From contig CAJCJA010000037.1 in NCBI GenBank assembly GCA_903970515.1, positions 1 through 64,000 on the forward strand: a DNA stretch of 64,000 nucleotides. The letters are read 5' to 3'. Shown one piece after another: positions 1 through 64,000 of the stretch (within the stretch, counting starts at the first letter, position 1; every line of letters starts with the position of its first letter). The position numbers and the translations under genes are program-made. This DNA comes from Candidatus Saccharibacteria bacterium CG_4_10_14_0_2_um_filter_52_9 (GTDB lineage Bacteria; Actinomycetota; Acidimicrobiia; Acidimicrobiales; RAAP-2). The notes beneath the pieces are model-generated. The model ran no database searches. It worked only from the letters and a program-made list of their open reading frames with translations, and was not told where the DNA came from.

Positions 1-1
1 G

Positions 2-334
2 CTCCTCGAACGAGTGCTTCACCATAAGGCGTTCGACCCGTACCCATATATATTGCTCAACCTCTTCCTTTCGATGATGGCGGGCGTGCAGGCCGCCGCG
101 CTCCTGATAGCGGCGAAGCGTTCTGACTCGATATCCTCAGAAGTCGCGATACATACTTCAACGAATACGGACGACATCAAGAAGCTGATCCAAGAGAATA
201 CGGAACTCACCTCGCGCGTGAAGTCCAACACCGACCTTCTCGAGGAGATCCACCTGCATGTCTCGAACATCGGACTGAAGCTTGGCGCTGATATGGGACA
301 CTTCCCACCCGGGCCGACCCCGCCGCCCTCGTAG
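2..334 (+). CDS. DUF1003 family membrane protein, C-terminal part (5' end outside window)
   Basis: The open frame runs in from the left edge, so the N-terminus is missing. The visible part begins with a segment of the form FDPYPYILLNLFLS followed by a hydrophobic stretch; this resembles the second membrane segment of DUF1003 proteins (usually FDPYPFILLNL). A roughly 40-residue polar, probably coiled-coil tail follows (Asn, Glu, Leu and Ile rich, about residues 48-90), ending in a proline-rich PPGPTPPPS. DUF1003 proteins are small inner-membrane proteins without a settled function. A GTG at position 14 exists but would cut off part of the motif, so it is not taken as the start. Confidence 0.7.
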   Translation, partial: LLERVLHHKAFDPYPYILLNLFLSMMAGVQAAALLIAAKRSDSISSEVAIHTSTNTDDIKKLIQENTELTSRVKSNTDLLEEIHLHVSNIGLKLGADMGHFPPGPTPPPS

Positions 335-470
335 CGCGTCGTTCGTCAAGCTGCTCGAAAGAGCCTGATCAAGCGCGCTATTTTCTCATACGGCGACTCG
401 TGGACGCTGAACGCTCCACCGTTTCTCCAACGAGGTTGCTCGGTTCCTTCGGACTAACGTTGCCATGGTT

Positions 471-1046
471 ATGGTGCTCTCGGATCGCTCAATTAAAGAG
501 GCTCTCTCCCAAGGTCGCATCATCATTGACCCATTGGGCGACGACTGCATTCAGCCCTCTTCGGTTGACTTGCACGTCGACCAACTGTTCCGAGTGTTCC
601 GCAACCATTCGCAGCGCGTCATCGATGTTCGAGATGCACAAGAAGACCTCACCGAGTTGATCGATGTGGGCCCCACAGACCCCATGATCCTGCACCCAGG
701 CGAATTCCTTCTCGGATCAACCATTGAGCGTGTGGCATTGCCCGACAACCTTGTTGCTCGATTGGAGGGAAAAAGTTCGCTCGGACGTTTGGGATTGCTC
801 ATTCATTCGACGGCGGGTTTTGTCGACGCGGGTTGGGATGGTCATCTCACCCTCGAGTTGTCCAACGTGGCGAATCTTCCGATCACGTTATATCCGGGCA
901 TGAAGATCGGACAGATCAGTTTCTTTGAAATGACGACGCCCGCAGATCGCCCTTATGGCGCGGAGGGTCTCGGTTCGAAATACCGAGGTCAACGAGGGCC
1001 TACCGCGAGTCGTTACTCTGAGAATTTCAAGGACTTGCAGAAATAG
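471..1046 (+). CDS. dcd: dCTP deaminase, dUMP-forming (DCD-DUT)
   Basis: Converts dCTP to dUMP, combining dCTP deaminase and dUTPase activity to feed dTMP synthesis in the cytosol. The 191-residue product closely follows the mycobacterial bifunctional enzyme along its whole length: N-terminal LSDRSI, LHPGEFLLGST, the nucleotide-binding GKSSLGRLGL near residue 100, HSTAGFVDAGWDG, and the catalytic Glu in LTLELSN (about residue 129). The HSTAGF version of the loop is typical of the bifunctional class rather than the enterobacterial deaminase. I chose ATG 471 because MVLSDR aligns with the family N-terminus; an in-frame ATG at 465 adds two residues. No clear ribosome binding site precedes either. 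Confidence 0.93.
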   Translation: MVLSDRSIKEALSQGRIIIDPLGDDCIQPSSVDLHVDQLFRVFRNHSQRVIDVRDAQEDLTELIDVGPTDPMILHPGEFLLGSTIERVALPDNLVARLEGKSSLGRLGLLIHSTAGFVDAGWDGHLTLELSNVANLPITLYPGMKIGQISFFEMTTPADRPYGAEGLGSKYRGQRGPTASRYSENFKDLQK

Positions 1047-1071
1047 TGAGGTCGATCATGAGGAGTGCCCG

Positions 1072-3123
1072 GTGCTAGCTCGAATCATCATTGGGCTGGG
1101 AGTTAGCGCTCTCTGCTTCGCTGTAGCGGGTCGACGTTTCTTTTGGCTCTCGCAGCTCGTGCGCGCGGGTCAGCCTGCACCTCGACGATGGCAAGGTTTC
1201 CGAAAGGTCAGCGAAGTCGAAGTCGTCGAGGTAGCCGGACAGCGAAAGTTGCTGCGCTGGACAGTGCCGGGACTTGCGCACTTCTTCACCATGTGGGGCT
1301 TTACGGTCTTGCTGCTCACGATCATCGAGGCGTACGGCTCGCTCTTCCAACGCAATTTCCACATCCCTCTCATTGGCACTGACAACTGGCTCGGGTTCGT
1401 CGAGGACTTCTTCGCGACCGCCGTCCTCGTGTCGCTCGTGGTCTTCAGCATCATCCGGATCAAGAACGCGCCGTCGCGCAAGGAGCGGGCGAGCCGCTTC
1501 TACGGCAGTCACCTAGGGGCGGCGTGGCTCGTCCTGTTCATGATTTCCCTGGTGATCATCACGTTGTTGATGTACCGCGCGGCACAAGTGAACACCGGCT
1601 ATTTCCCCTACGGGCACGCGAAATGGGCCTTCGCGAGTCACCTCATTGCGGCGTGGCTGCACCCCCTGGGTACCGGTGTCAACAGTGTGCTCGAGGCGAC
1701 GTTCCTTATCTTGAACATCGCGGTCATCACGGGATTCCTGGTTTTTGTGTCCTATTCCAAGCACCTGCACATCTTCCTCGCCCCCATCAACATCGGCGTT
1801 TCGCGTCGTCCCCGCGCTCTCGGGGGTCTCGACAAGACCCCCGACATGGACATGGAACACGTCACCGAAGACACCGTGTTCGGCGTGGGAAAGATCGAGG
1901 ACTTCACGTGGAAGCAGATGCTCGACTTCGCCACGTGCACCGAATGCGGTCGCTGTCAGTCCGTGTGTCCCGCGTGGGCGACGGACAAACCGCTCAGTCC
2001 CAAGTTGTTGATCATGGGTCTGCGCGACAACATGTTCGCCTCGGCGGACCGATTGTTGTCGGGCGAGAGTTCCGGTGACGTTGCCACGTTGGTGCCCACG
2101 ACGATTGACCCCGACGTGCTGTGGTCGTGCACGACGTGCGGAAGCTGCGTTGAGCAGTGTCCGGTTGACATCGAGCACGTGGACGCCATCATCGACATGC
2201 GCCGATATGAGGTCTTGATGGAGAGTCGATTCCCGAGCGAGGCGAGTTTGCTGCTTCGCAACATGGAGAACCAAGGTGATCCGTGGGGACTGGGATCGTC
2301 CAAGCGCACCGAGTGGCTCGGTGCGCTCGACTTCGAGGTGCCGATTATCGACGGCCCGATTCCCGATGACGTCGAGTATCTCTACTGGGTGGGATGCGCT
2401 GGTTCGCTCGACGAGCGAGGTCGCAAGCAGGTTGAGTCAACCGCGAGGATGTTGCATCGCGCGGGGGTGACATTTGGGATCCTCGGTCCTCGTGAATCGT
2501 GCACCGGGGACCCGGCACGTCGGATGGGTAACGAGTACTTGTTCCAGGAGATGGCGAAGGTGAACATCGCGACCTTGAACGAGGTGGGAGCGAAGAAGAT
2601 CGTCGCGAGTTGTCCACACTGCTTTAACACGATGAAGAACGAGTACCCGAGCCTCGGGGGCAACTACGAGATGATCCACCACTCCGAATTGTTGAGTCAC
2701 CTCGTCGCGAGCGGCCGGCTCGTGCCCGGGGTTTCCTACCACGGCGTCGTGACGTACCACGACCCTTGTTACCTCGGTCGCCACAATCGCGTGTTCGATG
2801 AACCCCGCAACGTCCTCGACGCAATTCCCGGCGTGAAGCAAGTCGAGATGGGTCGTTGTCGCGAGAAGGGATTCTGCTGCGGCGCGGGGGGCGCGCGGAT
2901 GTGGATGGAGGAGAACATTGGCACCCGCGTCAACATGAACCGCACGCACGAGGCGCTGGACACGGGCGCGGACGTCATCTCCACGGCGTGTCCATTTTGC
3001 ATGATTATGCTCGATGACGCAGTAAAAGCCAACGGCAAGGGTGATGAAGTGTCGGTGTTGGACATTTCCCAGCTCGTCGAGCGCTCCCTACAACCAGCCA
3101 TTTCGAAACAAAACGAGGGTTGA
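1072..3123 (+). CDS. Membrane-anchored Fe-S oxidoreductase with two CCG domains (heterodisulfide-reductase-like)
   Basis: A 683-residue protein. The N-terminal ~270 residues hold about five or six membrane segments resembling the NarI-type cytochrome b module. Two 4Fe-4S motifs follow, CTECGRCQSVCP near residue 289 and CTTCGSCVEQCP near 353. Then come two cysteine-rich CCG domains, with CPHC, DPCYLGR, GFCCGAGG (about 600) and ACPFC motifs. This architecture is that of actinobacterial iron-sulfur reductases such as mycobacterial Rv0338c, thought to pass electrons between a cytoplasmic donor and the quinone pool; the substrate is unknown. The start is GTG 1072, six bases after AGGAG at 1061-1065. 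It lies 25 bp after dcd and may be cotranscribed with it. Confidence 0.88.
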   Translation: MLARIIIGLGVSALCFAVAGRRFFWLSQLVRAGQPAPRRWQGFRKVSEVEVVEVAGQRKLLRWTVPGLAHFFTMWGFTVLLLTIIEAYGSLFQRNFHIPLIGTDNWLGFVEDFFATAVLVSLVVFSIIRIKNAPSRKERASRFYGSHLGAAWLVLFMISLVIITLLMYRAAQVNTGYFPYGHAKWAFASHLIAAWLHPLGTGVNSVLEATFLILNIAVITGFLVFVSYSKHLHIFLAPINIGVSRRPRALGGLDKTPDMDMEHVTEDTVFGVGKIEDFTWKQMLDFATCTECGRCQSVCPAWATDKPLSPKLLIMGLRDNMFASADRLLSGESSGDVATLVPTTIDPDVLWSCTTCGSCVEQCPVDIEHVDAIIDMRRYEVLMESRFPSEASLLLRNMENQGDPWGLGSSKRTEWLGALDFEVPIIDGPIPDDVEYLYWVGCAGSLDERGRKQVESTARMLHRAGVTFGILGPRESCTGDPARRMGNEYLFQEMAKVNIATLNEVGAKKIVASCPHCFNTMKNEYPSLGGNYEMIHHSELLSHLVASGRLVPGVSYHGVVTYHDPCYLGRHNRVFDEPRNVLDAIPGVKQVEMGRCREKGFCCGAGGARMWMEENIGTRVNMNRTHEALDTGADVISTACPFCMIMLDDAVKANGKGDEVSVLDISQLVERSLQPAISKQNEG

Positions 3124-3136
3124 AATTTGGGCGTTG

Positions 3137-3174
3137 TTCACACGCCAGAAACACTTCGCTAACGAATTTGAAAT
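3137..3174 (+). promoter_or_regulatory. Tandem GlnR-type operator upstream of amtB
   Basis: The stretch reads TTCAC-N6-GAAAC-N6-CTAAC-N6-GAAAT with every spacer exactly six bases. The actinobacterial GlnR consensus is gTnAC-n6-GaAAC, usually in tandem, so three of the four half-sites keep their invariant bases and the last differs by one. It ends 73 bp before the amtB start. GlnR activates amtB-glnK in related bacteria under nitrogen limitation. The pattern match is read directly; binding is inferred. Confidence 0.7.
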
Positions 3175-3247
3175 CCTCAATTGACACACTGTTGCCATCA
3201 ACTTGAGGTCAGCGTCGCCCTCTCCCAATAACCAAAAAGGAGTGGAT

Positions 3248-4663
3248 GTGCTAACCGCAGTCACCAACATCCCGTATCCCAGTTGGCTCAATCCGGCTGA
3301 CAACACGTGGCAGTTAGTTGCCGCGACGTTGGTCGGACTCATGAGTCTTCCTGGAATCGCCGTGCTGTATGGCGGTCTGGTCCGCAAGAAGTGGATCGTC
3401 AACACCATGTTCATGACGTTCATGGCGTTCTCGCTCACGCTCATCGTGTGGCTCTTATGGGGCTACAACATGGGGTTCGGTCCCGCGTCGCACTTCGGTC
3501 CGACCGGCTCGTTCTGGAGCAATTTCATTGGCCACTTCACACCACTCGCTACGGCGGGTTCCGAACAGGGTCAAGCAGTATCGGGCGCGAATACCATCGT
3601 GCCGTTCCACTTCCCCACGGCGACGCTCGCGTACTTCCAGTTCGTCTTCGCCGCGATCACACCCATATTGTTCTTGGGTGCGTTGGTGGGACGACTGAAG
3701 TTCAAGGCGTGGTGCCTCATCGTGCCGCTGTGGATCACCCTCGTCTACTGCGTGGACGCGAAGTTGCTCTGGGGTGGTGGATTCTTCGCCATCAAGGGCG
3801 CCGTCGACTACTCGGGCGGCTACGTCATCCACTTGAGCGCTGGTGTCGCCGCATTCGTAGGAGCAGCGATCCTTGGACCGCGGCGCTGGCAGGATCGTGA
3901 GAACGCGTTCCCGAGCAACTTAATGATGTGCGCCGTCGGCGCAGGCATCCTGTGGCTCGGTTGGAACGGCTTCAACGGAGGTGACCCGTTCTACGCGGGC
4001 GCTGACGCCGCCGCCGCCGTGCTCAATACGAACGTCGCGACCGCCGTCGGATTAGTCACGTGGGTCATATGGGACATGATCGGGACAAAACAAAAGAAAC
4101 CCACGTTCCTGGGGGCCATAAATGGGATGATATGTGGCCTGGTCGCGATCACCCCGAGTGCCGGTTGGGTGAACGGCGCGGGCGCGATCTACGTAGGGCT
4201 CATTGCGTCGACCATCGTCTGGTTCGCGTGGAACTTCCTCTCGAAAGTCCGTCCGTTCTCCAAGGTCGACGACGCCCTCGGCGTGATCTACACCCACGGT
4301 TTCGCGGGACTTACCGGGGGACTTCTGGTGGGTATCTTGGCGGACCCGGGCATGACCGAGTACGGCGTGTCCGGCAAGCACTACAAGGGTGCGGGTGGAT
4401 TCTCCGTCGACGGCTGGTTCTATGGTCACTCGTTCCACCAGCTGTGGGAGCAATTCCTCGCCGCGTGCTGGATAATTGGCTGGACCGCGTTCGCAACGGC
4501 GTTAATCTTCTACTTTGTGAAGTTTGTCCTGGGTGGTTTGCGCGAAGATGATGCGACGCTCGCCATTGGTGACCTCGCGATTCACGATGAGGAAGCCTTC
4601 CCCGAGCCCACCTTCGGTGAGCCTGCGGATAGCCCGAGTCACCTGCACAGCGACAACGTCTAA
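3248..4663 (+). CDS. amtB: Ammonium transporter (Amt/Rh family)
   Basis: A 471-residue membrane channel for ammonium uptake with about 11 predicted membrane helices. Recognisable Amt features are PGIAVLYGGLVRKK in the first helices, the DYSGGYVIHLSAG segment carrying the conserved Asp and the first pore His, WLGWNGFNGG, LNTNVATAVGL, and THGFAGLTGGLLVG with the second pore His. GTG 3248 is chosen because AAAAAGGAG lies five bases upstream; the frame is open further upstream but has no better signal. The TAA stop overlaps the ribosome binding site of glnB, the usual amtB-glnB pairing in which the PII protein plugs the channel when nitrogen is plentiful. A GlnR-type box precedes it. Confidence 0.96.
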   Translation: MLTAVTNIPYPSWLNPADNTWQLVAATLVGLMSLPGIAVLYGGLVRKKWIVNTMFMTFMAFSLTLIVWLLWGYNMGFGPASHFGPTGSFWSNFIGHFTPLATAGSEQGQAVSGANTIVPFHFPTATLAYFQFVFAAITPILFLGALVGRLKFKAWCLIVPLWITLVYCVDAKLLWGGGFFAIKGAVDYSGGYVIHLSAGVAAFVGAAILGPRRWQDRENAFPSNLMMCAVGAGILWLGWNGFNGGDPFYAGADAAAAVLNTNVATAVGLVTWVIWDMIGTKQKKPTFLGAINGMICGLVAITPSAGWVNGAGAIYVGLIASTIVWFAWNFLSKVRPFSKVDDALGVIYTHGFAGLTGGLLVGILADPGMTEYGVSGKHYKGAGGFSVDGWFYGHSFHQLWEQFLAACWIIGWTAFATALIFYFVKFVLGGLREDDATLAIGDLAIHDEEAFPEPTFGEPADSPSHLHSDNV

Positions 4664-4672
4664 GGAGCGACG

Positions 4673-5011
4673 ATGAAATTAGTAACCGCAGTCGTAAAGC
4701 CGTTCAAACTTGACGAGGTCAAGGTGGCGGTGAAGGAAGTTGGCGTCACGGGTATGACAGTGGGTCAGGTTCGTGGGTTCGGACGCACGGGAGGTCACAT
4801 CGAGATCTACCGCGGCAAAGAATACGAATTCGACTTCATTGACAAGATCCAAATTGAGATCGTGGTCACCGACGAACAGGTGGAATCGGTCCTTGACGCA
4901 ATCGTGAATGCCGCACGCACTGACACCGTTGGTGACGGCAAAGTGTGGGTGACCGATGTTGAGCGAGTGGTGCGAATTCGCACCAACGAGCGAGGTCCCG
5001 AGGCGGTATGA
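4673..5011 (+). CDS. glnB: Nitrogen regulatory protein PII (GlnB/GlnK)
   Basis: A 112-residue PII signal protein that senses ATP/ADP and 2-oxoglutarate and controls the adjacent ammonium transporter and other nitrogen enzymes. The T-loop is intact: RGKEYEFDF has Tyr at position 51, the residue uridylylated in proteobacteria and adenylylated in actinobacteria. The C-terminal signature near DGKVWVTDVERVVRIRT is complete. GGAG in TAAGGAG, seven bases before the ATG, overlaps the amtB stop, so the two genes are almost certainly translated from one transcript. Linkage to amtB suggests the GlnK role. The stop is one base from the stop of the opposing gpmA. Confidence 0.96.
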   Translation: MKLVTAVVKPFKLDEVKVAVKEVGVTGMTVGQVRGFGRTGGHIEIYRGKEYEFDFIDKIQIEIVVTDEQVESVLDAIVNAARTDTVGDGKVWVTDVERVVRIRTNERGPEAV

Positions 5012-5012
5012 C

Positions 5013-5768
5013 CTAGCCGGCCTGGCGCGCGACGGCTTCGGCCGCCGCCGCCGCGGCCAGCGGGTCACCTAGATACGTAGCAGTGATGACGTTGAGTTCG
5101 TTGTCCATCTTGATCCGGTAGGGAATTCCCGTCGGAATCTCGAGTTCAGCGATCTCAGCGTCATCAATGTTTTGGAGCACCTTTCGAAGCGCCCGCAGTG
5201 AGTTGCCGTGCGCGACCACCAGCACCGCGCCGCCGCTGACCGCTTCTCGTCGCAGGTCCTCGACGATGACGTCACTGAAATAGGGCGTCACCCGGGCGAC
5301 CACGTCCTTCAGGCATTCGGTCCTCGGGATGTACTCACTCGGGACGTCGCGGTAGCGCGGATCGTGCGCGCTGCTGCGCGGGTCGCCCTCGGGCATCGGT
5401 GGCGGTTGAACGTCGTAGGACCGGCGCCAGAGTTTGAGCTGCTCCATCCCGAAGATTTCGGCGGTTTCCTTCTTGTCCTTGCCCGTCAAGTCGCCGTAAT
5501 GACGCTCGTTTAATCGCCAACTGCGCCGAACGGGCAACCAGGAACGCTGCGCCGCGTGCAGCGCGAGTTCAGCCGTGCGGATGGCCCTCGTGAGTACCGA
5601 GGTGTGCAGAATCCGAAGATCCAGGTCCTTTTCGGCCCCCAGCAGCAGTCCGGCGTCGCGGGCTTCGCGTTCGCCCTGTTCACTGAGGTCGACGTCCTGC
5701 CAGCCCGTGAAGAGGTTGCGTTCGTTCCATACGGATTGTCCGTGGCGGATGAGAATAAGGTCAGGCAC
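5013..5768 (-). CDS. gpmA: 2,3-bisphosphoglycerate-dependent phosphoglycerate mutase
   Basis: Interconverts 3- and 2-phosphoglycerate in glycolysis and gluconeogenesis. The 251-residue protein shows the histidine phosphatase motif [10 protein letters not shown] (phospho-acceptor His at residue 9), [13 protein letters not shown], the [13 protein letters not shown] segment, and [13 protein letters not shown] with the second active-site His. The length matches the GpmA family. The Ala-rich C-terminal tail is low complexity. It is read against its neighbours, converging on glnB with one base between the stops and diverging from dnaK. The start is GTG 5768, with AAGGG immediately before it, closer than usual. 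Confidence 0.95.
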
Positions 5769-5823
5769 CCCTTCAGCGTACCGACTGACGCTTGGGGCGA
5801 AAAATATGGGCTCCTTGGGTCAT

Positions 5824-5851
5824 TTGACCTAATTATAAGGAACGCTATACA
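5824..5851 (+). promoter_or_regulatory. Candidate upstream promoter of dnaK
   Basis: TTGACC at 5824-5829 and TATACA at 5846-5851 are separated by 16 bases in the gap between gpmA and dnaK. This fits a housekeeping sigma promoter and would lie just upstream of the HspR-controlled promoter. No experimental support. Confidence 0.4.
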
Positions 5852-5855
5852 TTTT

Positions 5856-5876
5856 CTTGACAAGAGGGGACTCAAG
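5856..5876 (+). promoter_or_regulatory. HAIR-type HspR operator of the dnaK operon
   Basis: CTTGACA at 5856-5862, seven bases, then ACTCAAG at 5870-5876. The HAIR consensus is CTTGAGT-N7-ACTCAAG, so the right half is perfect and the left half matches five of seven. It sits 77 bp before dnaK, and hspR is the fourth gene of the operon, giving the classic autoregulated heat-shock loop. Confidence 0.85.
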
Positions 5877-5886
5877 TCTGTATCCT
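5857..5886 (+). promoter_or_regulatory. Predicted dnaK promoter overlapping the HAIR element
   Basis: A perfect -35 TTGACA (5857-5862) and a -10 TATCCT (5881-5886) are 18 bases apart. The -35 is part of the left operator half-site, and the rest of the operator fills the spacer. Bound HspR would therefore block RNA polymerase directly. Confidence 0.65.
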
Positions 5887-5897
5887 TCTTGTAGTGA

Positions 5898-5931
5898 GTT
5901 TTCGTCGTCCAGATGGTCTGGAGCCGAAAAC
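5898..5931 (+). promoter_or_regulatory. Hairpin in the dnaK leader RNA
   Basis: GTTTTCG (5898-5904) pairs with CGAAAAC (5925-5931), and inside it TCCAGA (5908-5913) pairs with TCTGGA (5917-5922) around a TGG loop. The hairpin ends 10 bases before the dnaK ribosome binding site at 5941-5946. It may stabilise the mRNA or respond to temperature; its role is unknown. Confidence 0.55.
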
Positions 5932-5952
5932 ACGAGAGTTAAGGAGCAGTTC

Positions 5953-7764
5953 ATGGCTAAGGCAGTCGGTATCGACCTAGGAACCACCAACTCGGTGGTC
6001 AGCGTCCTCGAAGCGGGCGAACCCGTCGTCATTCCCAACGCCGAGGGTGGGCGCACCACCCCTTCCGTGGTTGGCTTTTCCAAGACCGGCGAGGTCCTGG
6101 TCGGCGAGGTCGCCAAGCGCCAGGCGATCACCAACCCCGATCGCACCATTCGTTCGGTCAAGCGCCACATGGGCGAAGGTTCCTGGTCCGTCGACATCGA
6201 CGGCACCAAGTACACCGCGCAGGAGATCTCAGCGCGCATTCTCCAAAAGCTGAAGCGCGACGCCGAGGCGTACCTGGGTGACAGCGTGACCCAAGCGGTC
6301 ATCACGGTGCCCGCGTACTTCAACGATGCCCAGCGTACGGCGACGAAAGAGGCCGGCCAGATCGCCGGGCTTGAGGTCCTTCGCATCGTCAACGAGCCCA
6401 CCGCCGCGGCGCTCGCCTACGGTCTTGACAAGGGCGGTCAAGAACAGACGGTCCTCGTCTTCGACCTCGGTGGTGGCACGTTTGACGTGTCAGTGCTCGA
6501 CATCGCTGACGGCGTGTTCGAAGTGAAGTCGACCCACGGTGACACGCACCTCGGTGGCGACGACTGGGACGACGCCGTGATGCAGTGGCTCGTCAAGACG
6601 TTCAAGGACACCGAAGGCGTCGATCTCTCGGCCGACAAGATGGCGGTCCAGCGCTTGAAGGAAGCAGCGGAGAAGGCGAAAATCGAACTGTCCTCGGTCC
6701 AAGAGACCCAAGTCAATCTTCCCTTCATCACCGCGACCGCTGACGGCCCCAAGCACCTCGACATCAAACTGACCCGTTCGAAGTTCAATGAGTTGACGCA
6801 GAGTCTGGTGGAGCGTTGCCGCAAGCCGTTCGACCAAGCGATCAAGGACGCGGGACTCACACTCGACAAGATCGACCACGTCATCTTGGTTGGTGGATCC
6901 ACGCGCATCCCCGCCGTGCAAGAGCTCGTGACCAAGGTAACTGGCAAGGAGCCCAACAAGACGGTCAACCCCGATGAGGTCGTCGCCATTGGTGCGGCCG
7001 TGCAGGCCGGCGTGTTGAAGGGTGACGTAAAAGACATCCTTCTGCTCGACGTCACGCCGTTGTCGCTCGGTATCGAGACCAAGGGTGGTGTGATGACCAA
7101 GATCATCGACCGCAATACGACGATCCCCACGAAGAAGTCACAGACTTTCACGACCGCGGACGACAACCAGCCCTCCGTCGAAGTGCACGTCCTACAAGGT
7201 GAGCGCGAGATGGCGAACTACAACCAGACCCTGGGCAAGTTCCAATTGGTCGGGATCCCGCCTGCGCCGCGTGGCGTACCCCAGATCGAAGTGACCTTCG
7301 ATATCGACGCGAACGGCATCGTGCACGTCTCGGCGAAGGATATGGCGACGGGGGCGACCCAGTCGATGACCATCACCGGCGGTTCGTCGCTGTCCAAGGA
7401 CGAGATCGACCGGATGGTGCGCGACGCCGAGGCGCACGCGGAAGAAGACCGCCAACGTCGTGACGAGGCGGAGGTTCGCAACAACGCCGACGGACTGGTC
7501 TACCAGACCGAGAAATTGCTCAAGGACCAGGCGGAATCGTTCCAAGGGACCGAGCGTGAAGACGTCGAAGGCGCGCTCAACTCTTTGAAGGAGGCACTCA
7601 ACGGCACCGACATCGAGTCGATCAAGAACGCGACGGAGAAACTGCTCACCACGAGCCAGAGCTTCAGCGCACGCTTGTACGAAGAAGCGTCCAAGGCCAG
7701 CAATGAGCCAGCGGCCCCGGCGGGCAATGACGACGACATCGTCGACGCAGAGATTGTTGATTGA
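5953..7764 (+). CDS. dnaK: Molecular chaperone DnaK (Hsp70)
   Basis: ATP-driven chaperone working with DnaJ and GrpE on unfolded proteins in the cytosol. The 603-residue protein has the N-terminal ATPase with [27 protein letters not shown] and [11 protein letters not shown], the linker [14 protein letters not shown], a substrate-binding domain and a helical lid, and ends in an acidic [11 protein letters not shown] tail. The start is ATG 5953 with AAGGAG seven bases upstream; the frame is open back to 5857, but that part is the promoter and leader. First gene of dnaK-grpE-dnaJ-hspR-clpB, preceded by a HAIR operator. Confidence 0.98.
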
Positions 7765-7766
7765 TC

Positions 7767-8270
7767 GTGAGTGATGACGTAGTGCACAACGACGACGTCA
7801 CCGAGCACGAGGACGTCGACGAATTGCTGGATGTGACGACGACCATTGAACGCGAACGTGACGAGTACCTCAACTCGTTGCAACGCCTTCAGGCTGATTT
7901 CGAGAACTATCGCAAGCGGGTCGTCCGCCTTTCGGAGGAAGCGGCGAATCGTGCGTCGGGAGATTTGGTGGTCAAGTTGCTGCCAGTACTCGACGCCTTC
8001 GACCTCGCCCAGGCCCACTTCGCCTCCTCGCCGACCGATGAGTCAGAGGCGCTCGGTCAATCGCGCGCGTTACTGCTCGACGCCCTCGCCAAAGAGGGAT
8101 TGGAACGCATTGACGAAGTGGGCGTGACGTTCGATCCCCAGGTGCACGACGCCGTCGCGCACGTCGCGAACGACGACGGTTCGGGTCAGATCGTCGATGA
8201 GGTGCTGCGTGCCGGCTATCGCTGGAAGGGTGGGGTGTTGCGCCCCGCCATGGTGAGAGTGAAGGGCTAA
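7767..8270 (+). CDS. grpE: Nucleotide exchange factor GrpE
   Basis: Cofactor that releases ADP from DnaK. The 167-residue protein starts with an acidic, variable N-terminus, then a long coiled-coil helix containing LQADFENYRKRVVRL. The beta-domain follows, with LLPVLDAFDLA, EGLERIDEVGVTFDPQVHDAV and the end GYRWKGGVLRPAMVRV, all typical of the family. GTG 7767 lies just after the dnaK stop; a TTG at 7761 overlapping that stop is an equally possible start. The stop codon directly abuts the dnaJ start. Confidence 0.95.
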   Translation: MSDDVVHNDDVTEHEDVDELLDVTTTIERERDEYLNSLQRLQADFENYRKRVVRLSEEAANRASGDLVVKLLPVLDAFDLAQAHFASSPTDESEALGQSRALLLDALAKEGLERIDEVGVTFDPQVHDAVAHVANDDGSGQIVDEVLRAGYRWKGGVLRPAMVRVKG

Positions 8271-9356
8271 ATGGCCGATCGTGAGTGGTTCGACACGGAC
8301 TACTACAAAGCATTAGGGCTTACGTCGAGCGCGACCGAAAAAGAGATCACGCGCGCGTATCGCAAACTCGCGAAGGAATTGCACCCCGACACCCATCCCG
8401 GTTCCGAGGAGAAGTTCAAAGAGGTCTCGGTCGCCTACGACGTGTTGGGCGACAAGGACAAGCGCAAGGAATACGACGAGATACGACGGCTCGGCGCGTC
8501 GGGTGGTTTTGCCCGAGGTGCGGGAGCAGGCGCCGGACCGGGTGGATTCAATTTCCAATCCGGTGACCTCGGTGACCTGGGCGACCTCTTCGGCGGGCTC
8601 TTTGGACAACGTCGTCCTCGCGCGCAGCGCGGCGCCGACTTAGAGACCGCGCTGCACCTGAGTTTCCGTGACGCGGTCATGGGAGTGACGACCAGCGTGC
8701 ACCTGCCGAGCGCCGAGGCGTGCCACACCTGCGGCGGGAGCGGCGCAGCGCCCGGCACCGGCTTCGTCACCTGTGAGCGCTGCCAGGGCAAGGGTGTGCT
8801 CAACGACGACCAGGGACCCTTCGCGATGTCGAGTGTGTGTCCCGTGTGTCAAGGACGGGGTGGGCGCATCGTCACGCCGTGTCCGACCTGTCAGGGCACG
8901 GGTCGCGAGCCCTCGAGTCGCCGGGTCAACGTGCGCATCCCGGCGGGGGTGATCGATGGTCAACGCATCCGTTTGAAGGGCAAGGGCAATCCCGGGACCC
9001 AAGGCGGCCCCGCGGGCGATCTGTTCGTCGACGTCCACGTCGCGCCCGACGCTCGATTCGATCGCAAGGGTCGAAACGTGACGACGAGCGTCAAGGTGCC
9101 CTTGACCGCAGCAATGCTCGGCACGACCGTGGAGGTCGAGACCCTCGACGAACCCGTGACCTTGAAGGTGCCGGCGGGGACCCAACCCATGACGACGATG
9201 CGGGTACGAGGTCGCGGTGTTCCTGCCGCCGGGAAACATCCGGCGGGCGATCTACTCGTGACGCTCAACGTCACGGTGCCCAAGAAGTTGAACAAGGAAC
9301 AACGTGCGCTCGTCGAGAAACTCGCGAACGCATTGCACGAGGAGGTAGAACCATGA
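8271..9356 (+). CDS. dnaJ: Chaperone DnaJ (Hsp40)
   Basis: Delivers substrates to DnaK and stimulates its ATPase. The 361-residue protein has a J domain with the HPD tripeptide in [10 protein letters not shown] (about residue 41), and a Gly/Phe-rich linker (about 76-115). The zinc-binding domain has four CxxCxGxG repeats ([32 protein letters not shown]), followed by the two C-terminal substrate-binding subdomains. This is a full type I DnaJ. The ATG follows the grpE TAA without a gap, and its stop overlaps the hspR start by four bases. Confidence 0.97.
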
Positions 9357-9748
9357 CAGAACGACACCATCACGCCGTCTACGTGATCTCGGTCTTCGCC
9401 GAGCTCGCGGGCGTGCACCCGCAGACCCTTCGCAACTACGAGCGAAGTGGACTACTGCGACCACAGCGCACCAGTGGGGGATCGCGGCGTTTCTCCGACG
9501 CGGACCTTGCGGCCCTGCGTCGCATTCAAGAACTGACCAACGAGGGCGTCAACCTCGAAGGCGTGAAACGCATTATGCGCCTCGAAGCGGAGTTGGACGA
9601 AGCGAAGGACCAACTCGCTCAGAGTGCGTCCGCCGCGCGAACGAGCGTCGCCGAGGCGCACCGCCAGTACCGGCGCGACCTGGTGCCGGTGCAGAACACG
9701 ATCGCGATGTTCATCGACGCGCAACGTCGCTCGCGAGGAGGTGCGTGA
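9353..9748 (+). CDS. hspR: Heat shock repressor HspR (MerR family)
   Basis: Repressor of the dnaK operon that binds HAIR operators, in other actinobacteria with DnaK as corepressor. The 131-residue protein has a MerR-type winged helix starting at [19 protein letters not shown], then [21 protein letters not shown], and a C-terminal coiled coil. GGAGG lies seven bases before the ATG, which overlaps the dnaJ stop (ATGA). The frame is open far upstream inside dnaJ, but that is a shadow. The stop overlaps the clpB start as TGATG, so hspR output is tied to the operon it controls. Confidence 0.93.
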
Positions 9749-12237
9749 TGGCCCTCGATCCTCAACGTTGGACCGTCAAGACCCGTGAGGCATTTCAAGC
9801 GGCGACGACCCAGGCGGGCGCCGCGGGTAATCCGTACGTCACGCCGGCTCACCTGCTGCTCGCCCTGCTCAATCAGCCCGACGGCATCGCTCGACCGCTG
9901 TTGATCGCCGCCGACGTGGACCCGATCTCGGTCACCACCGCCTTGAGCGAGAAGGTGGCGAGTGAGCCGCGCGCCGTGGGTGGTTCCCAGCCGGGACTCT
10001 CGAACGAAGCGCGTCGTGGTCTCGAAGACGCCGACGAGCTGCGCGCGGACTTAGGCGATGAGTACTTGTCGGTCGATCACATCATCGTCGTCTGGTCCAC
10101 GCTGCTCGGCACGAACCGCGAGAACCTGCTGCAGGCGCTACGCGGCATCCGAGGTTCGGCGCGCATCACCTCAGAGCATCCCGAGGAGACCTTCGCCTCA
10201 CTCGATAAGTACGGACGCGACCTCACCGCCCTCGCTCGTGCCGGCAAACTCGATCCGGTCATCGGTCGCGACGACGAGATCCGTCGCGTCATCCAAGTGT
10301 TGTCGCGGCGCACGAAGAACAACCCGGTGCTGATTGGCGAACCGGGCGTCGGTAAGACGGCCATCGTCGAGGGGCTCGCGCTGCGCATCGTCGACGGTGA
10401 CGTTCCCGAGTCGCTACGTGATCGCAAGTTGATCGCTCTCGATCTCGGATCGATGGTCGCGGGCGCGAAGTACCGCGGTGAATTCGAAGAGCGCCTCAAG
10501 GCAGTGCTGAAAGAGATCCAGGACGCCGACGGCGACGTCATCACCTTCATCGACGAGTTGCACACGATCGTGGGCGCGGGCGCCGCGGAGGGTTCCATGG
10601 ATGCGGGCAACATGATCAAACCGCTCCTTGCGCGAGGCGAACTGCGCATGATTGGTGCGACGACTCTGGACGAGTATCGCAAGTACATCGAGAAGGACGC
10701 GGCCCTGGAGCGCCGTTTCCAGCAGGTCTTCGTCGGCGAGCCGTCGCTTGGGGACACGGTCGCGATTCTGCGAGGACTCAAGGAGCGCTACGAGGTACAT
10801 CACGGCGTGCGTATTCAAGACGCTGCGTTGGTGGCGGCCGCGACTCTGTCGCACCGTTACGTGCCGAACCGGAACCTTCCCGACAAAGCGATTGACCTCA
10901 TGGACGAAGCGGCATCCAAACTTCGCATCGAGATCGATTCGATGCCGACCGAACTCGACGTGGTGATTCGCCGCATCCGCCAGCTCGAGATCGAGCGAGT
11001 CGCACTCCAGAGCGAGACCGACGAACCGTCGCGCGAGCGCCTTGCGAAACTCGAAGAGGAGCTCGCCGATCTGCGCGAGAAATCCGACGGCCTGGCAGCC
11101 GCGTGGCAGGCGGAGAAACAAGCCATCGAGAAGATTCGCGGCGCCAAGCAGGAATTGGAGGATCGGCGCGCGGAGGCTGAGCGACTTGAGCGAGACGGCG
11201 ACTTGAGTGGTGCGGCAGCCCTTCGCTACGGCACGCTCCCAGAAGTGGAGAAGAGGATCGACGACGCCACTCGAGAATTGGGCGAGCTTCAAGCCAACGG
11301 GGCCTTCTTGAAAGAGGAGGTCGACGCGGAAGACATCGCCGAGGTGGTGAGTCGCTGGACTGGCGTGCCGGTCACCAAGTTGCTCGAGGGTGAAGTCGAC
11401 AAGCTCGTGCGCATGGAGACACTGCTGCATTCGCGCATCGTCGGACAAGACGAAGCGGTGAGCGCCGTCGCGAACGCCATCCGTCGCTCGCGCGCGGGCT
11501 TGTCGGATTCGAATCGACCCATTGGTTCGTTCCTGTTTCTAGGGCCCACGGGCGTGGGTAAGACCGAACTCGCTCGAGCGCTCGCGGAGTTCCTCTTCGA
11601 TGACGACAAGGCAATGGTGCGCCTCGACATGAGTGAGTACATGGAGAAGTTCTCCGTCAGTCGTCTCGTCGGCGCACCTCCCGGTTACGTGGGCTACGAA
11701 GAAGGGGGCCAACTGACCGAAGCCGTGCGTCGTCGCCCCTACGCGGTCGTCTTGCTGGACGAGATCGAAAAGGCGCATCCCGACGTTTTCAACATCTTGC
11801 TGCAAGTACTCGACGATGGGCGCCTGACTGATGGACAGGGACGCACTGTCGACTTCACGAACGTGGTGTTCATCATGACGAGCAACCTTGCGGGCGACCC
11901 TTCAGAATTCTTCCGACCTGAGTTCATCAACCGCATCGACGACATCATCAGATTCCGTCATCTCAATGAGGACGACCTGTCGATTATCGTCGGGGTCCAA
12001 TTGGGTCGTCTGCGACAACGCTTGGCGCAGCGTCGCCTCGCACTCGACGTCAGTCCCGCGGCGACCGCGGCGATAGCGCGCGAGGGCTACGACCGTGACT
12101 ACGGCGCGCGACCACTCAAGCGCGTCATCCAACGTCGCTTGGAAGATCCCTTGGCGCTCGCGGTGCTCGAAGGTGTGTTCAAGGAGGGCGACACCATCAG
12201 CGTCGATGAGGTCGACGGCGTGTTCTCGTTCCACTAA
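9748..12237 (+). CDS. clpB: ATP-dependent disaggregase ClpB
   Basis: Hexameric AAA+ machine that, with DnaK, pulls proteins out of aggregates. The 829-residue protein has the Clp N-domain (1-145), NBD1 with [15 protein letters not shown] (about 197) and [15 protein letters not shown], a coiled-coil middle domain (about 400-520), and NBD2 with [17 protein letters not shown] (about 600) and [16 protein letters not shown]. It is somewhat short: between MTSNL and [10 protein letters not shown] (about 711-725) only about eight residues remain where most ClpBs have 15-30. ATG 9748 has GAGGAGG six bases upstream. Only 60 bp separate it from purA, with no terminator seen. Confidence 0.97.
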
Positions 12238-12297
12238 GAAGGAGCGTTTCGCGTCAGATAGACTAAGTGGGCAACGAGGCCAACTCGAGGGAGTCCA

Positions 12298-13575
12298 GTG
12301 CCCGCAACCGTAGTCGTCGGTACCCAGTGGGGTGACGAAGGAAAAGGGAAACTCACCGACCTCCTCTCTCGTGACATGGATATGGTCGTGCGCTACCAAG
12401 GTGGGCACAACGCTGGTCACCGCATCGTCGTTAACGGCGACGCGTTCGCGCTGCAACTTGTTCCTTCGGGCGTGCTCTATGAGCACATCACCCCGGTCAT
12501 TGGTAACGGCGTCGTCGTCGACCCCGCGGTGCTGCTCGCGGAACTCGATTCGCTCAGTGCCAAAGGCATCGACGTGTCGCGCCTCGTCGTCTCGGGCAAC
12601 GCGCACTTGATCATGCCCTATCACCAAGAGCTCGACCGATTGACCGAACGATTCCTCGGCAAGAATGCGCTCGGTACGACCAAGCGCGGTATCGGACCCG
12701 CGTACGCGGACAAGTCGTCGCGAGTCGGGCTACGCGTCCAGGACCTGCTCGACGCCAAGATCTTTCGCGAGAAGCTCGACGTGGTGTTGCACGAGAAGAA
12801 TCTCATTCTGAACAAGATCTACAACCGTCCTTCGATCAGTGCAACGGACATCACCGCGAAGTATCTCGACGAGATGGCGCCGCGTATCGCGCCGATGATC
12901 GCCGACACGGTCGCGATCGTGCACAACGCACTCGACCGCGGTGAGCGTATTCTCCTCGAAGGCGCACAAGCGACCTTCCTTGACCTCGATCACGGCACGT
13001 ATCCCTTCGTCACGTCGTCGAATCCCGTCGCCGGTGGCGCGTGCACAGGTTCGGGTCTCGGACCTCGCGACTTGACGGGCATCGTGGGGATCGCCAAGGC
13101 CTACGTCACGCGCGTTGGGGCGGGTCCGTTCCCCACCGAGCTGGACGGCGATATGGCAGAACTCTTGGTGGAGCGGGGTCACGAATTCGGTACCAACACC
13201 GGGCGACGACGACGCGTCGGTTGGTTCGATGCGGTAATGGCTCGTCAGGCGGCGCGGCTCAACTCGCTCAGTGCGATCGCGCTCACGAAACTCGACGTGC
13301 TCGACACGCTCGAGGAGATCAAGGTGTGCGTTGGATACGACGCTGGTGGAGTCCGATACGACTATCCGCCCTATCACCAGTCGGTGTTGCACGACGTGAC
13401 GCCGATCTATGAAGTGCTGCCGGGCTGGCAGAGTGACCTCACCTCCTTTACGAGCTACGACCAGTTGCCCGACAAGGCGAAGGGTTACGTCACGTTCCTG
13501 GAGGGCGTCATTGGCGTCCCGATCTCGGTCGTCGGCGTCGGTCCAGGGCGAGAGCAGTTCGTGCGCCCATCGTGA
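12298..13575 (+). CDS. purA: Adenylosuccinate synthetase
   Basis: Uses GTP to join IMP and aspartate into adenylosuccinate, the first AMP-specific step. The 425-residue enzyme begins with the GTP-binding [17 protein letters not shown] and YQGGHNAGH, and carries [35 protein letters not shown] and [17 protein letters not shown] 12298 follows GAGGGAG at a normal distance. It opens a purine gene run (purA-D-B-C-S-Q-X-L) immediately downstream of clpB, and its stop overlaps the purD start by four bases. Confidence 0.98.
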
Positions 13576-14813
13576 GCCGCAGTGTCGTGATCGGATCGGG
13601 CGCGCGCGAGCACGCACTGGCGTGGGCGCTTTCGCGTAGCGGCGACGTCGTCGTGACGCCGGGCAACGCCGGTATCGCCGCGCACGGCATCTCGTGCGTC
13701 GAGACCCCGGCGACCGAGTTGGACGCCGACTTGTTCGTCGTCGGACCCGAGGAACCGCTCGTGAGTGGACTCGCCGATCGGTTGCGAGAGCAGGGAAAGG
13801 TGGTCGTGGGACCCGGGCGCGACGGTGCGCAACTCGAAGGTTCCAAGGCGTACATGAAGGAGTTCCTCGTCGCGGCGGGAGTGCCGACGGCGCGCTACGG
13901 GGCGTTTCGCGACGAAGCGGACGCGGTCGCGTTCCTCGAGACGATGCAAGCGCCGTACGTGATCAAAACGGATGGTCTGGCCGCGGGTAAGGGCGTGCTG
14001 GTTACCAACGACTTCGACGAGGCGCGCCGCGACGTCGAGGACAAATTACGCGGCGTGGTATTCGCCGGCGCGGGTTCGACGGTCGTCATCGAGGAAGGCC
14101 TCAAGGGCGAGGAGTGTTCGCTCACGGTGTTATGCGATGGTACGAACGTCGTGCCCCTCGTCGCCGCGCAGGACTTCAAGCGATTGGGCGAGAAGGACGA
14201 AGGTCCGAACACCGGTGGCATGGGCGCGTACGCGCCAATGCTGCAAATTGATGGACGACTCGAGGACGAACTGATGCGTACGATCCTTCATCCCACGCTG
14301 AAGGAACTCAAGATGCGCGGCATTGACTATCGCGGCGTGCTTTATGCCGGCATCATGCTCACTCCCGATGGACCCAAACTGCTCGAGTACAACGTACGCT
14401 TCGGCGATCCCGAAACCGAAGTCCTCGCGCCCCTCTACGGCGCGGAGCTCTTCGGGCTCCTACACGCGACGGGAACCGGCGCTCTTGGAACGGTCGCATC
14501 GACCAGCGATTTTGCCGTCACCGTCGTGCTCGCCGCGCATGGGTATCCATCCTCGCCTCGTCAAGGCGACGTCATAAACGGACTCGGGTCCGATGGGCAA
14601 CTCGCGACACCTCACGAGGGCGTCACCATCTTTCACGCCGGCACTCGTCGTGACCGCGACGGTCGCTTCGTGACTTCGGGTGGACGCGTACTCGCGGTCA
14701 CCGGCGTCGGATCATCGATGGCGCTCGCGCGAAAGCGCTCCTATGACGCGGCGACGCTCGTAACCTTTGAGGGAAGGGTGATGCGTTCCGACATCGCCCT
14801 TGCCGTGATCTAG
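13572..14813 (+). CDS. purD: Phosphoribosylamine-glycine ligase (GAR synthetase)
   Basis: Second step of de novo purine synthesis, an ATP-grasp ligase joining phosphoribosylamine and glycine. The 413-residue protein shows [15 protein letters not shown] at the N-terminus, [16 protein letters not shown], the ATP-grasp [39 protein letters not shown] and [14 protein letters not shown]. The GTG start overlaps the purA stop (GTGA), indicating coupled translation. AGAGGAG spanning its stop serves purB. Confidence 0.97.
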
Positions 14814-14822
14814 AGGAGTGAC

Positions 14823-16130
14823 ATGATCTCGAGGTACTCTCCCCCCGACGTCGCCGCACTGTTCAGTGACGAGAACCGGTTCGACACGATGCTCGAGGTG
14901 GAGCTCCTCGCCGCCGAGGCGCTGGCGAAGGAAGGTGTGCTGCCGGATAAAGACGTCGCGGTGTTGCGGGCTCGACGCCCGGTGGTTGATGCGGCGTTCG
15001 TCGCCGATGTCGATGCCCGAGAGCAAATCACGAACCACGACACCGCCGCGTTCGTCGACGTGGTCCAGTCGAGGATCGGTTTACCGGAGGGCGCGTGGAT
15101 CCACTACGGCCTGACGTCCTCGGACGTCGTCGACACGGCGTTGTGCCACACGTTGAGTCGCGCCATGGACATCGTCATCAACGAAGCGCTCGCGTTTCGC
15201 GACGCCCTCACGACACGGGCGTTCGAGACGATTGATTGGCCCATCACGGGACGCACGCACGGCATGCACGCCGAACCCACGACCTACGGGGCGAAATTCT
15301 CCCTCTTTGCCTTGCAAGTGCAGCGCGACATCGAGCGCGCGCAACACGCGCGAGGTGCCATCGCCGTGGGCAAACTGTCTGGCGCGGTGGGCACGTATTC
15401 GAATATCGACCCTTCGGTGGAGGCGTACGTCTGTGCGACCCTCGGACTAGTACCCGTGCCCGCGACGCAAGTCATCGCCCGCGATCGCCACGCTGAAGTG
15501 CTCTACGCGCTGGCGGCGCTCGGTACCTCCATGGAGCAGTTCGCCCTCGAGGTGCGTCTCTTGGCCCGCAGCGAGGTGGGCGAAGCCGAAGAGCCCTTTG
15601 GTGTCGGACAAAAGGGATCATCGGCGATGCCGCACAAACGAAACCCCGTCTTGTCCGAGCGTCTGTGCGGTCTGAGCAGAATCCTTCGTGGTTATCTCGT
15701 CGCGGGTCTCGAGGACGTGGCACTGTGGCACGAACGCGACATCTCACACTCGAGCGTCGAGCGAGTCGTCCTGCCCGACGCGTTGCAGTTGTGCGTGTAC
15801 ATGTTGCGAAAGGCGACCGGGTTGGCAACCGGGTTGGTGTTGCACCCCGAGCGAGCACTTGAGAATTTGACGACGACCTCGCTCGGCCTCGTGTTCTCCC
15901 AATCGGTGTTGCTCGCGCTCGTGGATTCGGGTATGGCCCGCGACGACGCGTATCGCATCGTGCAGGCGTGTGCGCGCACCGCGGTCGAAGAGCGACGAAA
16001 TTTCCGTGACGTGGTGAGCGATGAACCTGCCGTGACGCTGAGCAACGATACACTCGAGAAGTGTTTCGACGCACAGCGACTGCTCGCACACCGAGGTCGA
16101 TTCCTTGAGGCGTTAACGTGGGCGAGGTGA
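14823..16130 (+). CDS. purB: Adenylosuccinate lyase
   Basis: Fumarase-superfamily enzyme acting twice in purine synthesis, on SAICAR and on adenylosuccinate. The 435-residue protein carries the family signature GSSAMPHKRNP, the THGMHAEPT segment with a catalytic His, and GLTSSDVVDTAL. ATG 14823 has AGGAG four bases upstream. The 3' end overlaps the purC start by 13 bases. Length and domain layout are normal for the bacterial short form. Confidence 0.97.
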   Translation: MISRYSPPDVAALFSDENRFDTMLEVELLAAEALAKEGVLPDKDVAVLRARRPVVDAAFVADVDAREQITNHDTAAFVDVVQSRIGLPEGAWIHYGLTSSDVVDTALCHTLSRAMDIVINEALAFRDALTTRAFETIDWPITGRTHGMHAEPTTYGAKFSLFALQVQRDIERAQHARGAIAVGKLSGAVGTYSNIDPSVEAYVCATLGLVPVPATQVIARDRHAEVLYALAALGTSMEQFALEVRLLARSEVGEAEEPFGVGQKGSSAMPHKRNPVLSERLCGLSRILRGYLVAGLEDVALWHERDISHSSVERVVLPDALQLCVYMLRKATGLATGLVLHPERALENLTTTSLGLVFSQSVLLALVDSGMARDDAYRIVQACARTAVEERRNFRDVVSDEPAVTLSNDTLEKCFDAQRLLAHRGRFLEALTWAR

Positions 16131-17017
16131 CGCGCGAGTTGCGCCACGTGTACTCGGGTAAGGTGCGCGACCTCTATGAGATCGATGACGAGCACCTCTT
16201 GATGGTGGCGTCAGATCGTTTGAGTGCCTTTGACGTCGTCATGAATGAACTGCTACCCCAGAAGGGTCGCGTCCTGACAGGCTTGACGAATTTCTGGTTG
16301 GTGGATGCAGCGAGTGACGTCAAGCATTCTTTGGTGTCGTGTAATCCACTCGTTATTGACGCGACGGCGTCTGGCTTCCTGGAGCGAACCGAGTGGCACG
16401 GGCGCAGCATGCTCGTGCGACGCTGCGAGATGCTGAACATCGAATGCGTCGTGCGCGGTCGCCTGGCGGGACAGGCGTACGACGAATACGTGGCTCGAGG
16501 AACCGTGCATGGAATGAGCGTCCCATCAGGTATGAAGCTCACTGACGCCTTCGTGACCCCACTGTTCACCCCCTCGACGAAAGAATCCTCAGGACACGAC
16601 ATCAATATCGGGCTTGATGCCGCGCGCGACATCGTCGGCGCGGACGCCCTCGACGAAGCCATGTCGATCTGCCTCTCTCTCTTCGCGACGGCTTCGGACG
16701 TGCTCGCCGCCGCGGGTCTGATCCTCGCGGACACGAAGTTCGAACTCGGTTACCTCGACGGTGCGCTCGTGGTGTGCGACGAGGTGGTGACGCCCGATTC
16801 GTCGCGGATCTGGCCCGCGGAGTTCGTGCGTTCGGGCGAGACGCCGCCGTCGTTCGACAAACAGCCATTTCGTGACTGGCTCTCGTCCCAGGGTTGGGAC
16901 CGTACGCCACCGCCACCGACGATTCCTTCCGACATCATCGACATCACGTCTCGACGCTACGTTGAGTGCTACGAGCGAGTGACCGGACACTCGCTCACTG
17001 ACTGGTACGGTGAGTAG
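16118..17017 (+). CDS. purC: SAICAR synthetase
   Basis: Adds aspartate to CAIR with ATP in purine synthesis. The 299-residue protein has the N-terminal YSGKVRDLYEI nucleotide-binding loop, DRLSAFDVVMNE, VVRGRLAGQAYDEY, FTPSTKESSGHDINI and LADTKFELGYLDG, and ends with SSRIWPAEFVRSGETPPSFDKQ, as in the longer PurC class. GTG 16118 has GAGG seven bases upstream and overlaps purB; an in-frame GTG at 16127 is a possible shorter start. Confidence 0.96.
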   Translation: MGEVTRELRHVYSGKVRDLYEIDDEHLLMVASDRLSAFDVVMNELLPQKGRVLTGLTNFWLVDAASDVKHSLVSCNPLVIDATASGFLERTEWHGRSMLVRRCEMLNIECVVRGRLAGQAYDEYVARGTVHGMSVPSGMKLTDAFVTPLFTPSTKESSGHDINIGLDAARDIVGADALDEAMSICLSLFATASDVLAAAGLILADTKFELGYLDGALVVCDEVVTPDSSRIWPAEFVRSGETPPSFDKQPFRDWLSSQGWDRTPPPPTIPSDIIDITSRRYVECYERVTGHSLTDWYGE

Positions 17018-17019
17018 AC

Positions 17020-17274
17020 GTGAACTACCCCGTTATTGTCGACGTGACCTTGCGTCACGGGATCGCCGACCCTGAGGGAGCCACGATTGAGCGAGCACTG
17101 CCGGCACTTGGCTTCACCGGCGTCACGAACATGCGTGCGGGCAAGTCGTTTCGAATGGACATCGACGCCGAAAGCGAGTCCGCCGCGCTCGAGAAGGCGG
17201 CCGCACTCGCGCAACGTCTCCTTTCGAATCCCGTGATCGAGAACGCCTCTGCTCGTAGTGGCGCCAAAGGTTAG
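17020..17274 (+). CDS. purS: FGAM synthase subunit PurS
   Basis: Small structural subunit that joins PurQ and PurL into a working formylglycinamidine ribonucleotide synthase. The 84-residue protein shows VDVTLRHGIADPEGATIERAL and the ending EKAAALAQRLLSNPVIENA, characteristic of PurS. GTG start two bases after the purC stop. Its presence fits the split Gram-positive/archaeal type of FGAM synthase, and purQ and purL both lie downstream. Confidence 0.95.
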   Translation: MNYPVIVDVTLRHGIADPEGATIERALPALGFTGVTNMRAGKSFRMDIDAESESAALEKAAALAQRLLSNPVIENASARSGAKG

Positions 17275-17280
17275 GTCGTC

Positions 17281-17949
17281 GTGAAAATTGGTGTCGTCGT
17301 CTTTCCCGGTTCGAACTGCGAATATGACGCGCTCAACGCCGTGCAGTCACTGGGGGTGGAGGCGGAATTCATCTGGCACACGAATACCGACGTCGAAGGC
17401 TTCGACGGCGTGATTTTGCCGGGCGGATTTGCGCACGGCGACTATCTTCGCCCCGGCGCCATTGCCCGATTCTCACCGGTGATGGAGGCGGTCGCCCGCT
17501 TCGCGTCCTCGGGAGGCGCTGTTTTGGGCATTTGTAACGGCTTTCAGGTGCTCACCGAGGCGGGTCTGCTGCCCGGTGCGCTACAGAAGAACGCGGGGCT
17601 CACCTTTCTATGTCAGCCCACCACTCTCGTCGTCGAATCCACCGCGTCGGTGCTGACGAGGGGGGCGACCAAAGGTCAAGAACTCGTCGTGCCGATTAAC
17701 CACTTCTCTGGCGCCTACACCTGTGATGACGCGACGCTCGCCTCACTCGAGGCGAATGACCAGATCGTGCTTCGCTATACGCAGAACCCGAACGGTTCAC
17801 GCGACGACATCGCGGGCGTGCGCAACGTCGAAGGCAACGTCGTGGGACTCATGCCTCACCCCGAGCGTGCAATGTCGACCCTGCTCGGAAGTGCCGACGG
17901 TCGCGTCCTTCTCGAGGGCTTCGTGCGCGCTCCGGTGGGCGCCCACTAG
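17281..17949 (+). CDS. purQ: FGAM synthase glutaminase subunit PurQ
   Basis: Class I glutamine amidotransferase that supplies ammonia to PurL. The 222-residue protein has VVFPGSNCEYDAL, PGGFAHGDYLRPGAIA, the nucleophile Cys in LGICNGFQVLTEAGLLPGAL and the catalytic His-Glu in LMPHPERAM. GTG start six bases after the purS stop. The next purine gene, purL, is displaced by an intervening membrane protein gene. Confidence 0.97.
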   Translation: MKIGVVVFPGSNCEYDALNAVQSLGVEAEFIWHTNTDVEGFDGVILPGGFAHGDYLRPGAIARFSPVMEAVARFASSGGAVLGICNGFQVLTEAGLLPGALQKNAGLTFLCQPTTLVVESTASVLTRGATKGQELVVPINHFSGAYTCDDATLASLEANDQIVLRYTQNPNGSRDDIAGVRNVEGNVVGLMPHPERAMSTLLGSADGRVLLEGFVRAPVGAH

Positions 17950-17960
17950 TTTCTGCGTCG

Positions 17961-18404
17961 ATGACGTCGTCGATTCGCCGGCTCATCAAAGTTTGCTATT
18001 TGCTCGCGTTCATCATCGTGGCCTATTGGGTGCTGTGGTTCGCCCATCGTTCGCTCGTCGCGACAGAGACTACGAAGGTCTACGTGAATTTCGAACAGGC
18101 CTTTCCACTCGCCGATGGTTTCATCGTGGTCTTGCTCCTTCTTTCGGCGTGGGCGTTGCGTCGAAGGTCATCGCTCGCGGTCCTGTTCCTTCTTTTGGGT
18201 GCCGGTTCAGGTTTCTACCTCGGGGGCATGGACGTGTTGTTCGACCTCGAACACGGCATCTGGCTGAAGGGCGCCAACGGGATCATCGAGTTGTGCATCA
18301 ACATCGCCACCTTCGCCGCCGCCGCGTCACTCGCGCGTTTCACGTGGCGCGCACGGCGCGAACTCGATTCGGATGCGGCGAGTACCGCACCAAGCGCCAA
18401 GTAG
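17961..18404 (+). CDS. Four-helix membrane protein of unknown function inside the purine operon
   Basis: A 147-residue protein with four predicted membrane helices (about residues 8-28, 50-66, 70-90 and 105-125), Arg-rich connecting segments, and a short Ala/Ser-rich cytoplasmic tail. I do not recognise a family. It lies 11 bases after purQ and 9 bases before purL on the same strand, so it is almost certainly cotranscribed with the FGAM synthase genes. Nothing in the sequence ties it to purine chemistry; a transport or membrane role is only a guess. Confidence 0.75.
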   Translation: MTSSIRRLIKVCYLLAFIIVAYWVLWFAHRSLVATETTKVYVNFEQAFPLADGFIVVLLLLSAWALRRRSSLAVLFLLLGAGSGFYLGGMDVLFDLEHGIWLKGANGIIELCINIATFAAAASLARFTWRARRELDSDAASTAPSAK

Positions 18405-18413
18405 TTTGGAGGA

Positions 18414-20690
18414 GTGACTCAAGCCCCCGAGCCCCTGCATCGCGCGCTCGGTCTCAACGATGAGGAGCTCGAACAGATTGTCGCGGTGCTGAACCGTGAG
18501 CCCAATCCCCTCGAACTCGCTCTCTACGGCGTGATGTGGAGCGAACACTGCTCGTACAAGTCGTCGAGAATCCACTTGCGGCGCCTCCCCAGTGACGGCG
18601 CCCACGTGCTCGTTGGTCCCGGGGAGAACGCCGGGGTCATCGACGCGGGCGACGGCATCGCGGTCGCGATCCGCATCGAAAGTCATAACCACCCTTCTGC
18701 GATCGAGCCGTATCAGGGAGCGGCGACGGGGGTGGGAGGGATCCTTCGCGACGTCTTCACCATGGGCGCTCGACCGCTCGCGCTCATGGATCCCCTATTT
18801 TTCGGCGAGCTCGATGACGCACGCCAACGCTGGCTCGTCGAAGGCGTGGTCGCGGGGATCTCGGGCTACGGCAATTCGGTGGGCGTGCCTACGGTCGGCG
18901 GGGAGTTGACGTTCGACGAGTGTTACGCGTCAAATCCGCTGGTGAACGTGCTGTGTTGCGGCGCACTTCCTCGCGAACGCCTGGTGCTGGGCGTCGCCTC
19001 GGGGGTCGGCAATCTCGCGGTGTTGCTCGGCTCCTCGACGGGTCGTGACGGCATTGGCGGTGTCTCGGTGCTCGCGTCGGCGGGTTTCAGTGGTGAGGAC
19101 GGCGCCGAATCATTGGATGATGCGAAACGCCCGAGCGTGCAAGTGGGCGATCCCTACGAGGAGAAGCGACTTATCGAAGCGTGCCTCGAACTGCTCGATC
19201 GTGGTCTCGTGCTCGGGATCCAAGACCTTGGTGGCGCCGGGCTCATATGTGCCACGTGCGAGACCGCGGCGCGTGGTGGGGTGGGTATGGATGTCGACAT
19301 CACCGCGGTGCCACTGCGCGAAGCGGGTATGCAACCCTACGAGATCATGACCTCCGAGAGCCAGGAGCGGATGCTCGCGATCATCAAGCCCCAGAATTGG
19401 GATGACGTCGCTCGCCTGTGTGCGAAGTGGGAGGTGCGCGCGAGCATCGTCGGGCACGTCGTCGAGCCCAGTATCGACGCGCACGGTAACGCCGTGGGCA
19501 TGTTGCGGGTCCGGCGCGGCTTTGACGGCGAGATTCTAGGTGAGGTGCCCGCCAGGTCATTGGCCGACGAAGCCCCACTCTACGATCGCCCGCGGTTGCG
19601 TCCGTCATCGTTGGACGCGATGCGCCTCGATGAACCAACGAGTGAGGAGCTACGCGGTTTGGCGAACGAGCAACTGCTCGAACTGCTCATCGATCCCGCG
19701 TGGGTCTATCGACAGTACGACTCACAGCTGTTCCTCAACACCGTCGTGGGCCCAGGTCGCGACGCCTCGCTCCTGCGGCTCGCCGGACCGGGACTTCCGG
19801 CGTCGAATCGGGGCATCGCACTCTCGACCGATTCGAATCCCCGCTGGTGCGCGCTCGATCCTCGCGTCGGTACCGCGCTGAGTGTCGCTGAGAGCATCGC
19901 GAACCTCGCGTGTGTCGGTGCCAGCCCCAAGGCGCTCGTCAACTGTCTCAACTTCGGCAACCCCGAACACCCCGAAGTGATGTGGCAACTCTCTGAGTCG
20001 ATTGACGGCATGGCCGAGGCGTGTCGTGCCTTCGAGGTCCCGGTCGTGGGCGGGAACGTGTCGCTCTACAACGAGAGTGGTGGCAACGACATCGATCCCA
20101 CGCCCGTCGTCGGGCTCCTTGGTGTGGTCGATTCGCTCCTCGCGCCACCTCCCGGCTGGAACTGGACGAGCGGTGACGCCGTGATGTTGGTGGGCGTGCG
20201 CCACGCCGGGGGCGCGAACCCGTTTCCTCTGGCGGGTACTCGTTGGGCGACCCAACGGGGTCGTCGCGGCGGCACCATCGCGCCCTTCGAGCCGCGCGCG
20301 TTGAAGGAGACCTTTGCGTTCGTGGCCCGCGAGATCAGCGTCATCTGCGCGGGTGCGCCGAGTGACGTGACGGCCGTGCACGACGTGGGTTCGGGCGGCC
20401 TCGCGACCGCGCTCGCGGAGATGGCGTCCGAAACGGGCCTAGGAGCCCAGGTTCTGGAACTCGAGAGTCACGCAGAACTCTTCGCCGAGTTCCCGGGTCG
20501 TTTCGTCATGACCACCAATGACGTCGAGGGGTTCATCGCCCGCGCCGCACGTGCGGGTGTCGCCGTCGAGATGGTGGGCACCGTGGGTGGCACCGCACTC
20601 GCGATTGGTTCGTCGATCGATCTTGACGTCACCCAACTGAGCGCGCGCCGACGACACGCGCTCGCCGACGCCCTGCACACCGCGCTTTAG
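18414..20690 (+). CDS. purL: FGAM synthase catalytic subunit PurL
   Basis: Converts FGAR to FGAM with ammonia from PurQ. The 758-residue protein is the small PurL type, with VMWSEHCSYKSSR near the start, IRIESHNHPSAIEPYQGAAT, VGGILRDVFTMGARP, and a second AIRS-like half containing VVGGNVSLYNESGG. GTG 18414 is the only start between the in-frame stop at 18402 and conserved sequence, yet GGAGG ends only one base before it, an unusually tight spacing. The stop overlaps that of the converging PHP gene. Confidence 0.96.
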   Translation: MTQAPEPLHRALGLNDEELEQIVAVLNREPNPLELALYGVMWSEHCSYKSSRIHLRRLPSDGAHVLVGPGENAGVIDAGDGIAVAIRIESHNHPSAIEPYQGAATGVGGILRDVFTMGARPLALMDPLFFGELDDARQRWLVEGVVAGISGYGNSVGVPTVGGELTFDECYASNPLVNVLCCGALPRERLVLGVASGVGNLAVLLGSSTGRDGIGGVSVLASAGFSGEDGAESLDDAKRPSVQVGDPYEEKRLIEACLELLDRGLVLGIQDLGGAGLICATCETAARGGVGMDVDITAVPLREAGMQPYEIMTSESQERMLAIIKPQNWDDVARLCAKWEVRASIVGHVVEPSIDAHGNAVGMLRVRRGFDGEILGEVPARSLADEAPLYDRPRLRPSSLDAMRLDEPTSEELRGLANEQLLELLIDPAWVYRQYDSQLFLNTVVGPGRDASLLRLAGPGLPASNRGIALSTDSNPRWCALDPRVGTALSVAESIANLACVGASPKALVNCLNFGNPEHPEVMWQLSESIDGMAEACRAFEVPVVGGNVSLYNESGGNDIDPTPVVGLLGVVDSLLAPPPGWNWTSGDAVMLVGVRHAGGANPFPLAGTRWATQRGRRGGTIAPFEPRALKETFAFVAREISVICAGAPSDVTAVHDVGSGGLATALAEMASETGLGAQVLELESHAELFAEFPGRFVMTTNDVEGFIARAARAGVAVEMVGTVGGTALAIGSSIDLDVTQLSARRRHALADALHTAL

Positions 20691-21607
20691 AGCGCCTTCA
20701 ACTCCTCGAGGACCTCGTTGGGTACGCGAAGATCGCCGGCCTTTCCGAAACCGAGGGCGACGTCATGCTTATAACTGCCGTGATAGTCGGATCCTCCGGT
20801 CGGGATCATGCCGGCGTCGCGAGTGAGTTTGACCATCAGTTTTCGGATGGGCTCGCTCGTGCCACCGTAGTAGGCCTCGACACCGTGAAATCCTCGCGAA
20901 CGCAACGACTCGAGCACGCGGGGCATCGTCGTTTCGATCTCGGAAGGATTCATCGAGTCGACGTAGTTGACGAGCGGATGTGCGATGGAAAAGACCGTGG
21001 TTGACCCTTTCGCCGCGCCGACGAACTCCTCGATGGACATGCTCGTCTTTGGCACGTACGCCTTGCCGTCACTGCCCAGCCACTCGATGAAGATCCTCGC
21101 CCAGTTCTCGTCGTTCATCTCGCCCACGATCTCGGGGTGCAATTCGAGCATCGCGCGAGCGAAGTGCGGACGCCCCACCGAGTGCACGTTCCCGGCGAGT
21201 GCACTCAAGTAGTCGAGGCTCAGTCGGTCGAAGCCTCGCTCATTGAGGACCCTCACCAGTTCGAGATTTCGAACGTCGCGGTCACCTCGAAGTGAAGCGA
21301 GTTTGCGCTGCAAGGGGTGCGTCGGGTCAAGGGGGAGGAAATAACCCAGGACGTGGACGTTGCGGGCCCCGACGCTGGCGTCGGAACGGCGCTTGGGAAA
21401 CTCGTTATCGCGAAGCGACACTTCGACGCCGCTGACCAGTTCAATGCCGAGACGCTCGCACGCCTCGCTCATCTCGGGGTGACTCGCCGTGGTGTCGTGG
21501 TCGGTCAGGGCGATCGCCGAAAGACCGATTTCGTGCGCCTTTTGAGCGAGGGCGCTCGGCGTGTCCGAGCCGTCCGAGAAACTCGAATGGGTGTGCAGGT
21601 CAATCAC
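20687..21607 (-). CDS. PHP-domain phosphoesterase (YciV/TrpH-like)
   Basis: A 306-residue metal-dependent phosphoesterase of the PHP family; homologs act on 3',5'-nucleoside bisphosphates or short RNA 5' ends. Metal-ligand motifs are visible: DLHTHSSFSDG at the N-terminus, ALTDHDT, GVEVS, IAHPLVNY and GGSDYHG near the C-terminus. The start is GTG 21607 because VIDLHTHS is where family proteins begin; the open frame continues 44 codons upstream without similarity. It is inserted against the direction of the purine genes, converging on purL (stops overlap) and diverging from purF. Confidence 0.85.
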   Translation of the reverse strand: MIDLHTHSSFSDGSDTPSALAQKAHEIGLSAIALTDHDTTASHPEMSEACERLGIELVSGVEVSLRDNEFPKRRSDASVGARNVHVLGYFLPLDPTHPLQRKLASLRGDRDVRNLELVRVLNERGFDRLSLDYLSALAGNVHSVGRPHFARAMLELHPEIVGEMNDENWARIFIEWLGSDGKAYVPKTSMSIEEFVGAAKGSTTVFSIAHPLVNYVDSMNPSEIETTMPRVLESLRSRGFHGVEAYYGGTSEPIRKLMVKLTRDAGMIPTGGSDYHGSYKHDVALGFGKAGDLRVPNEVLEELKAL

Positions 21608-21702
21608 CGCTCTAGCGTATCGACAGAGCACATTGGCCTCAGTGGACTGTGCGAGAATGGCGCAGTGCCGCGCCAACCCCTTGCCCCTACAGTGGTAGAG
21701 GA

Positions 21703-23103
21703 ATGAAAGAAGCCTGCGGAGTTGTTGGCATAGTCGCACCGGGTCGAGACGTGGCGCATCTTTGCTATGACGCGCTGTACGCGCTCCAGCACCGCGGCCA
21801 AGAATCCGCCGGTATGGCGACGTTCCAGAACCAACAGATCACGGTCGTGAAAGACAACGGACTCGTCAGTCACGTCTTCGCCGAGACGACGTTGCGTGCA
21901 CTCGCCGGTGCTTTCGTCATTGGCCACACGCGCTACTCGACGTCGGGTTCGGCGAACTGGACCGCGGCCCAGCCGGTGTACCGTTCGGCGGGTTCGTCGG
22001 GCTTCGCGATCGCGCATAACGGGAACCTCACCAACACCGCCGAGCTCGCCGACAAGGCCGGCATCCAAGTGACGTCGATGCTCTCGGATTCTGACCTCGT
22101 CGCCGAACTGCTCGCGCGCTACGTCGAAGACGGCCACAGTTTGTCCGAAGCGCTCGAGAACGTGCTCTCCATTGCAGAAGGTGCGTTCTCGATGGTGATC
22201 CTCGAAGCCGACGCCGTGCACGCGGTTCGCGATCCCTTCGGGTTCCGCCCACTCTGCTTGGGTCGACTCGGTAGTGTCGAATCGCCCGAAGGGTGGGTCG
22301 TCGCTTCAGAGTCGCCCGCACTCGACGTCGTCGGTGCGCACTTCGTTCGCGAGATCGCACCCGGTGAGATGGTGACGATCACGACCGAGGGCGTCACGTC
22401 GGTGCAACTGCTCGAGCCCGCGAGCGATAAGCAAAAACTTTGCATTTTCGAGTTCGTGTACTTCGCCCGGCCCGACACGTACTTAATGGGCCACCAAGTG
22501 CACACCACCCGGCGTCGCATGGGTGAGCTCTTGGCGGGACAATCGCACGTCGCGGCGGACATCGTGATGGGCGTGCCCGACGGTGGCGTGCCCGCCGCCG
22601 AGGGATACGCCAAGGCCTCGGGCATTCCCTTTGGCTACGGATTGGTGAAGAATCGCTACATCGGGCGCACGTTCATCGCGCCGGACCAGAACAAGCGCGC
22701 CGCGAGTGTCCGACGAAAGTTCAACCCCTTGCGCGAGAATATCGAGGGTCAGCGACTCATCGTCGTCGACGACTCCATCGTGCGCGGCACCACGACGCGA
22801 GCACTGGTCAAGATGTTGCGCGACGCCGGCGCCGCCGAGGTGCACCTTCGCATTTCGTCGCCGCCCTTCATGTGGCCCTGTTATTTCGGCATCGATACGC
22901 CGTCGCGCGACGACCTACTGGCGGCGAACAATTCGATTGCCGAGATGAACGACTTCGTTGGCTCTGACACCCTTGAATTCATCACCCTTGAGAATCTGCG
23001 TGCGGCGATTCAACTCGATGGCGAATGTTGCGACGCGTGCCTCACTGGAAAGTACCCCGCGCCAACCCCGGTTGCACTCGGGGCTAGCGGGGGTCGTTGG
23101 TGA
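21703..23103 (+). CDS. purF: Amidophosphoribosyltransferase
   Basis: Committed step of purine synthesis, forming phosphoribosylamine from PRPP and glutamine. The 466-residue protein has an N-terminal Ntn glutaminase beginning MKEACGVVG, where Cys5 is the nucleophile after removal of a four-residue propeptide, and ALQHRGQESAGM. It also has a PRPP-binding IVVDDSIVRGTTTR and a C-terminal Cys-rich ECCDACLTGKYP like the Fe-S-containing Bacillus class. ATG 21703 is preceded by AGAGG at short range; the frame upstream lacks similarity. The stop overlaps the purM start. Confidence 0.97.
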   Translation: MKEACGVVGIVAPGRDVAHLCYDALYALQHRGQESAGMATFQNQQITVVKDNGLVSHVFAETTLRALAGAFVIGHTRYSTSGSANWTAAQPVYRSAGSSGFAIAHNGNLTNTAELADKAGIQVTSMLSDSDLVAELLARYVEDGHSLSEALENVLSIAEGAFSMVILEADAVHAVRDPFGFRPLCLGRLGSVESPEGWVVASESPALDVVGAHFVREIAPGEMVTITTEGVTSVQLLEPASDKQKLCIFEFVYFARPDTYLMGHQVHTTRRRMGELLAGQSHVAADIVMGVPDGGVPAAEGYAKASGIPFGYGLVKNRYIGRTFIAPDQNKRAASVRRKFNPLRENIEGQRLIVVDDSIVRGTTTRALVKMLRDAGAAEVHLRISSPPFMWPCYFGIDTPSRDDLLAANNSIAEMNDFVGSDTLEFITLENLRAAIQLDGECCDACLTGKYPAPTPVALGASGGRW

Positions 23104-24161
23104 GTCGGTTACTCGACCAACCCTCGGGAGGTCTCACCTATCACGACGCGGGCGTGTCGATCGAGGCCGGTGACGAGGCAGTTCGACGTATCAAGGACGT
23201 CGTTGACGCGACGCGACGCCCCGAGGTGCTCGGCGGTATCGGAGGATTCGCGGGATTGTTCGCGCTGAACGTCACGGCGAAGAAGGAACCCGTGTTGGTC
23301 GCCTCGGCCGATGGTGTCGGCACCAAGCTCGAGGTCGCGCGCCAAATGGGCCGCTACGACACTGTCGGACGCGACCTCGTCGCGATGTTGGTCGACGACA
23401 TCGCGTGCGTGGGGGCAGAGCCCCTCTTCATGCTCGACTACGTCGCGGTGGGCTCGCTCGATCCCGCGCGACTCGAAGAACTCGTTCGTGGTATCGCCGA
23501 CGGTTGTCGCGACGCGAACATCGCGCTGCTCGGCGGCGAGACGGCCGAGCACGGCGACGTCATGAACGCCGACGATCTGGACGTGGCTGGTTTCGCCGTC
23601 GGGGTGGTCGAGCGCGGGCAAGAGCTCGGCGTGCGCAACGTCCATAAGGGCGACACGGTGTTGGGTTTTGCCTCGCCCGGACTTCGCTCCAACGGATACT
23701 CGCTCGCCCGGCGGGTGTTGATCACGAGCCCCGAAGCGCTGCACCAGCCCGCCTACGAAGGAGCAACGAGGACACTCGGCGACGAACTATTGGTGCCCTC
23801 GGTGATCTACTCGCCGGCGATTACCACGATGCGAAAGAAAATGGGCGAAGGCATCAGGGCAGCAGCACACATCACCGGCGGCGGCATCATGGGGAACGTG
23901 GTGCGCATCGCGCCCCCGACCCGCGACGTCGTGATCCACATGGACGCGTTCGAGACCCCGCAGATCTTCTACGAGATCCAGCGGCGCGGTCACGTGAGCG
24001 CCGAGGAGATGGTCAGGGTCTTCAATTGCGGCATAGGCATGGTCGTCGTCGTCGATTCGGATGACACCGACACCGCGGTCGAGATTGCCCGAGGCGAAGG
24101 GATCGAGGTCGCAGTCATTGGCAACATCCGATCCGGTTCTGGCGCGGTGGTCTTGGCGTGA
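23100..24161 (+). CDS. purM: AIR synthetase (FGAM cyclo-ligase)
   Basis: Closes the imidazole ring to form AIR from FGAM with ATP. The 353-residue protein begins near LTYHDAGVSIEAGDEAV, has GGIGGFAGLF, LVASADGVGTKLEVA, ALLGGETAEHGDV, FASPGLRSNGYSLAR and HITGGGIMGNVVRIAP. GTG 23100 overlaps the purF stop by four bases (GTGA); a TTG one codon upstream is possible. The 3' end overlaps pyrE by four bases. Confidence 0.97.
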   Translation: MSRLLDQPSGGLTYHDAGVSIEAGDEAVRRIKDVVDATRRPEVLGGIGGFAGLFALNVTAKKEPVLVASADGVGTKLEVARQMGRYDTVGRDLVAMLVDDIACVGAEPLFMLDYVAVGSLDPARLEELVRGIADGCRDANIALLGGETAEHGDVMNADDLDVAGFAVGVVERGQELGVRNVHKGDTVLGFASPGLRSNGYSLARRVLITSPEALHQPAYEGATRTLGDELLVPSVIYSPAITTMRKKMGEGIRAAAHITGGGIMGNVVRIAPPTRDVVIHMDAFETPQIFYEIQRRGHVSAEEMVRVFNCGIGMVVVVDSDDTDTAVEIARGEGIEVAVIGNIRSGSGAVVLA

Positions 24162-24712
24162 GCGACGCTCGTACGCGCGTACTCAAACACTTGTTGGAAC
24201 ACTCGGTTCGCCGCGGAGAGTTCGTCTTGAAGTCCGGGCGAACCTCGAACTGGTTCATTGACTCCAAACAGACCATTTGTGCGCCCGAGGTGATGGTCGA
24301 TGTCGCGACCCTGATCCTGGAGAAGATCCCCGCGGACGCGGACGCGATCGGTGGCTTGACCATGGGTGCCGACGGTGCGAGCTTCATCACCGCGGGCGTC
24401 GCCGCCACCCGCGGGCGCATGCTGCGCGCCTTCAGCGTGCGCAAGGAAGTAAAGGATCACGGTGCGGGAGGACGCATTGCGGGTTCGCTCCTGGTCGGTG
24501 ATCACGTGGTGATCACCGAGGACACGGTCTCGCGGGGGACGAGTCTGCTCGAAGCGGCGCGCGTGGTGCGCGACTTCGGGGCCGAGGTCGTGCTCCTCGT
24601 CGCCGTTGTCGACCGCGGCGGGACCGTTGAGGAGATGGCCGCCAAGGAAGGACTTCGATTCGACGCGCTCTATCGAGCGGCCGATCTGGGCTTCAGTTTC
24701 GAGGGCGGCTAG
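24158..24712 (+). CDS. pyrE: Orotate phosphoribosyltransferase
   Basis: Joins orotate and PRPP to form OMP in pyrimidine synthesis. The 184-residue protein has FVLKSGRTSNWFIDSKQT, as in PyrE, then VRKEVKDHGAGGRI, the flexible loop with catalytic Lys. The PRPP motif reads ITEDTVSRGTSLLEA where most PyrEs have a DxxTTGxS form, so the phosphate loop is divergent, although its acidic pair is kept. GTG overlaps the purM stop, placing a pyrimidine gene at the tail of the purine operon. The TAG stop overlaps the stop of the opposing gene. Confidence 0.85.
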   Translation: MSDARTRVLKHLLEHSVRRGEFVLKSGRTSNWFIDSKQTICAPEVMVDVATLILEKIPADADAIGGLTMGADGASFITAGVAATRGRMLRAFSVRKEVKDHGAGGRIAGSLLVGDHVVITEDTVSRGTSLLEAARVVRDFGAEVVLLVAVVDRGGTVEEMAAKEGLRFDALYRAADLGFSFEGG

Positions 24713-25776
24713 CGCTCGCTCTCGAGCACGCGAAGCACTCGCGTGCGCCACTCGCGCAAGTCCGGGTAGTGCACGTCGCTCGTGTGACCGAATCGAAGTA
24801 CGAGTGCGTCGAGCGCGGGTACCACGCTGATCATCTGACCCTCGTAGCCGCTCGCCCAGTACGTGCCGTAGCGGTCACCGGTCACCCACCATTGCCACGA
24901 ATAGAACGTGTCGCTCTCGGGGTCTTTGCTAAGTGGCACTTGAGCCGTCGCGGCCCAGTCGCGCGAGATCAGCGCACGCCCGTCCCACTCGCCGCCTCGC
25001 AGGTACAAGAGTCCGAATTTCGCGAAGTCGAGAGCGGTCGCGTGGACGTAACTCGAAGCAACGAACACGCCGGTCGCGTCAAAGGTCGCGGTGGCACTTC
25101 GCATGCCGAGGGGCCCGAAGAGCGCGTCACGAAGATAGCGCTCGTAGGCGTCCGCGTAGCCCACGCGATCGGCGACGATCCGACTGAGGACGTTGGTCGT
25201 CCCACTCGAATAGTTGAAGAAGGTGCCTGGCGGATGCGCGAGGGGAAGCGCGGCCGTATAGGCGGCCATGTCGGTTTTTCCCTCACCAAACAGCATGTCG
25301 ATGACGTGGCTCGTCTGGCCCACCTCGTAATTCTCGACGAAGGCCAGTCCATCGCGCATCGCGAGAAGATCGGCGAGGGTGATGGTGTGACGCGGGTCGG
25401 TGGGATCCGACCATTCCGGCACCGGGGCCGGTTCGCTCGTGCGCAGTTCACCTCGGTCGACCAGTGTCCCGATGATCATGTGCAGGATGGATTTCGCCAT
25501 CGACCACGACAAGAGCGTGCTGTCGGCGCTAATCGGTTCTGGATCACGGTCGAAGAACTCCCGCACCCCGGCGTAGCGTTCGACGAGTACTTCACCACCC
25601 TTTATGACGACGACGGCGTTCGTGACGGCGAGTTCATCGAGGCTGAACGCCTCCTCGACGACGGCCGTCAGCGCCTCGGACGCGGGCTCGCTCGCTCGCG
25701 GCCAGGTGTCGGTCGGCCACGCGACGCCCGGGGGCTGGGGACAAAAGGCGGGCGTGACGTTCGCAATGTCGGACAT
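24709..25776 (-). CDS. Serine hydrolase, class C beta-lactamase/esterase family
   Basis: A 355-residue serine hydrolase of the penicillin-binding/EstB type. The nucleophile motif SMAK is at residues 92-95 inside SWSMAKSI, and YSS at 189-191 takes the place of the YxN/YxS motif. The third motif is relaxed (ASGYEGQ). No signal peptide is visible, suggesting a cytosolic esterase or peptidase rather than a resistance enzyme. ATG 25776 has GGGAG three bases upstream and fits better than a start ten codons earlier. It converges on pyrE with overlapping stops. Substrate unknown. Confidence 0.82.
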   Translation of the reverse strand: MSDIANVTPAFCPQPPGVAWPTDTWPRASEPASEALTAVVEEAFSLDELAVTNAVVVIKGGEVLVERYAGVREFFDRDPEPISADSTLLSWSMAKSILHMIIGTLVDRGELRTSEPAPVPEWSDPTDPRHTITLADLLAMRDGLAFVENYEVGQTSHVIDMLFGEGKTDMAAYTAALPLAHPPGTFFNYSSGTTNVLSRIVADRVGYADAYERYLRDALFGPLGMRSATATFDATGVFVASSYVHATALDFAKFGLLYLRGGEWDGRALISRDWAATAQVPLSKDPESDTFYSWQWWVTGDRYGTYWASGYEGQMISVVPALDALVLRFGHTSDVHYPDLREWRTRVLRVLESER

Positions 25777-25838
25777 GGTCTCCCTGGTCACTTCGCATTG
25801 TGCCACGTCGCGTCACACCTTGTCGGTACGGTTCGTCG

Positions 25839-26117
25839 ATGGCATCCAAGGACGATGAGCGCACGCAGCGTTATTTCTACAGGTCGTCGAACACTTCGCG
25901 TAAGCACCGGCAGGAGGTGAGCGCCTACCTGGTCGAGCGTCGCTTCGATTCGAACGTGGTAGCGCGTATTGAACCACTCGGTCTCGTGAACTCGAGAATT
26001 GGCGAGCACGAGATCGCCCTGCGGGGACTTCGGCGTAACCTGGTGTCGATCGGGACGTGGCAACCAACGCGCAGTTTGCGCCATAGCCGCATCAAGGTTC
26101 GGAACTTGCGTCACTAG
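25839..26117 (+). CDS. Small basic protein, possibly RecX-like
   Basis: A 92-residue Arg-rich frame that would encode a soluble helical protein. The stretch SRKHRQEVSAYLVERRF and the following VVARIEPLGLVNSRIGEHEIA resemble one three-helix repeat of RecX (basic helix, LxxRGF, then LGLIDD), but no complete RecX is present and recA is not nearby. It could be a RecX remnant, a short unrelated protein, or non-coding. It stands alone between the beta-lactamase-like gene and two tRNAs on the other strand. Confidence 0.35.
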   Translation: MASKDDERTQRYFYRSSNTSRKHRQEVSAYLVERRFDSNVVARIEPLGLVNSRIGEHEIALRGLRRNLVSIGTWQPTRSLRHSRIKVRNLRH

Positions 26118-26157
26118 AGCCCGCCGTCCCAGGAGAATGTGTCTCGAGACGAGCGGT

Positions 26158-26233
26158 TGGTGGTCGAGACCGGCGTCGATCCGGTGACCTCACGCTTTTC
26201 AGGCGCGCGCTCTACCAACTGAGCTACTCGACC
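26158..26233 (-). tRNA. tRNA-Phe (anticodon GAA)
   Basis: On the minus strand the sequence folds into a full cloverleaf with a perfect seven-pair acceptor stem GGTCGAG/CTCGACC, D-arm GCTC...GAGC, anticodon loop CTGAAAA (anticodon GAA) and T-stem ACCGG/CCGGT. Discriminator A and an encoded CCA end it at 26158. The T-loop reads ATCGACG, so the base at position 54 is A instead of the near-universal T. Confidence 0.93.
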
Positions 26234-26259
26234 TCCTCGTCACCCTTGCGGGTGTCGAG

Positions 26260-26334
26260 CGGACCTGACGGGATTTGAACCCGCGACCTCCGCCTTGACA
26301 GGGCGGCGTGCACTCCGAGCTGCACCACAGGTCC
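26260..26334 (-). tRNA. tRNA-Asp (anticodon GTC)
   Basis: Minus-strand cloverleaf with acceptor stem GGACCTG/CAGGTCC, D-arm GTGC...GCAC, anticodon stem CCGCC/GGCGG with loop CTGTCAA (anticodon GTC), T-loop TTCAAAT and discriminator G. CCA is not encoded, unlike in the tRNA-Phe 26 bases downstream. The two tRNAs are probably transcribed together, Asp first. Confidence 0.95.
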
Positions 26335-26493
26335 TCGGTGTTCTCGAAGTAACTACCTCGAGACGCGAAGTGTCAGTCTATCCTCTCGCGCAAACTCATC
26401 TTGAGGCGAGAAAATTAAGCAAAAATCTCGCCCTCGTAGACTCCCTGTCGTGCTCGATGCCGCTCAATCTTCTCGCACCGCGGCGTGGGTCTC
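26335..26493. other. Intergenic region between tRNA-Asp and the EamA gene
   Basis: This AT-richer stretch must hold the tRNA promoter on the minus strand and the EamA promoter on the plus strand. An inverted repeat GGCGAGA (26405-26411) / TCTCGCC (26426-26432) encloses a 14-base A/T-rich loop. It has no T-tract, so it is not a convincing terminator. I could not assign a confident -35/-10 pair. Confidence 0.3.
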
Positions 26494-27330
26494 ATGAATT
26501 TCACGGTGGTACTCGTCGTGCTCGGCGCCGGGCTCGTGCACGCGTTGTGGAATGCCATGGCGAAGAGTCTCCACGACCAGTTCGCGAGCTTTGCGCTCTT
26601 GAACATGGGCGTCGCACTGGTGTGTTGGATCAGTTGGCCCTTCGTGGGCGTGGTGAAGTCGGCGGCGTTGGTCTACGTGTTCTTTTCGGTGCTGTGTCAC
26701 GTGGGCTACGAGCTCTTCCTCATGGGTGCCTATCGCCGAACGGATTTCTCGCAGTCCTATCCCATCGCGAGGGGCATGGCGCCACTGCTCGTCTCGATTG
26801 GCGGATTGATCTTCGCCAATGAGCACCTCAGCGCTCAAGGACTCTTCGGCGTCATCGTCATCGTCGTGGGCATAGTCAGCCTCGCGTATCGTCGAGGTGG
26901 CGGCGTCGGTCACGCGCAAGGTGTCATGTGGGCACTCGCCACGGGCGTCGCGATTGCGGTCTATACGGTGATTGACGGCCTCGGGGTTCGAGCGAGCGGC
27001 GACGCCTTTCGCTACGCCTTGACCCTCTTTTCGTTGCAATCGGCGCTGTGGCTCATTGGCGTCGTCGCTCGTCAACCCCGGGGATGGTGGCCCGGTTCGC
27101 GACGCGCGACAATAGGAATGTGTGGTGGGTTGTTATCGATGATTGGTTACATCGCCGTGCTGTGGGCGCAACTTCGCGCACCTTTGGGAGTCGTCAGCGC
27201 ACTTCGCGAGACGGGGGTGTTGTGGGCGGCATTGATCGGCGTGCTCCTCTTTCGAGAGGGCCGGCTGCGACGAGTGCTCGCACCCGCCTTGCTCGTCGTG
27301 GGCGGTATTGCGCTGTTGAGCCTCGGATGA
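26494..27330 (+). CDS. EamA/DMT family transporter
   Basis: A 278-residue membrane protein with about ten predicted helices in two EamA-like halves, each ending in a conserved Gly-rich helix (GLFGVIVIVVGIVSLAYRR near 130-150; VLAPALLVVGGIALLSLG at the end). Motifs such as HALWNAMAK at the start and REGRLRRVLAP late are typical of the drug/metabolite transporter superfamily. The substrate cannot be told. ATG 26494 is preferred over GTG 26485; neither has a good ribosome binding site. It converges on a VOC protein gene eight bases away. Confidence 0.82.
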   Translation: MNFTVVLVVLGAGLVHALWNAMAKSLHDQFASFALLNMGVALVCWISWPFVGVVKSAALVYVFFSVLCHVGYELFLMGAYRRTDFSQSYPIARGMAPLLVSIGGLIFANEHLSAQGLFGVIVIVVGIVSLAYRRGGGVGHAQGVMWALATGVAIAVYTVIDGLGVRASGDAFRYALTLFSLQSALWLIGVVARQPRGWWPGSRRATIGMCGGLLSMIGYIAVLWAQLRAPLGVVSALRETGVLWAALIGVLLFREGRLRRVLAPALLVVGGIALLSLG

Positions 27331-27338
27331 GACGCCAA

Positions 27339-27716
27339 TCAACGAAGTACGACGAGACAGAACGGATGTCCGACCGGATCGAGGAAGACGCGAAACGAGG
27401 TGCCGGGTTGGAACGAATGCTTGGTCGCTCCTTCGGCGAGCACGAGCGCTTCGCCCTCGTCAAGGTCGGTGACGAGGAAATCCAGATGTAGCTGCTGAGG
27501 AATCGGCCCCTCGGGCCAGGTCGGCGCGACGAAGTTCTCGACGCGCTGGAACCCTAAGGTCGGCATCCCTTCGTTGAGCAGTTGTACCCAATCGACGCTG
27601 CCGGGCTCTGCACCGCCCAAAGGTTCGATCGCCATCGATGTCACGCGCGAATAAAAGTCCGCGAGGGCGAGCGGATCCGGGCAGTCCAAAGCCGTGAGCT
27701 GGAGTTGTGGCTTCAT
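27339..27716 (-). CDS. VOC (glyoxalase/dioxygenase fold) family protein
   Basis: A 125-residue single VOC protein with two babab modules: LTALDCPDPLALADFYSRV at the N-terminus, LGFQRVENFVAPTWPEG in the middle, and HLDFLVTDLDEGE followed by RVFLDPVGHPFCLV. Proteins of this pattern are common in actinobacteria and mostly uncharacterised. I start it at ATG 27716; the frame continues upstream for 54 codons without VOC similarity and into the space before the opposite sulfatase gene. Confidence 0.83.
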   Translation of the reverse strand: MKPQLQLTALDCPDPLALADFYSRVTSMAIEPLGGAEPGSVDWVQLLNEGMPTLGFQRVENFVAPTWPEGPIPQQLHLDFLVTDLDEGEALVLAEGATKHSFQPGTSFRVFLDPVGHPFCLVVLR

Positions 27717-27831
27717 CGCCACAACGTACCCTCGCAACCGCCCCCGAGCAAGCGCAACGCGAGGCGGTTCTTGAGATCGATCGTGCGCCGCAGGAACCCA
27801 GAGGCGCCTCGAGGCACGATACGGTGACAGC

Positions 27832-29376
27832 GTGGATGCCTCAGCACCAGTCGAACCCACTGTTCCAAAGAACGTCATCGTTATCCTGCTTGATTCATTG
27901 AATCGTCACTTACTCGAGGCGTATGGATCGAACGAATTCACGACACCCAACATCTCTCGGTTCTCGAAGCGCGCGCTTCGATTCACGAATCATCACACGG
28001 GATCATTGCCGTGTATGCCGGCGCGACATGATGTTCTCTGCGGTGCACTCGACTTCCTGTGGCGGCCATGGGGCTCGGTTGAGATCTGGGAGGACGCCAT
28101 CACTTACGACCTTCGCAAGGAGGGCGTCGTGACGCAGTTGGTCACGGACCATCCACATCTCTTCGAGACGGGTGGTGAGAACTACCACACTGATTTCTCG
28201 GCATGGTCCTATATACGAGGACACGAGGACGATCCCTGGAAGACGCGCCTCGACCCTTCGTGGTTTGGGGCTCCCGCTCTCGAAGCCCAGCCCGCGTCGA
28301 TGGCGCGTGGCTATGACAAGTCACGCACGTATTTTCGCTCCGTAGAGGACTTTCCCGGACCACAAACCATGACCGCGGCCGCGAAGTGGCTAAGCGAGAA
28401 CGCGCACGCACACGAACGGTTCTTCTTGTTCGTCGACGAGTTCGACCCGCACGAACCATTCGACACGCCCGAACCATGGGCTTCGATGTACGACGAGCAG
28501 TGGTCGGGGCCCAAGGTGATCTGGCCACCGTATACCGACGCCGAAGGTCCGACCGTGCCCGACGCGCGCACCGGTCGACAGATTCGAGCGAACTACGGCG
28601 CCAAACTCTCGATGATCGACCACTATCTCGGTCGCGTGCTCGACGTGCTTGACGAACAAAAACTCTGGGACGAGACCGCGGTGATCCTCATGACCGACCA
28701 TGGCCATTACCTAGGTGAGCGCGGCGGAATATGGGGAAAACCGGGCGTGCCCATCTACGCAGAAATGGGTCACATACCGCTCATGATCGCGTGGCCCGGT
28801 CGCTCGAGCGCCGACATCGACGGACTGACGACGACGGTGGACGTTCATGCGACGTTGTGCGACATCTTCTCGGTTCGACCAGAACATCGCACGCACGGCG
28901 TGTCGCTCATGCCGGTACTGCAAGGAACTGGTGTGACGGCGCGTGCGCATGTGCTGACGGGGATATGGGGTCGCGAGGTCGTGTACATCGATGACGATCT
29001 CAAGTTCGTACGCGCGCCCGTCGAGGGGAATCGTCCCCTCGAGATGTACTCGAATCGTTGGTCGACGATGCCCATTCACGCGTACCCGCAACTTCGTCTC
29101 CCGCGACCGGACCTTCGCGCCACGTTGAGTCACATGCCCGGCTCGACGGTCCCGGTCATTCGCCAACCCTTCGGCGTCGCTGACGAGGTGCCGTTTTGGG
29201 CTCGGATGTCGTCATTTCACGGTGACGTCAAATTCGACCGCCGCGAGGACCCCGACGAGGAGCACAATCTCTTGCAGGGACCGGCACTGCGGATGTCGAG
29301 CGAAGTCGAAGCGTTGCGTGAAGCATTAAAGCAAGTCGAGGCGCCCCAGGCGCAGATCGAGCGGTTGCTCCTGTAA
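27832..29376 (+). CDS. Type I sulfatase (formylglycine-dependent, alkaline phosphatase fold)
   Basis: A 514-residue sulfatase that would hydrolyse a sulfate ester. The sulfatase signature SLPCMPARHDVLCG puts the Cys to be converted to formylglycine at residue 61 in a CxPxR context. Metal and active-site residues appear in VILLDSLNRH (Asp21) and LMTDHGHYLGERGGIWGK (Asp-His). There is no signal peptide, so it is probably cytosolic. It needs a formylglycine-generating enzyme, not encoded in this window. Start GTG 27832, with weak ribosome binding. It converges on a GH1 glycosidase, and an alkylsulfatase gene is nearby. Confidence 0.92.
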   Translation: MDASAPVEPTVPKNVIVILLDSLNRHLLEAYGSNEFTTPNISRFSKRALRFTNHHTGSLPCMPARHDVLCGALDFLWRPWGSVEIWEDAITYDLRKEGVVTQLVTDHPHLFETGGENYHTDFSAWSYIRGHEDDPWKTRLDPSWFGAPALEAQPASMARGYDKSRTYFRSVEDFPGPQTMTAAAKWLSENAHAHERFFLFVDEFDPHEPFDTPEPWASMYDEQWSGPKVIWPPYTDAEGPTVPDARTGRQIRANYGAKLSMIDHYLGRVLDVLDEQKLWDETAVILMTDHGHYLGERGGIWGKPGVPIYAEMGHIPLMIAWPGRSSADIDGLTTTVDVHATLCDIFSVRPEHRTHGVSLMPVLQGTGVTARAHVLTGIWGREVVYIDDDLKFVRAPVEGNRPLEMYSNRWSTMPIHAYPQLRLPRPDLRATLSHMPGSTVPVIRQPFGVADEVPFWARMSSFHGDVKFDRREDPDEEHNLLQGPALRMSSEVEALREALKQVEAPQAQIERLLL

Positions 29377-29385
29377 ATCGGCCAA

Positions 29386-30600
29386 CTACCTGAAACCGTC
29401 GGGGAAGTTCTTGGCCGCGTGTGCATACCACTCGGCGGAGGGCTTGGGTGTGCGTTCGAACGTCGCTCGATCGACACTCACGATGCCAAACTTTGGCGCA
29501 TACCCCAGTGTCCACTCAAAGTTGTCGAGCAGCGACCATTGGAAGTAGCCGCGCACGTCGATGCCGTCGTCGATCGTTCGCGCGAGTCCCCGTAGCGCGT
29601 CGTGGAGGTAGCGCACGCGCTGCTCGTCGTCGTTGGTCCCAATGCCGTTCTCGGTGACGATGATGGGCAAGGTCGTGAATTCGGCCGCGCGTCGCACCGT
29701 CGCTTCCACGCACTGGGGCCAGTAGAGATAACCCATCTCGGTGCGCTCCCCGGGGGAATCGAGCACCATGCCATCGGGTCCGAGCTGAATCTTCGTGTAG
29801 CACTGTACGCCCACGTAGTCGTCGTCGCCGAGGATGCGCAGATACTTGTCCTCCATCTCTTCGCGCATCGAGTGCATTATCTCTTCGCCCCCGGGCAGTG
29901 CCTCGTACTCTTGCATCGAGAGAGGAAGACCAATGGGATAGGTCCCGGGACTCTCGCGAAGGGCGTCACGCATGGCGATGTGGGCGTGACGCATCATCTC
30001 GTTCACCTTGACGAAGCGATCGCGGTCTTGTACTTGGGGTGGGAAGGCTCCAATGAGGTAGCCCATCACGGCGACGATGTTCGGTTCGTTGATGGTGCAC
30101 GCGATGCCAATGTGCTCGCCCAACTCTCGTCCGACGACGCGCGCGTAGTCCGCGAGCCACTGGACGATGTCCGGGTTCTCGAACCCTCCGGCATCGGCGA
30201 CCCACAGGGGCAAGGTGAAGTGGTGCAAGGTCACGACGGGAAGAATCGAACGAGCGTGGCACGCGAGCAGTACGTCACGGTAGTGGTCGATCGCCTCACT
30301 CGAGAACTGGCCGTGCACTGGTTCGATGCGTGCCCATTCGATCGAGAGGCGAAAGGAGTCCAAACCGAAACGAACGAGTAGATCGAGATCCTCCTCGTAG
30401 CGGTTCCATGAATCACACGCGTCGCCGCATTCTTCGACGGCGACGGTTCCCGGGGCGCGCTCGAATCGCCACCAATCGGTGTTCGTGCCACCGCCTTCTA
30501 TCTGATACGCGGAGGTTGACGTTCCCCAGGAGAACGCCGTTGGAAACTGTACGGATCGCCGATTCATACCTTCAATGTAGAGCGAACTGCTGGTGCGCAT
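29386..30600 (-). CDS. Glycoside hydrolase family 1 (beta-glucosidase-like)
   Basis: Retaining beta-glycosidase of 404 residues. The acid/base Glu is in CTINEPN (residue 172) and the nucleophile Glu in IVTENGIG (residue 317). SWGTSTSAYQIEGG, HHFTLPLWV and GYFQWSLLDNFEW are further GH1 landmarks. It is shorter than the usual 440-480 residues, with compact loops. ATG 30600 has AGAGG five bases upstream; an in-frame ATG at 30567 fits the family N-terminus more tightly but has only a close-spaced GAAGG. No signal peptide. It is divergent from the alkylsulfatase gene. Confidence 0.93.
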   Translation of the reverse strand: MRTSSSLYIEGMNRRSVQFPTAFSWGTSTSAYQIEGGGTNTDWWRFERAPGTVAVEECGDACDSWNRYEEDLDLLVRFGLDSFRLSIEWARIEPVHGQFSSEAIDHYRDVLLACHARSILPVVTLHHFTLPLWVADAGGFENPDIVQWLADYARVVGRELGEHIGIACTINEPNIVAVMGYLIGAFPPQVQDRDRFVKVNEMMRHAHIAMRDALRESPGTYPIGLPLSMQEYEALPGGEEIMHSMREEMEDKYLRILGDDDYVGVQCYTKIQLGPDGMVLDSPGERTEMGYLYWPQCVEATVRRAAEFTTLPIIVTENGIGTNDDEQRVRYLHDALRGLARTIDDGIDVRGYFQWSLLDNFEWTLGYAPKFGIVSVDRATFERTPKPSAEWYAHAAKNFPDGFR

Positions 30601-30717
30601 GGGTGCCTCTCGTCGCCTTCGTTCGGCGTCGACGACCTAGGCGACAGCGGTCCGCCCAAATTCGTTCGTTGGCATCCGTGTTACCTTCGCGTGGATAGTT
30701 CGAATGAAGGGATTTTG

Positions 30718-32652
30718 ATGAACCTGCGAACGCCAGAGCGAAAACCAGCGTCCGACGTGACCCGAGCGCGTCAGGAAGAAACGCGACGCCATATCGCCGG
30801 AGCGAGTCAGCTCGACTTCGAACTCGCGACGCGTGGTCGCATCTGCGAAGGCAGTCCTCGTCAGGTCCTCGGTCGTTTTGGTCATGCGGTATGGGACCTC
30901 GACAGCTACGCATTCCTCGATGATCCCGCGCACCTCGACACACCCCCGGCGACGGTGAATCCGAGTCTCTGGCGCCAGGGGCGGCTCAACAACGTGGCCG
31001 GGCTCTTCGAGGTGACACCCGGTATCTATCAGGTGCGCGGCATGGACATCTCCAACATCACGTTCATCGCGGGCGAGACCGGTTGGATCATCATTGATCC
31101 TCTGACCTCAGAGGAGACGGCTCGCGCGTCGATCGCCCTCGTCGATGCACACGTGGGCGCCCGACCCGTCGTCGCGGTGATCTACACGCATAGTCACACG
31201 GACCACTTCGGGGGTATCTACGGCGTGTTGAGTCCCGAGGACCTCGAGGCCGCTCGCGTGCAACTGATCGCACCCGCAGGTTTCTTGGAGGCGGCGATCA
31301 GTGAGAACGTACTCGCGGGCACCGTGATGCTTCGTCGAGCGACGTACATGTACGGGGCGTTCCTGCCCCACGACGCGCAAGGACACGTGGACACCGGTCT
31401 CGGTAAGGGGCTCCCCGCCCTGCCAAATGTCGGATTGGTTGCGCCCACGCTGGAGATCGAGACCACCGGGAGCGAACTCATCATCGACGGCGTGCGAATG
31501 ATATTCCAGATCACGCCCGGCACCGAGGCACCGGCCGAGATGAACATCTTCTTCCCCGACGCGCGCGCGTTATGCATGGCGGAGAACTGCACGGCGAATC
31601 AACACAACGTGTACACCCCGCGCGGGGCTCAGATTCGCGACGCGCTCTTGTGGAGTAAGTACATCGATGAATCACTGGTCCTCTACGGACCCGACACCGA
31701 CGTCATGTTCGCGAGCCACCACTGGCCGCGATGGGGTCGAGAGAACATTGCGCATTTTCTTGCGAGTCAGCGTGATGCCTATCGCTTCGTGCACGACCAG
31801 ACGCTGCGACTCGCGAACCTTGGTTTCACCATGAATGAAATCGCCGAACAACTCGAGCTGCCAGCGACGTTGGGAGATGAATTCTTCAACCGCGGTTACT
31901 ACGGGACACTTTCGCATAACTCCAAGGCCGTGTATCAGCGTTACCTCGGTTGGTTCGACGCGAACCCCGCGCACCTGTGGCCGCACCCACCGGTCGAAGC
32001 GGCAAAGCGCTACGTCGAATGCATGGGTGGCGCCGACGCCGTGATAGAGAAGGCGCAGCGATACTTCGATGAGGGCGACTACCGATGGGTCGTCGAGATG
32101 GTGAATCACGCAGTGTTTGCTGATCCCCAGAACGAGCAGGCACGCTACTTGCAAGCTGACGCTCTCGAGCAACTTGGCTATCAGAGTGAGTCGGGTCCCT
32201 GGCGCGACTTCTATTTGACCGGTGCACTCGAATTGCGCGCGAACGGTACGGCACTCAAGGGTGTGAAGGGCAACGCCTTGGGTCCGGCACTCGTGCGTTC
32301 GATGACCGTGGAGTTGCTGACCGATCTACTCGGCGTGCGTTTGAATGCTCCGCGAGCCACACACCTCGACATCGACGTGAATCTGGTCGTGAGCGATCGA
32401 GGCGATGAACCCAGCACGTTCGGTGTCCGTGGCGGCGTGCTGCACGCGCGTCAGGGCTCGACGAACCCCGATGCCACCGTGCAGATTCGCGCGAGCCTCG
32501 AGGCGTTTTCGGGGTTCGCATCGGGATCGAAGTCGCTCGACGAGCTTCTCGGCAACGAGGACTTCACCGTCGAAGGCGACCAGGAACTTTTGGCGTCACT
32601 GGCGTCGTGCCTCGACGACTTCGAGTTCGGCTTCGAGATCGTACTGCCCTAG
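30718..32652 (+). CDS. MBL-fold alkyl/aryl sulfatase (SdsA1/BDS1-like, type III)
   Basis: A 644-residue zinc-dependent alkylsulfatase that removes sulfate from alkyl sulfates such as dodecyl sulfate in characterised homologs. The metallo-beta-lactamase motif THSHTDHFGG gives the zinc ligands, with further landmarks AENCTANQHN and YTPRGAQIRD. A helical dimerisation region (about 330-480) and a C-terminal SCP2-like domain (about 510-644) complete the type III layout. Characterised enzymes are secreted, but no signal peptide is visible here. ATG 30718 has AAGGG six bases upstream. Its stop overlaps the stop of the opposing dehydrogenase gene (CTAG). Confidence 0.92.
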   Translation: MNLRTPERKPASDVTRARQEETRRHIAGASQLDFELATRGRICEGSPRQVLGRFGHAVWDLDSYAFLDDPAHLDTPPATVNPSLWRQGRLNNVAGLFEVTPGIYQVRGMDISNITFIAGETGWIIIDPLTSEETARASIALVDAHVGARPVVAVIYTHSHTDHFGGIYGVLSPEDLEAARVQLIAPAGFLEAAISENVLAGTVMLRRATYMYGAFLPHDAQGHVDTGLGKGLPALPNVGLVAPTLEIETTGSELIIDGVRMIFQITPGTEAPAEMNIFFPDARALCMAENCTANQHNVYTPRGAQIRDALLWSKYIDESLVLYGPDTDVMFASHHWPRWGRENIAHFLASQRDAYRFVHDQTLRLANLGFTMNEIAEQLELPATLGDEFFNRGYYGTLSHNSKAVYQRYLGWFDANPAHLWPHPPVEAAKRYVECMGGADAVIEKAQRYFDEGDYRWVVEMVNHAVFADPQNEQARYLQADALEQLGYQSESGPWRDFYLTGALELRANGTALKGVKGNALGPALVRSMTVELLTDLLGVRLNAPRATHLDIDVNLVVSDRGDEPSTFGVRGGVLHARQGSTNPDATVQIRASLEAFSGFASGSKSLDELLGNEDFTVEGDQELLASLASCLDDFEFGFEIVLP

Positions 32653-33725
32653 GGCGTGAGTCGATCGATGACGTCGTCGACGACCTCGCTGGTCGTCGAC
32701 TCCCCACCCAGGTCGAACGTCCGCACCCCCGCCGCGGCCCCGGCGAGCGTGGCGTTTCGAAGTCGCAGCGCGGCGTGGCGGAAGTTTGGATCGCTCAAGT
32801 GCAGCGCCGCCTGGTCCAGGAGCGCAGCCTCGGCGAGGAGCATCGCCATCGGGTTCGCGACGTTCTTTCCCTCGAGCGACGGTGCGGTGCCGTGAGGGGC
32901 TTCGGCCATGGCGACTTTGGGATTGAGTTCCTCATCGAGTGACAAGAGGACTGATTCGGCGCCGGCGATCGATCCGAACATGGCGAGCACCAAATCACTG
33001 AGACAGTCGCCGTCGCGGTTGAGCGCCGGAATCACGAGGGCCTGGTCGTGCACCTCGGTCAAGAGTCCCGCGTAGAGCGCGTCGATGAGGGTGGGTCGAT
33101 AGACGACGTCGGGATAGCGGGCGGCCGCCGCGTCCATTTCCTCTTTCAACATGCCCTCGTAGGTTGGCGACACGGTCCACTTCGGACCGCCGTAGACGAT
33201 GCCGTCGACTTGCGTCGCGGCCTTGAAGGCGTACTCGGAGACGAATCGACACGTCGAGCGTTCGATGCGCTCGGTGCGCCACGCGACCTCTGCGAACGCT
33301 CCCGCGGTTCCTTCACGACCCTCGTCCGCGCCGTAGGCGTCACCCACCGCCATGCGGATCACGATGATGGGTTTGTTGGTCGCGACGACCGGTGCCACGC
33401 CGGGGATTCGTCGTCCCGTGCGAACGATGACCGAACCGCCAATACCTTCGCGCAGCAATCGATTGGGCGAACCCACCCCACCAATCTCTGGAGGGGTCAC
33501 CGTGGCCGCCTTTAAGCCGAGGCCCGTCTCCACCATCGCGGCGGCCGCTTCTCGCACCACCTCGTTCTTGGTCGCGCGACGCTTCTCGAGCGATAAGTCG
33601 TAGTGGATGAACTCGATCGACACACCAAGGAGTTCCTTGGTCATGACGCGCAGCGCTTCAACGAGAAGTTCTTGACCGGTCTGGTCGCCGTCGCAGACGA
33701 TGATCTTTGCAGTCGAATTTGTCAC
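32649..33725 (-). CDS. Isocitrate/isopropylmalate dehydrogenase family protein
   Basis: A 358-residue NAD(P)-dependent beta-decarboxylating dehydrogenase. The family fold is clear from the N-terminal CDGDQTGQELL, the catalytic YEGMLKEEMDAA region, NRDGDCLSDLVLAMFGSIAG and EAPHGTAPSLEGKNVANPMA. It differs from true LeuB and Icd in several places, for example DGDQTG instead of DGIG, and no leu or TCA genes are adjacent. The substrate (isocitrate, 3-isopropylmalate, tartrate or another 2-hydroxy acid) is left open. Start GTG 33725. Confidence 0.85.
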   Translation of the reverse strand: MTNSTAKIIVCDGDQTGQELLVEALRVMTKELLGVSIEFIHYDLSLEKRRATKNEVVREAAAAMVETGLGLKAATVTPPEIGGVGSPNRLLREGIGGSVIVRTGRRIPGVAPVVATNKPIIVIRMAVGDAYGADEGREGTAGAFAEVAWRTERIERSTCRFVSEYAFKAATQVDGIVYGGPKWTVSPTYEGMLKEEMDAAAARYPDVVYRPTLIDALYAGLLTEVHDQALVIPALNRDGDCLSDLVLAMFGSIAGAESVLLSLDEELNPKVAMAEAPHGTAPSLEGKNVANPMAMLLAEAALLDQAALHLSDPNFRHAALRLRNATLAGAAAGVRTFDLGGESTTSEVVDDVIDRLTP

Positions 33726-33838
33726 GCTCTACACTCCTAGGGTGATTGCGGCGTCGCGAGAGTCGAAATGGCCTTGGACGTATTCTCGACGTTAACGCAA
33801 GTCCCGTACCTCGCCCACTACGAAAGGTTGACCAGCAC

Positions 33839-34375
33839 GTGAGCGCCTCGGACTACATCATCGACATCTTGCTCATATTGGTGGTCTTGCGCCAGATTCG
33901 TGCACGTCGGCTGACTATCAAATCGACGTACCTTCCCGTCGCGCTGATCGCGTACGCGGGGTACAAGTACTTTCACACCTTCAGTCCATCGGGCAACGAC
34001 GTGCTGCTCATCGCCATCTTCGCGGTCATCGGACTACTGCTCGGGAGTTTCAGTGGCGCGACGACGCGAGTGTGGCGACGAGAGGACGGCGTGGTGCTCG
34101 CCCAGGCGGGGGTGCTCGCGGCGGCGTTATGGATCGTCGGCATGGGCTTTCGGTTTGGTTTCGCCATCTGGGCGAACACGAATTCGGGGGGCACGTCGCT
34201 GTTCAACTTGTCGAAGTCTCTTGACACTCCCAACGTGCAGTACGTCTGGACGAGTGCTCTTTTGTTGATGGCGTTTTGCGAGGTCCTCTCGCGCGTGGGG
34301 TACCTGCAGTGGCAGCGGATTCGTTTCGAGCGAATGGGCGCGCCATCAACCAAAGGTGAAGTCGTACGCCTCTAG
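33839..34375 (+). CDS. Membrane protein, possibly DUF1453/CcdC-like
   Basis: A 178-residue protein with about five predicted helices. The early segment VVLRQIRARRLTIKSTYLPVAL, with a basic patch after the first helix, and the later WRREDGVVLAQAG resemble DUF1453 (CcdC-type) proteins. The match is from pattern only and is tentative. GTG 33839 is taken because it directly precedes the first helix; the frame is open another 31 codons upstream. It converges on a DipZ-type gene and overlaps its 3' end by 30 bases, which is unusual for unrelated genes. Confidence 0.6.
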   Translation: MSASDYIIDILLILVVLRQIRARRLTIKSTYLPVALIAYAGYKYFHTFSPSGNDVLLIAIFAVIGLLLGSFSGATTRVWRREDGVVLAQAGVLAAALWIVGMGFRFGFAIWANTNSGGTSLFNLSKSLDTPNVQYVWTSALLLMAFCEVLSRVGYLQWQRIRFERMGAPSTKGEVVRL

Positions 34376-36073
34376 ACCCTTCGTGAACTTCAAGGAAAGC
34401 AGCCCCTGGACGTCCGCCTTGTTCTTGAAGAGCGTGTAGAGCCGCGGGTAACCCGAGACCGTCACGGTCTTGTACGGCTGACCATTTAATGTTTCGCTGA
34501 TCGTGCCTGATCCACTCATCACCAGATAGACGTCATTGGCTTGGAAATTGATGTTGATCACCGCGTCGTTCACCGCCGTGATCTCTTGTGCTTTCGATAT
34601 CCATTGGCCCGACATCGCGAATTGTCCAACGGGCACATTCGCTGGCGAGTGGTACGTCGCCACCTGGTCGGGGCTTAGTTGACTGCCCACCAGGTATGAC
34701 TCGGACTCGTAGTTGTAGCCGAGATAGGACTCCGGGCTCGTCTCCTCCATCGGCGTGAGGTTCGCGACGTTGGTGGGGGGAGGCAGTTTCTGGCTGGGGT
34801 TCGCGGCGCTGAGAAGGTCACGGATGAGGTTTTCCGTTGCGCTGTAATTTCCTTCGCCGTAGTCGACGTGTCGAATGACGCCCTGGGCGTCGATCAGATA
34901 CTCCGCGGGCCAATACTCGTTCTCGTAGGCCGACCACGTCTTGAGGTTGTTGTCAACGGCGATGGGGTACTCGACGCCAAGGTTCTTTGCGGCGCTCTTC
35001 ACGTTGCTAATGACGTGTTCGAACGCGAATTCTGGCGCCTGTACGCCCACGACTTCTAGACCGAACTTGTGATAGCGCGCGTACCACGCCTCGACGTGCG
35101 GGAGCGAACGTTGGCAGTTGATGCACGAGTACGTCCAGAAGTCGACTAAGACGACGCGACCTCGAAGGGCGCTCAAGGTGAGGGGCTTGTCGTCTGGTGT
35201 GTTCAGCCACTTGACGATTCCCGTGAACTGCGGGGCAACGCCACACTTCTGTAGCGTCTCGACGGGTTGGGTCGCGGCGACGGTCTCGCACGCGGTGAGC
35301 GAGCCGTCATTGTTCGACTCGTGGCTGAGGCTGCGAATCGCGTTGACCGTGAACTTGTTGCCTTCGACGTGCTGTTGGAGGACGTTGGTGTAACCCGGCA
35401 CAAGCTTTTGCAGGCCGTTAAAGGTGTTGAAGATGATGCCAAAGGCCATCAAGACGAGCAGTACCCCGGCGATGGGTCGAAGACGGCGCGCGCGCTGGGA
35501 GAGCTTTCGATTCCTCTCGATAAGACGGTCGCCGGTGAGGGCGATGCTAAAGAGCGGCAGGGCGGCGCCCGCGCCAAAGAAGAAACTGAGGAGCACGCTG
35601 TAGAAACTGATGTGATGCGTCGCGCCGAGGACCGTGATGGCGGCGAGGATCGGACCGGCGCACGGCACAAACACTGCCCCTAACCCGAGACCCAACACGA
35701 ACGCCGAACCCGTGCCGCTCGGTTGACGCCCCCGCAGATGCGCGAAAGGGCGCTCCAACACGGTTTCAATCTGCGGGACGAGCAGTCCGACGCCGAACAG
35801 GATGAGCAACGCGATGCCCACGTCGCGCAATAGGTCCTGGGGAAGCCCGAGAGCACTCAAGACCGCGGATCCAACGGCGGTGATCAGGCTGAAGCTGACG
35901 ATCAGCCCCGCGACCACCGAGGCGGAGCGCCGCCGCCGCGCACGGAATGGATGCTCGACGTTTTCCACCGGGGCGGTCCATCCGACGAGAACGACCGGGA
36001 GTACCGGGAGGATGCATGGCGAGATGCCCGCGATGATCCCCGCCACGAAGCCGATGAATAGAAGCCCGACCAC
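34346..36073 (-). CDS. DipZ-like protein: CcdA membrane domain fused to thioredoxin
   Basis: A 575-residue redox protein carrying reducing power across the membrane. The N-terminal ~240 residues are a CcdA/DsbD-type six-helix domain (AGISPCILPVLPVVL gives the first Cys). A thioredoxin-like AhpC/TlpA domain (about 285-430) follows, with active site SCINC in VDFWTYSCINCQRSLPHVE. The C-terminal ~130 residues match the beta-rich carbohydrate-module-like domain of mycobacterial DipZ. GTG 36073 is preceded by AAGGGG at four bases. Expected role: keeping extracytoplasmic thiols reduced or supporting cytochrome c maturation. Confidence 0.9.
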   Translation of the reverse strand: MVGLLFIGFVAGIIAGISPCILPVLPVVLVGWTAPVENVEHPFRARRRRSASVVAGLIVSFSLITAVGSAVLSALGLPQDLLRDVGIALLILFGVGLLVPQIETVLERPFAHLRGRQPSGTGSAFVLGLGLGAVFVPCAGPILAAITVLGATHHISFYSVLLSFFFGAGAALPLFSIALTGDRLIERNRKLSQRARRLRPIAGVLLVLMAFGIIFNTFNGLQKLVPGYTNVLQQHVEGNKFTVNAIRSLSHESNNDGSLTACETVAATQPVETLQKCGVAPQFTGIVKWLNTPDDKPLTLSALRGRVVLVDFWTYSCINCQRSLPHVEAWYARYHKFGLEVVGVQAPEFAFEHVISNVKSAAKNLGVEYPIAVDNNLKTWSAYENEYWPAEYLIDAQGVIRHVDYGEGNYSATENLIRDLLSAANPSQKLPPPTNVANLTPMEETSPESYLGYNYESESYLVGSQLSPDQVATYHSPANVPVGQFAMSGQWISKAQEITAVNDAVININFQANDVYLVMSGSGTISETLNGQPYKTVTVSGYPRLYTLFKNKADVQGLLSLKFTKGLEAYDFTFG

Positions 36074-36261
36074 AGTTCCCCTTATTGATTGAGCTATAGA
36101 AACAACGTTTCGTGCCGTCTCAGGATACGGGAAGTCCGGACCTTCGCGACCAAGACCACCACGTATCAGTGTCCGTGAGCCTTCGCGACGTTACAGTCGT
36201 CTGATCGTGCACGTTGCGCGGTTGCCAAAGAGCAGCGAAACGCTCACCCTCTTCGTAGACC

Positions 36262-36921
36262 GTGCCGACATACCCCTCACGAGAGCCTCCTCAGCGCAAC
36301 ACCGCTGATGAGGAAAATTACACTGAACTCGTGAACTCTCGAGCGGCGACGTACGTGACCTACGCGCAGCGATCGCTCTTGTTCTTCGTACTGGTGTGCA
36401 TCTGCATCTGGCCCGGTCTGGTGCTTAAGCGCGACGAAGGCGGATTCAGCAATTACGGGATACACATAAAGACCGCTGTTGTCTACACGCTCGCGTACAT
36501 CGTCTGCGCTGCGTTCACCTTCATGGCGGCGCGTGCCGTGCCTCGCACCAGCGCGACACTTTCGACGCTGGCTCGAATCTTGAACGTGTACGGCGTGATG
36601 TTGTTGTTCATCCTCTTCAGCACCTACGGCTATTCGTTAAATGCGCCGCTGAAGGACATCCACGCCGCGATCAGTCTTTTCGCGATGGTCTTCGATCCCG
36701 CCGTATGCGTGTGGCTCATGGTTCGCACGCACCTCGCTCGCTGGGACCGTTTTTTCTTGGGCCTGGAGTTTCTGGGACTCGTCATCGGTGTGATCGACTT
36801 TCTTAAGATCGCGCACGTGCTCTTCGCCTCGGAGGCGACCTTGGCGTTCGCCTTCGGGTTCCTCATCGTTCGCGGTGTCCATGCACTAACTGCTACTCAT
36901 CCGTCCCCCGCGATCCCGTGA
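36262..36921 (+). CDS. Membrane protein of unknown function
   Basis: A 219-residue protein with about six predicted helices. Its first loop contains WPGLVLKRDEGGFSNYG and then HIKTAVVYTLAYIVCAA. The polar N-terminal 30 residues are probably cytoplasmic. I do not recognise a named family. The GTG start at 36262 is uncertain, and another GTG at 36331 lies just before the first helix. The stop overlaps the racemase-like gene by four bases (GTGA), so the two are probably one operon. Confidence 0.7.
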   Translation: MPTYPSREPPQRNTADEENYTELVNSRAATYVTYAQRSLLFFVLVCICIWPGLVLKRDEGGFSNYGIHIKTAVVYTLAYIVCAAFTFMAARAVPRTSATLSTLARILNVYGVMLLFILFSTYGYSLNAPLKDIHAAISLFAMVFDPAVCVWLMVRTHLARWDRFFLGLEFLGLVIGVIDFLKIAHVLFASEATLAFAFGFLIVRGVHALTATHPSPAIP

Positions 36922-37607
36922 CGAGGATTGGCCTCATTGGAGGAATGTCCTGGGAATCTACGAGCATCTACTACTCGTTGTTAAATCGCCTGACGGCGGA
37001 GCGCTTCGGGGCGTGGCGTCAACCACTGGTGCTTATTGATTCGCTTAATTTCCAAGAGATTGTCGCGCTACAAGCGTCGAACGACTGGGATGCGACTGGA
37101 GAACTACTAGTCGATTCTGCCCAGCGGCTTGAACGTGCGGGCGCGTCGGTGCTCGCCATTGCTGCGAACACGATGCATATGAATTATGACGTGGTCAACA
37201 ATAGCGTGTCGCTGCCGGTGATCGACATCCGCGACGCCATCCTTCAGGAGTTACGAGCACGCGGCTCGACGGCGTTGTCGCTGCTGGGAACGAAGTACGT
37301 CATGGAGAACGACTTCTTCGCGTCGTATTTGCGCGCCGAGGGAATTCGCGTCGTCGTCCCCGACGACGCAGCGATTGAGGAACTTCATCAAATTATCTTT
37401 GGGGAACTCACGAGGGGAATTGTCACGCAGGCCTCGCGTGAACGATTCATCGAGATTGCGGACCAGTGTCGCGATGCTGGAGGCGACGTCGTTGGACTTT
37501 GTTGCACCGAGTTTGGAATGTTGATCGATGAGAGTCGCGCGCCGTTCGCTTGTATCGATTCGACGATTGCTCACGTCAACGCACTTTTGTCATTTTACGA
37601 CGGGTGA
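36918..37607 (+). CDS. Aspartate/glutamate racemase family protein with one catalytic Cys
   Basis: A 229-residue member of the Asp/Glu racemase superfamily, beginning IGLIGGMSWEST as YgeA-like proteins do. In racemases two thiols flank the substrate. Here the second is present (Cys196 in GLCCTEFG), but the first position, just before Asn84 in IAANTMHM, is Ala83 instead of Cys (or Thr, as in an E. coli one-way racemase). It may be one-directional, slow, or catalyse another reaction. The start overlaps the stop of the upstream membrane protein gene. A pair of inverted repeats starts over its stop codon. Confidence 0.85.
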   Translation: MTRIGLIGGMSWESTSIYYSLLNRLTAERFGAWRQPLVLIDSLNFQEIVALQASNDWDATGELLVDSAQRLERAGASVLAIAANTMHMNYDVVNNSVSLPVIDIRDAILQELRARGSTALSLLGTKYVMENDFFASYLRAEGIRVVVPDDAAIEELHQIIFGELTRGIVTQASRERFIEIADQCRDAGGDVVGLCCTEFGMLIDESRAPFACIDSTIAHVNALLSFYDG

Positions 37608-37653
37608 TCGCCCTCTCACCGCGTCGTATCACCCGACGTGGTGCAAGGGCGAT
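37601..37653 (+). repeat. Two interlocking inverted repeats after the racemase-like gene
   Basis: CGGGTGAT (37601-37608) pairs with ATCACCCG (37628-37635). ATCGCCCT (37607-37614) pairs with AGGGCGAT (37646-37653). The two stems interleave, so they are alternatives or form a pseudoknot. No T-run follows. It could be a terminator-like structure or a leader for the sigma factor gene. Confidence 0.4.
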
Positions 37654-37840
37654 TGACTTCAAGAGATGGCGATACCTTCTGAAGCGGTAGGGATGTCGAA
37701 AGTTGTCTCATCGAACGAAGGCGTTGCAAGAGCATGTCGCGCTTGAGTGACGTGCGATGCATTATCACGCCACCGCGCACCACTTTCGCGGATTTGTTCT
37801 TTGGGCGAGTACGTTCGCGCGATGCAACTACCCTTGTGCA

Positions 37841-38437
37841 ATGGATGACGAAGCTTTGTTGCAGCGAATCCTCGCAGGCGATCGCGAGGCATTCGTCGAA
37901 CTCGTCGAGCGCTATCAAACCTCTCTTGTGCGTGTCGCGCGTTACTACGTGAAGAACGAGGCGTCCGCCGAGGATGTCGCCCAAGATACGTGGATTGCGG
38001 TGTTGAAGGGATTGGAACGATTTGAGGGTCGGTCGTCGTTTAAGACGTGGCTCTTTCGTATTGCTGCGAACCGGGCCCGAAAGACCGGCACCCGAGAACA
38101 TCGAGTCATCAATCTGGACCCCACGGATCCAGTCGCGAGTGCACGATTCAATAGTCAAGGAATGTGGATTGAAGTCCCCGCGCCGTTCACTGATTTCATC
38201 GACGCGAAGTTGGCAAATGCCGAGGTCGTCGAGGCGTGCCGCGAAGCCATACGCCTCCTGCCCGAGCCCCAGCAATCCGTCGTAACGCTTCGTGACGTTG
38301 AGGGACTATCTACCAGTGAGGTTTCACACTTACTGGACCTGTCCGAGGCCAACACCAGGGTGCTGTTGCATCGTGGGCGGGCAAAGGTTCGCGAAGCGCT
38401 CGAAGGGAAGTTGAAGGGAGGCTACTCATGGCACTGA
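37841..38437 (+). CDS. ECF-type RNA polymerase sigma factor
   Basis: A 198-residue sigma-70 family protein with region 2 (residues about 10-85: FVELVERYQTSLVRVARYY, SAEDVAQDTWIAVLKGL, FKTWLFRIAANRAR) and region 4 (about 130-185: LPEPQQSVVTLRDVEGLSTS, the HTH, then LHRGRAKVREAL). No extra domains. ATG 37841 is chosen because ECF proteins begin close to region 2; the frame is open 28 codons upstream with no similarity. The 3' end overlaps a zinc-finger protein gene by ten bases, a typical sigma/anti-sigma pair. Confidence 0.92.
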   Translation: MDDEALLQRILAGDREAFVELVERYQTSLVRVARYYVKNEASAEDVAQDTWIAVLKGLERFEGRSSFKTWLFRIAANRARKTGTREHRVINLDPTDPVASARFNSQGMWIEVPAPFTDFIDAKLANAEVVEACREAIRLLPEPQQSVVTLRDVEGLSTSEVSHLLDLSEANTRVLLHRGRAKVREALEGKLKGGYSWH

Positions 38438-38694
38438 CCAAGGAAATTACCTGTCATCAGGCGGTAGCTCTCGTGAGCGACTACCTCGACGGTGCGCTGA
38501 GCAGGCGCGAACGGCGGCGTCTCGAGCATCACCTCGCTGGTTGCGACGCGTGCTCGGCGTATCTGGACCAAATGAAGGTGACGATCGCCCTCAGCGGATC
38601 AGTGTCGCCAGAGGACCTCCCCGAGAAGGCGCTGACGGACCTCATGGAAGTCTTCGAAAATTTTCAGCGTGATCGAAACGACGAGGGCGATTGA
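38428..38694 (+). CDS. Zinc-binding anti-sigma factor (ZAS domain, soluble)
   Basis: An 88-residue protein with the His-x3-Cys-x2-Cys core in HHLAGCDACSAYL and an N-terminal Cys-His (ITCHQAVALVSDYLDG), the zinc ligands of ZAS anti-sigma factors. There is no membrane helix, so it would be a cytosolic, possibly redox-sensing regulator like RsrA, rather than a transmembrane one. AAGGGAGG lies six bases before ATG 38428, which is inside the sigma gene, indicating coupled translation and stoichiometric production. Confidence 0.88.
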   Translation: MALTKEITCHQAVALVSDYLDGALSRRERRRLEHHLAGCDACSAYLDQMKVTIALSGSVSPEDLPEKALTDLMEVFENFQRDRNDEGD

Positions 38695-38717
38695 CGCAAT
38701 CACGCTGATTGCAAGCG

Positions 38718-39137
38718 CTACTCAGATGACGTCGGAAGGATCCATACCCTCGATGTAGCGCCCCACGCACCGGAGGGGCCGTAGAGCTCGGTGAAGAGTC
38801 GCTGGCCCTTCAGCGTTTTTGGGTCACGAGCGAGAAACGAGATCTCCTCGGTGTGCCAGTGACCGCTCACGCACGAAGGCGTGCAGTCGTTCCATCGCAA
38901 TGTGCCGGTCCCTCGAGCACTCGATGCGTTCCATGACGACCAGTGGATGTGCTCCACGTAGCGATTCGAATCCGCGCACGTGAGTACGAGCGTCGAAGGG
39001 CGAACGGTCAATTGATTGCAGTTGTAGAGCGAGGTCGAACTCTTCGCCGCCGCGGAAGCGCTCGATGCGAACCCAAGAACGAGAGGAACGAGGGCGACGA
39101 CGACGAGAAAAGTCGAACATCGCGTCCGCTTACTCAT
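38718..39137 (-). CDS. Secreted protein of unknown function
   Basis: A 139-residue protein with a Sec signal peptide (KR-rich start, hydrophobic core, ASAAA near residue 30). The mature part has four Cys (NCNQ, TCAD, DCTPSC) and the run HWSSWNASSARGTGTLRW, a pattern I associate with small exported actinobacterial proteins of unknown role. The Cys pairs suggest disulfides. Its start overlaps the stop of the upstream S51 peptidase-like gene by four bases (ATGA). Confidence 0.75.
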   Translation of the reverse strand: MSKRTRCSTFLVVVALVPLVLGFASSASAAAKSSTSLYNCNQLTVRPSTLVLTCADSNRYVEHIHWSSWNASSARGTGTLRWNDCTPSCVSGHWHTEEISFLARDPKTLKGQRLFTELYGPSGAWGATSRVWILPTSSE

Positions 39138-39865
39138 TCGGGACCGCGACTGGTCCTAAACGTGGTGCCGCTCGGCAACTCCTTCTTCGAGTCGGGGCGA
39201 AGGATCCACGCCGATTGCAAACCGTGCACGGTCCATTCCTCAGGTCCACCGACTACTGCAGTGTCCTCGTCGATGCCCAAGACGGTGGCGTTCTCATCAA
39301 ACGGTAGGAGAAAGCGCGTTGCGACGTCGGGCATTCGTTTGGTGAACATGTCGAAATGGGGAATGACCTTCATGTGCGGCAAGACGCCGAGGCCGTCGGT
39401 GCCACCTTTCTTCGGATGTCGCAGTGACGGAACCCACGACGTCATCGCCATTGCTCCCGCACTACAGCCCGCCAACGCCGCGCCGTTGTGCCACGCGGCG
39501 AGAATCGCCTCCCATACCAGCGTGTCGCGCAACGCGTCGGCAAGGTAACCAGGATTCCCACCAGACATATAGATGAGTCCCGCGCCTTCAACCATCGCTG
39601 CGAACTCGGGTTTCGAGGCGTCAGTGCGATCCTTGACGGGGATGACCACTTGTTCGACGCCGATGCGCTGGGCCTGGGTCTTGCCGAGTTCATGCCAGTG
39701 TTCGACGACTTCGGGGCCGTCGGGCACCGCGGCAGTTGCCAATTGCACGTAGCGCGCGGGACGCCCCGCGATGAGGCTCGCCTCAATATCGGTCATTTGG
39801 GGCAGGTATTCCCCCGATCCCACGAGGGCGAGAGGGCCCGGACGCACCTCACTCATGCGCACCAT
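39134..39865 (-). CDS. Peptidase S51 family protein (dipeptidase E/cyanophycinase-like)
   Basis: A 243-residue class I amidotransferase-like serine hydrolase. The nucleophile elbow GCSAGAMAM places Ser135 as catalytic, and YMSGGNPGYLADAL forms the oxyanion/substrate loop. Members cut Asp-X dipeptides or cyanophycin; which of these applies is not clear. ATG 39865 or, three codons later, ATG 39856 (MSEVRPG) may be the start. It is translationally coupled to a small secreted protein downstream. Confidence 0.85.
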   Translation of the reverse strand: MVRMSEVRPGPLALVGSGEYLPQMTDIEASLIAGRPARYVQLATAAVPDGPEVVEHWHELGKTQAQRIGVEQVVIPVKDRTDASKPEFAAMVEGAGLIYMSGGNPGYLADALRDTLVWEAILAAWHNGAALAGCSAGAMAMTSWVPSLRHPKKGGTDGLGVLPHMKVIPHFDMFTKRMPDVATRFLLPFDENATVLGIDEDTAVVGGPEEWTVHGLQSAWILRPDSKKELPSGTTFRTSRGPE

Positions 39866-39904
39866 CCACGCATCGCGCGTACGACGGGACGTTGACGTCG
39901 CGGC

Positions 39905-40423
39905 CTAGGCATTAAGGAGTCTCACGTTCTCGCGAACGTCGTCAAGGTGATGTTCGTTCTCGTGCAACGCCTGCGCCGCTGCCCACAGGATGGTGACCTT
40001 CTGTGGGGTGACGGGGCTGTACGAGAAGAGTCGTCCCTCGTAGCCATCGGGAAGGGCGAGGAACGTCCTCACAAAGAGCTCTGACGACGCTGCTAACTCA
40101 CGTGCAATTTCGTCGGGTTTGTCGAGTTTGTAAAAGCCCAGGTTCACTCGCTCGTCTCGATAGATCGGCTGCCCAACTGGTTCATTCTCAATCGAGGCCT
40201 TGAGGATTCGTTCGCGAATTGAGAGGAACACGTCGCGCAAGTGCGCACCGTACTCGAGAATCGACCAGCGTTCGCTCGAGGGTCGCACCCTGACGTGTTC
40301 GCCACTCGAGTTGATGATGTCGACGAAGGCGTTCGTCGCGATGGCGGTTCGCGTTGGTATGTCCTCGCCCGTGATGGCGTCCCACACGAAACCGCACACG
40401 GGGCAGGTGTCTGATGTCGCCAT
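39905..40423 (-). CDS. DinB-like domain protein
   Basis: A 172-residue four-helix-bundle protein of the DinB/YfiT superfamily. The predicted metal-binding His residues are in EYGAHLRDVF and HENEHHLDDV. An N-terminal CPVCGF dipeptide pair could bind a second metal or be an add-on rubredoxin-like knuckle. Members include thiol-dependent S-transferases and many proteins without known function. Single-gene unit on the minus strand. Confidence 0.8.
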   Translation of the reverse strand: MATSDTCPVCGFVWDAITGEDIPTRTAIATNAFVDIINSSGEHVRVRPSSERWSILEYGAHLRDVFLSIRERILKASIENEPVGQPIYRDERVNLGFYKLDKPDEIARELAASSELFVRTFLALPDGYEGRLFSYSPVTPQKVTILWAAAQALHENEHHLDDVRENVRLLNA

Positions 40424-40500
40424 TGGCCCAACTTAGTTGGCAAATTGTCGGACTCATCCTCGATTCGGCGACGGGGGCTGCACGTCTCGTCACCCATCGG

Positions 40501-41391
40501 TCAACGAAAATCCGCGTGCGCCTCCGTGCAATTCTTGCTGAGGTTCTCCTGCTCGCACGAAGCGCACAGCAGAATCAACTTGCGACACGCGAGATTCGCG
40601 CAGTTGTAGTACTGGCTGGTCGGCGCGTCGCAACGTTCGCAGGTCCCGATGACCTTCGCTTCGGTGCTGAACTCGTGGTGCATCCGGTCGTCAAAGAGGT
40701 ACAACGAACCCTCCCACAGGCCACGATCGCCATAACGCTCGCCGTATCGAACGATGCCGCCCTTGATTTGATACACCTCGCTGAAGCCGCGATTCTTCAT
40801 CACCGATGTCAGCACTTCGCAGCGAATGCCGCCCGTGCAGTACGTCACGATCGGGCGATCCTTGAGTTGATCGTATTTCCCGCTCTCGAGTTCGTGGACA
40901 AAATCGCGAGTGTTCTGCACGCCAGGCACGATGGCGTTCTTGAATCTTCCGATCTTCGCCTCGAAGGAATTTCGCGCGTCGAAGAAGACGACGTCGTCGC
41001 CCCGCGATGCCACGAGTTCATGGACTTGTCGGGGTTCTAGGTGTATGCCGCCGCCGATGACGCCGTTCTCGTCGACCTTGAGTTCACCCGGAGCACCGAA
41101 CGAGACGATCTCGTCGCGCACGCGTATTCGAAGGCGAGAAAATTCGCTGCCTACTCCGTCGGACCACTTGAAGTCGATGTGTCGAAAGCCCGGATACTGC
41201 TTCGTCTGGCGAACGTATTTCTTGAGCGCGGACATGTCGCCACCGAGCGTGCCGTTGATCCCGTGGGTTGACAGCAAAATGCGGCCCTTCAAACCCAGAT
41301 GTTCACACAGCGTCCTCTGCCAGCGATGAATAGCCTCGGGGTCCGCGAGGGGCGTGAACCCGTAGTAGAGGATTACCTTTTGCAACTTCAC
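40501..41391 (-). CDS. trhO: tRNA uridine-34 hydroxylase TrhO (rhodanese family, UPF0176)
   Basis: A 296-residue enzyme that makes 5-hydroxyuridine at tRNA position 34 using oxygen. The N-terminal ferredoxin-like domain contains [16 protein letters not shown] and the central rhodanese domain has active Cys185 in [12 protein letters not shown]-terminal cysteine-rich segment follows ([25 protein letters not shown]), probably a zinc site, as in the long form of the family. Start GTG 41391. Confidence 0.92.
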
Positions 41392-41564
41392 GAATGAACG
41401 TTACTTGAATTCAGTTCTGATTCGTCGAGCGCGACTTTTCCTATGAACCCAACCAACGCTTGGGTGCGAAGTTGACGCGATCGTTGCAGTGCCTTGGTGT
41501 TGCGCGCGAGTTCGTCATTGATGACTCTTGACGTACGTTGAGTCGCGTCACGTAAAGTGACGAG

Positions 41565-42776
41565 ATGGCCAACCCCGACACCTCCGCGAACCAGATCGTC
41601 GTCTACGGAGCGAGTTGGTGCCCCGACTGTCGTCGGGCAAAACAATTCCTCTCGTCGCATCGCATTGGCTTTCACTGGATCGACCTGGAGGAGCATCCCG
41701 AAGCGGTGAGCGAAGTGGAGTCGAGGAACGATGGCAAGAGGATCATCCCGACAATTCTGTTCCCGGACGGCTCGTTCCTCACCGAGCCATCGAACGATGA
41801 GTTGGCCGACAAGATAGGACTCGTTCGCACCGCGACCAGTTCGCACTACGACGTCGTCATCGTAGGAGGAGGTCCCACTGGTCTCACGACGTCTATCTAC
41901 GCTGCGCGCGAGAACGCCCAGGTTCTCGTCGTCGAGAAGTCGGCGCCCGGTGGACAGGCGGGCGTGACGGAACGTTTCGACAACTATCCGGGCTTCCCCG
42001 ACGGCGTATCGGGCGCTGAACTCGCCGATCGCATCATCCGCCAGGCGCAACGCTACGGCGTCGAGATACTCCAGGCCGTTGGCGTGACAGGGCTGGTGCG
42101 CGAAGAACCCTTCGTCCGCGTGGATCTCTCGACCGGTTCGTCGGTCCACGCGCGCGCCGTGCTGGTCGCGAGCGGTTCGACTTATCGACGCACCGACGCC
42201 GAAGGAGAAGCGGATCTCATTGGCGCCGGCATCCACTTTTGTGCGACGTGCGACGGACCCTTCTACAAGGGATCAAAGAACGTGACGATCGTGGGCGGAG
42301 GGAACAGTGGCTTGGAAGAAGGGCTCTTTCTCACCCAGTTCGCTGATCACGTCACCGTTCTCCAAGCGCAACCTGAACTCACGGGCAGCAAGTTGCTGCG
42401 CGACAAGGTCTTGAACCACCCGAAGATGAGTGTGTTGTGCAACGCACTTGTCAAGAAGTTCAAAGCGAACGCGTCAGGCAAACTCGAGTCGATCATCGTG
42501 GACCACGAAGGAAAGCAAGTCGAACACGAAACGGCGGGAGCGTTCATCTTCATTGGGCTCGATCCCAATACCGGATTTCTCGAGGGTACGCTCAAAGTCG
42601 ACGAGCGCGGTTTCATTGCGACCGACCACATGTTCCAGACCAACATCGAAGGGGTGTTCGCCGCCGGCGACGTACGATCCGGTTCGACGAAGCAGATAGC
42701 GTCGGCGGTCGGCGAAGGAGCTGCGGTGGCGATACAAATTCGTTACTACCTCGAATCGCTCGCCGCGCGCGTGTAG
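41565..42776 (+). CDS. Glutaredoxin-thioredoxin reductase fusion protein
   Basis: A 403-residue fusion. Residues 10-85 are a glutaredoxin/mycoredoxin-like domain with CPDC at 19-22 (YGASWCPDCRRAKQFL). Residues 95-400 are a thioredoxin reductase: FAD motif VIVGGGPTGL, active site CATC at 226-229, NAD(P)H motif VTIVGGGNSGLEE and the C-terminal FAAGDVRSGSTKQIASAVGEGAAVA. The fusion suggests that the reductase passes electrons to its own glutaredoxin domain. The sequence before the ATG shows TTGACG and TAAAGT 19 bases apart, with the -10 only seven bases from the ATG, so the mRNA could be nearly leaderless. Confidence 0.92.
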   Translation: MANPDTSANQIVVYGASWCPDCRRAKQFLSSHRIGFHWIDLEEHPEAVSEVESRNDGKRIIPTILFPDGSFLTEPSNDELADKIGLVRTATSSHYDVVIVGGGPTGLTTSIYAARENAQVLVVEKSAPGGQAGVTERFDNYPGFPDGVSGAELADRIIRQAQRYGVEILQAVGVTGLVREEPFVRVDLSTGSSVHARAVLVASGSTYRRTDAEGEADLIGAGIHFCATCDGPFYKGSKNVTIVGGGNSGLEEGLFLTQFADHVTVLQAQPELTGSKLLRDKVLNHPKMSVLCNALVKKFKANASGKLESIIVDHEGKQVEHETAGAFIFIGLDPNTGFLEGTLKVDERGFIATDHMFQTNIEGVFAAGDVRSGSTKQIASAVGEGAAVAIQIRYYLESLAARV

Positions 42777-42789
42777 TTGGCGACGTTTG

Positions 42790-43623
42790 CTACTCGGATT
42801 CGACGGGCGCGACGACTCGTCGATGAACGCGAGGCAACCACGGAATCACCGCCGACGTTCTCGCTTGGTACTGCTGGTACTCCGGATACTTCTCGAGCGT
42901 GATCTTCTCGGTGAAACCAGTCGAGCCGACGAACAACAACGTCAAGAGGAATGCTCCGAGAACCGTCCATTCCAAGAGCGACGACGCCGCGACGCAGCCC
43001 ACCAAGAAAATAAGCCACCACTGAGCCTGCTCGAAGAAATAATTCGGGTGCCGCGAATACTGAAACAATCCCGTCTGGACGAAGCGTTCGCTGGGCGTTC
43101 GACCTGCGGAGGTCTCTGCGACTTTCCATTGTTGGAAGTTCCATTGCTGCTGGTCGGCCACTGTTTCGCCAACGAGACAGGCAATGAAGACCGCGGCGAA
43201 GATCACGTCGAGTGCACGAAGTGGCGTCGTGCGGTGTTGGTAGGCCGTGTACGCCGGCAGCGTGATTAAGACCAGGAGGAAGTTCTGGTAGAGGACGATG
43301 AAGAAGAAGTTGAAGAGTTGGAACTGCCACTTGTTCATCGACGAACGAAGAATTGGCCAACGATAGTCCTCGACACCGCGGTAACCGCCCTTGCGCGCGA
43401 AATTGTACGTGAGACGTACGCCCCACAACGTGACGAGCGCCGCGATCAAGTCGAGTCGAGCGCTCTCGAGATGCCCGTAACCCGCGAAGACCCACACGTA
43501 CACCACGGGCACGATTGACCAACTTCGATCAACCCACGAGTAATCGCCACTCAACAGCGACGCAATCCACGCGAACGCACAAATGAGACCAGCGAGAACT
43601 ATCACCAACGACAGTGCGGACAT
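42790..43623 (-). CDS. DUF1295 membrane protein (steroid 5-alpha reductase-like)
   Basis: A 277-residue protein with about six or seven membrane helices. DUF1295 motifs are clear: LLSGDYSWVDRSWSIVPV near the start, LWGVRLTYNFARKGGY, EDYRWPILR, and the C-terminal GLFQYSRHPNYFFEQAQWW and YPEYQQYQARTS. Homologs are putative reductases or methyltransferases of lipids. ATG 43623 is used because family proteins begin near this point; the open frame continues 100 codons upstream through a tandem repeat region and lacks similarity. Confidence 0.85.
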   Translation of the reverse strand: MSALSLVIVLAGLICAFAWIASLLSGDYSWVDRSWSIVPVVYVWVFAGYGHLESARLDLIAALVTLWGVRLTYNFARKGGYRGVEDYRWPILRSSMNKWQFQLFNFFFIVLYQNFLLVLITLPAYTAYQHRTTPLRALDVIFAAVFIACLVGETVADQQQWNFQQWKVAETSAGRTPSERFVQTGLFQYSRHPNYFFEQAQWWLIFLVGCVAASSLLEWTVLGAFLLTLLFVGSTGFTEKITLEKYPEYQQYQARTSAVIPWLPRVHRRVVAPVESE

Positions 43624-43691
43624 CCACGAGACGTTATCGGCTTTGCAAAATGGTAACGACGCATCACACGAATGACCAATGATGATGCGAT

Positions 43692-43772
43692 GAACGTGAT
43701 CTGAGAAGATCCATAGTTTTGCCATCGTGACGAACGTGATCTGAGAAGATCCATAATTTTGCACATCGTGAT
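43692..43772. repeat. Two tandem copies of a 40-bp unit
   Basis: Copies begin at 43692 and 43732 and share GAACGTGATCTGAGAAGATC, then CCATA(G/A)TTTTGC and CATCGTGA, with only a few differences. Each copy holds the inverted repeat GATCT-GAGA-AGATC. They lie in the divergent gap between the DUF1295 and DUF2156 genes, so they may be paired operator sites or a simple duplication. Confidence 0.75.
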
Positions 43773-43838
43773 GAAACGACACACCGATTAAGGTTTGACA
43801 AATTTCCGCGTCGCTACCTTTGTGATGCGGATACCGCA

Positions 43839-44981
43839 ATGGCGAGGGCGTGTGTCTTCGTGAAGAAAAAGAGGAGTCGGTGTCGTAGTGCGCAGATCGT
43901 CGAGAATCTCGCGGGGATGGCAAAGATTGTGAACAGGCCGACCGATTTTCTTGATCCTTCTACACCGCAATTCGCGGCGGACGTCGCTGATGAAATTGCA
44001 CTTGTGTTGGCGACCAGTGGGCACGAGGCGGGACAGTACTGCGTCCTCGGACCTGATCCTTGGCAGGTGATCTGGAACGATGACCGTAGTGGATTCGTGA
44101 GCTTCCTCGAGGGACGACGTTGCCTCCTCTCCTGGCGTTCGCCGGTCGCGCGCAAGGAATCCCAGGGTGAACTTCTGATTCGACTCGCGATGCACGCGTC
44201 GCGACTGAAGAAGTCGGTCTTTGCCATGGAGGTCAACAAGACGACCAGCGACGCCGGGGTTCAGTTGGGGATGATCCCTATTTGGACGGGCACGGAGAGT
44301 TATCTCGATCTCGAAACGTGGTCGTTGCGCGGTGGAAAGCGAAAGAAAATTCGTTGGGCGCGAAGTCACGCCGTCACGCTCGGTCTCGAGTGGCGAGAGG
44401 CGTTTCCTTTCTCTAATATCCACGACCGGGTGGGTATAGGTCGAGTCGAGGAGTTGTGGAAGGCCGAGCGTCCCGAACGCAGAACTGACTCGTTTCTTCG
44501 AACGTCCTTCGAAGAACTCGCCGATGTGCGCCGTTACTTCGTCGCCGAAGAGCACGGCGAGATCATTGCCTTCGTGACGTGCACGCCCGTCAACGAGGAC
44601 GGCTGGTATCTCCAAGACATCGTTCGCGCGGGTGATGCACCTCGCGGTGCCCTCGAGGGCACCATGGCATACGCACTCGACGTGTTTCAAAAGGACGGTT
44701 ACCGTTTCGTGTCGAATGGAGCTCTCCCGTTTTGGCGACCCGATGAACAGTGGAGCGACCCAAATCAATTTGGCGTGGTGGGCAATCAAGTGCTGCGCTT
44801 CTTCAATCGCCAGTACCGATTCCGCGGCATCAATCAGTTTCGATCAAAGCTCGAACCCGACCGAGTCACGTCGCTGTACGTGCTTCGTTCTCGACGGGTC
44901 ATCTCGCCTCGCGTTGGCTGGTCGCTGATCAAACTCCTGAACCGCAAGACGAAGACGACGTCGCGCTCGTTCAGGCGGTAA
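43839..44981 (+). CDS. DUF2156 (GNAT-like, phosphatidylglycerol lysyltransferase C-domain) protein
   Basis: A 380-residue soluble protein consisting of the double GNAT fold known from the catalytic part of MprF-type enzymes. Typical features are GFVSFLEGRRCLLSWRSPVA, then TESYLDLETWSLRGGKRKKI followed by RWARSHA, and DRVTSLYVLRSRRVISP at the end. Without the membrane flippase domain it could transfer an aminoacyl group to another acceptor. ATG 43839 and ATG 43917 are both possible starts; neither has a clear ribosome binding site. It converges on the decarboxylase gene with an 11-base overlap. Confidence 0.78.
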   Translation: MARACVFVKKKRSRCRSAQIVENLAGMAKIVNRPTDFLDPSTPQFAADVADEIALVLATSGHEAGQYCVLGPDPWQVIWNDDRSGFVSFLEGRRCLLSWRSPVARKESQGELLIRLAMHASRLKKSVFAMEVNKTTSDAGVQLGMIPIWTGTESYLDLETWSLRGGKRKKIRWARSHAVTLGLEWREAFPFSNIHDRVGIGRVEELWKAERPERRTDSFLRTSFEELADVRRYFVAEEHGEIIAFVTCTPVNEDGWYLQDIVRAGDAPRGALEGTMAYALDVFQKDGYRFVSNGALPFWRPDEQWSDPNQFGVVGNQVLRFFNRQYRFRGINQFRSKLEPDRVTSLYVLRSRRVISPRVGWSLIKLLNRKTKTTSRSFRR

Positions 44982-46404
44982 TTTCTCGAACCACCATGGC
45001 AACGAGACAATCGACGTCCGCGCGAGTCGTGAGCGGGTTCATGAACGTGAACTTGAGGGCTGCCTGCCCTCGAATTTCTGTTCGCCCTAAGACCATTTCA
45101 CCGCTCGCGAGCAAACGCTGTTGAATGTCGCGAACGGTATCGGCGCCGAGCCCTGGAATCTCGAATACGCACATCACCGATGCGGGAGGTGCGACGAGTC
45201 GTAACGCGGGCTCGGCCGCGATCGCGCGTCCCGCGTATTGCGTCAACTCGACCACGACTTCGAGCATCTGGGCGAGGGAATGGCGGCCCAGCGTGCGCAG
45301 GGTGGCGACCACCTTGGCCGCGTCGAATCGACGAGAGGTGTCGAGGGACCGACCAACGAGATTGATCATTCCTTCGATCTCGTCACCTCGGTCGAGGTAG
45401 TTGGACTTCACCCGCAAGAGGTCGAATTGATCGGCGTCACGGATCACGAGGGCGCTCGCGTTAAACGGCTGCCACCAGAGTTTGTGAAAGTCGATGGTGA
45501 TCGAGTCGGCGCGCTCGATGCCCGACAAACGACTCTTCAGACGATCCGAGAGAAGAAAGGCCCCCGCGACCGCCGCATCCACATGGAACCATGCACCTAT
45601 GGAATGGGCTCGCTCTCCAATCTCGGCGAGGGGATCGATGACGCCGAGGTCGGTGGTCCCGGCGGTCGCGACGATGGCAATGACCCTTTGTCCATCGCGC
45701 GCAAGTTGGTCGAGCGTGGTGTCGAGCGCGTCGACGCTCATGAGCCCTGACTCGAGCGTCGCGACCGTTACGACGGCGTCTCGACCGAGACCCAGTTGGG
45801 CGGCGGCGCGTTGGACCGAGAAGTGCGCCTGATCAGAACACACGATGCGCCAACTTCGAGCGTTCTCGGGCAGCCCGGTCTTCAAGACGTCGACGCCGAT
45901 CGTCGAGCCAATCCAGGAACGAGCCAAAGTGAGCGCGAGGACATTCGACGCCGTGCCGCCTGAGGTCATGATGCCGCTCGCGCCCGCGGGCAGACCCGCG
46001 AGTCGTGCGAGCCAGTTCATGAGATGTAGTTCCACTTCCGTGGCGGCGGGCGCCTGATCCCAGGAATCCATTGACTGATTGGACGCCGCGATCGCGAGCT
46101 CCGTGACGACGGAGGGAATCAGCGTGGGCGGGTGCAAGTGCGCGACGCACGCGGGATCACTGGGTGCAACGCCGTTGGACCAGACCGTCGAACCAAGTTC
46201 ATCTAAGACGAGCGAGAGCGCTATGCCTTCTTCTGGACAGACGTCGATCGACCAAATGAGGTCGTGCAGTTGCTGGGGCGTGATGTTCGAGCGCGGCCCA
46301 CGGGGTCGCGACAAACTCTGTATCGCTTGGGACGCAGAACTCGAAAGGTTCGCCAGACCTTGATCGTCGAACGTGACGACGAAGTCTTGCCAACTCGCGT
46401 CCAA
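44971..46404 (-). CDS. ddc: PLP-dependent decarboxylase, probably L-2,4-diaminobutyrate decarboxylase
   Basis: A 477-residue group II amino acid decarboxylase. The PLP Lys is K308 in TIDFHKLWWQP, the pyridine-stacking His is H194 in DQAHFSVQRA, and the pyridine-N Asp is D276 in WFHVDAAVAG. The SFHKW-like form FHKLWWQ and the adjacent diaminobutyrate aminotransferase gene support diaminobutyrate as substrate, giving 1,3-diaminopropane and CO2. An aromatic amino acid decarboxylase cannot be excluded. It starts with TTG two bases after the aminotransferase stop, with no clear ribosome binding site, so translation is probably coupled. Confidence 0.8.
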   Translation of the reverse strand: MDASWQDFVVTFDDQGLANLSSSASQAIQSLSRPRGPRSNITPQQLHDLIWSIDVCPEEGIALSLVLDELGSTVWSNGVAPSDPACVAHLHPPTLIPSVVTELAIAASNQSMDSWDQAPAATEVELHLMNWLARLAGLPAGASGIMTSGGTASNVLALTLARSWIGSTIGVDVLKTGLPENARSWRIVCSDQAHFSVQRAAAQLGLGRDAVVTVATLESGLMSVDALDTTLDQLARDGQRVIAIVATAGTTDLGVIDPLAEIGERAHSIGAWFHVDAAVAGAFLLSDRLKSRLSGIERADSITIDFHKLWWQPFNASALVIRDADQFDLLRVKSNYLDRGDEIEGMINLVGRSLDTSRRFDAAKVVATLRTLGRHSLAQMLEVVVELTQYAGRAIAAEPALRLVAPPASVMCVFEIPGLGADTVRDIQQRLLASGEMVLGRTEIRGQAALKFTFMNPLTTRADVDCLVAMVVREITA

Positions 46405-46406
46405 CG

Positions 46407-47642
46407 TCAGACGGCGTGCGCGACGGCGTCGTTCAATCGTTCAAGACCGTCGAGTAACTCGTTTTCGTCGATGACGATGGGCGTCAAGAGCTTCACGGTC
46501 GTGTCACCCGCACCGCAGGTCTCAACGATCAACTGGCGCTCGAACGCGCCTTGTGCGATGGTCTCGGCGACTTGCGTCGAACCGACGTCGAGGCCACACA
46601 AGAGGCCATTGCCGCGCACGACGAATCGACCATGGCCGAATTCGTCGGCTATGTGTTGGAGGGAATTTCGCACGATCAGACCACGCTGCTCGGTTCCTTT
46701 CTCCAGCTCGGAATCAGCCCAGTAGGTTTCGAGCATCGCTGCCGAGGTCGCGAAGGCCAGGTTGTTGCCGCGAAACGTGCCGGAGAATTCGCCGGGCGCC
46801 CACGTGTCGAGATCTCGTCGCACCAGATTGATTGCCATGGGCAGTCCCAAGCCACTGATGGACTTCGAGAGACAGACAATGTCGGGGTCGAGTGAGGATC
46901 CCTCGAACGAGAAGAACGGACCGGTGCGTCCTACACCCGCTTGCACTTCGTCGGCGATGACGAGGATCCCGATCTCGGAGCACTCCTCACGGATACAGCG
47001 AAGATACGCCGGATCGAAGGGGCGCGCGCCGCCTTCGCCTTGGGTTGGCTCGATGATGACGGCACCAATCTTTTGACCGTCCACTGTCGAGCGCAAGGTG
47101 TCCTTCAGCAATTGGACGTCCTCGTCCGTCACGTTCGCGACGTAGGGGAGCGCGACGAAGTCCTTCAGGTGCGCACTCGTCGCGCGTCCCGCCATCGAGG
47201 CCGAAATGGACGCCGCGCGATATGTCATGCCGTGGTAGCCGCCCTCGAAACCAACGACTGCTCGGTTGCCGGTGATGCGCTGGGCGAGTTGCAGCGCGGC
47301 TTCGACGGCTGTCGCCCCGGTCGGCCCGACCGTCTGGATCACCATGTCAAGTTGACGCGGCTCGAGAACATAACGTTGCATGGCTTCGAGGAAGCGGCGC
47401 TTCTCGACGGTGAACGTGTCGAGACTGTGAAGGAGCTTGCCGGCCCGGAAGTGTTCGATGGCCACTTCCACCAAGACCGGGTTGTTGTGGCCGTAGGAGA
47501 GCGCGCCAGCCCCGGCGAAGAAGTCCAGGTACTCAACGCCATTTTCATCGGTGATGGTCGACCCCGAGGCGCTCGAGAAGACGGCCGGCCAGCGTCGGCA
47601 GTAATAGCGCACGTTTGATTCAAGCTCTTCGAATGGGTTCAC
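46407..47642 (-). CDS. dat: Diaminobutyrate-2-oxoglutarate aminotransferase (EctB/Dat type)
   Basis: A 411-residue class III aminotransferase making L-2,4-diaminobutyrate from aspartate semialdehyde. It follows the EctB pattern: FEELESNVRYYCRRWP at the start, YLDFFAGAGALSYGHNNP, QTVGPTGATAVEAAL, FEGGYHGMTY, IADEVQAGVGRTG and the PLP Lys260 in CLSKSISGLGLPMA. No ectA or ectC is present, and a decarboxylase follows, so 1,3-diaminopropane rather than ectoine is the likely product. GTG 47642 has GAGAGGA seven bases upstream. Confidence 0.88.
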   Translation of the reverse strand: MNPFEELESNVRYYCRRWPAVFSSASGSTITDENGVEYLDFFAGAGALSYGHNNPVLVEVAIEHFRAGKLLHSLDTFTVEKRRFLEAMQRYVLEPRQLDMVIQTVGPTGATAVEAALQLAQRITGNRAVVGFEGGYHGMTYRAASISASMAGRATSAHLKDFVALPYVANVTDEDVQLLKDTLRSTVDGQKIGAVIIEPTQGEGGARPFDPAYLRCIREECSEIGILVIADEVQAGVGRTGPFFSFEGSSLDPDIVCLSKSISGLGLPMAINLVRRDLDTWAPGEFSGTFRGNNLAFATSAAMLETYWADSELEKGTEQRGLIVRNSLQHIADEFGHGRFVVRGNGLLCGLDVGSTQVAETIAQGAFERQLIVETCGAGDTTVKLLTPIVIDENELLDGLERLNDAVAHAV

Positions 47643-47836
47643 CGCCGATTCCTCTCGGTAGGGAGCGCTCGCGTCGGGCAGATTCGCTCAGAATTAACTA
47701 GGGGGTTGAAGTATAGCCACCAATGGGTTCAAGAATCCCGAGCCTCCATGGTACCCAACGAAGGTGGTCAGAGGGTGAAATTCGTGCGAACGCCGGGTGG
47801 CGTGATGGGGACGCGAAAACCCTTCCTACAAAGTAA
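47643..47836. other. Upstream region of the dat gene
   Basis: Of 238 bases between dat and the MFS gene, this part must carry the dat promoter on the minus strand. A TATACT hexamer is present on the minus strand near 47711-47716, but no -35 stands at the right distance. No gene seen. Confidence 0.3.
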
Positions 47837-47867
47837 ATCGCCCGCACGAACTCTTCGTGCGGGCGAT
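47837..47867 (-). terminator. Rho-independent terminator of the MFS gene
   Basis: A perfect 14-bp stem, ATCGCCCGCACGAA (47837-47850) against its complement at 47854-47867, with a CTC loop. It starts 13 bases after the MFS stop codon. On the minus strand it is followed by TTACTTTG, a short T-rich tract. Confidence 0.8.
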
Positions 47868-47880
47868 AATTGTGCAACGT

Positions 47881-49398
47881 TTATGCGGCGACGGACGCCT
47901 TGTCGCGGGCAGCTTTGGGCTTTGCCGTCGAGTTCTTGGGTGCGCCAGAGCGCAGCAAGAGCGCTGCGACGAACGCTCCTCCAAGGAGGATGTACGCCGA
48001 GTATCCGAAGGCCGACGTGTAACTGTGAACGTTGGCCAACGCCACGTTGCCCCTGGTCGCGGCCCGACCGATGAGGAACGACGCGGCGGCACTCGCGGCC
48101 AAGGTGTTCAACAGCGCGGTGCCAATCGATCCACCGACCTGCTGGGCGGTGTTCACCGACGCCGACGCCACGCCCGCGTCGTGGGAATCAACGCCCGCGG
48201 TCGCGGTGTTAATCGCGGGAGCGAAGACGAGCCCTATGCCGAGTCCCAGCACCACCAGTGGCGGAAGAACGTCCGTCACGTACGAACTATTGACGCCTAG
48301 TTTCGTCATCCAGAACAGTCCACCGGCGGCCATCAACATTCCTAGGGGGATAAGCGGGCGGGGTCCGACGCGCGGGAGAAAGACGATGTTCGAGAGCTGC
48401 GCGGTGATCGAGAGCGCCACGACCATGGGCAAGAACGCGATACCGGTGAGCACGGGGCTGAAGCCCAACGTTTCCTGCAAGTAATAGGTGAGGAACAAAA
48501 AGACCCCGAACATGGCTGAGCCCGCGACGAGCATGGAGAAGAGCGATCCACCACGGTTGCGGTCAATGACGATGCGAAGCGGGAGCAGAGGGAACTTCGC
48601 GCGCCGCTGAATGCGCACGAAGCTGCTCAGCAGAACTGCCGCGACGACGAAACTCCCCAACGTGTAGTGGTTCATCCACGACGTTGTCTCGGCGTGCGAG
48701 AATCCAAAGACCAGAGCAAAGAGACCACCGGTCGCGCTGAGAACGCCTGGCCAGTCGAGGGGATCATGGTCGACGCCTCGATCACGACGAAGCATGAAGA
48801 CCGCGCCTGTTATGCCAATGGCGGCGAAGAACAAGTTCACCAGCAGCGTCCAGCGCCAGGATGCGTACGACGTGAGGATGCCACCGAGCAGCAACCCAAG
48901 TGCCCCGCCGGCTCCCGCGATCGCGCCGTAGATTCCAAACGCCTTCCCGCGTTCTTTCGGATTGGTGAACGTCGTCGTCAGAAGGGCGAGAACTGCCGGG
49001 GCGAGCAAAGCACCGAACGCTCCTTGGATGGTGCGCGCAATGACGAGCATCATGAAGTTGACGGACGCAGCCCCCATCGCCGACGCGAGAGCGAATCCCG
49101 CGAGTCCAATGATGAGCGCATTCTTCCTTCCGATGTAGTCCGAGATTCGTCCGCCGAGCAGAAGAAGGCTTCCGAAGGCGAGCGAGTATGCCGTCACGAT
49201 CCACTGGCGGTCCGAATTAGAAAAGTGCAACGCGTGCTGTGCCGTTGGCAGGGCAATGTTGACGATGGTGCCGTCGAGGATCACCATCAGTTGCGAGATA
49301 CCGAGCACCGCAAGAATCCACCAACGTCGCTGGTGGTACTTCTCGTCTTCTTGCTTGAGTGTTGGTGCGACTACATCTGAAAGTTCAGCGATTGCCAT
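47881..49398 (-). CDS. MFS drug exporter, EmrB/QacA (DHA2, 14-helix) type
   Basis: A 505-residue proton-driven efflux pump with 14 predicted helices. Motif C-like and family motifs are visible: GISQLMVILDGTIVNIALP, VTAYSLAFGSLLLLGGRISD followed by YIGRKN (motif A), and ARTIQGAFGALLAPAVLALL. The C-terminus is Lys/Ala-rich. ATG 49398 has GAGGAG six bases upstream and is preferred to the start 13 codons earlier. A TetR gene is divergent across 118 bp, the usual arrangement for a drug-induced pump. The substrate is unknown; export of a polyamine made by the neighbouring genes is possible but unproven. Confidence 0.92.
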   Translation of the reverse strand: MAIAELSDVVAPTLKQEDEKYHQRRWWILAVLGISQLMVILDGTIVNIALPTAQHALHFSNSDRQWIVTAYSLAFGSLLLLGGRISDYIGRKNALIIGLAGFALASAMGAASVNFMMLVIARTIQGAFGALLAPAVLALLTTTFTNPKERGKAFGIYGAIAGAGGALGLLLGGILTSYASWRWTLLVNLFFAAIGITGAVFMLRRDRGVDHDPLDWPGVLSATGGLFALVFGFSHAETTSWMNHYTLGSFVVAAVLLSSFVRIQRRAKFPLLPLRIVIDRNRGGSLFSMLVAGSAMFGVFLFLTYYLQETLGFSPVLTGIAFLPMVVALSITAQLSNIVFLPRVGPRPLIPLGMLMAAGGLFWMTKLGVNSSYVTDVLPPLVVLGLGIGLVFAPAINTATAGVDSHDAGVASASVNTAQQVGGSIGTALLNTLAASAAASFLIGRAATRGNVALANVHSYTSAFGYSAYILLGGAFVAALLLRSGAPKNSTAKPKAARDKASVAA

Positions 49399-49516
49399 GG
49401 CGTCTCCTCGGGGAATAAACGGAATTACTTTCTCCACTTACTTTTCACTATAGCGATATACGGAGGAAATCGTTCCATTTATTTCGAAAACCTGTATTAT
49501 TGCCCTAAGGAGCGAA
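49399..49516. promoter_or_regulatory. Divergent MFS/TetR control region
   Basis: A short AT-rich gap containing the inverted repeat GAAAT (49466-49470)-N10-ATTTC (49481-49485), overlapping GGAAATCGTTCC. On the minus strand TATAGT (49447-49452) could be the MFS -10 box. Probable TetR binding site, weakly supported. Confidence 0.4.
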
Positions 49517-50230
49517 ATGCCAACAGAAACAGTCCCCACCGTCCGGCCATTGCGAGCTGACGCGGTGCGGAATCGCGAGAAAATCCTCGCAGCGGCAGCA
49601 ACGGTGTTCGCTAATCGAGGACTCGATGCGACGCTCGATGAGATTGCCCTTGAGGCTGGTGTGGGCGTGGGCACGGTGTATCGGCGTTTTCCCGACAAGG
49701 AAGTTCTCGTGGCCGCCCTCTTCGAGAGTGGGATTGATGAGTTGGCGACATTGGCGCTCAGCGCCTATGAATCGGAGAACTCCTGGGATGGACTCGTGTG
49801 GTTCATGCAAGAGGCGTTGTCGCGACAGTGCACCAACAAGGGACTTCGTGACGTGGTGATTTCCACCACGTACGCCGATCAACTTAAGGACAGTGCCAAG
49901 AGTCGGATTGGTCCCGCTCTTCACAAGCTCATCGAACGCGCTCAGCGCGACGGCTACTTGCGCACTGACGTCGTCGAGTCAGATTTCCCCATCATGGAGA
50001 TGATGATCAGCTCCCTGGGTTGTGTGACCAATCAATTGGCGCCGGACCTGTGGCGTCGATACCTCACGATCATGTTGGACGGTTTGATTGTCTCTCGCGA
50101 CGCTCCGACGCCACTTGAACAGTTCCCCAACGATGAATTGGTCGCCGCGGCGCTGCGAGCGTCGTCGCGCCATGTGAAGCGCAGCGATGCATTGAGAACC
50201 GCCCTACAGGACGATTGCATGAGCGACTGA
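49517..50230 (+). CDS. TetR/AcrR family transcriptional regulator
   Basis: A 237-residue repressor with the N-terminal HTH (about residues 16-62): NREKILAAAATVFANRG, ATLDEIALEAGVGVGTVYRRF and PDKEVLVAALFE. The C-terminal ligand domain is variable. ATG 49517 has AAGGAG four bases upstream. It is divergent from the MFS exporter and so is predicted to repress both genes until a pump substrate binds. Confidence 0.92.
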   Translation: MPTETVPTVRPLRADAVRNREKILAAAATVFANRGLDATLDEIALEAGVGVGTVYRRFPDKEVLVAALFESGIDELATLALSAYESENSWDGLVWFMQEALSRQCTNKGLRDVVISTTYADQLKDSAKSRIGPALHKLIERAQRDGYLRTDVVESDFPIMEMMISSLGCVTNQLAPDLWRRYLTIMLDGLIVSRDAPTPLEQFPNDELVAAALRASSRHVKRSDALRTALQDDCMSD

Positions 50231-50390
50231 GGGCACCAGCAGCCCTCGAGTCCCTCGCCGGCCGTTATCGATTAGACGTGGGTCAATGCTGGGCTGATTC
50301 GACGCTGCGCAATGCACTGAGGTTGCGGTGATGAAGAAGATATCGTCGAGGGCATCGTCAGTTGGTAGCGGCGAGATTCGAGCTCGATAG

Positions 50391-50789
50391 TTAGCGTAAT
50401 GCCACACGCCAGACGAAGCGAAGGGCCGTCCACGTTTCGTCAATGGCACACACCTTGTTGTCAACAAGTCCGAATGGTATGAACAACTCACGCGCGAAGT
50501 GGTCGGTGATGTCGCTCGACAATCTCGAGCTCTTCTTCGGCCACGCAATCCATAGCGCACCAGTCTTCTCGAGGCGTTGGGCGAGTCCTTCCGATTCGCC
50601 TTCGAGTCGCGCAGCCCTCTCAAAGAAGGCAACGGTGACTTTCGCTCGACCACGAATGCCTCGTTGTAAGGTCACGTCGCCGAGGAGGGCGGCATCGAAG
50701 TCTTTGGGCGCGTGCAGCAGAGCAACGCGATCGCGATCAAGAATTCCTAATTTTCTTTGGAGCGGTGAGTCGGCGTAGTTCGTGGACAC
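50391..50789 (-). CDS. DUF3052 family protein
   Basis: A 132-residue soluble protein with the DUF3052 landmarks SPLQRKLGI, VALLHAPKDF, GALWIAWPKKSSRL, ITDHFARELFIPFGLVDNK and VCAIDETWTALRF. Function unknown, common in actinobacteria. Start GTG 50789. A 160-bp gap separates it from the converging TetR gene; that gap includes the short hairpin GAGGGC/GCCCTC at 50229-50247, without a T-tract. Confidence 0.88.
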   Translation of the reverse strand: MSTNYADSPLQRKLGILDRDRVALLHAPKDFDAALLGDVTLQRGIRGRAKVTVAFFERAARLEGESEGLAQRLEKTGALWIAWPKKSSRLSSDITDHFARELFIPFGLVDNKVCAIDETWTALRFVWRVALR

Positions 50790-50799
50790 TAGGTAAGTC

Positions 50800-51285
50800 C
50801 TAGGTTGCGCTGGATGTGGGGACTTCGCTCGTGATCAATTTCCACGCGCGCGTAAGCGCGATAACGAAGGAAGCAAAAATGATGTAGCAGATACTTTCAA
50901 AACAAAATGCTTCGTCGGGCTTGACGACCAGAATGACGCCGATGACGAGTTCGTAGGCATATGCGGCGCAACTGAAGAAGAGTAGGTAGTGCTGGACTTG
51001 CTGCAAATAACGGTGAAGTCGCAGCGTTCGATAGAAACACGTTATGGCCATCACGATGGCTGGGTACGCGAGATTTGAGCTAGGAACTAACGCAAAGATC
51101 GCGAGCACGAAGGCGTTGACGAGGCTCGTGTAACTACTTGATGCGAGCCCTTTCGTCCGAGGAGGCGCGTCGGGCCCGTAGATGAGTTCGGCGCGCATCG
51201 AGATCGCGACGAATAGCAGTCCAATCAGAGCGGCCGCTGCACTGGTCGAGGCGACCATGAATTCAATGTAGGAATGTGGAATCAC
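50800..51285 (-). CDS. Membrane protein of unknown function
   Basis: A 161-residue protein with four predicted helices (about residues 7-27, 55-75, 85-100 and 110-150). I do not recognise the family. GTG 51285 is chosen because AAGGAG stands five bases upstream; the frame is open 34 codons further but those look non-coding. The gene lies 10 bases before the DUF3052 gene on the same strand and probably shares its transcript. Confidence 0.7.
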   Translation of the reverse strand: MIPHSYIEFMVASTSAAAALIGLLFVAISMRAELIYGPDAPPRTKGLASSSYTSLVNAFVLAIFALVPSSNLAYPAIVMAITCFYRTLRLHRYLQQVQHYLLFFSCAAYAYELVIGVILVVKPDEAFCFESICYIIFASFVIALTRAWKLITSEVPTSSAT

Positions 51286-51427
51286 GCTGCTCCTTCGAGC
51301 GACCCGACGCTGATCGAATGACGACCATGACACTTGGTCAAAAGTTACACGGCGTGCCGATCGCGATAATGAGGTGGCTTCGAGCACTGAGGGACCGCGT
51401 CAGCGCGCCGGCGTTAAGGTCGCAATA

Positions 51428-52168
51428 GTGGACTGGGTGCGTCGGGCGTTGATCGGCCTCTTCGTGTGCAGTTTCGCTCTACTGCCAATGGACTCCTCAT
51501 TTGCGCAGTCGACCACGACGTCGCTCGCCACTTCGACGACCGCGCCCGATTCGTCCGCGACCACATCGACGACACTCGGCGTCGCGACGACCGTCACCAC
51601 CATCAAACACACGACTACGACGACGCTCGATCCTGGGTCGCTCCCTCAAACGTCTGTCGAACCGCCCCTCGCGACCGTGCCAGGTAGCGAACTGTTTCGT
51701 CTGATGAGCAGGTTGTGGACCGACATCGTGAGCAATGATCCTCGTCGCGCGGACGCCATGATGTTCCCGGAACTGGCCTACGAGAAGTTGAAGGCCATTG
51801 CTTATCCGGCCGACGATTACGTCAATAGGCTCGTGTACCTCTTCAATCTCGATGTTGGCGCTTACCACGACTTTCTTCTGTCCAAGGGAACGCCCGTGCT
51901 GTTGCGTGTGGTGACGAGTCCACGAGACGCACAATGGATCCCCGTCAACGCGTGTTTCAACAAGATCGGTTATTGGCATCTACCAGGCGTACGGTTCGTC
52001 TTTCGCTGGGGTTCGACCGTCGCGTCGGTTGGTGTTCTCTCGATGATCTCGTGGCGTGGATCGTGGTACTTCATTCATCTTGGCCAGTACACCGCGACGG
52101 GCACCAAGGGTCAGATTTACGACTTCGAGTATGGTCCCGGCGTGCCCGGACCTCCAGGGAGTTGCTAG
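51428..52168 (+). CDS. Secreted protein with Thr/Ser-rich linker
   Basis: A 246-residue exported protein. A signal peptide (VRRALIGLFVCSFALLP, cleavage after SSFA) leads into about 55 residues rich in Thr, Ser and Ala with TTTTT runs, a likely flexible or glycosylated spacer. A compact C-terminal domain of about 160 residues follows (ELFRLMSRLWTDIVSNDPRR and WRGSWYFIHLGQY among its landmarks). I do not recognise that domain; it has a similar feel to stalk-anchored surface proteins of related actinobacteria. GTG 51428 is taken as start, with AAGG eight bases upstream. Confidence 0.72.
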   Translation: MDWVRRALIGLFVCSFALLPMDSSFAQSTTTSLATSTTAPDSSATTSTTLGVATTVTTIKHTTTTTLDPGSLPQTSVEPPLATVPGSELFRLMSRLWTDIVSNDPRRADAMMFPELAYEKLKAIAYPADDYVNRLVYLFNLDVGAYHDFLLSKGTPVLLRVVTSPRDAQWIPVNACFNKIGYWHLPGVRFVFRWGSTVASVGVLSMISWRGSWYFIHLGQYTATGTKGQIYDFEYGPGVPGPPGSC

Positions 52169-52193
52169 ATGCCGGTCGCTTGTTTTGAACGAT

Positions 52194-52970
52194 CTAGGAC
52201 GTCGCCCGAACGTTGAAACGCGCACCGGAGAAATCGCGCAGCGCCGCGAGACGGCCGTAGGGAGTGTCGCGGGGTTCCATGACGAGGGACCCGCCAAGTG
52301 ACAGGGCCTTCGCCACCGTCGCGTCGGTGTCATCGGAATGCCAGTACACGGACCATGCGTCCGCCTCGTCGTCACTACGAAAGTGTGACGCGTCCATGAC
52401 GCCTGCGAGCTCGCCTTCACCGGAGGGATCACGCATGACGGTGTAGCGGAATTCATCCGTGTCGCTGATCGACGACGTGTCCCAGTGGAACACGTCACGA
52501 TAAAAACTAACCGCCTTGTTGAAATCGTGGGTCATAAGTTCAAACCAACTCGGCGTGCCGTGCTCGTTCATGACGGTAAAACCCGGGAAGGTTCCTGCTT
52601 GCCATGCTCCGAGATTCGCGCCATTCGGGTCCGCGAAGACGAACTGCGTGCCCAAGTCAGCGACGGGCGTCGCGGGGGAAAGGACCTGGGCACCGTGGTG
52701 CTGTGCCGCATCGACCGTGCGATTGATGTCGTCGGTATCGAGATAGATCTTCCAGGTGTCGTTCGCCTTCATGTTGCCCATGTCGCCCATACCACCGGCG
52801 ACGGGTATTCCATTCCTCGTAAACATGAAGTATCCACCGAACTCGGGACTTGGTTCGTTCGCCTCCCAACCGAAGAGTTCTGAGTAGAACTTCCTCGCAC
52901 CTTGGACGTCACTGGTCCAAAGATCAGCCCAACACGGTGCCCCTAGGGGCGACTTCGTACGAGACGTCAT
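52194..52970 (-). CDS. Two-domain VOC family protein
   Basis: A 258-residue protein with two VOC units in tandem. The first (about residues 8-125) contains CWADLWTSDVQGARKFYSEL and FGWE; the second (about 135-258) contains SWFELMTHDFNKAVSFYRDV and FHWD. Proteins like this are often annotated as hydroxylases or glyoxalases, but no function is established. ATG 52970 start. Single transcription unit on the minus strand. Confidence 0.87.
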   Translation of the reverse strand: MTSRTKSPLGAPCWADLWTSDVQGARKFYSELFGWEANEPSPEFGGYFMFTRNGIPVAGGMGDMGNMKANDTWKIYLDTDDINRTVDAAQHHGAQVLSPATPVADLGTQFVFADPNGANLGAWQAGTFPGFTVMNEHGTPSWFELMTHDFNKAVSFYRDVFHWDTSSISDTDEFRYTVMRDPSGEGELAGVMDASHFRSDDEADAWSVYWHSDDTDATVAKALSLGGSLVMEPRDTPYGRLAALRDFSGARFNVRATS

Positions 52971-53020
52971 TCGAACTCCTTAGATCTGTGATGAACGTAC
53001 CATTGTCCGAGCGGTTTTGC

Positions 53021-53473
53021 TTAGGGGCGTTCGACGCGAAGCGCCCAGCATCCAGGACTCGCGTTGTGGACGTTGATGAACTCGACTCGCTCATCGAGCA
53101 ACATTTTCGATGCGATGGCTTGGAACTCAGGACCCTCGATGACCTCGGCGTCGATCATCATCTCGTTGGACGAGTACGCGCGAAACGACAGTCGTCGCCC
53201 GAGCTGTTGCTGAGGAATTCTCCCGTCGTCGTGCCACGGTTCACACGGCACACGATGCAGAAAGATGGGGCCTCGCCCTCGATAGGGAGAATCCTTCGTG
53301 AAGGGGTCGTAGGAGACGAGGACGAGTTCTTCACCTAATTCGGCGTCGCGCAGACACTGGCGACACGGGTAGCCGGGCTTCTCATCGGCGACTTGGATCA
53401 CCGTCGCGTTCACGCGTAATTCATTCGCGATCGCTGGATCGATTGGTCGCAGCCGAAAAGGGAAGTCAGTCAT
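53021..53473 (-). CDS. DUF1203 family protein
   Basis: A 150-residue protein with the DUF1203 pattern: CRQCLRDAELGEELVLVSYD, SPYRGRGPIFLHRVPC and a C-terminal VHNASPGCWALRVER. The conserved YPCRQCL Cys pair could bind metal. Function unknown. It lies 50 bp upstream of the two-domain VOC gene on the same strand and may be cotranscribed with it. Confidence 0.88.
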   Translation of the reverse strand: MTDFPFRLRPIDPAIANELRVNATVIQVADEKPGYPCRQCLRDAELGEELVLVSYDPFTKDSPYRGRGPIFLHRVPCEPWHDDGRIPQQQLGRRLSFRAYSSNEMMIDAEVIEGPEFQAIASKMLLDERVEFINVHNASPGCWALRVERP

Positions 53474-53616
53474 ACGCGAAGACTATCGGTGTGATTTTCA
53501 CGAAGTCCGGCACCTTTTCGTGGGACTAGGCAGGGCGGCCGACCGCTCAAGAGCCAGAATTCCTCCATAAATAGGGCCGACCGGAAATTCGGAGCATCAA
53601 AGTTTTGGGAAAAGAC

Positions 53617-53645
53617 TTGACAAGCGACGTATAACGATATATCGT
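53617..53645 (+). promoter_or_regulatory. Predicted PadR promoter
   Basis: A perfect -35 TTGACA (53617-53622) and a -10 TATCGT (53640-53645) are 17 bases apart, ending 31 bp before the padR-type gene. The -10 lies inside a palindrome. Confidence 0.6.
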
Positions 53646-53647
53646 TA
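53632..53647. promoter_or_regulatory. 16-bp perfect palindrome, probable PadR operator
   Basis: TAACGATATATCGTTA is perfectly self-complementary and covers the -10 box of the PadR promoter. PadR proteins commonly bind AT-rich palindromes and repress their own genes, so this is a strong candidate autoregulatory site. Confidence 0.7.
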
Positions 53648-53676
53648 ATACAACGTAAATATCGAAAGGAAAAGAT

Positions 53677-54318
53677 ATGCGAAATCAAGACTTTGACCAG
53701 TCGCCACGAGGGCGACGGAAGTTTTCACAGTCCGCAGAAGGCGGACCCTTCGGGGACCGACTCGGACACGGACGACACGGCACGCCACGCGAAGGTGGGC
53801 ACCACCCGGGCTCGCACCACGGTGATCCGCGAGGGGCAGAATCACCACGACGTGGGGGACGCAGTCGTCGAGGCGATGTTCGTCTCGCCGTCCTGTCGCT
53901 TCTCGCGGAACGACCGATGCACGGTTACGAAATGATGCAAGAACTCGCCGATCGGACCAAGGGGCTGTGGCGCCCGAGCCCTGGCTCGCTGTACCCCGCG
54001 CTACAACTCCTCGAAGACCAAGGATTGGTCCGCTCCGAAACGGCCGATGGTCGACGTCAATACACGTTGACCGATGAGGGTCGCTCGGCGCTTGATGCAT
54101 TACCCAAGAGGGTTGCACCATGGGAGTCGATGGTACGAGGCGCCAATCCGGACGACTTCGCACTGCGGGTGGCACTGCGCCAAGTCGCAACTGCCGTTAG
54201 TCAGGTCGCCGAAGCCGGCACGCCAGAACAAAAGGTTCGAGCGGAGAAACTCATCACCGAGCTTCGACGTCAGATGTACCTGCTGTTGGCAGAGACGATT
54301 GAGGCTCCCAAGGAGTAA
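53677..54318 (+). CDS. PadR family transcriptional regulator with His/Gly-rich N-terminus
   Basis: A 213-residue regulator. Residues about 66-145 form the PadR winged helix: DVRLAVLSLLAERPMHGYEM, GSLYPALQLLEDQGLVRSE and YTLTDEGRSALDAL. A C-terminal helical dimerisation arm follows. The first 65 residues are unusual, low-complexity and rich in Gly, His and Arg (DRLGHGRHGTP, HHPGSHHGDP). They might bind metal or nucleic acid, or be simply disordered. GAAAGGAAAAGAT precedes the ATG. A perfect palindrome covers its promoter. No target gene is adjacent apart from itself. Confidence 0.9.
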   Translation: MRNQDFDQSPRGRRKFSQSAEGGPFGDRLGHGRHGTPREGGHHPGSHHGDPRGAESPRRGGRSRRGDVRLAVLSLLAERPMHGYEMMQELADRTKGLWRPSPGSLYPALQLLEDQGLVRSETADGRRQYTLTDEGRSALDALPKRVAPWESMVRGANPDDFALRVALRQVATAVSQVAEAGTPEQKVRAEKLITELRRQMYLLLAETIEAPKE

Positions 54319-54747
54319 TCGTCGGTCCAACAATGGCGCCAGAAGAATCCTCGACATAGTGCGAAGTCTTCGAGGGGTCCCAATCAACGATGCGAACGCA
54401 CCCAACGAGTTGCGTTCGCATCGTTCATTTGTCGACGCCGCCTCGGCGGAACGACTCCGGCGTCGAGCTACTTGGGCATCGATCGGTTGTCGTCGCGTAG
54501 TTCTCGAAACCTTCGAAGCACGCTGAAGTTGCGCGTGAGCAGTTTCGAACGAAATACCGCGGCATTTTGAGCGTGATGTATCCAATTGGACTCCAACGAC
54601 ATGTGTCGTGATGAAGCAGTCGCTTCTGCGCCGACAGCGCAATACCCGCGAAGTTCTGAACGCATCCGGTAGTGTCGCCACGATGCACGTTCATCGTCAC
54701 ATTCACGCAGGGTTCTCGTCTCGCGACCATGGACTCGCCAGACCATC
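54319..54747. other. Gene-poor stretch of 429 bp
   Basis: Apart from the hairpin at 54386-54425 I find no convincing gene. Minus-strand frames here (about 100 codons) have irregular composition and no recognisable domain. The promoter of the glycerate kinase gene is expected near the right end but is not clear. Confidence 0.4.
54386..54425 (+). terminator. Strong hairpin after the PadR gene
   Basis: AACGATGCGAACGCA (54386-54400) and its exact complement (54411-54425) form a perfect 15-bp stem with a ten-base loop, followed by CATTTG. The T-tract is short, so termination is likely but may not be classical. Confidence 0.6.
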
Positions 54748-56052
54748 ATGGCGCACAAGAGTTTCGACGTGAGCGGGCACGACGACCGCGAGCTCTCCTC
54801 GCTCATTCATGACGCGATCGAGATCAGTGCACAATGGCGCACGACGATGGATGTGAATGTGCTGGTTGAGGAGAAGTTGCGCGGACTCCCCGACGATGCT
54901 TCTCGAGTTGACGTGGTCGCGATCGGCAAAGCTGCGCGGGAAATGTCACGCGCAGTCGAGATCAGTCTCGGTGCTCGCGTGCACCGACGTTTCATTGTCA
55001 GTAGCGAGGAAAGTGCACGTATCTCGCCTCTCGATCAGGCAGTACGTGCGGGCGAGCATCCGGTGCCCGGGACGGGGAGTGTGCGAGCGGGCGGCGAACT
55101 CGTCTCCTTCCTCGACGCGAACGAGAACTCCGACGGCACCGTCTTCTTGATTTCTGGTGGTGCTTCGAGTCTCTGCGCACTACCGATGGAACCACTCGTG
55201 TTGGCAGATCTTCGCGCGCTTTGGGATGCCGTCGTCGCCGTCGGCGCCGACATCACGACGTACAACAAAATCCGCGCCGCGACGTCGCGCATCGCCGGCG
55301 GTGCCATCCTGCGTCACGTGCGCACGCACTGGTCCCAGGGACTCATCATGGTGGACAACGTCGGTGCCGGCGCTCCGTGGGTGGGATCGGCAATGACCTA
55401 CGACTACATACCCAATGACGACGAGGTCATGACGCTCATCGCGGCGCTGCGACTCGAGGAGTCTGCGTTGGGTGAGAAATTACTGGCGGCTGCGCAACTT
55501 CGCAGCCGCACGTTGATGGGCGCAGTCCAATTGCGACACGAAAACAAGGTGCTCGCCGATTCGGAACTGTTGCTCCATCACGTCGTCGTGCACGCGCGCC
55601 GCGCCGGCTACGACGTCATCGAGATGGGCTCGCGGGTGCAAGGAGAGGTTGGCCATGTCGCGCACGAGTGGGGCGAAGAGTTGAAGAGCTTTCGCCACGC
55701 CAGCAATCGACTTTGTGTCGTTGGTACGGGTGAAGTCACCGTCGAGGTTCGAGGAACAGGACGGGGTGGACGTTGCCAAGAGCTGGCGTGGAGGATGGCC
55801 GAAGAATTGAGTCACTTCGAGCGCGACGCGGTCTTTGTTGCATCAAGCTCCGACGGTCGCGACTTCATCGAAGGAGTTGGCGGCGCGTGGGTTGATACCG
55901 GTACGCTCACGAGGGCAAAGTCACGAGGTATCGATTGGCACAGCATCGTGAGCGACAACGACAGCTTTCGAGCTCTTGATTCGCTGCATCAACTGTTGCC
56001 GGGCGCGCACACCGGGTGGAACCTTTGCGACATTTATCTGGCGATGTTGTGA
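54748..56052 (+). CDS. Glycerate 2-kinase (GckA/MOFRL family)
   Basis: A 434-residue kinase converting glycerate to 2-phosphoglycerate. Features of the family are VVAIGKAAREM near the N-terminus, FLISGGASSLCALP, YNKIRAATSRIAGGA, GRGGRCQELAWRMAEEL and SSSDGRDFIEGVGGAWVD, with a C-terminal MOFRL-type end (HTGWNLCDIYLAML). In several positions it is less conserved than usual (SDGRDFIEG where DGTDGPT is common), so another hydroxy-acid substrate is possible. The gene neighbours a sugar-acid catabolic cluster, where it would feed the product into glycolysis. Confidence 0.8.
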   Translation: MAHKSFDVSGHDDRELSSLIHDAIEISAQWRTTMDVNVLVEEKLRGLPDDASRVDVVAIGKAAREMSRAVEISLGARVHRRFIVSSEESARISPLDQAVRAGEHPVPGTGSVRAGGELVSFLDANENSDGTVFLISGGASSLCALPMEPLVLADLRALWDAVVAVGADITTYNKIRAATSRIAGGAILRHVRTHWSQGLIMVDNVGAGAPWVGSAMTYDYIPNDDEVMTLIAALRLEESALGEKLLAAAQLRSRTLMGAVQLRHENKVLADSELLLHHVVVHARRAGYDVIEMGSRVQGEVGHVAHEWGEELKSFRHASNRLCVVGTGEVTVEVRGTGRGGRCQELAWRMAEELSHFERDAVFVASSSDGRDFIEGVGGAWVDTGTLTRAKSRGIDWHSIVSDNDSFRALDSLHQLLPGAHTGWNLCDIYLAML

Positions 56053-56115
56053 TGCAGATTCGTAGAGTGTCAACGATTACTTTCGAGCGCGGCCTCGATT
56101 GTTGCGGGATTATGC

Positions 56116-56895
56116 TCAGGGTTGATTTTCGCTGAGAGCTTTCTTTCGTCGTAGCCAACCACTCATGATGTGGTCGTGCATGGCGTCAAACGCGCCGTTC
56201 TCATCGTGCGACGAGATCTTCTCAAAAATGTTGAGATGGCCCTCGTGCGACAGGGCGATTTCGGCGCGTCGCATGTGGGGGTTGTAGCGCGCGCTCGCGC
56301 GCGCGTACGGGTGGACGGTCCGGATTATCGAGCGCCCCAATTTGTTGCCAGAGCTTCGAAGGATGACGTCGTGATATTCAATGTCGGCGAGGAGATACTC
56401 GTCGGGTTGATCGAGGAGTGACTCGAGGACGGCGAGCGATTCGCGAAGTTCCTCGAGCTGTTCGTCGTTGATCCTCTGCGCCGTACGTCGTGCCATCAGG
56501 CTTTCCAGTCCCACCCGCACGTCGACCACATCGTCGATAATTTCAAGCTTTTCGTCAAAGCGAATCGCTGCTTCGAGGACAAGCGGGTCGAGAAGGTTCC
56601 ATTGGCTTGTCGGCGCGACGGTGGTGCCCTGTCCCTGGCGGACTCGAATGAGGCCCTTTTCTTCCAGTAATTTCAGCGATTCCCTCACCACCGTGCGGCT
56701 GACACCGAACGCCACGCATAGGTCTGGGTTTGTCGGCAGGGTCGTCCCAGGTGCGAGTTCACCGCCCACGATGTCGTCGATCAACGTCTGAAGTACGGCG
56801 ACGCCCAAACTCGTGGGTCGTGGTGGCGCTGGGTTCGCGACCAATGACGTCAAGCTTGAGGCAATTTTTGGCCGAACATCGCCGATATCTGTCAC
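56116..56895 (-). CDS. GntR family regulator, FadR/FCD subfamily
   Basis: A 259-residue repressor with an N-terminal GntR winged helix (about residues 30-95; PTNPDLCVAFGVSRTVVRES and LKLLEEKGLIRVRQGQGT). The C-terminal FCD ligand domain (about 110-245) has metal-binding residues around EYHDVILRSSGN and HLNIFEKI. FCD regulators often sense sugar acids and their breakdown products. GTG 56895 has GGAGG four bases upstream. It is divergent from the dehydratase-ABC-SDR operon, and an imperfect palindrome lies between them. Confidence 0.92.
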   Translation of the reverse strand: MTDIGDVRPKIASSLTSLVANPAPPRPTSLGVAVLQTLIDDIVGGELAPGTTLPTNPDLCVAFGVSRTVVRESLKLLEEKGLIRVRQGQGTTVAPTSQWNLLDPLVLEAAIRFDEKLEIIDDVVDVRVGLESLMARRTAQRINDEQLEELRESLAVLESLLDQPDEYLLADIEYHDVILRSSGNKLGRSIIRTVHPYARASARYNPHMRRAEIALSHEGHLNIFEKISSHDENGAFDAMHDHIMSGWLRRKKALSENQP

Positions 56896-56997
56896 GTAAC
56901 CTCCGGGCCGAGAAAAGGCTGAAGACTATTTCTCCTCATACATCTTACGTTCGCGCCACGTCAGTCCACTGTGGTGGCCTTCTTGCGTCACTACACT

Positions 56998-57027
56998 CAT
57001 ATGTTATCATACGAATGTTGTAATATG
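56998..57027. promoter_or_regulatory. Imperfect palindrome, candidate GntR operator
   Basis: A 30-bp dyad from CATAT (56998-57002) to ATATG (57023-57027), with CAT-ACGA-ATG near its centre. Ten of 15 base pairs are symmetric. It sits in the divergent gap between the GntR gene and the catabolic operon, 75 bp before the operon start. Confidence 0.5.
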
Positions 57028-57102
57028 AATTGGCGTCAGGTCGCGCGCGTTGGGGGATAGCTTCGTCGTCGACTCGGGTTCAGGATACTCACTGGGGGGA
57101 TA

Positions 57103-58212
57103 GTGAAAATAACGAACGTTGAGAGTTTCACCGTCCTCGCCCCGGGTGCCAATCCACCCTTCGCGTGGCGACACGGACTGCCCGGGAGCTTCGGTGACAG
57201 CCACGTGGCGGTGCTTCGCATCTCGACTGACGACGGCGTCGAGGGAGTGGCGATTGCGCCCCGTCCGGGCAGTGGCGTCATCGTGGCTGACCTCGTCGAA
57301 CGCGTGTTGCGCGACGAGTTGATTGGTGCGGACCCGTTGCAGCGTGAGTTCCTATGGCATCGGATGTGGGAACTGGATCGCGTGTTGGAGTTCCCTATCA
57401 ACGTTCTGGGCTTAGTCGACACTGCGCTGTGGGACCTCGCGGGAAGACTCTATGGCGCACCGACCTGGGAGGTCCTGGGCGGTCACCGCAGTGAGATCGA
57501 AGCGTACGCCTCGACCACGACGTTTCGCACGCAGGAGGAATTCCTCGACGTGGCGACCCAGTGCCTCGAGTTAGGATTTTCGGCCATCAAACTTCACGCG
57601 TGGGGTGACCCGCGACGCGACGCGACGCTCTGCCTCGCTCTTCGAGATCACGTTGGTCCCGACATTGCACTTATGTACGACGGTTCGGCGGGTTTCGATC
57701 TCGCCGACGCCGTCTACGTGGGTGACGCCCTCTCGGAGGCGAACTACCTCTGGTACGAGGAACCGATCCGCGAATTCAGTATCACCGCGTACAAGTGGCT
57801 CGCCGAGAGAGTGCGCGTACCACTCAACGTCGCCGAGACGTCCGATGGTGCTCACATGAACACGGCCGACTTCATCCAGAGCGGTTGCGCGACGTACGTA
57901 CGTACCAGCACCGAACTGCGCGGTGGCTTCACGGGAGCGATGCGAATCGCCCACCTCGCGGATTCATTTCGACTCCGAGCCGAACCGCACGGCAACACGA
58001 TCTACGCTCGCCATCTTTGCATGGCGATATCGAACTGCACGTACTACGAGTCCTTGGTGACTTCCAATCCAGTACGGCGCGAAGACGGCATTAACGCACG
58101 AGGCATCGTTGCGGCGCCACCAGGTCCAGGAGTCGGCTTACCGATGGGTCCCCACTATCCGGCCGAACTGGAACCGTACGTCGTCGACCTTTCGTCGACG
58201 ATCGTGCCGTAG
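57103..58212 (+). CDS. Enolase-superfamily (mandelate racemase/muconate lactonizing) protein, probable sugar-acid dehydratase
   Basis: A 369-residue protein with the N-terminal capping domain and C-terminal barrel of the family. Predicted metal ligands are Asp193 (MYDGSAGF), Glu219 (WYEEPIREF) and Glu245 (NVAETSDG). The base motif is Lys163-Leu-His165 instead of KxK, and His296 (AEPHGNTI) is present. However, the Asp that normally pairs with it in the DxxxxGG strand is replaced (RTSTELRGG). The chemistry is therefore uncertain. It leads the operon with a sugar ABC importer and SDR; GTG 57103 follows GGGGGGA. Confidence 0.85.
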   Translation: MKITNVESFTVLAPGANPPFAWRHGLPGSFGDSHVAVLRISTDDGVEGVAIAPRPGSGVIVADLVERVLRDELIGADPLQREFLWHRMWELDRVLEFPINVLGLVDTALWDLAGRLYGAPTWEVLGGHRSEIEAYASTTTFRTQEEFLDVATQCLELGFSAIKLHAWGDPRRDATLCLALRDHVGPDIALMYDGSAGFDLADAVYVGDALSEANYLWYEEPIREFSITAYKWLAERVRVPLNVAETSDGAHMNTADFIQSGCATYVRTSTELRGGFTGAMRIAHLADSFRLRAEPHGNTIYARHLCMAISNCTYYESLVTSNPVRREDGINARGIVAAPPGPGVGLPMGPHYPAELEPYVVDLSSTIVP

Positions 58213-58290
58213 TGAAAATGAGGGAAGTACCGCGATGCAATTCGATCAAGAAACAACAAAAGGTAAACAGACAGAAAGGGAACAGAAAGA
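58213..58290 (+). other. Spacer between the dehydratase and binding-protein genes
   Basis: A 78-bp A-rich leader ending in AAAGGGAACAGAAAG before the binding-protein start. No terminator hairpin is visible, so transcription probably continues from the dehydratase gene. Confidence 0.35.
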
Positions 58291-59637
58291 ATGAGTTCAC
58301 CGATGAGAAGTAAAGAATGGCGCAGGGGGCTTCGTCCGAAGTTGCGATCCTCGGTGTTGGCGATTGTCGCCTCCGCCTTGGGCGTCGCGACATTCGGCGT
58401 CGCGACCAGCGCTTCAGCGGCTGCAGCGAAGAAGCCAACGATCACTATCTGGGTTGACTCGACTCGCGAGCCGCAGGTTAAGGCGTACGAGAAGGCTCAC
58501 CCCGGCGTGAAGATTGACCTCGTCGTCTACAACGGTAATGCCAATGGATCAGGTGTTTTGCAGTCAAAGATTGCGCTGGACAATCGGGTGGGCAGCGGTT
58601 GGCCCGACATTGTCTTCAGTGAAGAGAACAATGACGCCGCCTCCTTGGCGAGTTCACAGTTCCATTATCCAGCGGCGTTGAACAACGGCACCGTGCCCAG
58701 CAAGGTCCTTGGCGGCTACGCCGCGGGCTCGCTCGCTGGTTGCACGGTGAACGGCAAAGTGTATTGCCTCCGCAACGACTTGGCAATGAATCTGCTGTTC
58801 TACAACAGTGCGTTGATGACCCAGTTTGGCTACACGGTACCGACCACGTGGCAGGGCTGGGCCGCAATTGGTGCAGAGGTTGCGACCCAACACCCCGGCT
58901 ACATCGTGGGAAGCGTGGGCGACAACTGGGACGACGACATCTACCTCTGGCCGAGTGAGTGCCACGTAGACGACGTGATCAAGACCGACACGATCGTGAT
59001 CAATGGCGCGGACCCGAACTGCACCCGCGCGACGCAATTGATTGACCCACTGGTGAAGGCCGGCTCGGTCACCACCGACAGCGTCTTCTCGTCGACGTTC
59101 GGCACGACGTTCAAGGACAAGATCCTCATGATGGTGGGCCCGGCGTGGTACGGCCAGTACCTCTTCCCGGGCCTCCAGGCGAATGGTGACCTCGCGGTCG
59201 CGGACCCCTTGAGTTGGGGAAGCGGTCCAACGGTGACCGGTGAAGTGGGCGGTGGACTCTGGTTCATGTCCTCTCACGTCTCGGGTGCCACGAAGGCACT
59301 GACGGCATCGATCTTGACGTGGCTGTCGACGTCGTACGGAAGCCAGGGAATCTCACCTGGATATCCCGCGTACGTTGCGGACGAAACGGCGTGGATCGCT
59401 GGACAGCAGGCGTCCGGTCTGTATTCGAACCAGATTGCACCGGTGTTCGCCAAGGCGGCAACCGAAGTGTGGTCGGGATGGTCGCCCGTGCCGTGGAGCA
59501 CTGACTCTGTCTTTGGCAGCACGGTCGTGACCGGGATCAACTCGGGACAGACGCTGACCTCTCAGCTTGCCGGCTTCGCATCGCAATTGGCGGACTACGC
59601 CCAGAGCGATGGTTACACCGTCGTCACAACTCCGTAG
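58291..59637 (+). CDS. Sugar ABC transporter substrate-binding protein (family 1)
   Basis: A 448-residue extracellular solute-binding protein. The signal peptide spans about residues 1-45 (RRGLRPKLRSSVLAIVASAL then ASASA). Unlike most actinobacterial homologs it has no lipobox Cys after the hydrophobic core, so it appears to be released or retained without lipidation. The mature part starts ITIWVDSTREPQVKAYEKAH and has WPDIVFSEENND and LRNDLAMNLLFYN, the usual order for this family. It contains paired Cys (GCTVNGKVYC and ECHVDD/NC). First of a four-gene ABC importer. Confidence 0.9.
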   Translation: MSSPMRSKEWRRGLRPKLRSSVLAIVASALGVATFGVATSASAAAAKKPTITIWVDSTREPQVKAYEKAHPGVKIDLVVYNGNANGSGVLQSKIALDNRVGSGWPDIVFSEENNDAASLASSQFHYPAALNNGTVPSKVLGGYAAGSLAGCTVNGKVYCLRNDLAMNLLFYNSALMTQFGYTVPTTWQGWAAIGAEVATQHPGYIVGSVGDNWDDDIYLWPSECHVDDVIKTDTIVINGADPNCTRATQLIDPLVKAGSVTTDSVFSSTFGTTFKDKILMMVGPAWYGQYLFPGLQANGDLAVADPLSWGSGPTVTGEVGGGLWFMSSHVSGATKALTASILTWLSTSYGSQGISPGYPAYVADETAWIAGQQASGLYSNQIAPVFAKAATEVWSGWSPVPWSTDSVFGSTVVTGINSGQTLTSQLAGFASQLADYAQSDGYTVVTTP

Positions 59638-59652
59638 TAGTAGGAAGATTCA

Positions 59653-60588
59653 ATGAAATCGGTCGTGTCTACTGACGCCCAATCCCCTCAGGGCACGACC
59701 GATTCATTGAGCTCGAAGTTGCGACGTAAGAGGAAGAATGGGGTAGCCGGGTACGCCTTCGTATCCGGCTACTTCATTCTGCTCGCACTCTTCGGCGTCG
59801 CTCCCGCGGTGTACGCGATTTGCCTGGCGTTCACCTCAACGGGTGGTCACTTCGTCGGACTGTCCAACTTCATCAAGACCGGAGAGGACTTCCGCTTCAT
59901 TCCCGCGTTCGAGAACGTGGCCGAGTACCTGCTCATATGGCTGGGCTCACTCGTCGTGATCGTGATCGGGCTGGCACTAATGCTGCACAGCATCGCGAGG
60001 AAGGTCAGTGCAGCATTTCGTTTCGTCTTTTACCTGCCCGGAGCGCTCGCGGGCGCCGCGAGCGTGCTCGTGTGGTTGTTTATGTTGGATCCCACGGTGA
60101 GTCCATGGCGACTCTTCCTTGGCGTCTTCGGATTCCAGAACTTAGGTCAGACGATCCTTCCCGGTCACCTTCCATTGATTTTTGCGATCATCGCGTTTTG
60201 GGCCGGTGCGGGCGGATGGATTGTCGTGACCTATGGCGCTCTCAACAACATTCCTAACGAACTCATCGAAGCGGCCGAACTCGACGGTGCCGGACCTCTA
60301 CAGACGGCGATCCGTATCAAATTGCCACTCATCAAAAAGTGGATCACGTTCATGTTGATCCTCGCCTTTGCCGCTGGGACACAGCTTTTCGTCGAACCTC
60401 AACTTGTCGGTGAAGCGAGTCTCGGGTTGATAAGTCCGACGTGGTCACCCAACGAGTTGGCGTATTATTTCGCGTTTCAAAACAACAATTTCAACTACGC
60501 GGCGGCAATCTCCGTCGATCTATTGGTTATTGGACTTCTTTGTGCGGCCGTACTCGTCTTTCGAACAAAACTCTTCGAGGTGGAATGA
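59653..60588 (+). CDS. Sugar ABC transporter permease (MalF/UgpA type)
   Basis: A 311-residue inner-membrane permease with six helices. The EAA loop that contacts the ATPase reads NELIEAAELDGAGPLQTAIR. The N-terminal 30 residues are cytoplasmic and basic (KLRRKRKNG). ATG 59653 lies 15 bp after the binding-protein stop. Its stop overlaps the second permease start by four bases. Confidence 0.93.
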   Translation: MKSVVSTDAQSPQGTTDSLSSKLRRKRKNGVAGYAFVSGYFILLALFGVAPAVYAICLAFTSTGGHFVGLSNFIKTGEDFRFIPAFENVAEYLLIWLGSLVVIVIGLALMLHSIARKVSAAFRFVFYLPGALAGAASVLVWLFMLDPTVSPWRLFLGVFGFQNLGQTILPGHLPLIFAIIAFWAGAGGWIVVTYGALNNIPNELIEAAELDGAGPLQTAIRIKLPLIKKWITFMLILAFAAGTQLFVEPQLVGEASLGLISPTWSPNELAYYFAFQNNNFNYAAAISVDLLVIGLLCAAVLVFRTKLFEVE

Positions 60589-61466
60589 CGATGCGATTCT
60601 TTAATCGAGTCTGGACTCGAACATTTTCATACATCGTGTTATTGGCCTTCACCGCGTTCTTCATGGTGCCGGTGATTTGGCTGTTGTTCTCCCCTTTCAA
60701 GACCGACCATCAACTGATAAGCGAGAACCCTTTCGCACTGGGTACGTTGGAGAATCTCGGCCACGCGGTGCGCGTGATGTTCACGTTCGAGGATTATTCG
60801 CTGCTCAATTGGCTGAAGAATTCGGCGATCTATTCCTTCGGTGGCATCTTTATCGCACTAATCTTCTCGATTCCCGCGGGATACGGTCTCGCCCACACCC
60901 AGTTCATCGGGCGACGGACCTTGCTCGGCATCACCCTGTTCGTCATGATCATGCCCGCCACGGCACTCGTGCTGCCCTTGTTCCTGGAAGCGAACTCGGT
61001 GCACGCAGTGGGGACACCACTCGCGGTCATCCTTCCGTTTTCGTTCTTCCCGTTCGGGGTCTACCTGGCCTACATTTTCTATTCGTCGTCGGTTCCCAAG
61101 GACTTACTTGCCGCGGCGCGCATTGACGGCTGCAATGAATGGGACGTGTTTCGCCGCATCGCGCTCCCCTTGGCGCGACCGATTGTCGCACTTGTGACAT
61201 TCTTCGCGTTCGTCGCGAACTGGAACAACTTCTTCCTCCCCTTCGTGATGCTGCCGAACAGCACGAATTATCCCCTTCCGATCGGCCTCCAGGACTTGTT
61301 GTCGACGACGCCGGCGTTCAATCCTGGACAAGGCGGACAGGTCGGCATCTACCGCCCCGAGTTGGCTGTTGCCACGATCGTCGCCATGGCGCCCGTCATG
61401 ATCGTGTTCCTCTTCGCGCAGCGCTCGCTCGTTTCGGGGCTGCTCGCTGGGTCCACGAAGGAATAG
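60585..61466 (+). CDS. Sugar ABC transporter permease (MalG/UgpE type)
   Basis: A 293-residue permease with six helices and the EAA loop KDLLAAARIDGCNEWDVFRR. Typical motifs are VIWLLFSPFKTDHQL near the N-terminus and VANWNNFFLPFVML late. I take ATG 60585, overlapping the stop of the first permease (ATGA); ATG 60591 two codons later is an alternative. Upstream codons in this frame overlap the first permease and are not coding. Confidence 0.92.
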   Translation: MTMRFFNRVWTRTFSYIVLLAFTAFFMVPVIWLLFSPFKTDHQLISENPFALGTLENLGHAVRVMFTFEDYSLLNWLKNSAIYSFGGIFIALIFSIPAGYGLAHTQFIGRRTLLGITLFVMIMPATALVLPLFLEANSVHAVGTPLAVILPFSFFPFGVYLAYIFYSSSVPKDLLAAARIDGCNEWDVFRRIALPLARPIVALVTFFAFVANWNNFFLPFVMLPNSTNYPLPIGLQDLLSTTPAFNPGQGGQVGIYRPELAVATIVAMAPVMIVFLFAQRSLVSGLLAGSTKE

Positions 61467-61573
61467 TGATCCGCGTGCCCCACGAGATGAACCATCCACG
61501 ATCGCTATGTCTCGCATCAACCACCCCCGGCTCTTCTCGTCCGTCGAGGAAGAACGCATGAAAGGAAGCACCG

Positions 61574-62761
61574 ATGGCTCCCGTCTCTCTTGAGAAGCTG
61601 ACGAAGGTCTACCCGAATGGTTTTGAAGCCGTTCACGAATTTGACCTCGAAGTCGCCGACGGCGAGTTCATGATCCTCGTGGGACCGTCGGGATGTGGAA
61701 AGACGACGGCAATGAGGATGGTGGCGGGACTCGAGGAGATCTCGAGCGGCGTGTTACGTATTGATGGTGTCGTGATGAATGATGTGTCGCCTCGAGATCG
61801 CGACATTGCGATGGTCTTTCAAAATTACGCACTCTATCCGCACATGACCGTTGGCGAGAACATTGGATTCGCCTTGAAGATGAAACACATTCCGAAGGAC
61901 GAGATTGAGAAGAAGGTCCGCGAGACGGCGGAGATCCTTGGACTCACCGAGTGGATCGATCGGAAACCGGCGCAACTCTCGGGGGGTCAGCGCCAGCGAG
62001 TTGCGATGGGACGTGCCATCGTTCGCGAACCGAAAGTGTTCTTGATGGATGAACCACTTTCGAACCTCGACGCGAAGCTTCGAGTGCAAATGCGCGCTGA
62101 AGTTGCGAGGATCCAACGTCGGCTCGGCGTCGCGACGATCTACGTGACCCACGACCAAGTCGAAGCGATGACGATGGGCGACCGGGTCGCCGTGATGCGA
62201 TCGGGGGTCGTGCTCCAGTGCGACAAGCCCCAGACCATCTACGACCATCCACTCAACCTCTTCGTCGCGGGTTTCATGGGATCACCGTCGATGAATTTGT
62301 TCGAGGTCCACCTCGGGGAGGGAGGTCGCACTCTCTTTTTGGGGACTCAAAAGGTGGAACTGCCCGCGACCGTTCTCGCGGCGAAGCCTTCACTGGTGAA
62401 ATTCGCCAACAAGGACGTCGTCGTGGGGATACGGCCGGAGAGTCTCATGATTGCTGGCACCAAGACCAACGACAACGCGAAGGATTTCGTGTTCTTCGAA
62501 GGCGACGTCGATCTCGTCGAAGCGTTGGGTTCAGAGATCCTCGTGCATTTTTCGACTGACGCACACCGAGTGGAGGCGGAGGGTGTGTACAGCGACGACG
62601 CCGAGGGCCTCGACGCGGGATTGATCACCCAACGTGGTGAGGGGGTGGCCCGCGTGCCCCCCGAGACCCAACTGGTCATCGGCGAACGAGTTCGACTCCA
62701 GGTAAATCCCAAGCGGCTGTTTTTCTTTGATCCAGCCACGGGCCTAGCGCTGAGTGAATAA
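61574..62761 (+). CDS. Sugar ABC transporter ATPase (MsmK/UgpC/MalK type)
   Basis: A 395-residue ATPase energising the importer. Walker A GPSGCGKTTAMRMVAGL (about residue 37), Q-loop VFQNYALYPHMTV, signature LSGGQRQRVAMGRAI, and Walker B VFLMDEPLSNLDAKLRVQM are intact. A C-terminal TOBE/MalK-like regulatory region covers about 240-395, with VVGIRPESLM. Such subunits can serve several importers. It follows the second permease after 107 bp; GAAAGGAAG precedes the ATG. Confidence 0.95.
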   Translation: MAPVSLEKLTKVYPNGFEAVHEFDLEVADGEFMILVGPSGCGKTTAMRMVAGLEEISSGVLRIDGVVMNDVSPRDRDIAMVFQNYALYPHMTVGENIGFALKMKHIPKDEIEKKVRETAEILGLTEWIDRKPAQLSGGQRQRVAMGRAIVREPKVFLMDEPLSNLDAKLRVQMRAEVARIQRRLGVATIYVTHDQVEAMTMGDRVAVMRSGVVLQCDKPQTIYDHPLNLFVAGFMGSPSMNLFEVHLGEGGRTLFLGTQKVELPATVLAAKPSLVKFANKDVVVGIRPESLMIAGTKTNDNAKDFVFFEGDVDLVEALGSEILVHFSTDAHRVEAEGVYSDDAEGLDAGLITQRGEGVARVPPETQLVIGERVRLQVNPKRLFFFDPATGLALSE

Positions 62762-62960
62762 GAAGGTTGGTATGTGGTGCAGACGGCGAAATGGCGTCCT
62801 TCGATGTCGCACGGCGACGCTATCGAGATGACGTGAGGTCGCGCTTCTACGTTAACCTCGACCGACGAATCCACCCGATTGCGCACGGCGTTTCCTCGGC
62901 GCGGGTGGGCCGGCATGGCTGAGGTCTTGTCGCAATTCCCTGTCGAAAAGTGAATGGAGA
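62762..62960. other. Spacer between the ABC ATPase and SDR genes
   Basis: A 199-bp gap holding a hairpin at 62802-62825 (CGAT-GTCGC-ACG-GCGAC-N3-ATCG). No T-tract follows, so it may be an RNA-processing or stability element. No gene seen. Confidence 0.35.
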
Positions 62961-63761
62961 ATGGCTATGACACAAAGTGATATCGGCGTCAGTGCGAGCA
63001 GTGACGCGAAGGAATTTAGAGGACTGCGAGCGATTGTCACCGGTGGTGCTTCGGGCATCGGACGCGCGGTCGCGGAGCGTCTCCTTCGCGAGGGAGGTCG
63101 TGTCGCGGTACTCGATCTCGACATCTCCGGTGTCGGCACCGAATTCCTCGTCGCTCAGTGCGACGTGTCGGATTCTGAAAGCGTGTCGAACGCGGTGCGC
63201 GGCGTGGTCGAGGAGTATGGGGGAATCGACATCGTCGTCAACAACGCGGGCATTGGCGCACAGGGCACGGTGGAGGAGAACACCGATGACGAGTGGCGCC
63301 GCGTGTTCGAAGTGAACGTCTACGGCGTCGTGCGTGTCACTCGCAGCGCACTTCCGTACCTGCGGCTCTCGAAGCACGCCGCGATCGTCAATACGTGTTC
63401 GGTCGCGGCGGACATTGGACTGCCCCGACGAGCTCTGTACAGTGCGACAAAGGGTGCGGTACTTGCGCTTACTCGAGCAATGGCGGCAGATCACCTTGGC
63501 GAGGGCATACGAGTCAATTGCGTGAATCCCGGCACCGCGGACACCCCGTGGGTGCAACGCCTTTTGGGTCAGGCGGCAGATCCTCAACAAGAGCTCGAAG
63601 CGCTCTCCGCACGTCAGCCCCATCGACGCTTGGTCAGCGCGGACGAAGTTGCGGGTGCGATTGCGTACCTCGCGAGCCCCCTTTCGGGTTCGACGACGGG
63701 CATCGCACTCAATGTCGACGGGGGTCTCGTGGGGCTGCGAATCCCTCAAGGTCCGGCGTAA
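62961..63761 (+). CDS. Short-chain dehydrogenase/reductase
   Basis: A 266-residue classical SDR. The NAD(P) motif is TGGASGIGRA (about 27-35), followed by NNAGIGA, the catalytic Ser147, Tyr160 and Lys164 (LYSATKGAV), and VNCVNPGTADTPW. Asp52/54 after the second strand (VLDLDIS) suggests NAD preference. As last gene of the cluster it may oxidise the imported sugar or a hydroxy acid. ATG 62961, with an in-frame ATG two codons later. Confidence 0.92.
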   Translation: MAMTQSDIGVSASSDAKEFRGLRAIVTGGASGIGRAVAERLLREGGRVAVLDLDISGVGTEFLVAQCDVSDSESVSNAVRGVVEEYGGIDIVVNNAGIGAQGTVEENTDDEWRRVFEVNVYGVVRVTRSALPYLRLSKHAAIVNTCSVAADIGLPRRALYSATKGAVLALTRAMAADHLGEGIRVNCVNPGTADTPWVQRLLGQAADPQQELEALSARQPHRRLVSADEVAGAIAYLASPLSGSTTGIALNVDGGLVGLRIPQGPA

Positions 63762-63778
63762 ACAGCGATCACGTGCGC

Positions 63779-64000
63779 TTAGATCTGCGGATCGACGTGA
63801 ATTTTTGGACCAGGGCCCGCATGCGATGGTCGCTCGCCCGCGAGGACGCTCGCGACGTCGCCAAATCCAACGGTCGCGGCAATGAGCGGACGAGGGTCGA
63901 CGCGTCCCGACGCGAACAACGCAATCGTTTCGTCGAGTGCTGTTGAACCGCTGAGTATGCCGACGGCGGTGACGTCCTTCAAGGTGAGCGATCGGCTATC
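63779..64000 (-). CDS. Zinc-binding alcohol dehydrogenase family protein, C-terminal part (5' end outside window)
   Basis: Only the last ~73 residues are visible; the frame runs off the right edge. The order LKDVTAVGILSGSTALDETI, then RVDPRPLIAATVGFGDVASV and the ending GPGPKIHVDP fit the C-terminus of medium-chain (MDR) dehydrogenases. Catalytic zinc ligands lie outside the window. It converges on the SDR gene 17 bp away, and may belong to the same sugar pathway. Confidence 0.75.
   Translation of the reverse strand, partial: DSRSLTLKDVTAVGILSGSTALDETIALFASGRVDPRPLIAATVGFGDVASVLAGERPSHAGPGPKIHVDPQI

Follow-up and report, generated by a model that had tools for sequence, protein, structure and literature searches.

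An enolase gene beside a sugar importer

The window analysed here is a stretch of 64,000 nucleotides, and the gene under study (57103..58212, + strand) begins with GTG and encodes 369 aa of an enolase-superfamily protein. We propose that it is an acid-sugar dehydratase of the mandelate racemase (MR) subgroup, referred to here as KxH-type after its second-strand motif, and putatively a second-lineage L-fuconate dehydratase. Divergent from it lies a regulator of the GntR/FCD family (56116..56895, - strand), which is conserved beside the enolase. The genes that follow, all on the + strand, encode an ABC sugar-binding protein that is a conserved partner (58291..59637), ABC permeases of the MalF type (59653..60588) and the MalG type (60585..61466; the listed ORF opens at 60441, the likely start being near 60585), an ABC ATPase of the UgpC/MalK type (61574..62761) and an SDR dehydrogenase (62961..63761), the proposed 2-keto-3-deoxy-L-fuconate 4-dehydrogenase. 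This SDR is 55-86% identical to the SDRs of other KxH clusters and 57-70% identical to those of clusters encoding the canonical L-fuconate dehydratase, FucD.

Two further features of the neighbourhood were noted. A glycerate 2-kinase gene (DUF4147/MOFRL, 54748-56052) is convergent with the GntR gene and is conserved beside the enolase in only one other locus, L023. Just past the end of the window on the same contig, C37 (L091:980-7551), a second acid-sugar cluster lies directly downstream, comprising an IclR regulator, a zinc alcohol dehydrogenase, an IlvD/EDD-type (L-arabinonate dehydratase-like) dehydratase and a fused FAD/FeS 2-hydroxyacid dehydrogenase.

An altered acid/base residue set

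The enolase matches the Pfam families MR_MLE_C (5e-38) and MR_MLE_N (8e-9), and the best PDB matches of its predicted model (pLDDT 89, pTM 0.87) are all enolase-superfamily barrels (Z 26-32); with both domains and the barrel fold, it belongs to the MR subgroup of the enolase superfamily. The register of the active-site residues was set by alignment to 1RVK, 3OZM and canonical FucD. At the end of the second barrel strand, K163-L164-H165 (57589..57597, in IKLHAWGD) has a His, H165, aligned with the second Lys of the KxK motif. Acidic metal ligands occupy three strands in succession, namely D193 (57679..57681), assigned by analogy with the superfamily, E219 (57757..57759) and E245 (57835..57837), and E316 is also present. 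In R267-T-S269 (57901..57909, in VRTSTELRGG), S269 occupies the position of the dyad Asp, two residues after an invariant Arg, and H296 (57988..57990, in AEPHG) aligns with the dyad His as a barrel His devoid of its Asp partner. In place of KxK on strand 2 and a His-Asp dyad on strands 7/6, the protein therefore has KxH and a retained His whose Asp is replaced. Known subgroups vary at these positions, so the mismatch does not speak against membership of the MR subgroup.

Scanning genome contigs yielded 223 relatives, from which 80 loci (64-91% identity) were analysed. Across 81 sequences, the window protein included, K163, H165, D193, E219, E245 and E316 are invariant, and position 269 is Ser in 50 and Gly in 31, never Asp. 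H296 is kept in 79 of the 81 (the window protein and 78 of the 80 relatives), both exceptions being Leu in Kutzneria copies. The same residue set recurs in 1RVK-type relatives at about 32% identity, and in relatives from Klebsiella and Ensifer. The altered acid/base set is thus a family signature. Unusual residues, taken alone, might have suggested chance divergence or a decaying gene, an explanation to which we give almost no credence: a set that is kept across 81 sequences, with identity as low as 63%, and again in the distant 1RVK-type relatives, is not an effect of sequencing or decay.

The Kutzneria enzymes in which His296 is replaced by Leu (L050:8001-9089 and L052:8001-9101), and whose chemistry has possibly changed, lie alongside a different permease (BPD_transp_2), with a GH95-like gene adjoining the first of them. 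A relative from the order of the window organism (L104:2779-3759, genome G056) has an intermediate residue set, combining KxH (KIHGW) with the dyad Asp (VHTDATYDGGIT), which indicates that KxH and the loss of the Asp are separable changes.

The closest solved structure is that of the enolase AGR_L_2751 of Agrobacterium tumefaciens (1RVK, 4HCD, 4HCH, 4HCL and 4MMW), with 180 bits and a structural match of Z 32.2 and rmsd 3.4 A over 339 residues at 32% identity. This enzyme also has KxH (KLHTW), an Arg at 267 with no dyad Asp (LRTGVNDVGG) and the His motif EVHG (EVHGNT), and the window protein shares the complete pattern of KxH, Arg 267, Gly/Ser at the dyad Asp position and E-x-H-G. The two differ in the loop past the second strand, which is 7 residues longer in 1RVK (KLHTWMPPVSWAPDV versus KLHAWGDP); a Klebsiella relative with the long 1RVK-type loop adjoins an ABC transporter and arabinitol genes, with no fucose cassette. 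L-lyxonate dehydratase reportedly also varies the second KxK residue within an MR-subgroup dehydratase, having KxR, but is said to keep the His-Asp dyad.

An earlier sequence-only reading had recognised the KxH motif, the missing Asp, and the retained metal ligands and His296, all in the correct register. It had further held that known dehydratases of the family keep either KxK or the His-Asp dyad, a rule broken by the closest solved structure, 1RVK/4HCH, which its depositors title D-glucarate dehydratase. Because 1RVK/4HCH carries the same residues, the set alone is no argument for a new reaction. A literature search of incomplete coverage found no paper on KxH motifs or on 1RVK.

KxH enolases among genes of L-fucose breakdown

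Genes of non-phosphorylating L-fucose breakdown are present at 51 of the 80 KxH loci, while the other 29 have no pathway gene within reach. An ABC sugar importer usually follows the enolase (binding protein at 71 loci, permeases at 69), and a GntR/FCD regulator, divergent in some groups, often accompanies it. Among the enzymes of the pathway, an aldo-keto reductase (AKR) is encoded at 44 loci, an SDR at 25, a RhaM-like mutarotase at 24, a COG3618 lactonase at 21 and an FAH hydrolase at 13, with at least three of these five at 21 of the 80. Loci L007 and L023 combine regulator, enolase, importer, mutarotase, SDR, AKR and lactonase, and so contain the pathway in full except for the FAH hydrolase. 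The published pathway runs FucM-FucA-FucB-FucC-FucF-FucG (PMC11199699). Judged by sequence, the genes at KxH loci match it, and the KxH enolase is the only dehydratase there. Clusters of relatives thus fit the expected make-up of mutarotase, dehydrogenase, lactonase, SDR and FAH hydrolase with one dehydratase, and the window genome splits it over two contigs.

The nearest relatives of the individual enzymes were also informative. The lactonase falls with the COG3618 group of 4DLF and with the L-fucono-1,5-lactonase model, the AKR is closest among solved structures to L-galactose dehydrogenases, and the FAH hydrolase is closest to L-2,4-diketo-3-deoxyrhamnonate hydrolase. L-rhamnose was considered as the sugar and rejected: the names of the FAH hydrolase and mutarotase are rhamnose-type, yet the relatives of the lactonase, the AKR and the GH141-like protein point to L-fucose or L-galactose. 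The enolase itself reached only 84.5 bits as an L-rhamnonate dehydratase, for which the cut-off is 393. A GH141-like (fucosidase/fucanase-type) gene is present at 58 of the 80 loci, and its nearest solved relative is BT_1002, a GH141 alpha-L-fucosidase (PMC12786026). As family GH141 contains an alpha-L-fucosidase, endo-fucanases and one xylanase (PMC12786026), this gene beside the KxH enolase is only suggestive.

Could the enzyme instead be an aldarate dehydratase of the D-glucarate type, as the depositors assign 1RVK/4HCH, with its place in fucose clusters reflecting the breakdown of polysaccharides that contain both fucose and uronate? The identical residue set in the closest solved structure speaks for this, R267, which is invariant and sits at the mouth of the barrel, could hold another carboxylate, and a glycerate 2-kinase gene is at hand in the window. 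However, 1RVK is only 32% identical, the glycerate kinase is conserved beside one relative only, and the recurrent neighbour clusters scanned included no uronate dehydrogenase, keto-deoxyglucarate aldolase or KdgD-type gene; we consider this assignment improbable. The gene context points instead to ordinary aldonate dehydration, of L-fuconate, by a variant residue set. Of the sequence-only reading, therefore, the altered and conserved acid/base set stands, its uniqueness among known relatives does not, and the new reaction type it was taken to signal finds no support.

Exclusion from FucD clusters

FucD of Xanthomonas campestris (1YEY, 2HNE, 2HXT and 2HXU) and human ENOSF1 (4A35) share the superfamily and the subgroup fold (2HNE, Z 26.6), and FucD has the same pathway partners as the KxH enolase, namely SDR, FAH hydrolase, lactonase, dehydrogenase and mutarotase. 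However, FucD has 439 aa with both KxK and the Asp-His dyad, whereas the window protein has 369 aa and neither. Against 1YEY, a genuine FucD from the same order reaches 520 bits; the window protein is 28% identical to that FucD, over 166 residues only. By full-length similarity as well as by KxK and the dyad, the window protein falls outside the canonical FucD family (EC 4.2.1.68), and on these sequence grounds we do not regard it as a member. A non-orthologous alternative to FucD at the step proposed here has a precedent in the L-fuconate dehydratase of the UxaA/GarD superfamily from Paraburkholderia mimosarum, although the fold and metal chemistry of that enzyme are unrelated to those of the KxH enolase (PMC6336799).

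We compared the KxH loci with 51 FucD loci, taken from genomes with and without a KxH enolase. The FucD loci contain an SDR in 44 cases, an AKR in 43, a lactonase in 38 and an FAH hydrolase in 13, and a KxH enolase in none; conversely, FucD occurs at one of the 80 KxH loci (L009). In Streptomyces, the cassette at FucD loci is ordered FAH-FucD-SDR-AKR(-lactonase), whereas in several strains RhaM-FAH-SDR-AKR-lactonase lies downstream of the KxH enolase, with FucD gone from the run. When trees were labelled by cluster type, the label changed at least 4 times in the lactonase tree and at least 7 times in the AKR tree, the latter a quick one. The labels thus interleave: upstream enzymes have passed from one cluster type to the other or are common to both, which probably means that the sugar is the same. 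A separate sugar served by separate AKR and lactonase clades finds no support in these trees. The simplest reading of the exclusion between clusters would be one sugar with two kinds of dehydratase.

This exclusion is confined to the clusters. Full-length canonical FucD is encoded elsewhere in 42 of the 46 genomes with a KxH enolase, and among 101 Streptomyces genomes it is present in 12 of 12 with a KxH enolase versus 51 of 89 without (Fisher p 0.002). Replacement of FucD at the level of the genome is thereby rejected, and the KxH enolase usually comes on top of FucD instead of taking its place. It could act at another step or on a related sugar, for instance on an acid such as L-galactonate, or could be an isozyme under different regulation that is tied to import and extracellular defucosylation.

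The option of a related sugar has a specific form, in which the KxH enolase works beside FucD on an L-galacto-configured relative of L-fuconate (L-galactonate, D-arabinonate or an O-methylated fuconate) and feeds a common SDR and FAH hydrolase. Such a division of labour would suit the frequent co-occurrence with FucD, the kinship of the AKR to L-galactose dehydrogenases and the GH95-like gene that adjoins some loci. It fits poorly with the interleaving of AKR and lactonase from both cluster types, and with the reciprocal gene loss in the window genome described below, which leaves a single composite pathway. We hold it to be unlikely. A racemase, an epimerase or another enediolate enzyme acting on an acid of the fucose pathway, which would be a new reaction for this place, is a still more distant prospect. 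With a His on either face of the barrel, a 1,1-proton transfer of the mandelate racemase kind is conceivable, and such an enzyme could coexist with FucD; but it would leave the dehydratase slot empty in the cassettes with a KxH enolase, and the window genome is without an intact FucD.

A putative pathway split over two contigs

The window belongs to a metagenome assembly of 1.97 Mb that is 96% complete. In addition to the window enolase, this genome has just one enolase-fold gene above the Pfam cut-off, a MenC-like one; no intact FucD was found there, and a GH141 search of it gave no match. A second fucose cluster on contig C10 (8939-12478; L102:4940-8479) has intact genes for FAH hydrolase, mutarotase, lactonase and AKR, together with two remnants, the last ~110 aa of FucD (5e-30 to 2HXU, an L-fuconate dehydratase) and the last 43 aa of the SDR. 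Compared with a 96%-identical cluster in the L023 genome, where all six genes are intact, both losses are clean deletions, which may in part be assembly products given that this is a metagenome. The window cluster, compared with locus L023, has kept the enolase and SDR, and lacks the mutarotase, AKR and lactonase. Together the two clusters would make one complete pathway, in which exactly the steps broken on C10 appear to be filled by the KxH enolase and SDR of the window. That reciprocal loss leaves one composite pathway suggests the same sugar for the KxH enolase and FucD.

Proposed function and mechanism

From the residue set and its conservation, the make-up of the clusters, the exclusion from FucD clusters and the truncation of FucD in the window's own genome, we infer a substrate, its stereochemistry and the roles of H165 and H296. 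The window protein is probably a Mg2+-dependent aldonate dehydratase of the MR subgroup that converts L-fuconate to 2-keto-3-deoxy-L-fuconate and belongs to a lineage with no family-level kinship to FucD. Going by the evidence from sequence, the best classification is a variant acid-sugar dehydratase lineage of KxH type, with L-fuconate as the most likely substrate. In many relatives, enzymes of the GH141 or GH95 type would release L-fucose outside the cell; the ABC importer would take it up, the AKR would oxidise it and the COG3618 lactonase would open the lactone to give the aldonate. After dehydration by the KxH enolase, the SDR would oxidise C4 and the FAH-family hydrolase would split the diketo acid into pyruvate and lactate.

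Established work on FucD assigns abstraction of the C2 proton to the second Lys of KxK, and protonation of the leaving 3-OH to the dyad His. H165, at the position of the FucD base, could take over the abstraction, the metal stabilising the enediolate, and H296, free of an Asp, may protonate the leaving 3-OH. R267, which is invariant, and E294 emerge as new candidates for a role in tuning H296 or binding the substrate.

More broadly, the KxH enolases may well be an L-fuconate (or L-galacto-aldonate) dehydratase of separate evolutionary origin, with a His base in place of Lys and an Asp-free His acid, widespread in Actinobacteria and kept over FucD in some soil Acidimicrobiia through reciprocal gene loss. 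If so, the enolase superfamily has arrived at the same reaction two or more times by way of different acid/base residues, and both solutions occur within the same organisms and at times in a single genome. Nature would thereby offer a clean comparison of Lys with His as the base, and of the presence with the absence of an Asp partner, for a single dehydration. Hundreds of actinobacterial proteins named only 'enolase C-terminal domain-like' would gain a function, and fucose-pathway predictions based on FucD alone would be corrected.

A protein of ~793 aa with no Pfam or NCBIfam match is encoded downstream of the importer (L066:11699-14077, with similar genes in 9 loci) in several Streptomyces KxH clusters, where it is often followed by a ROK protein.
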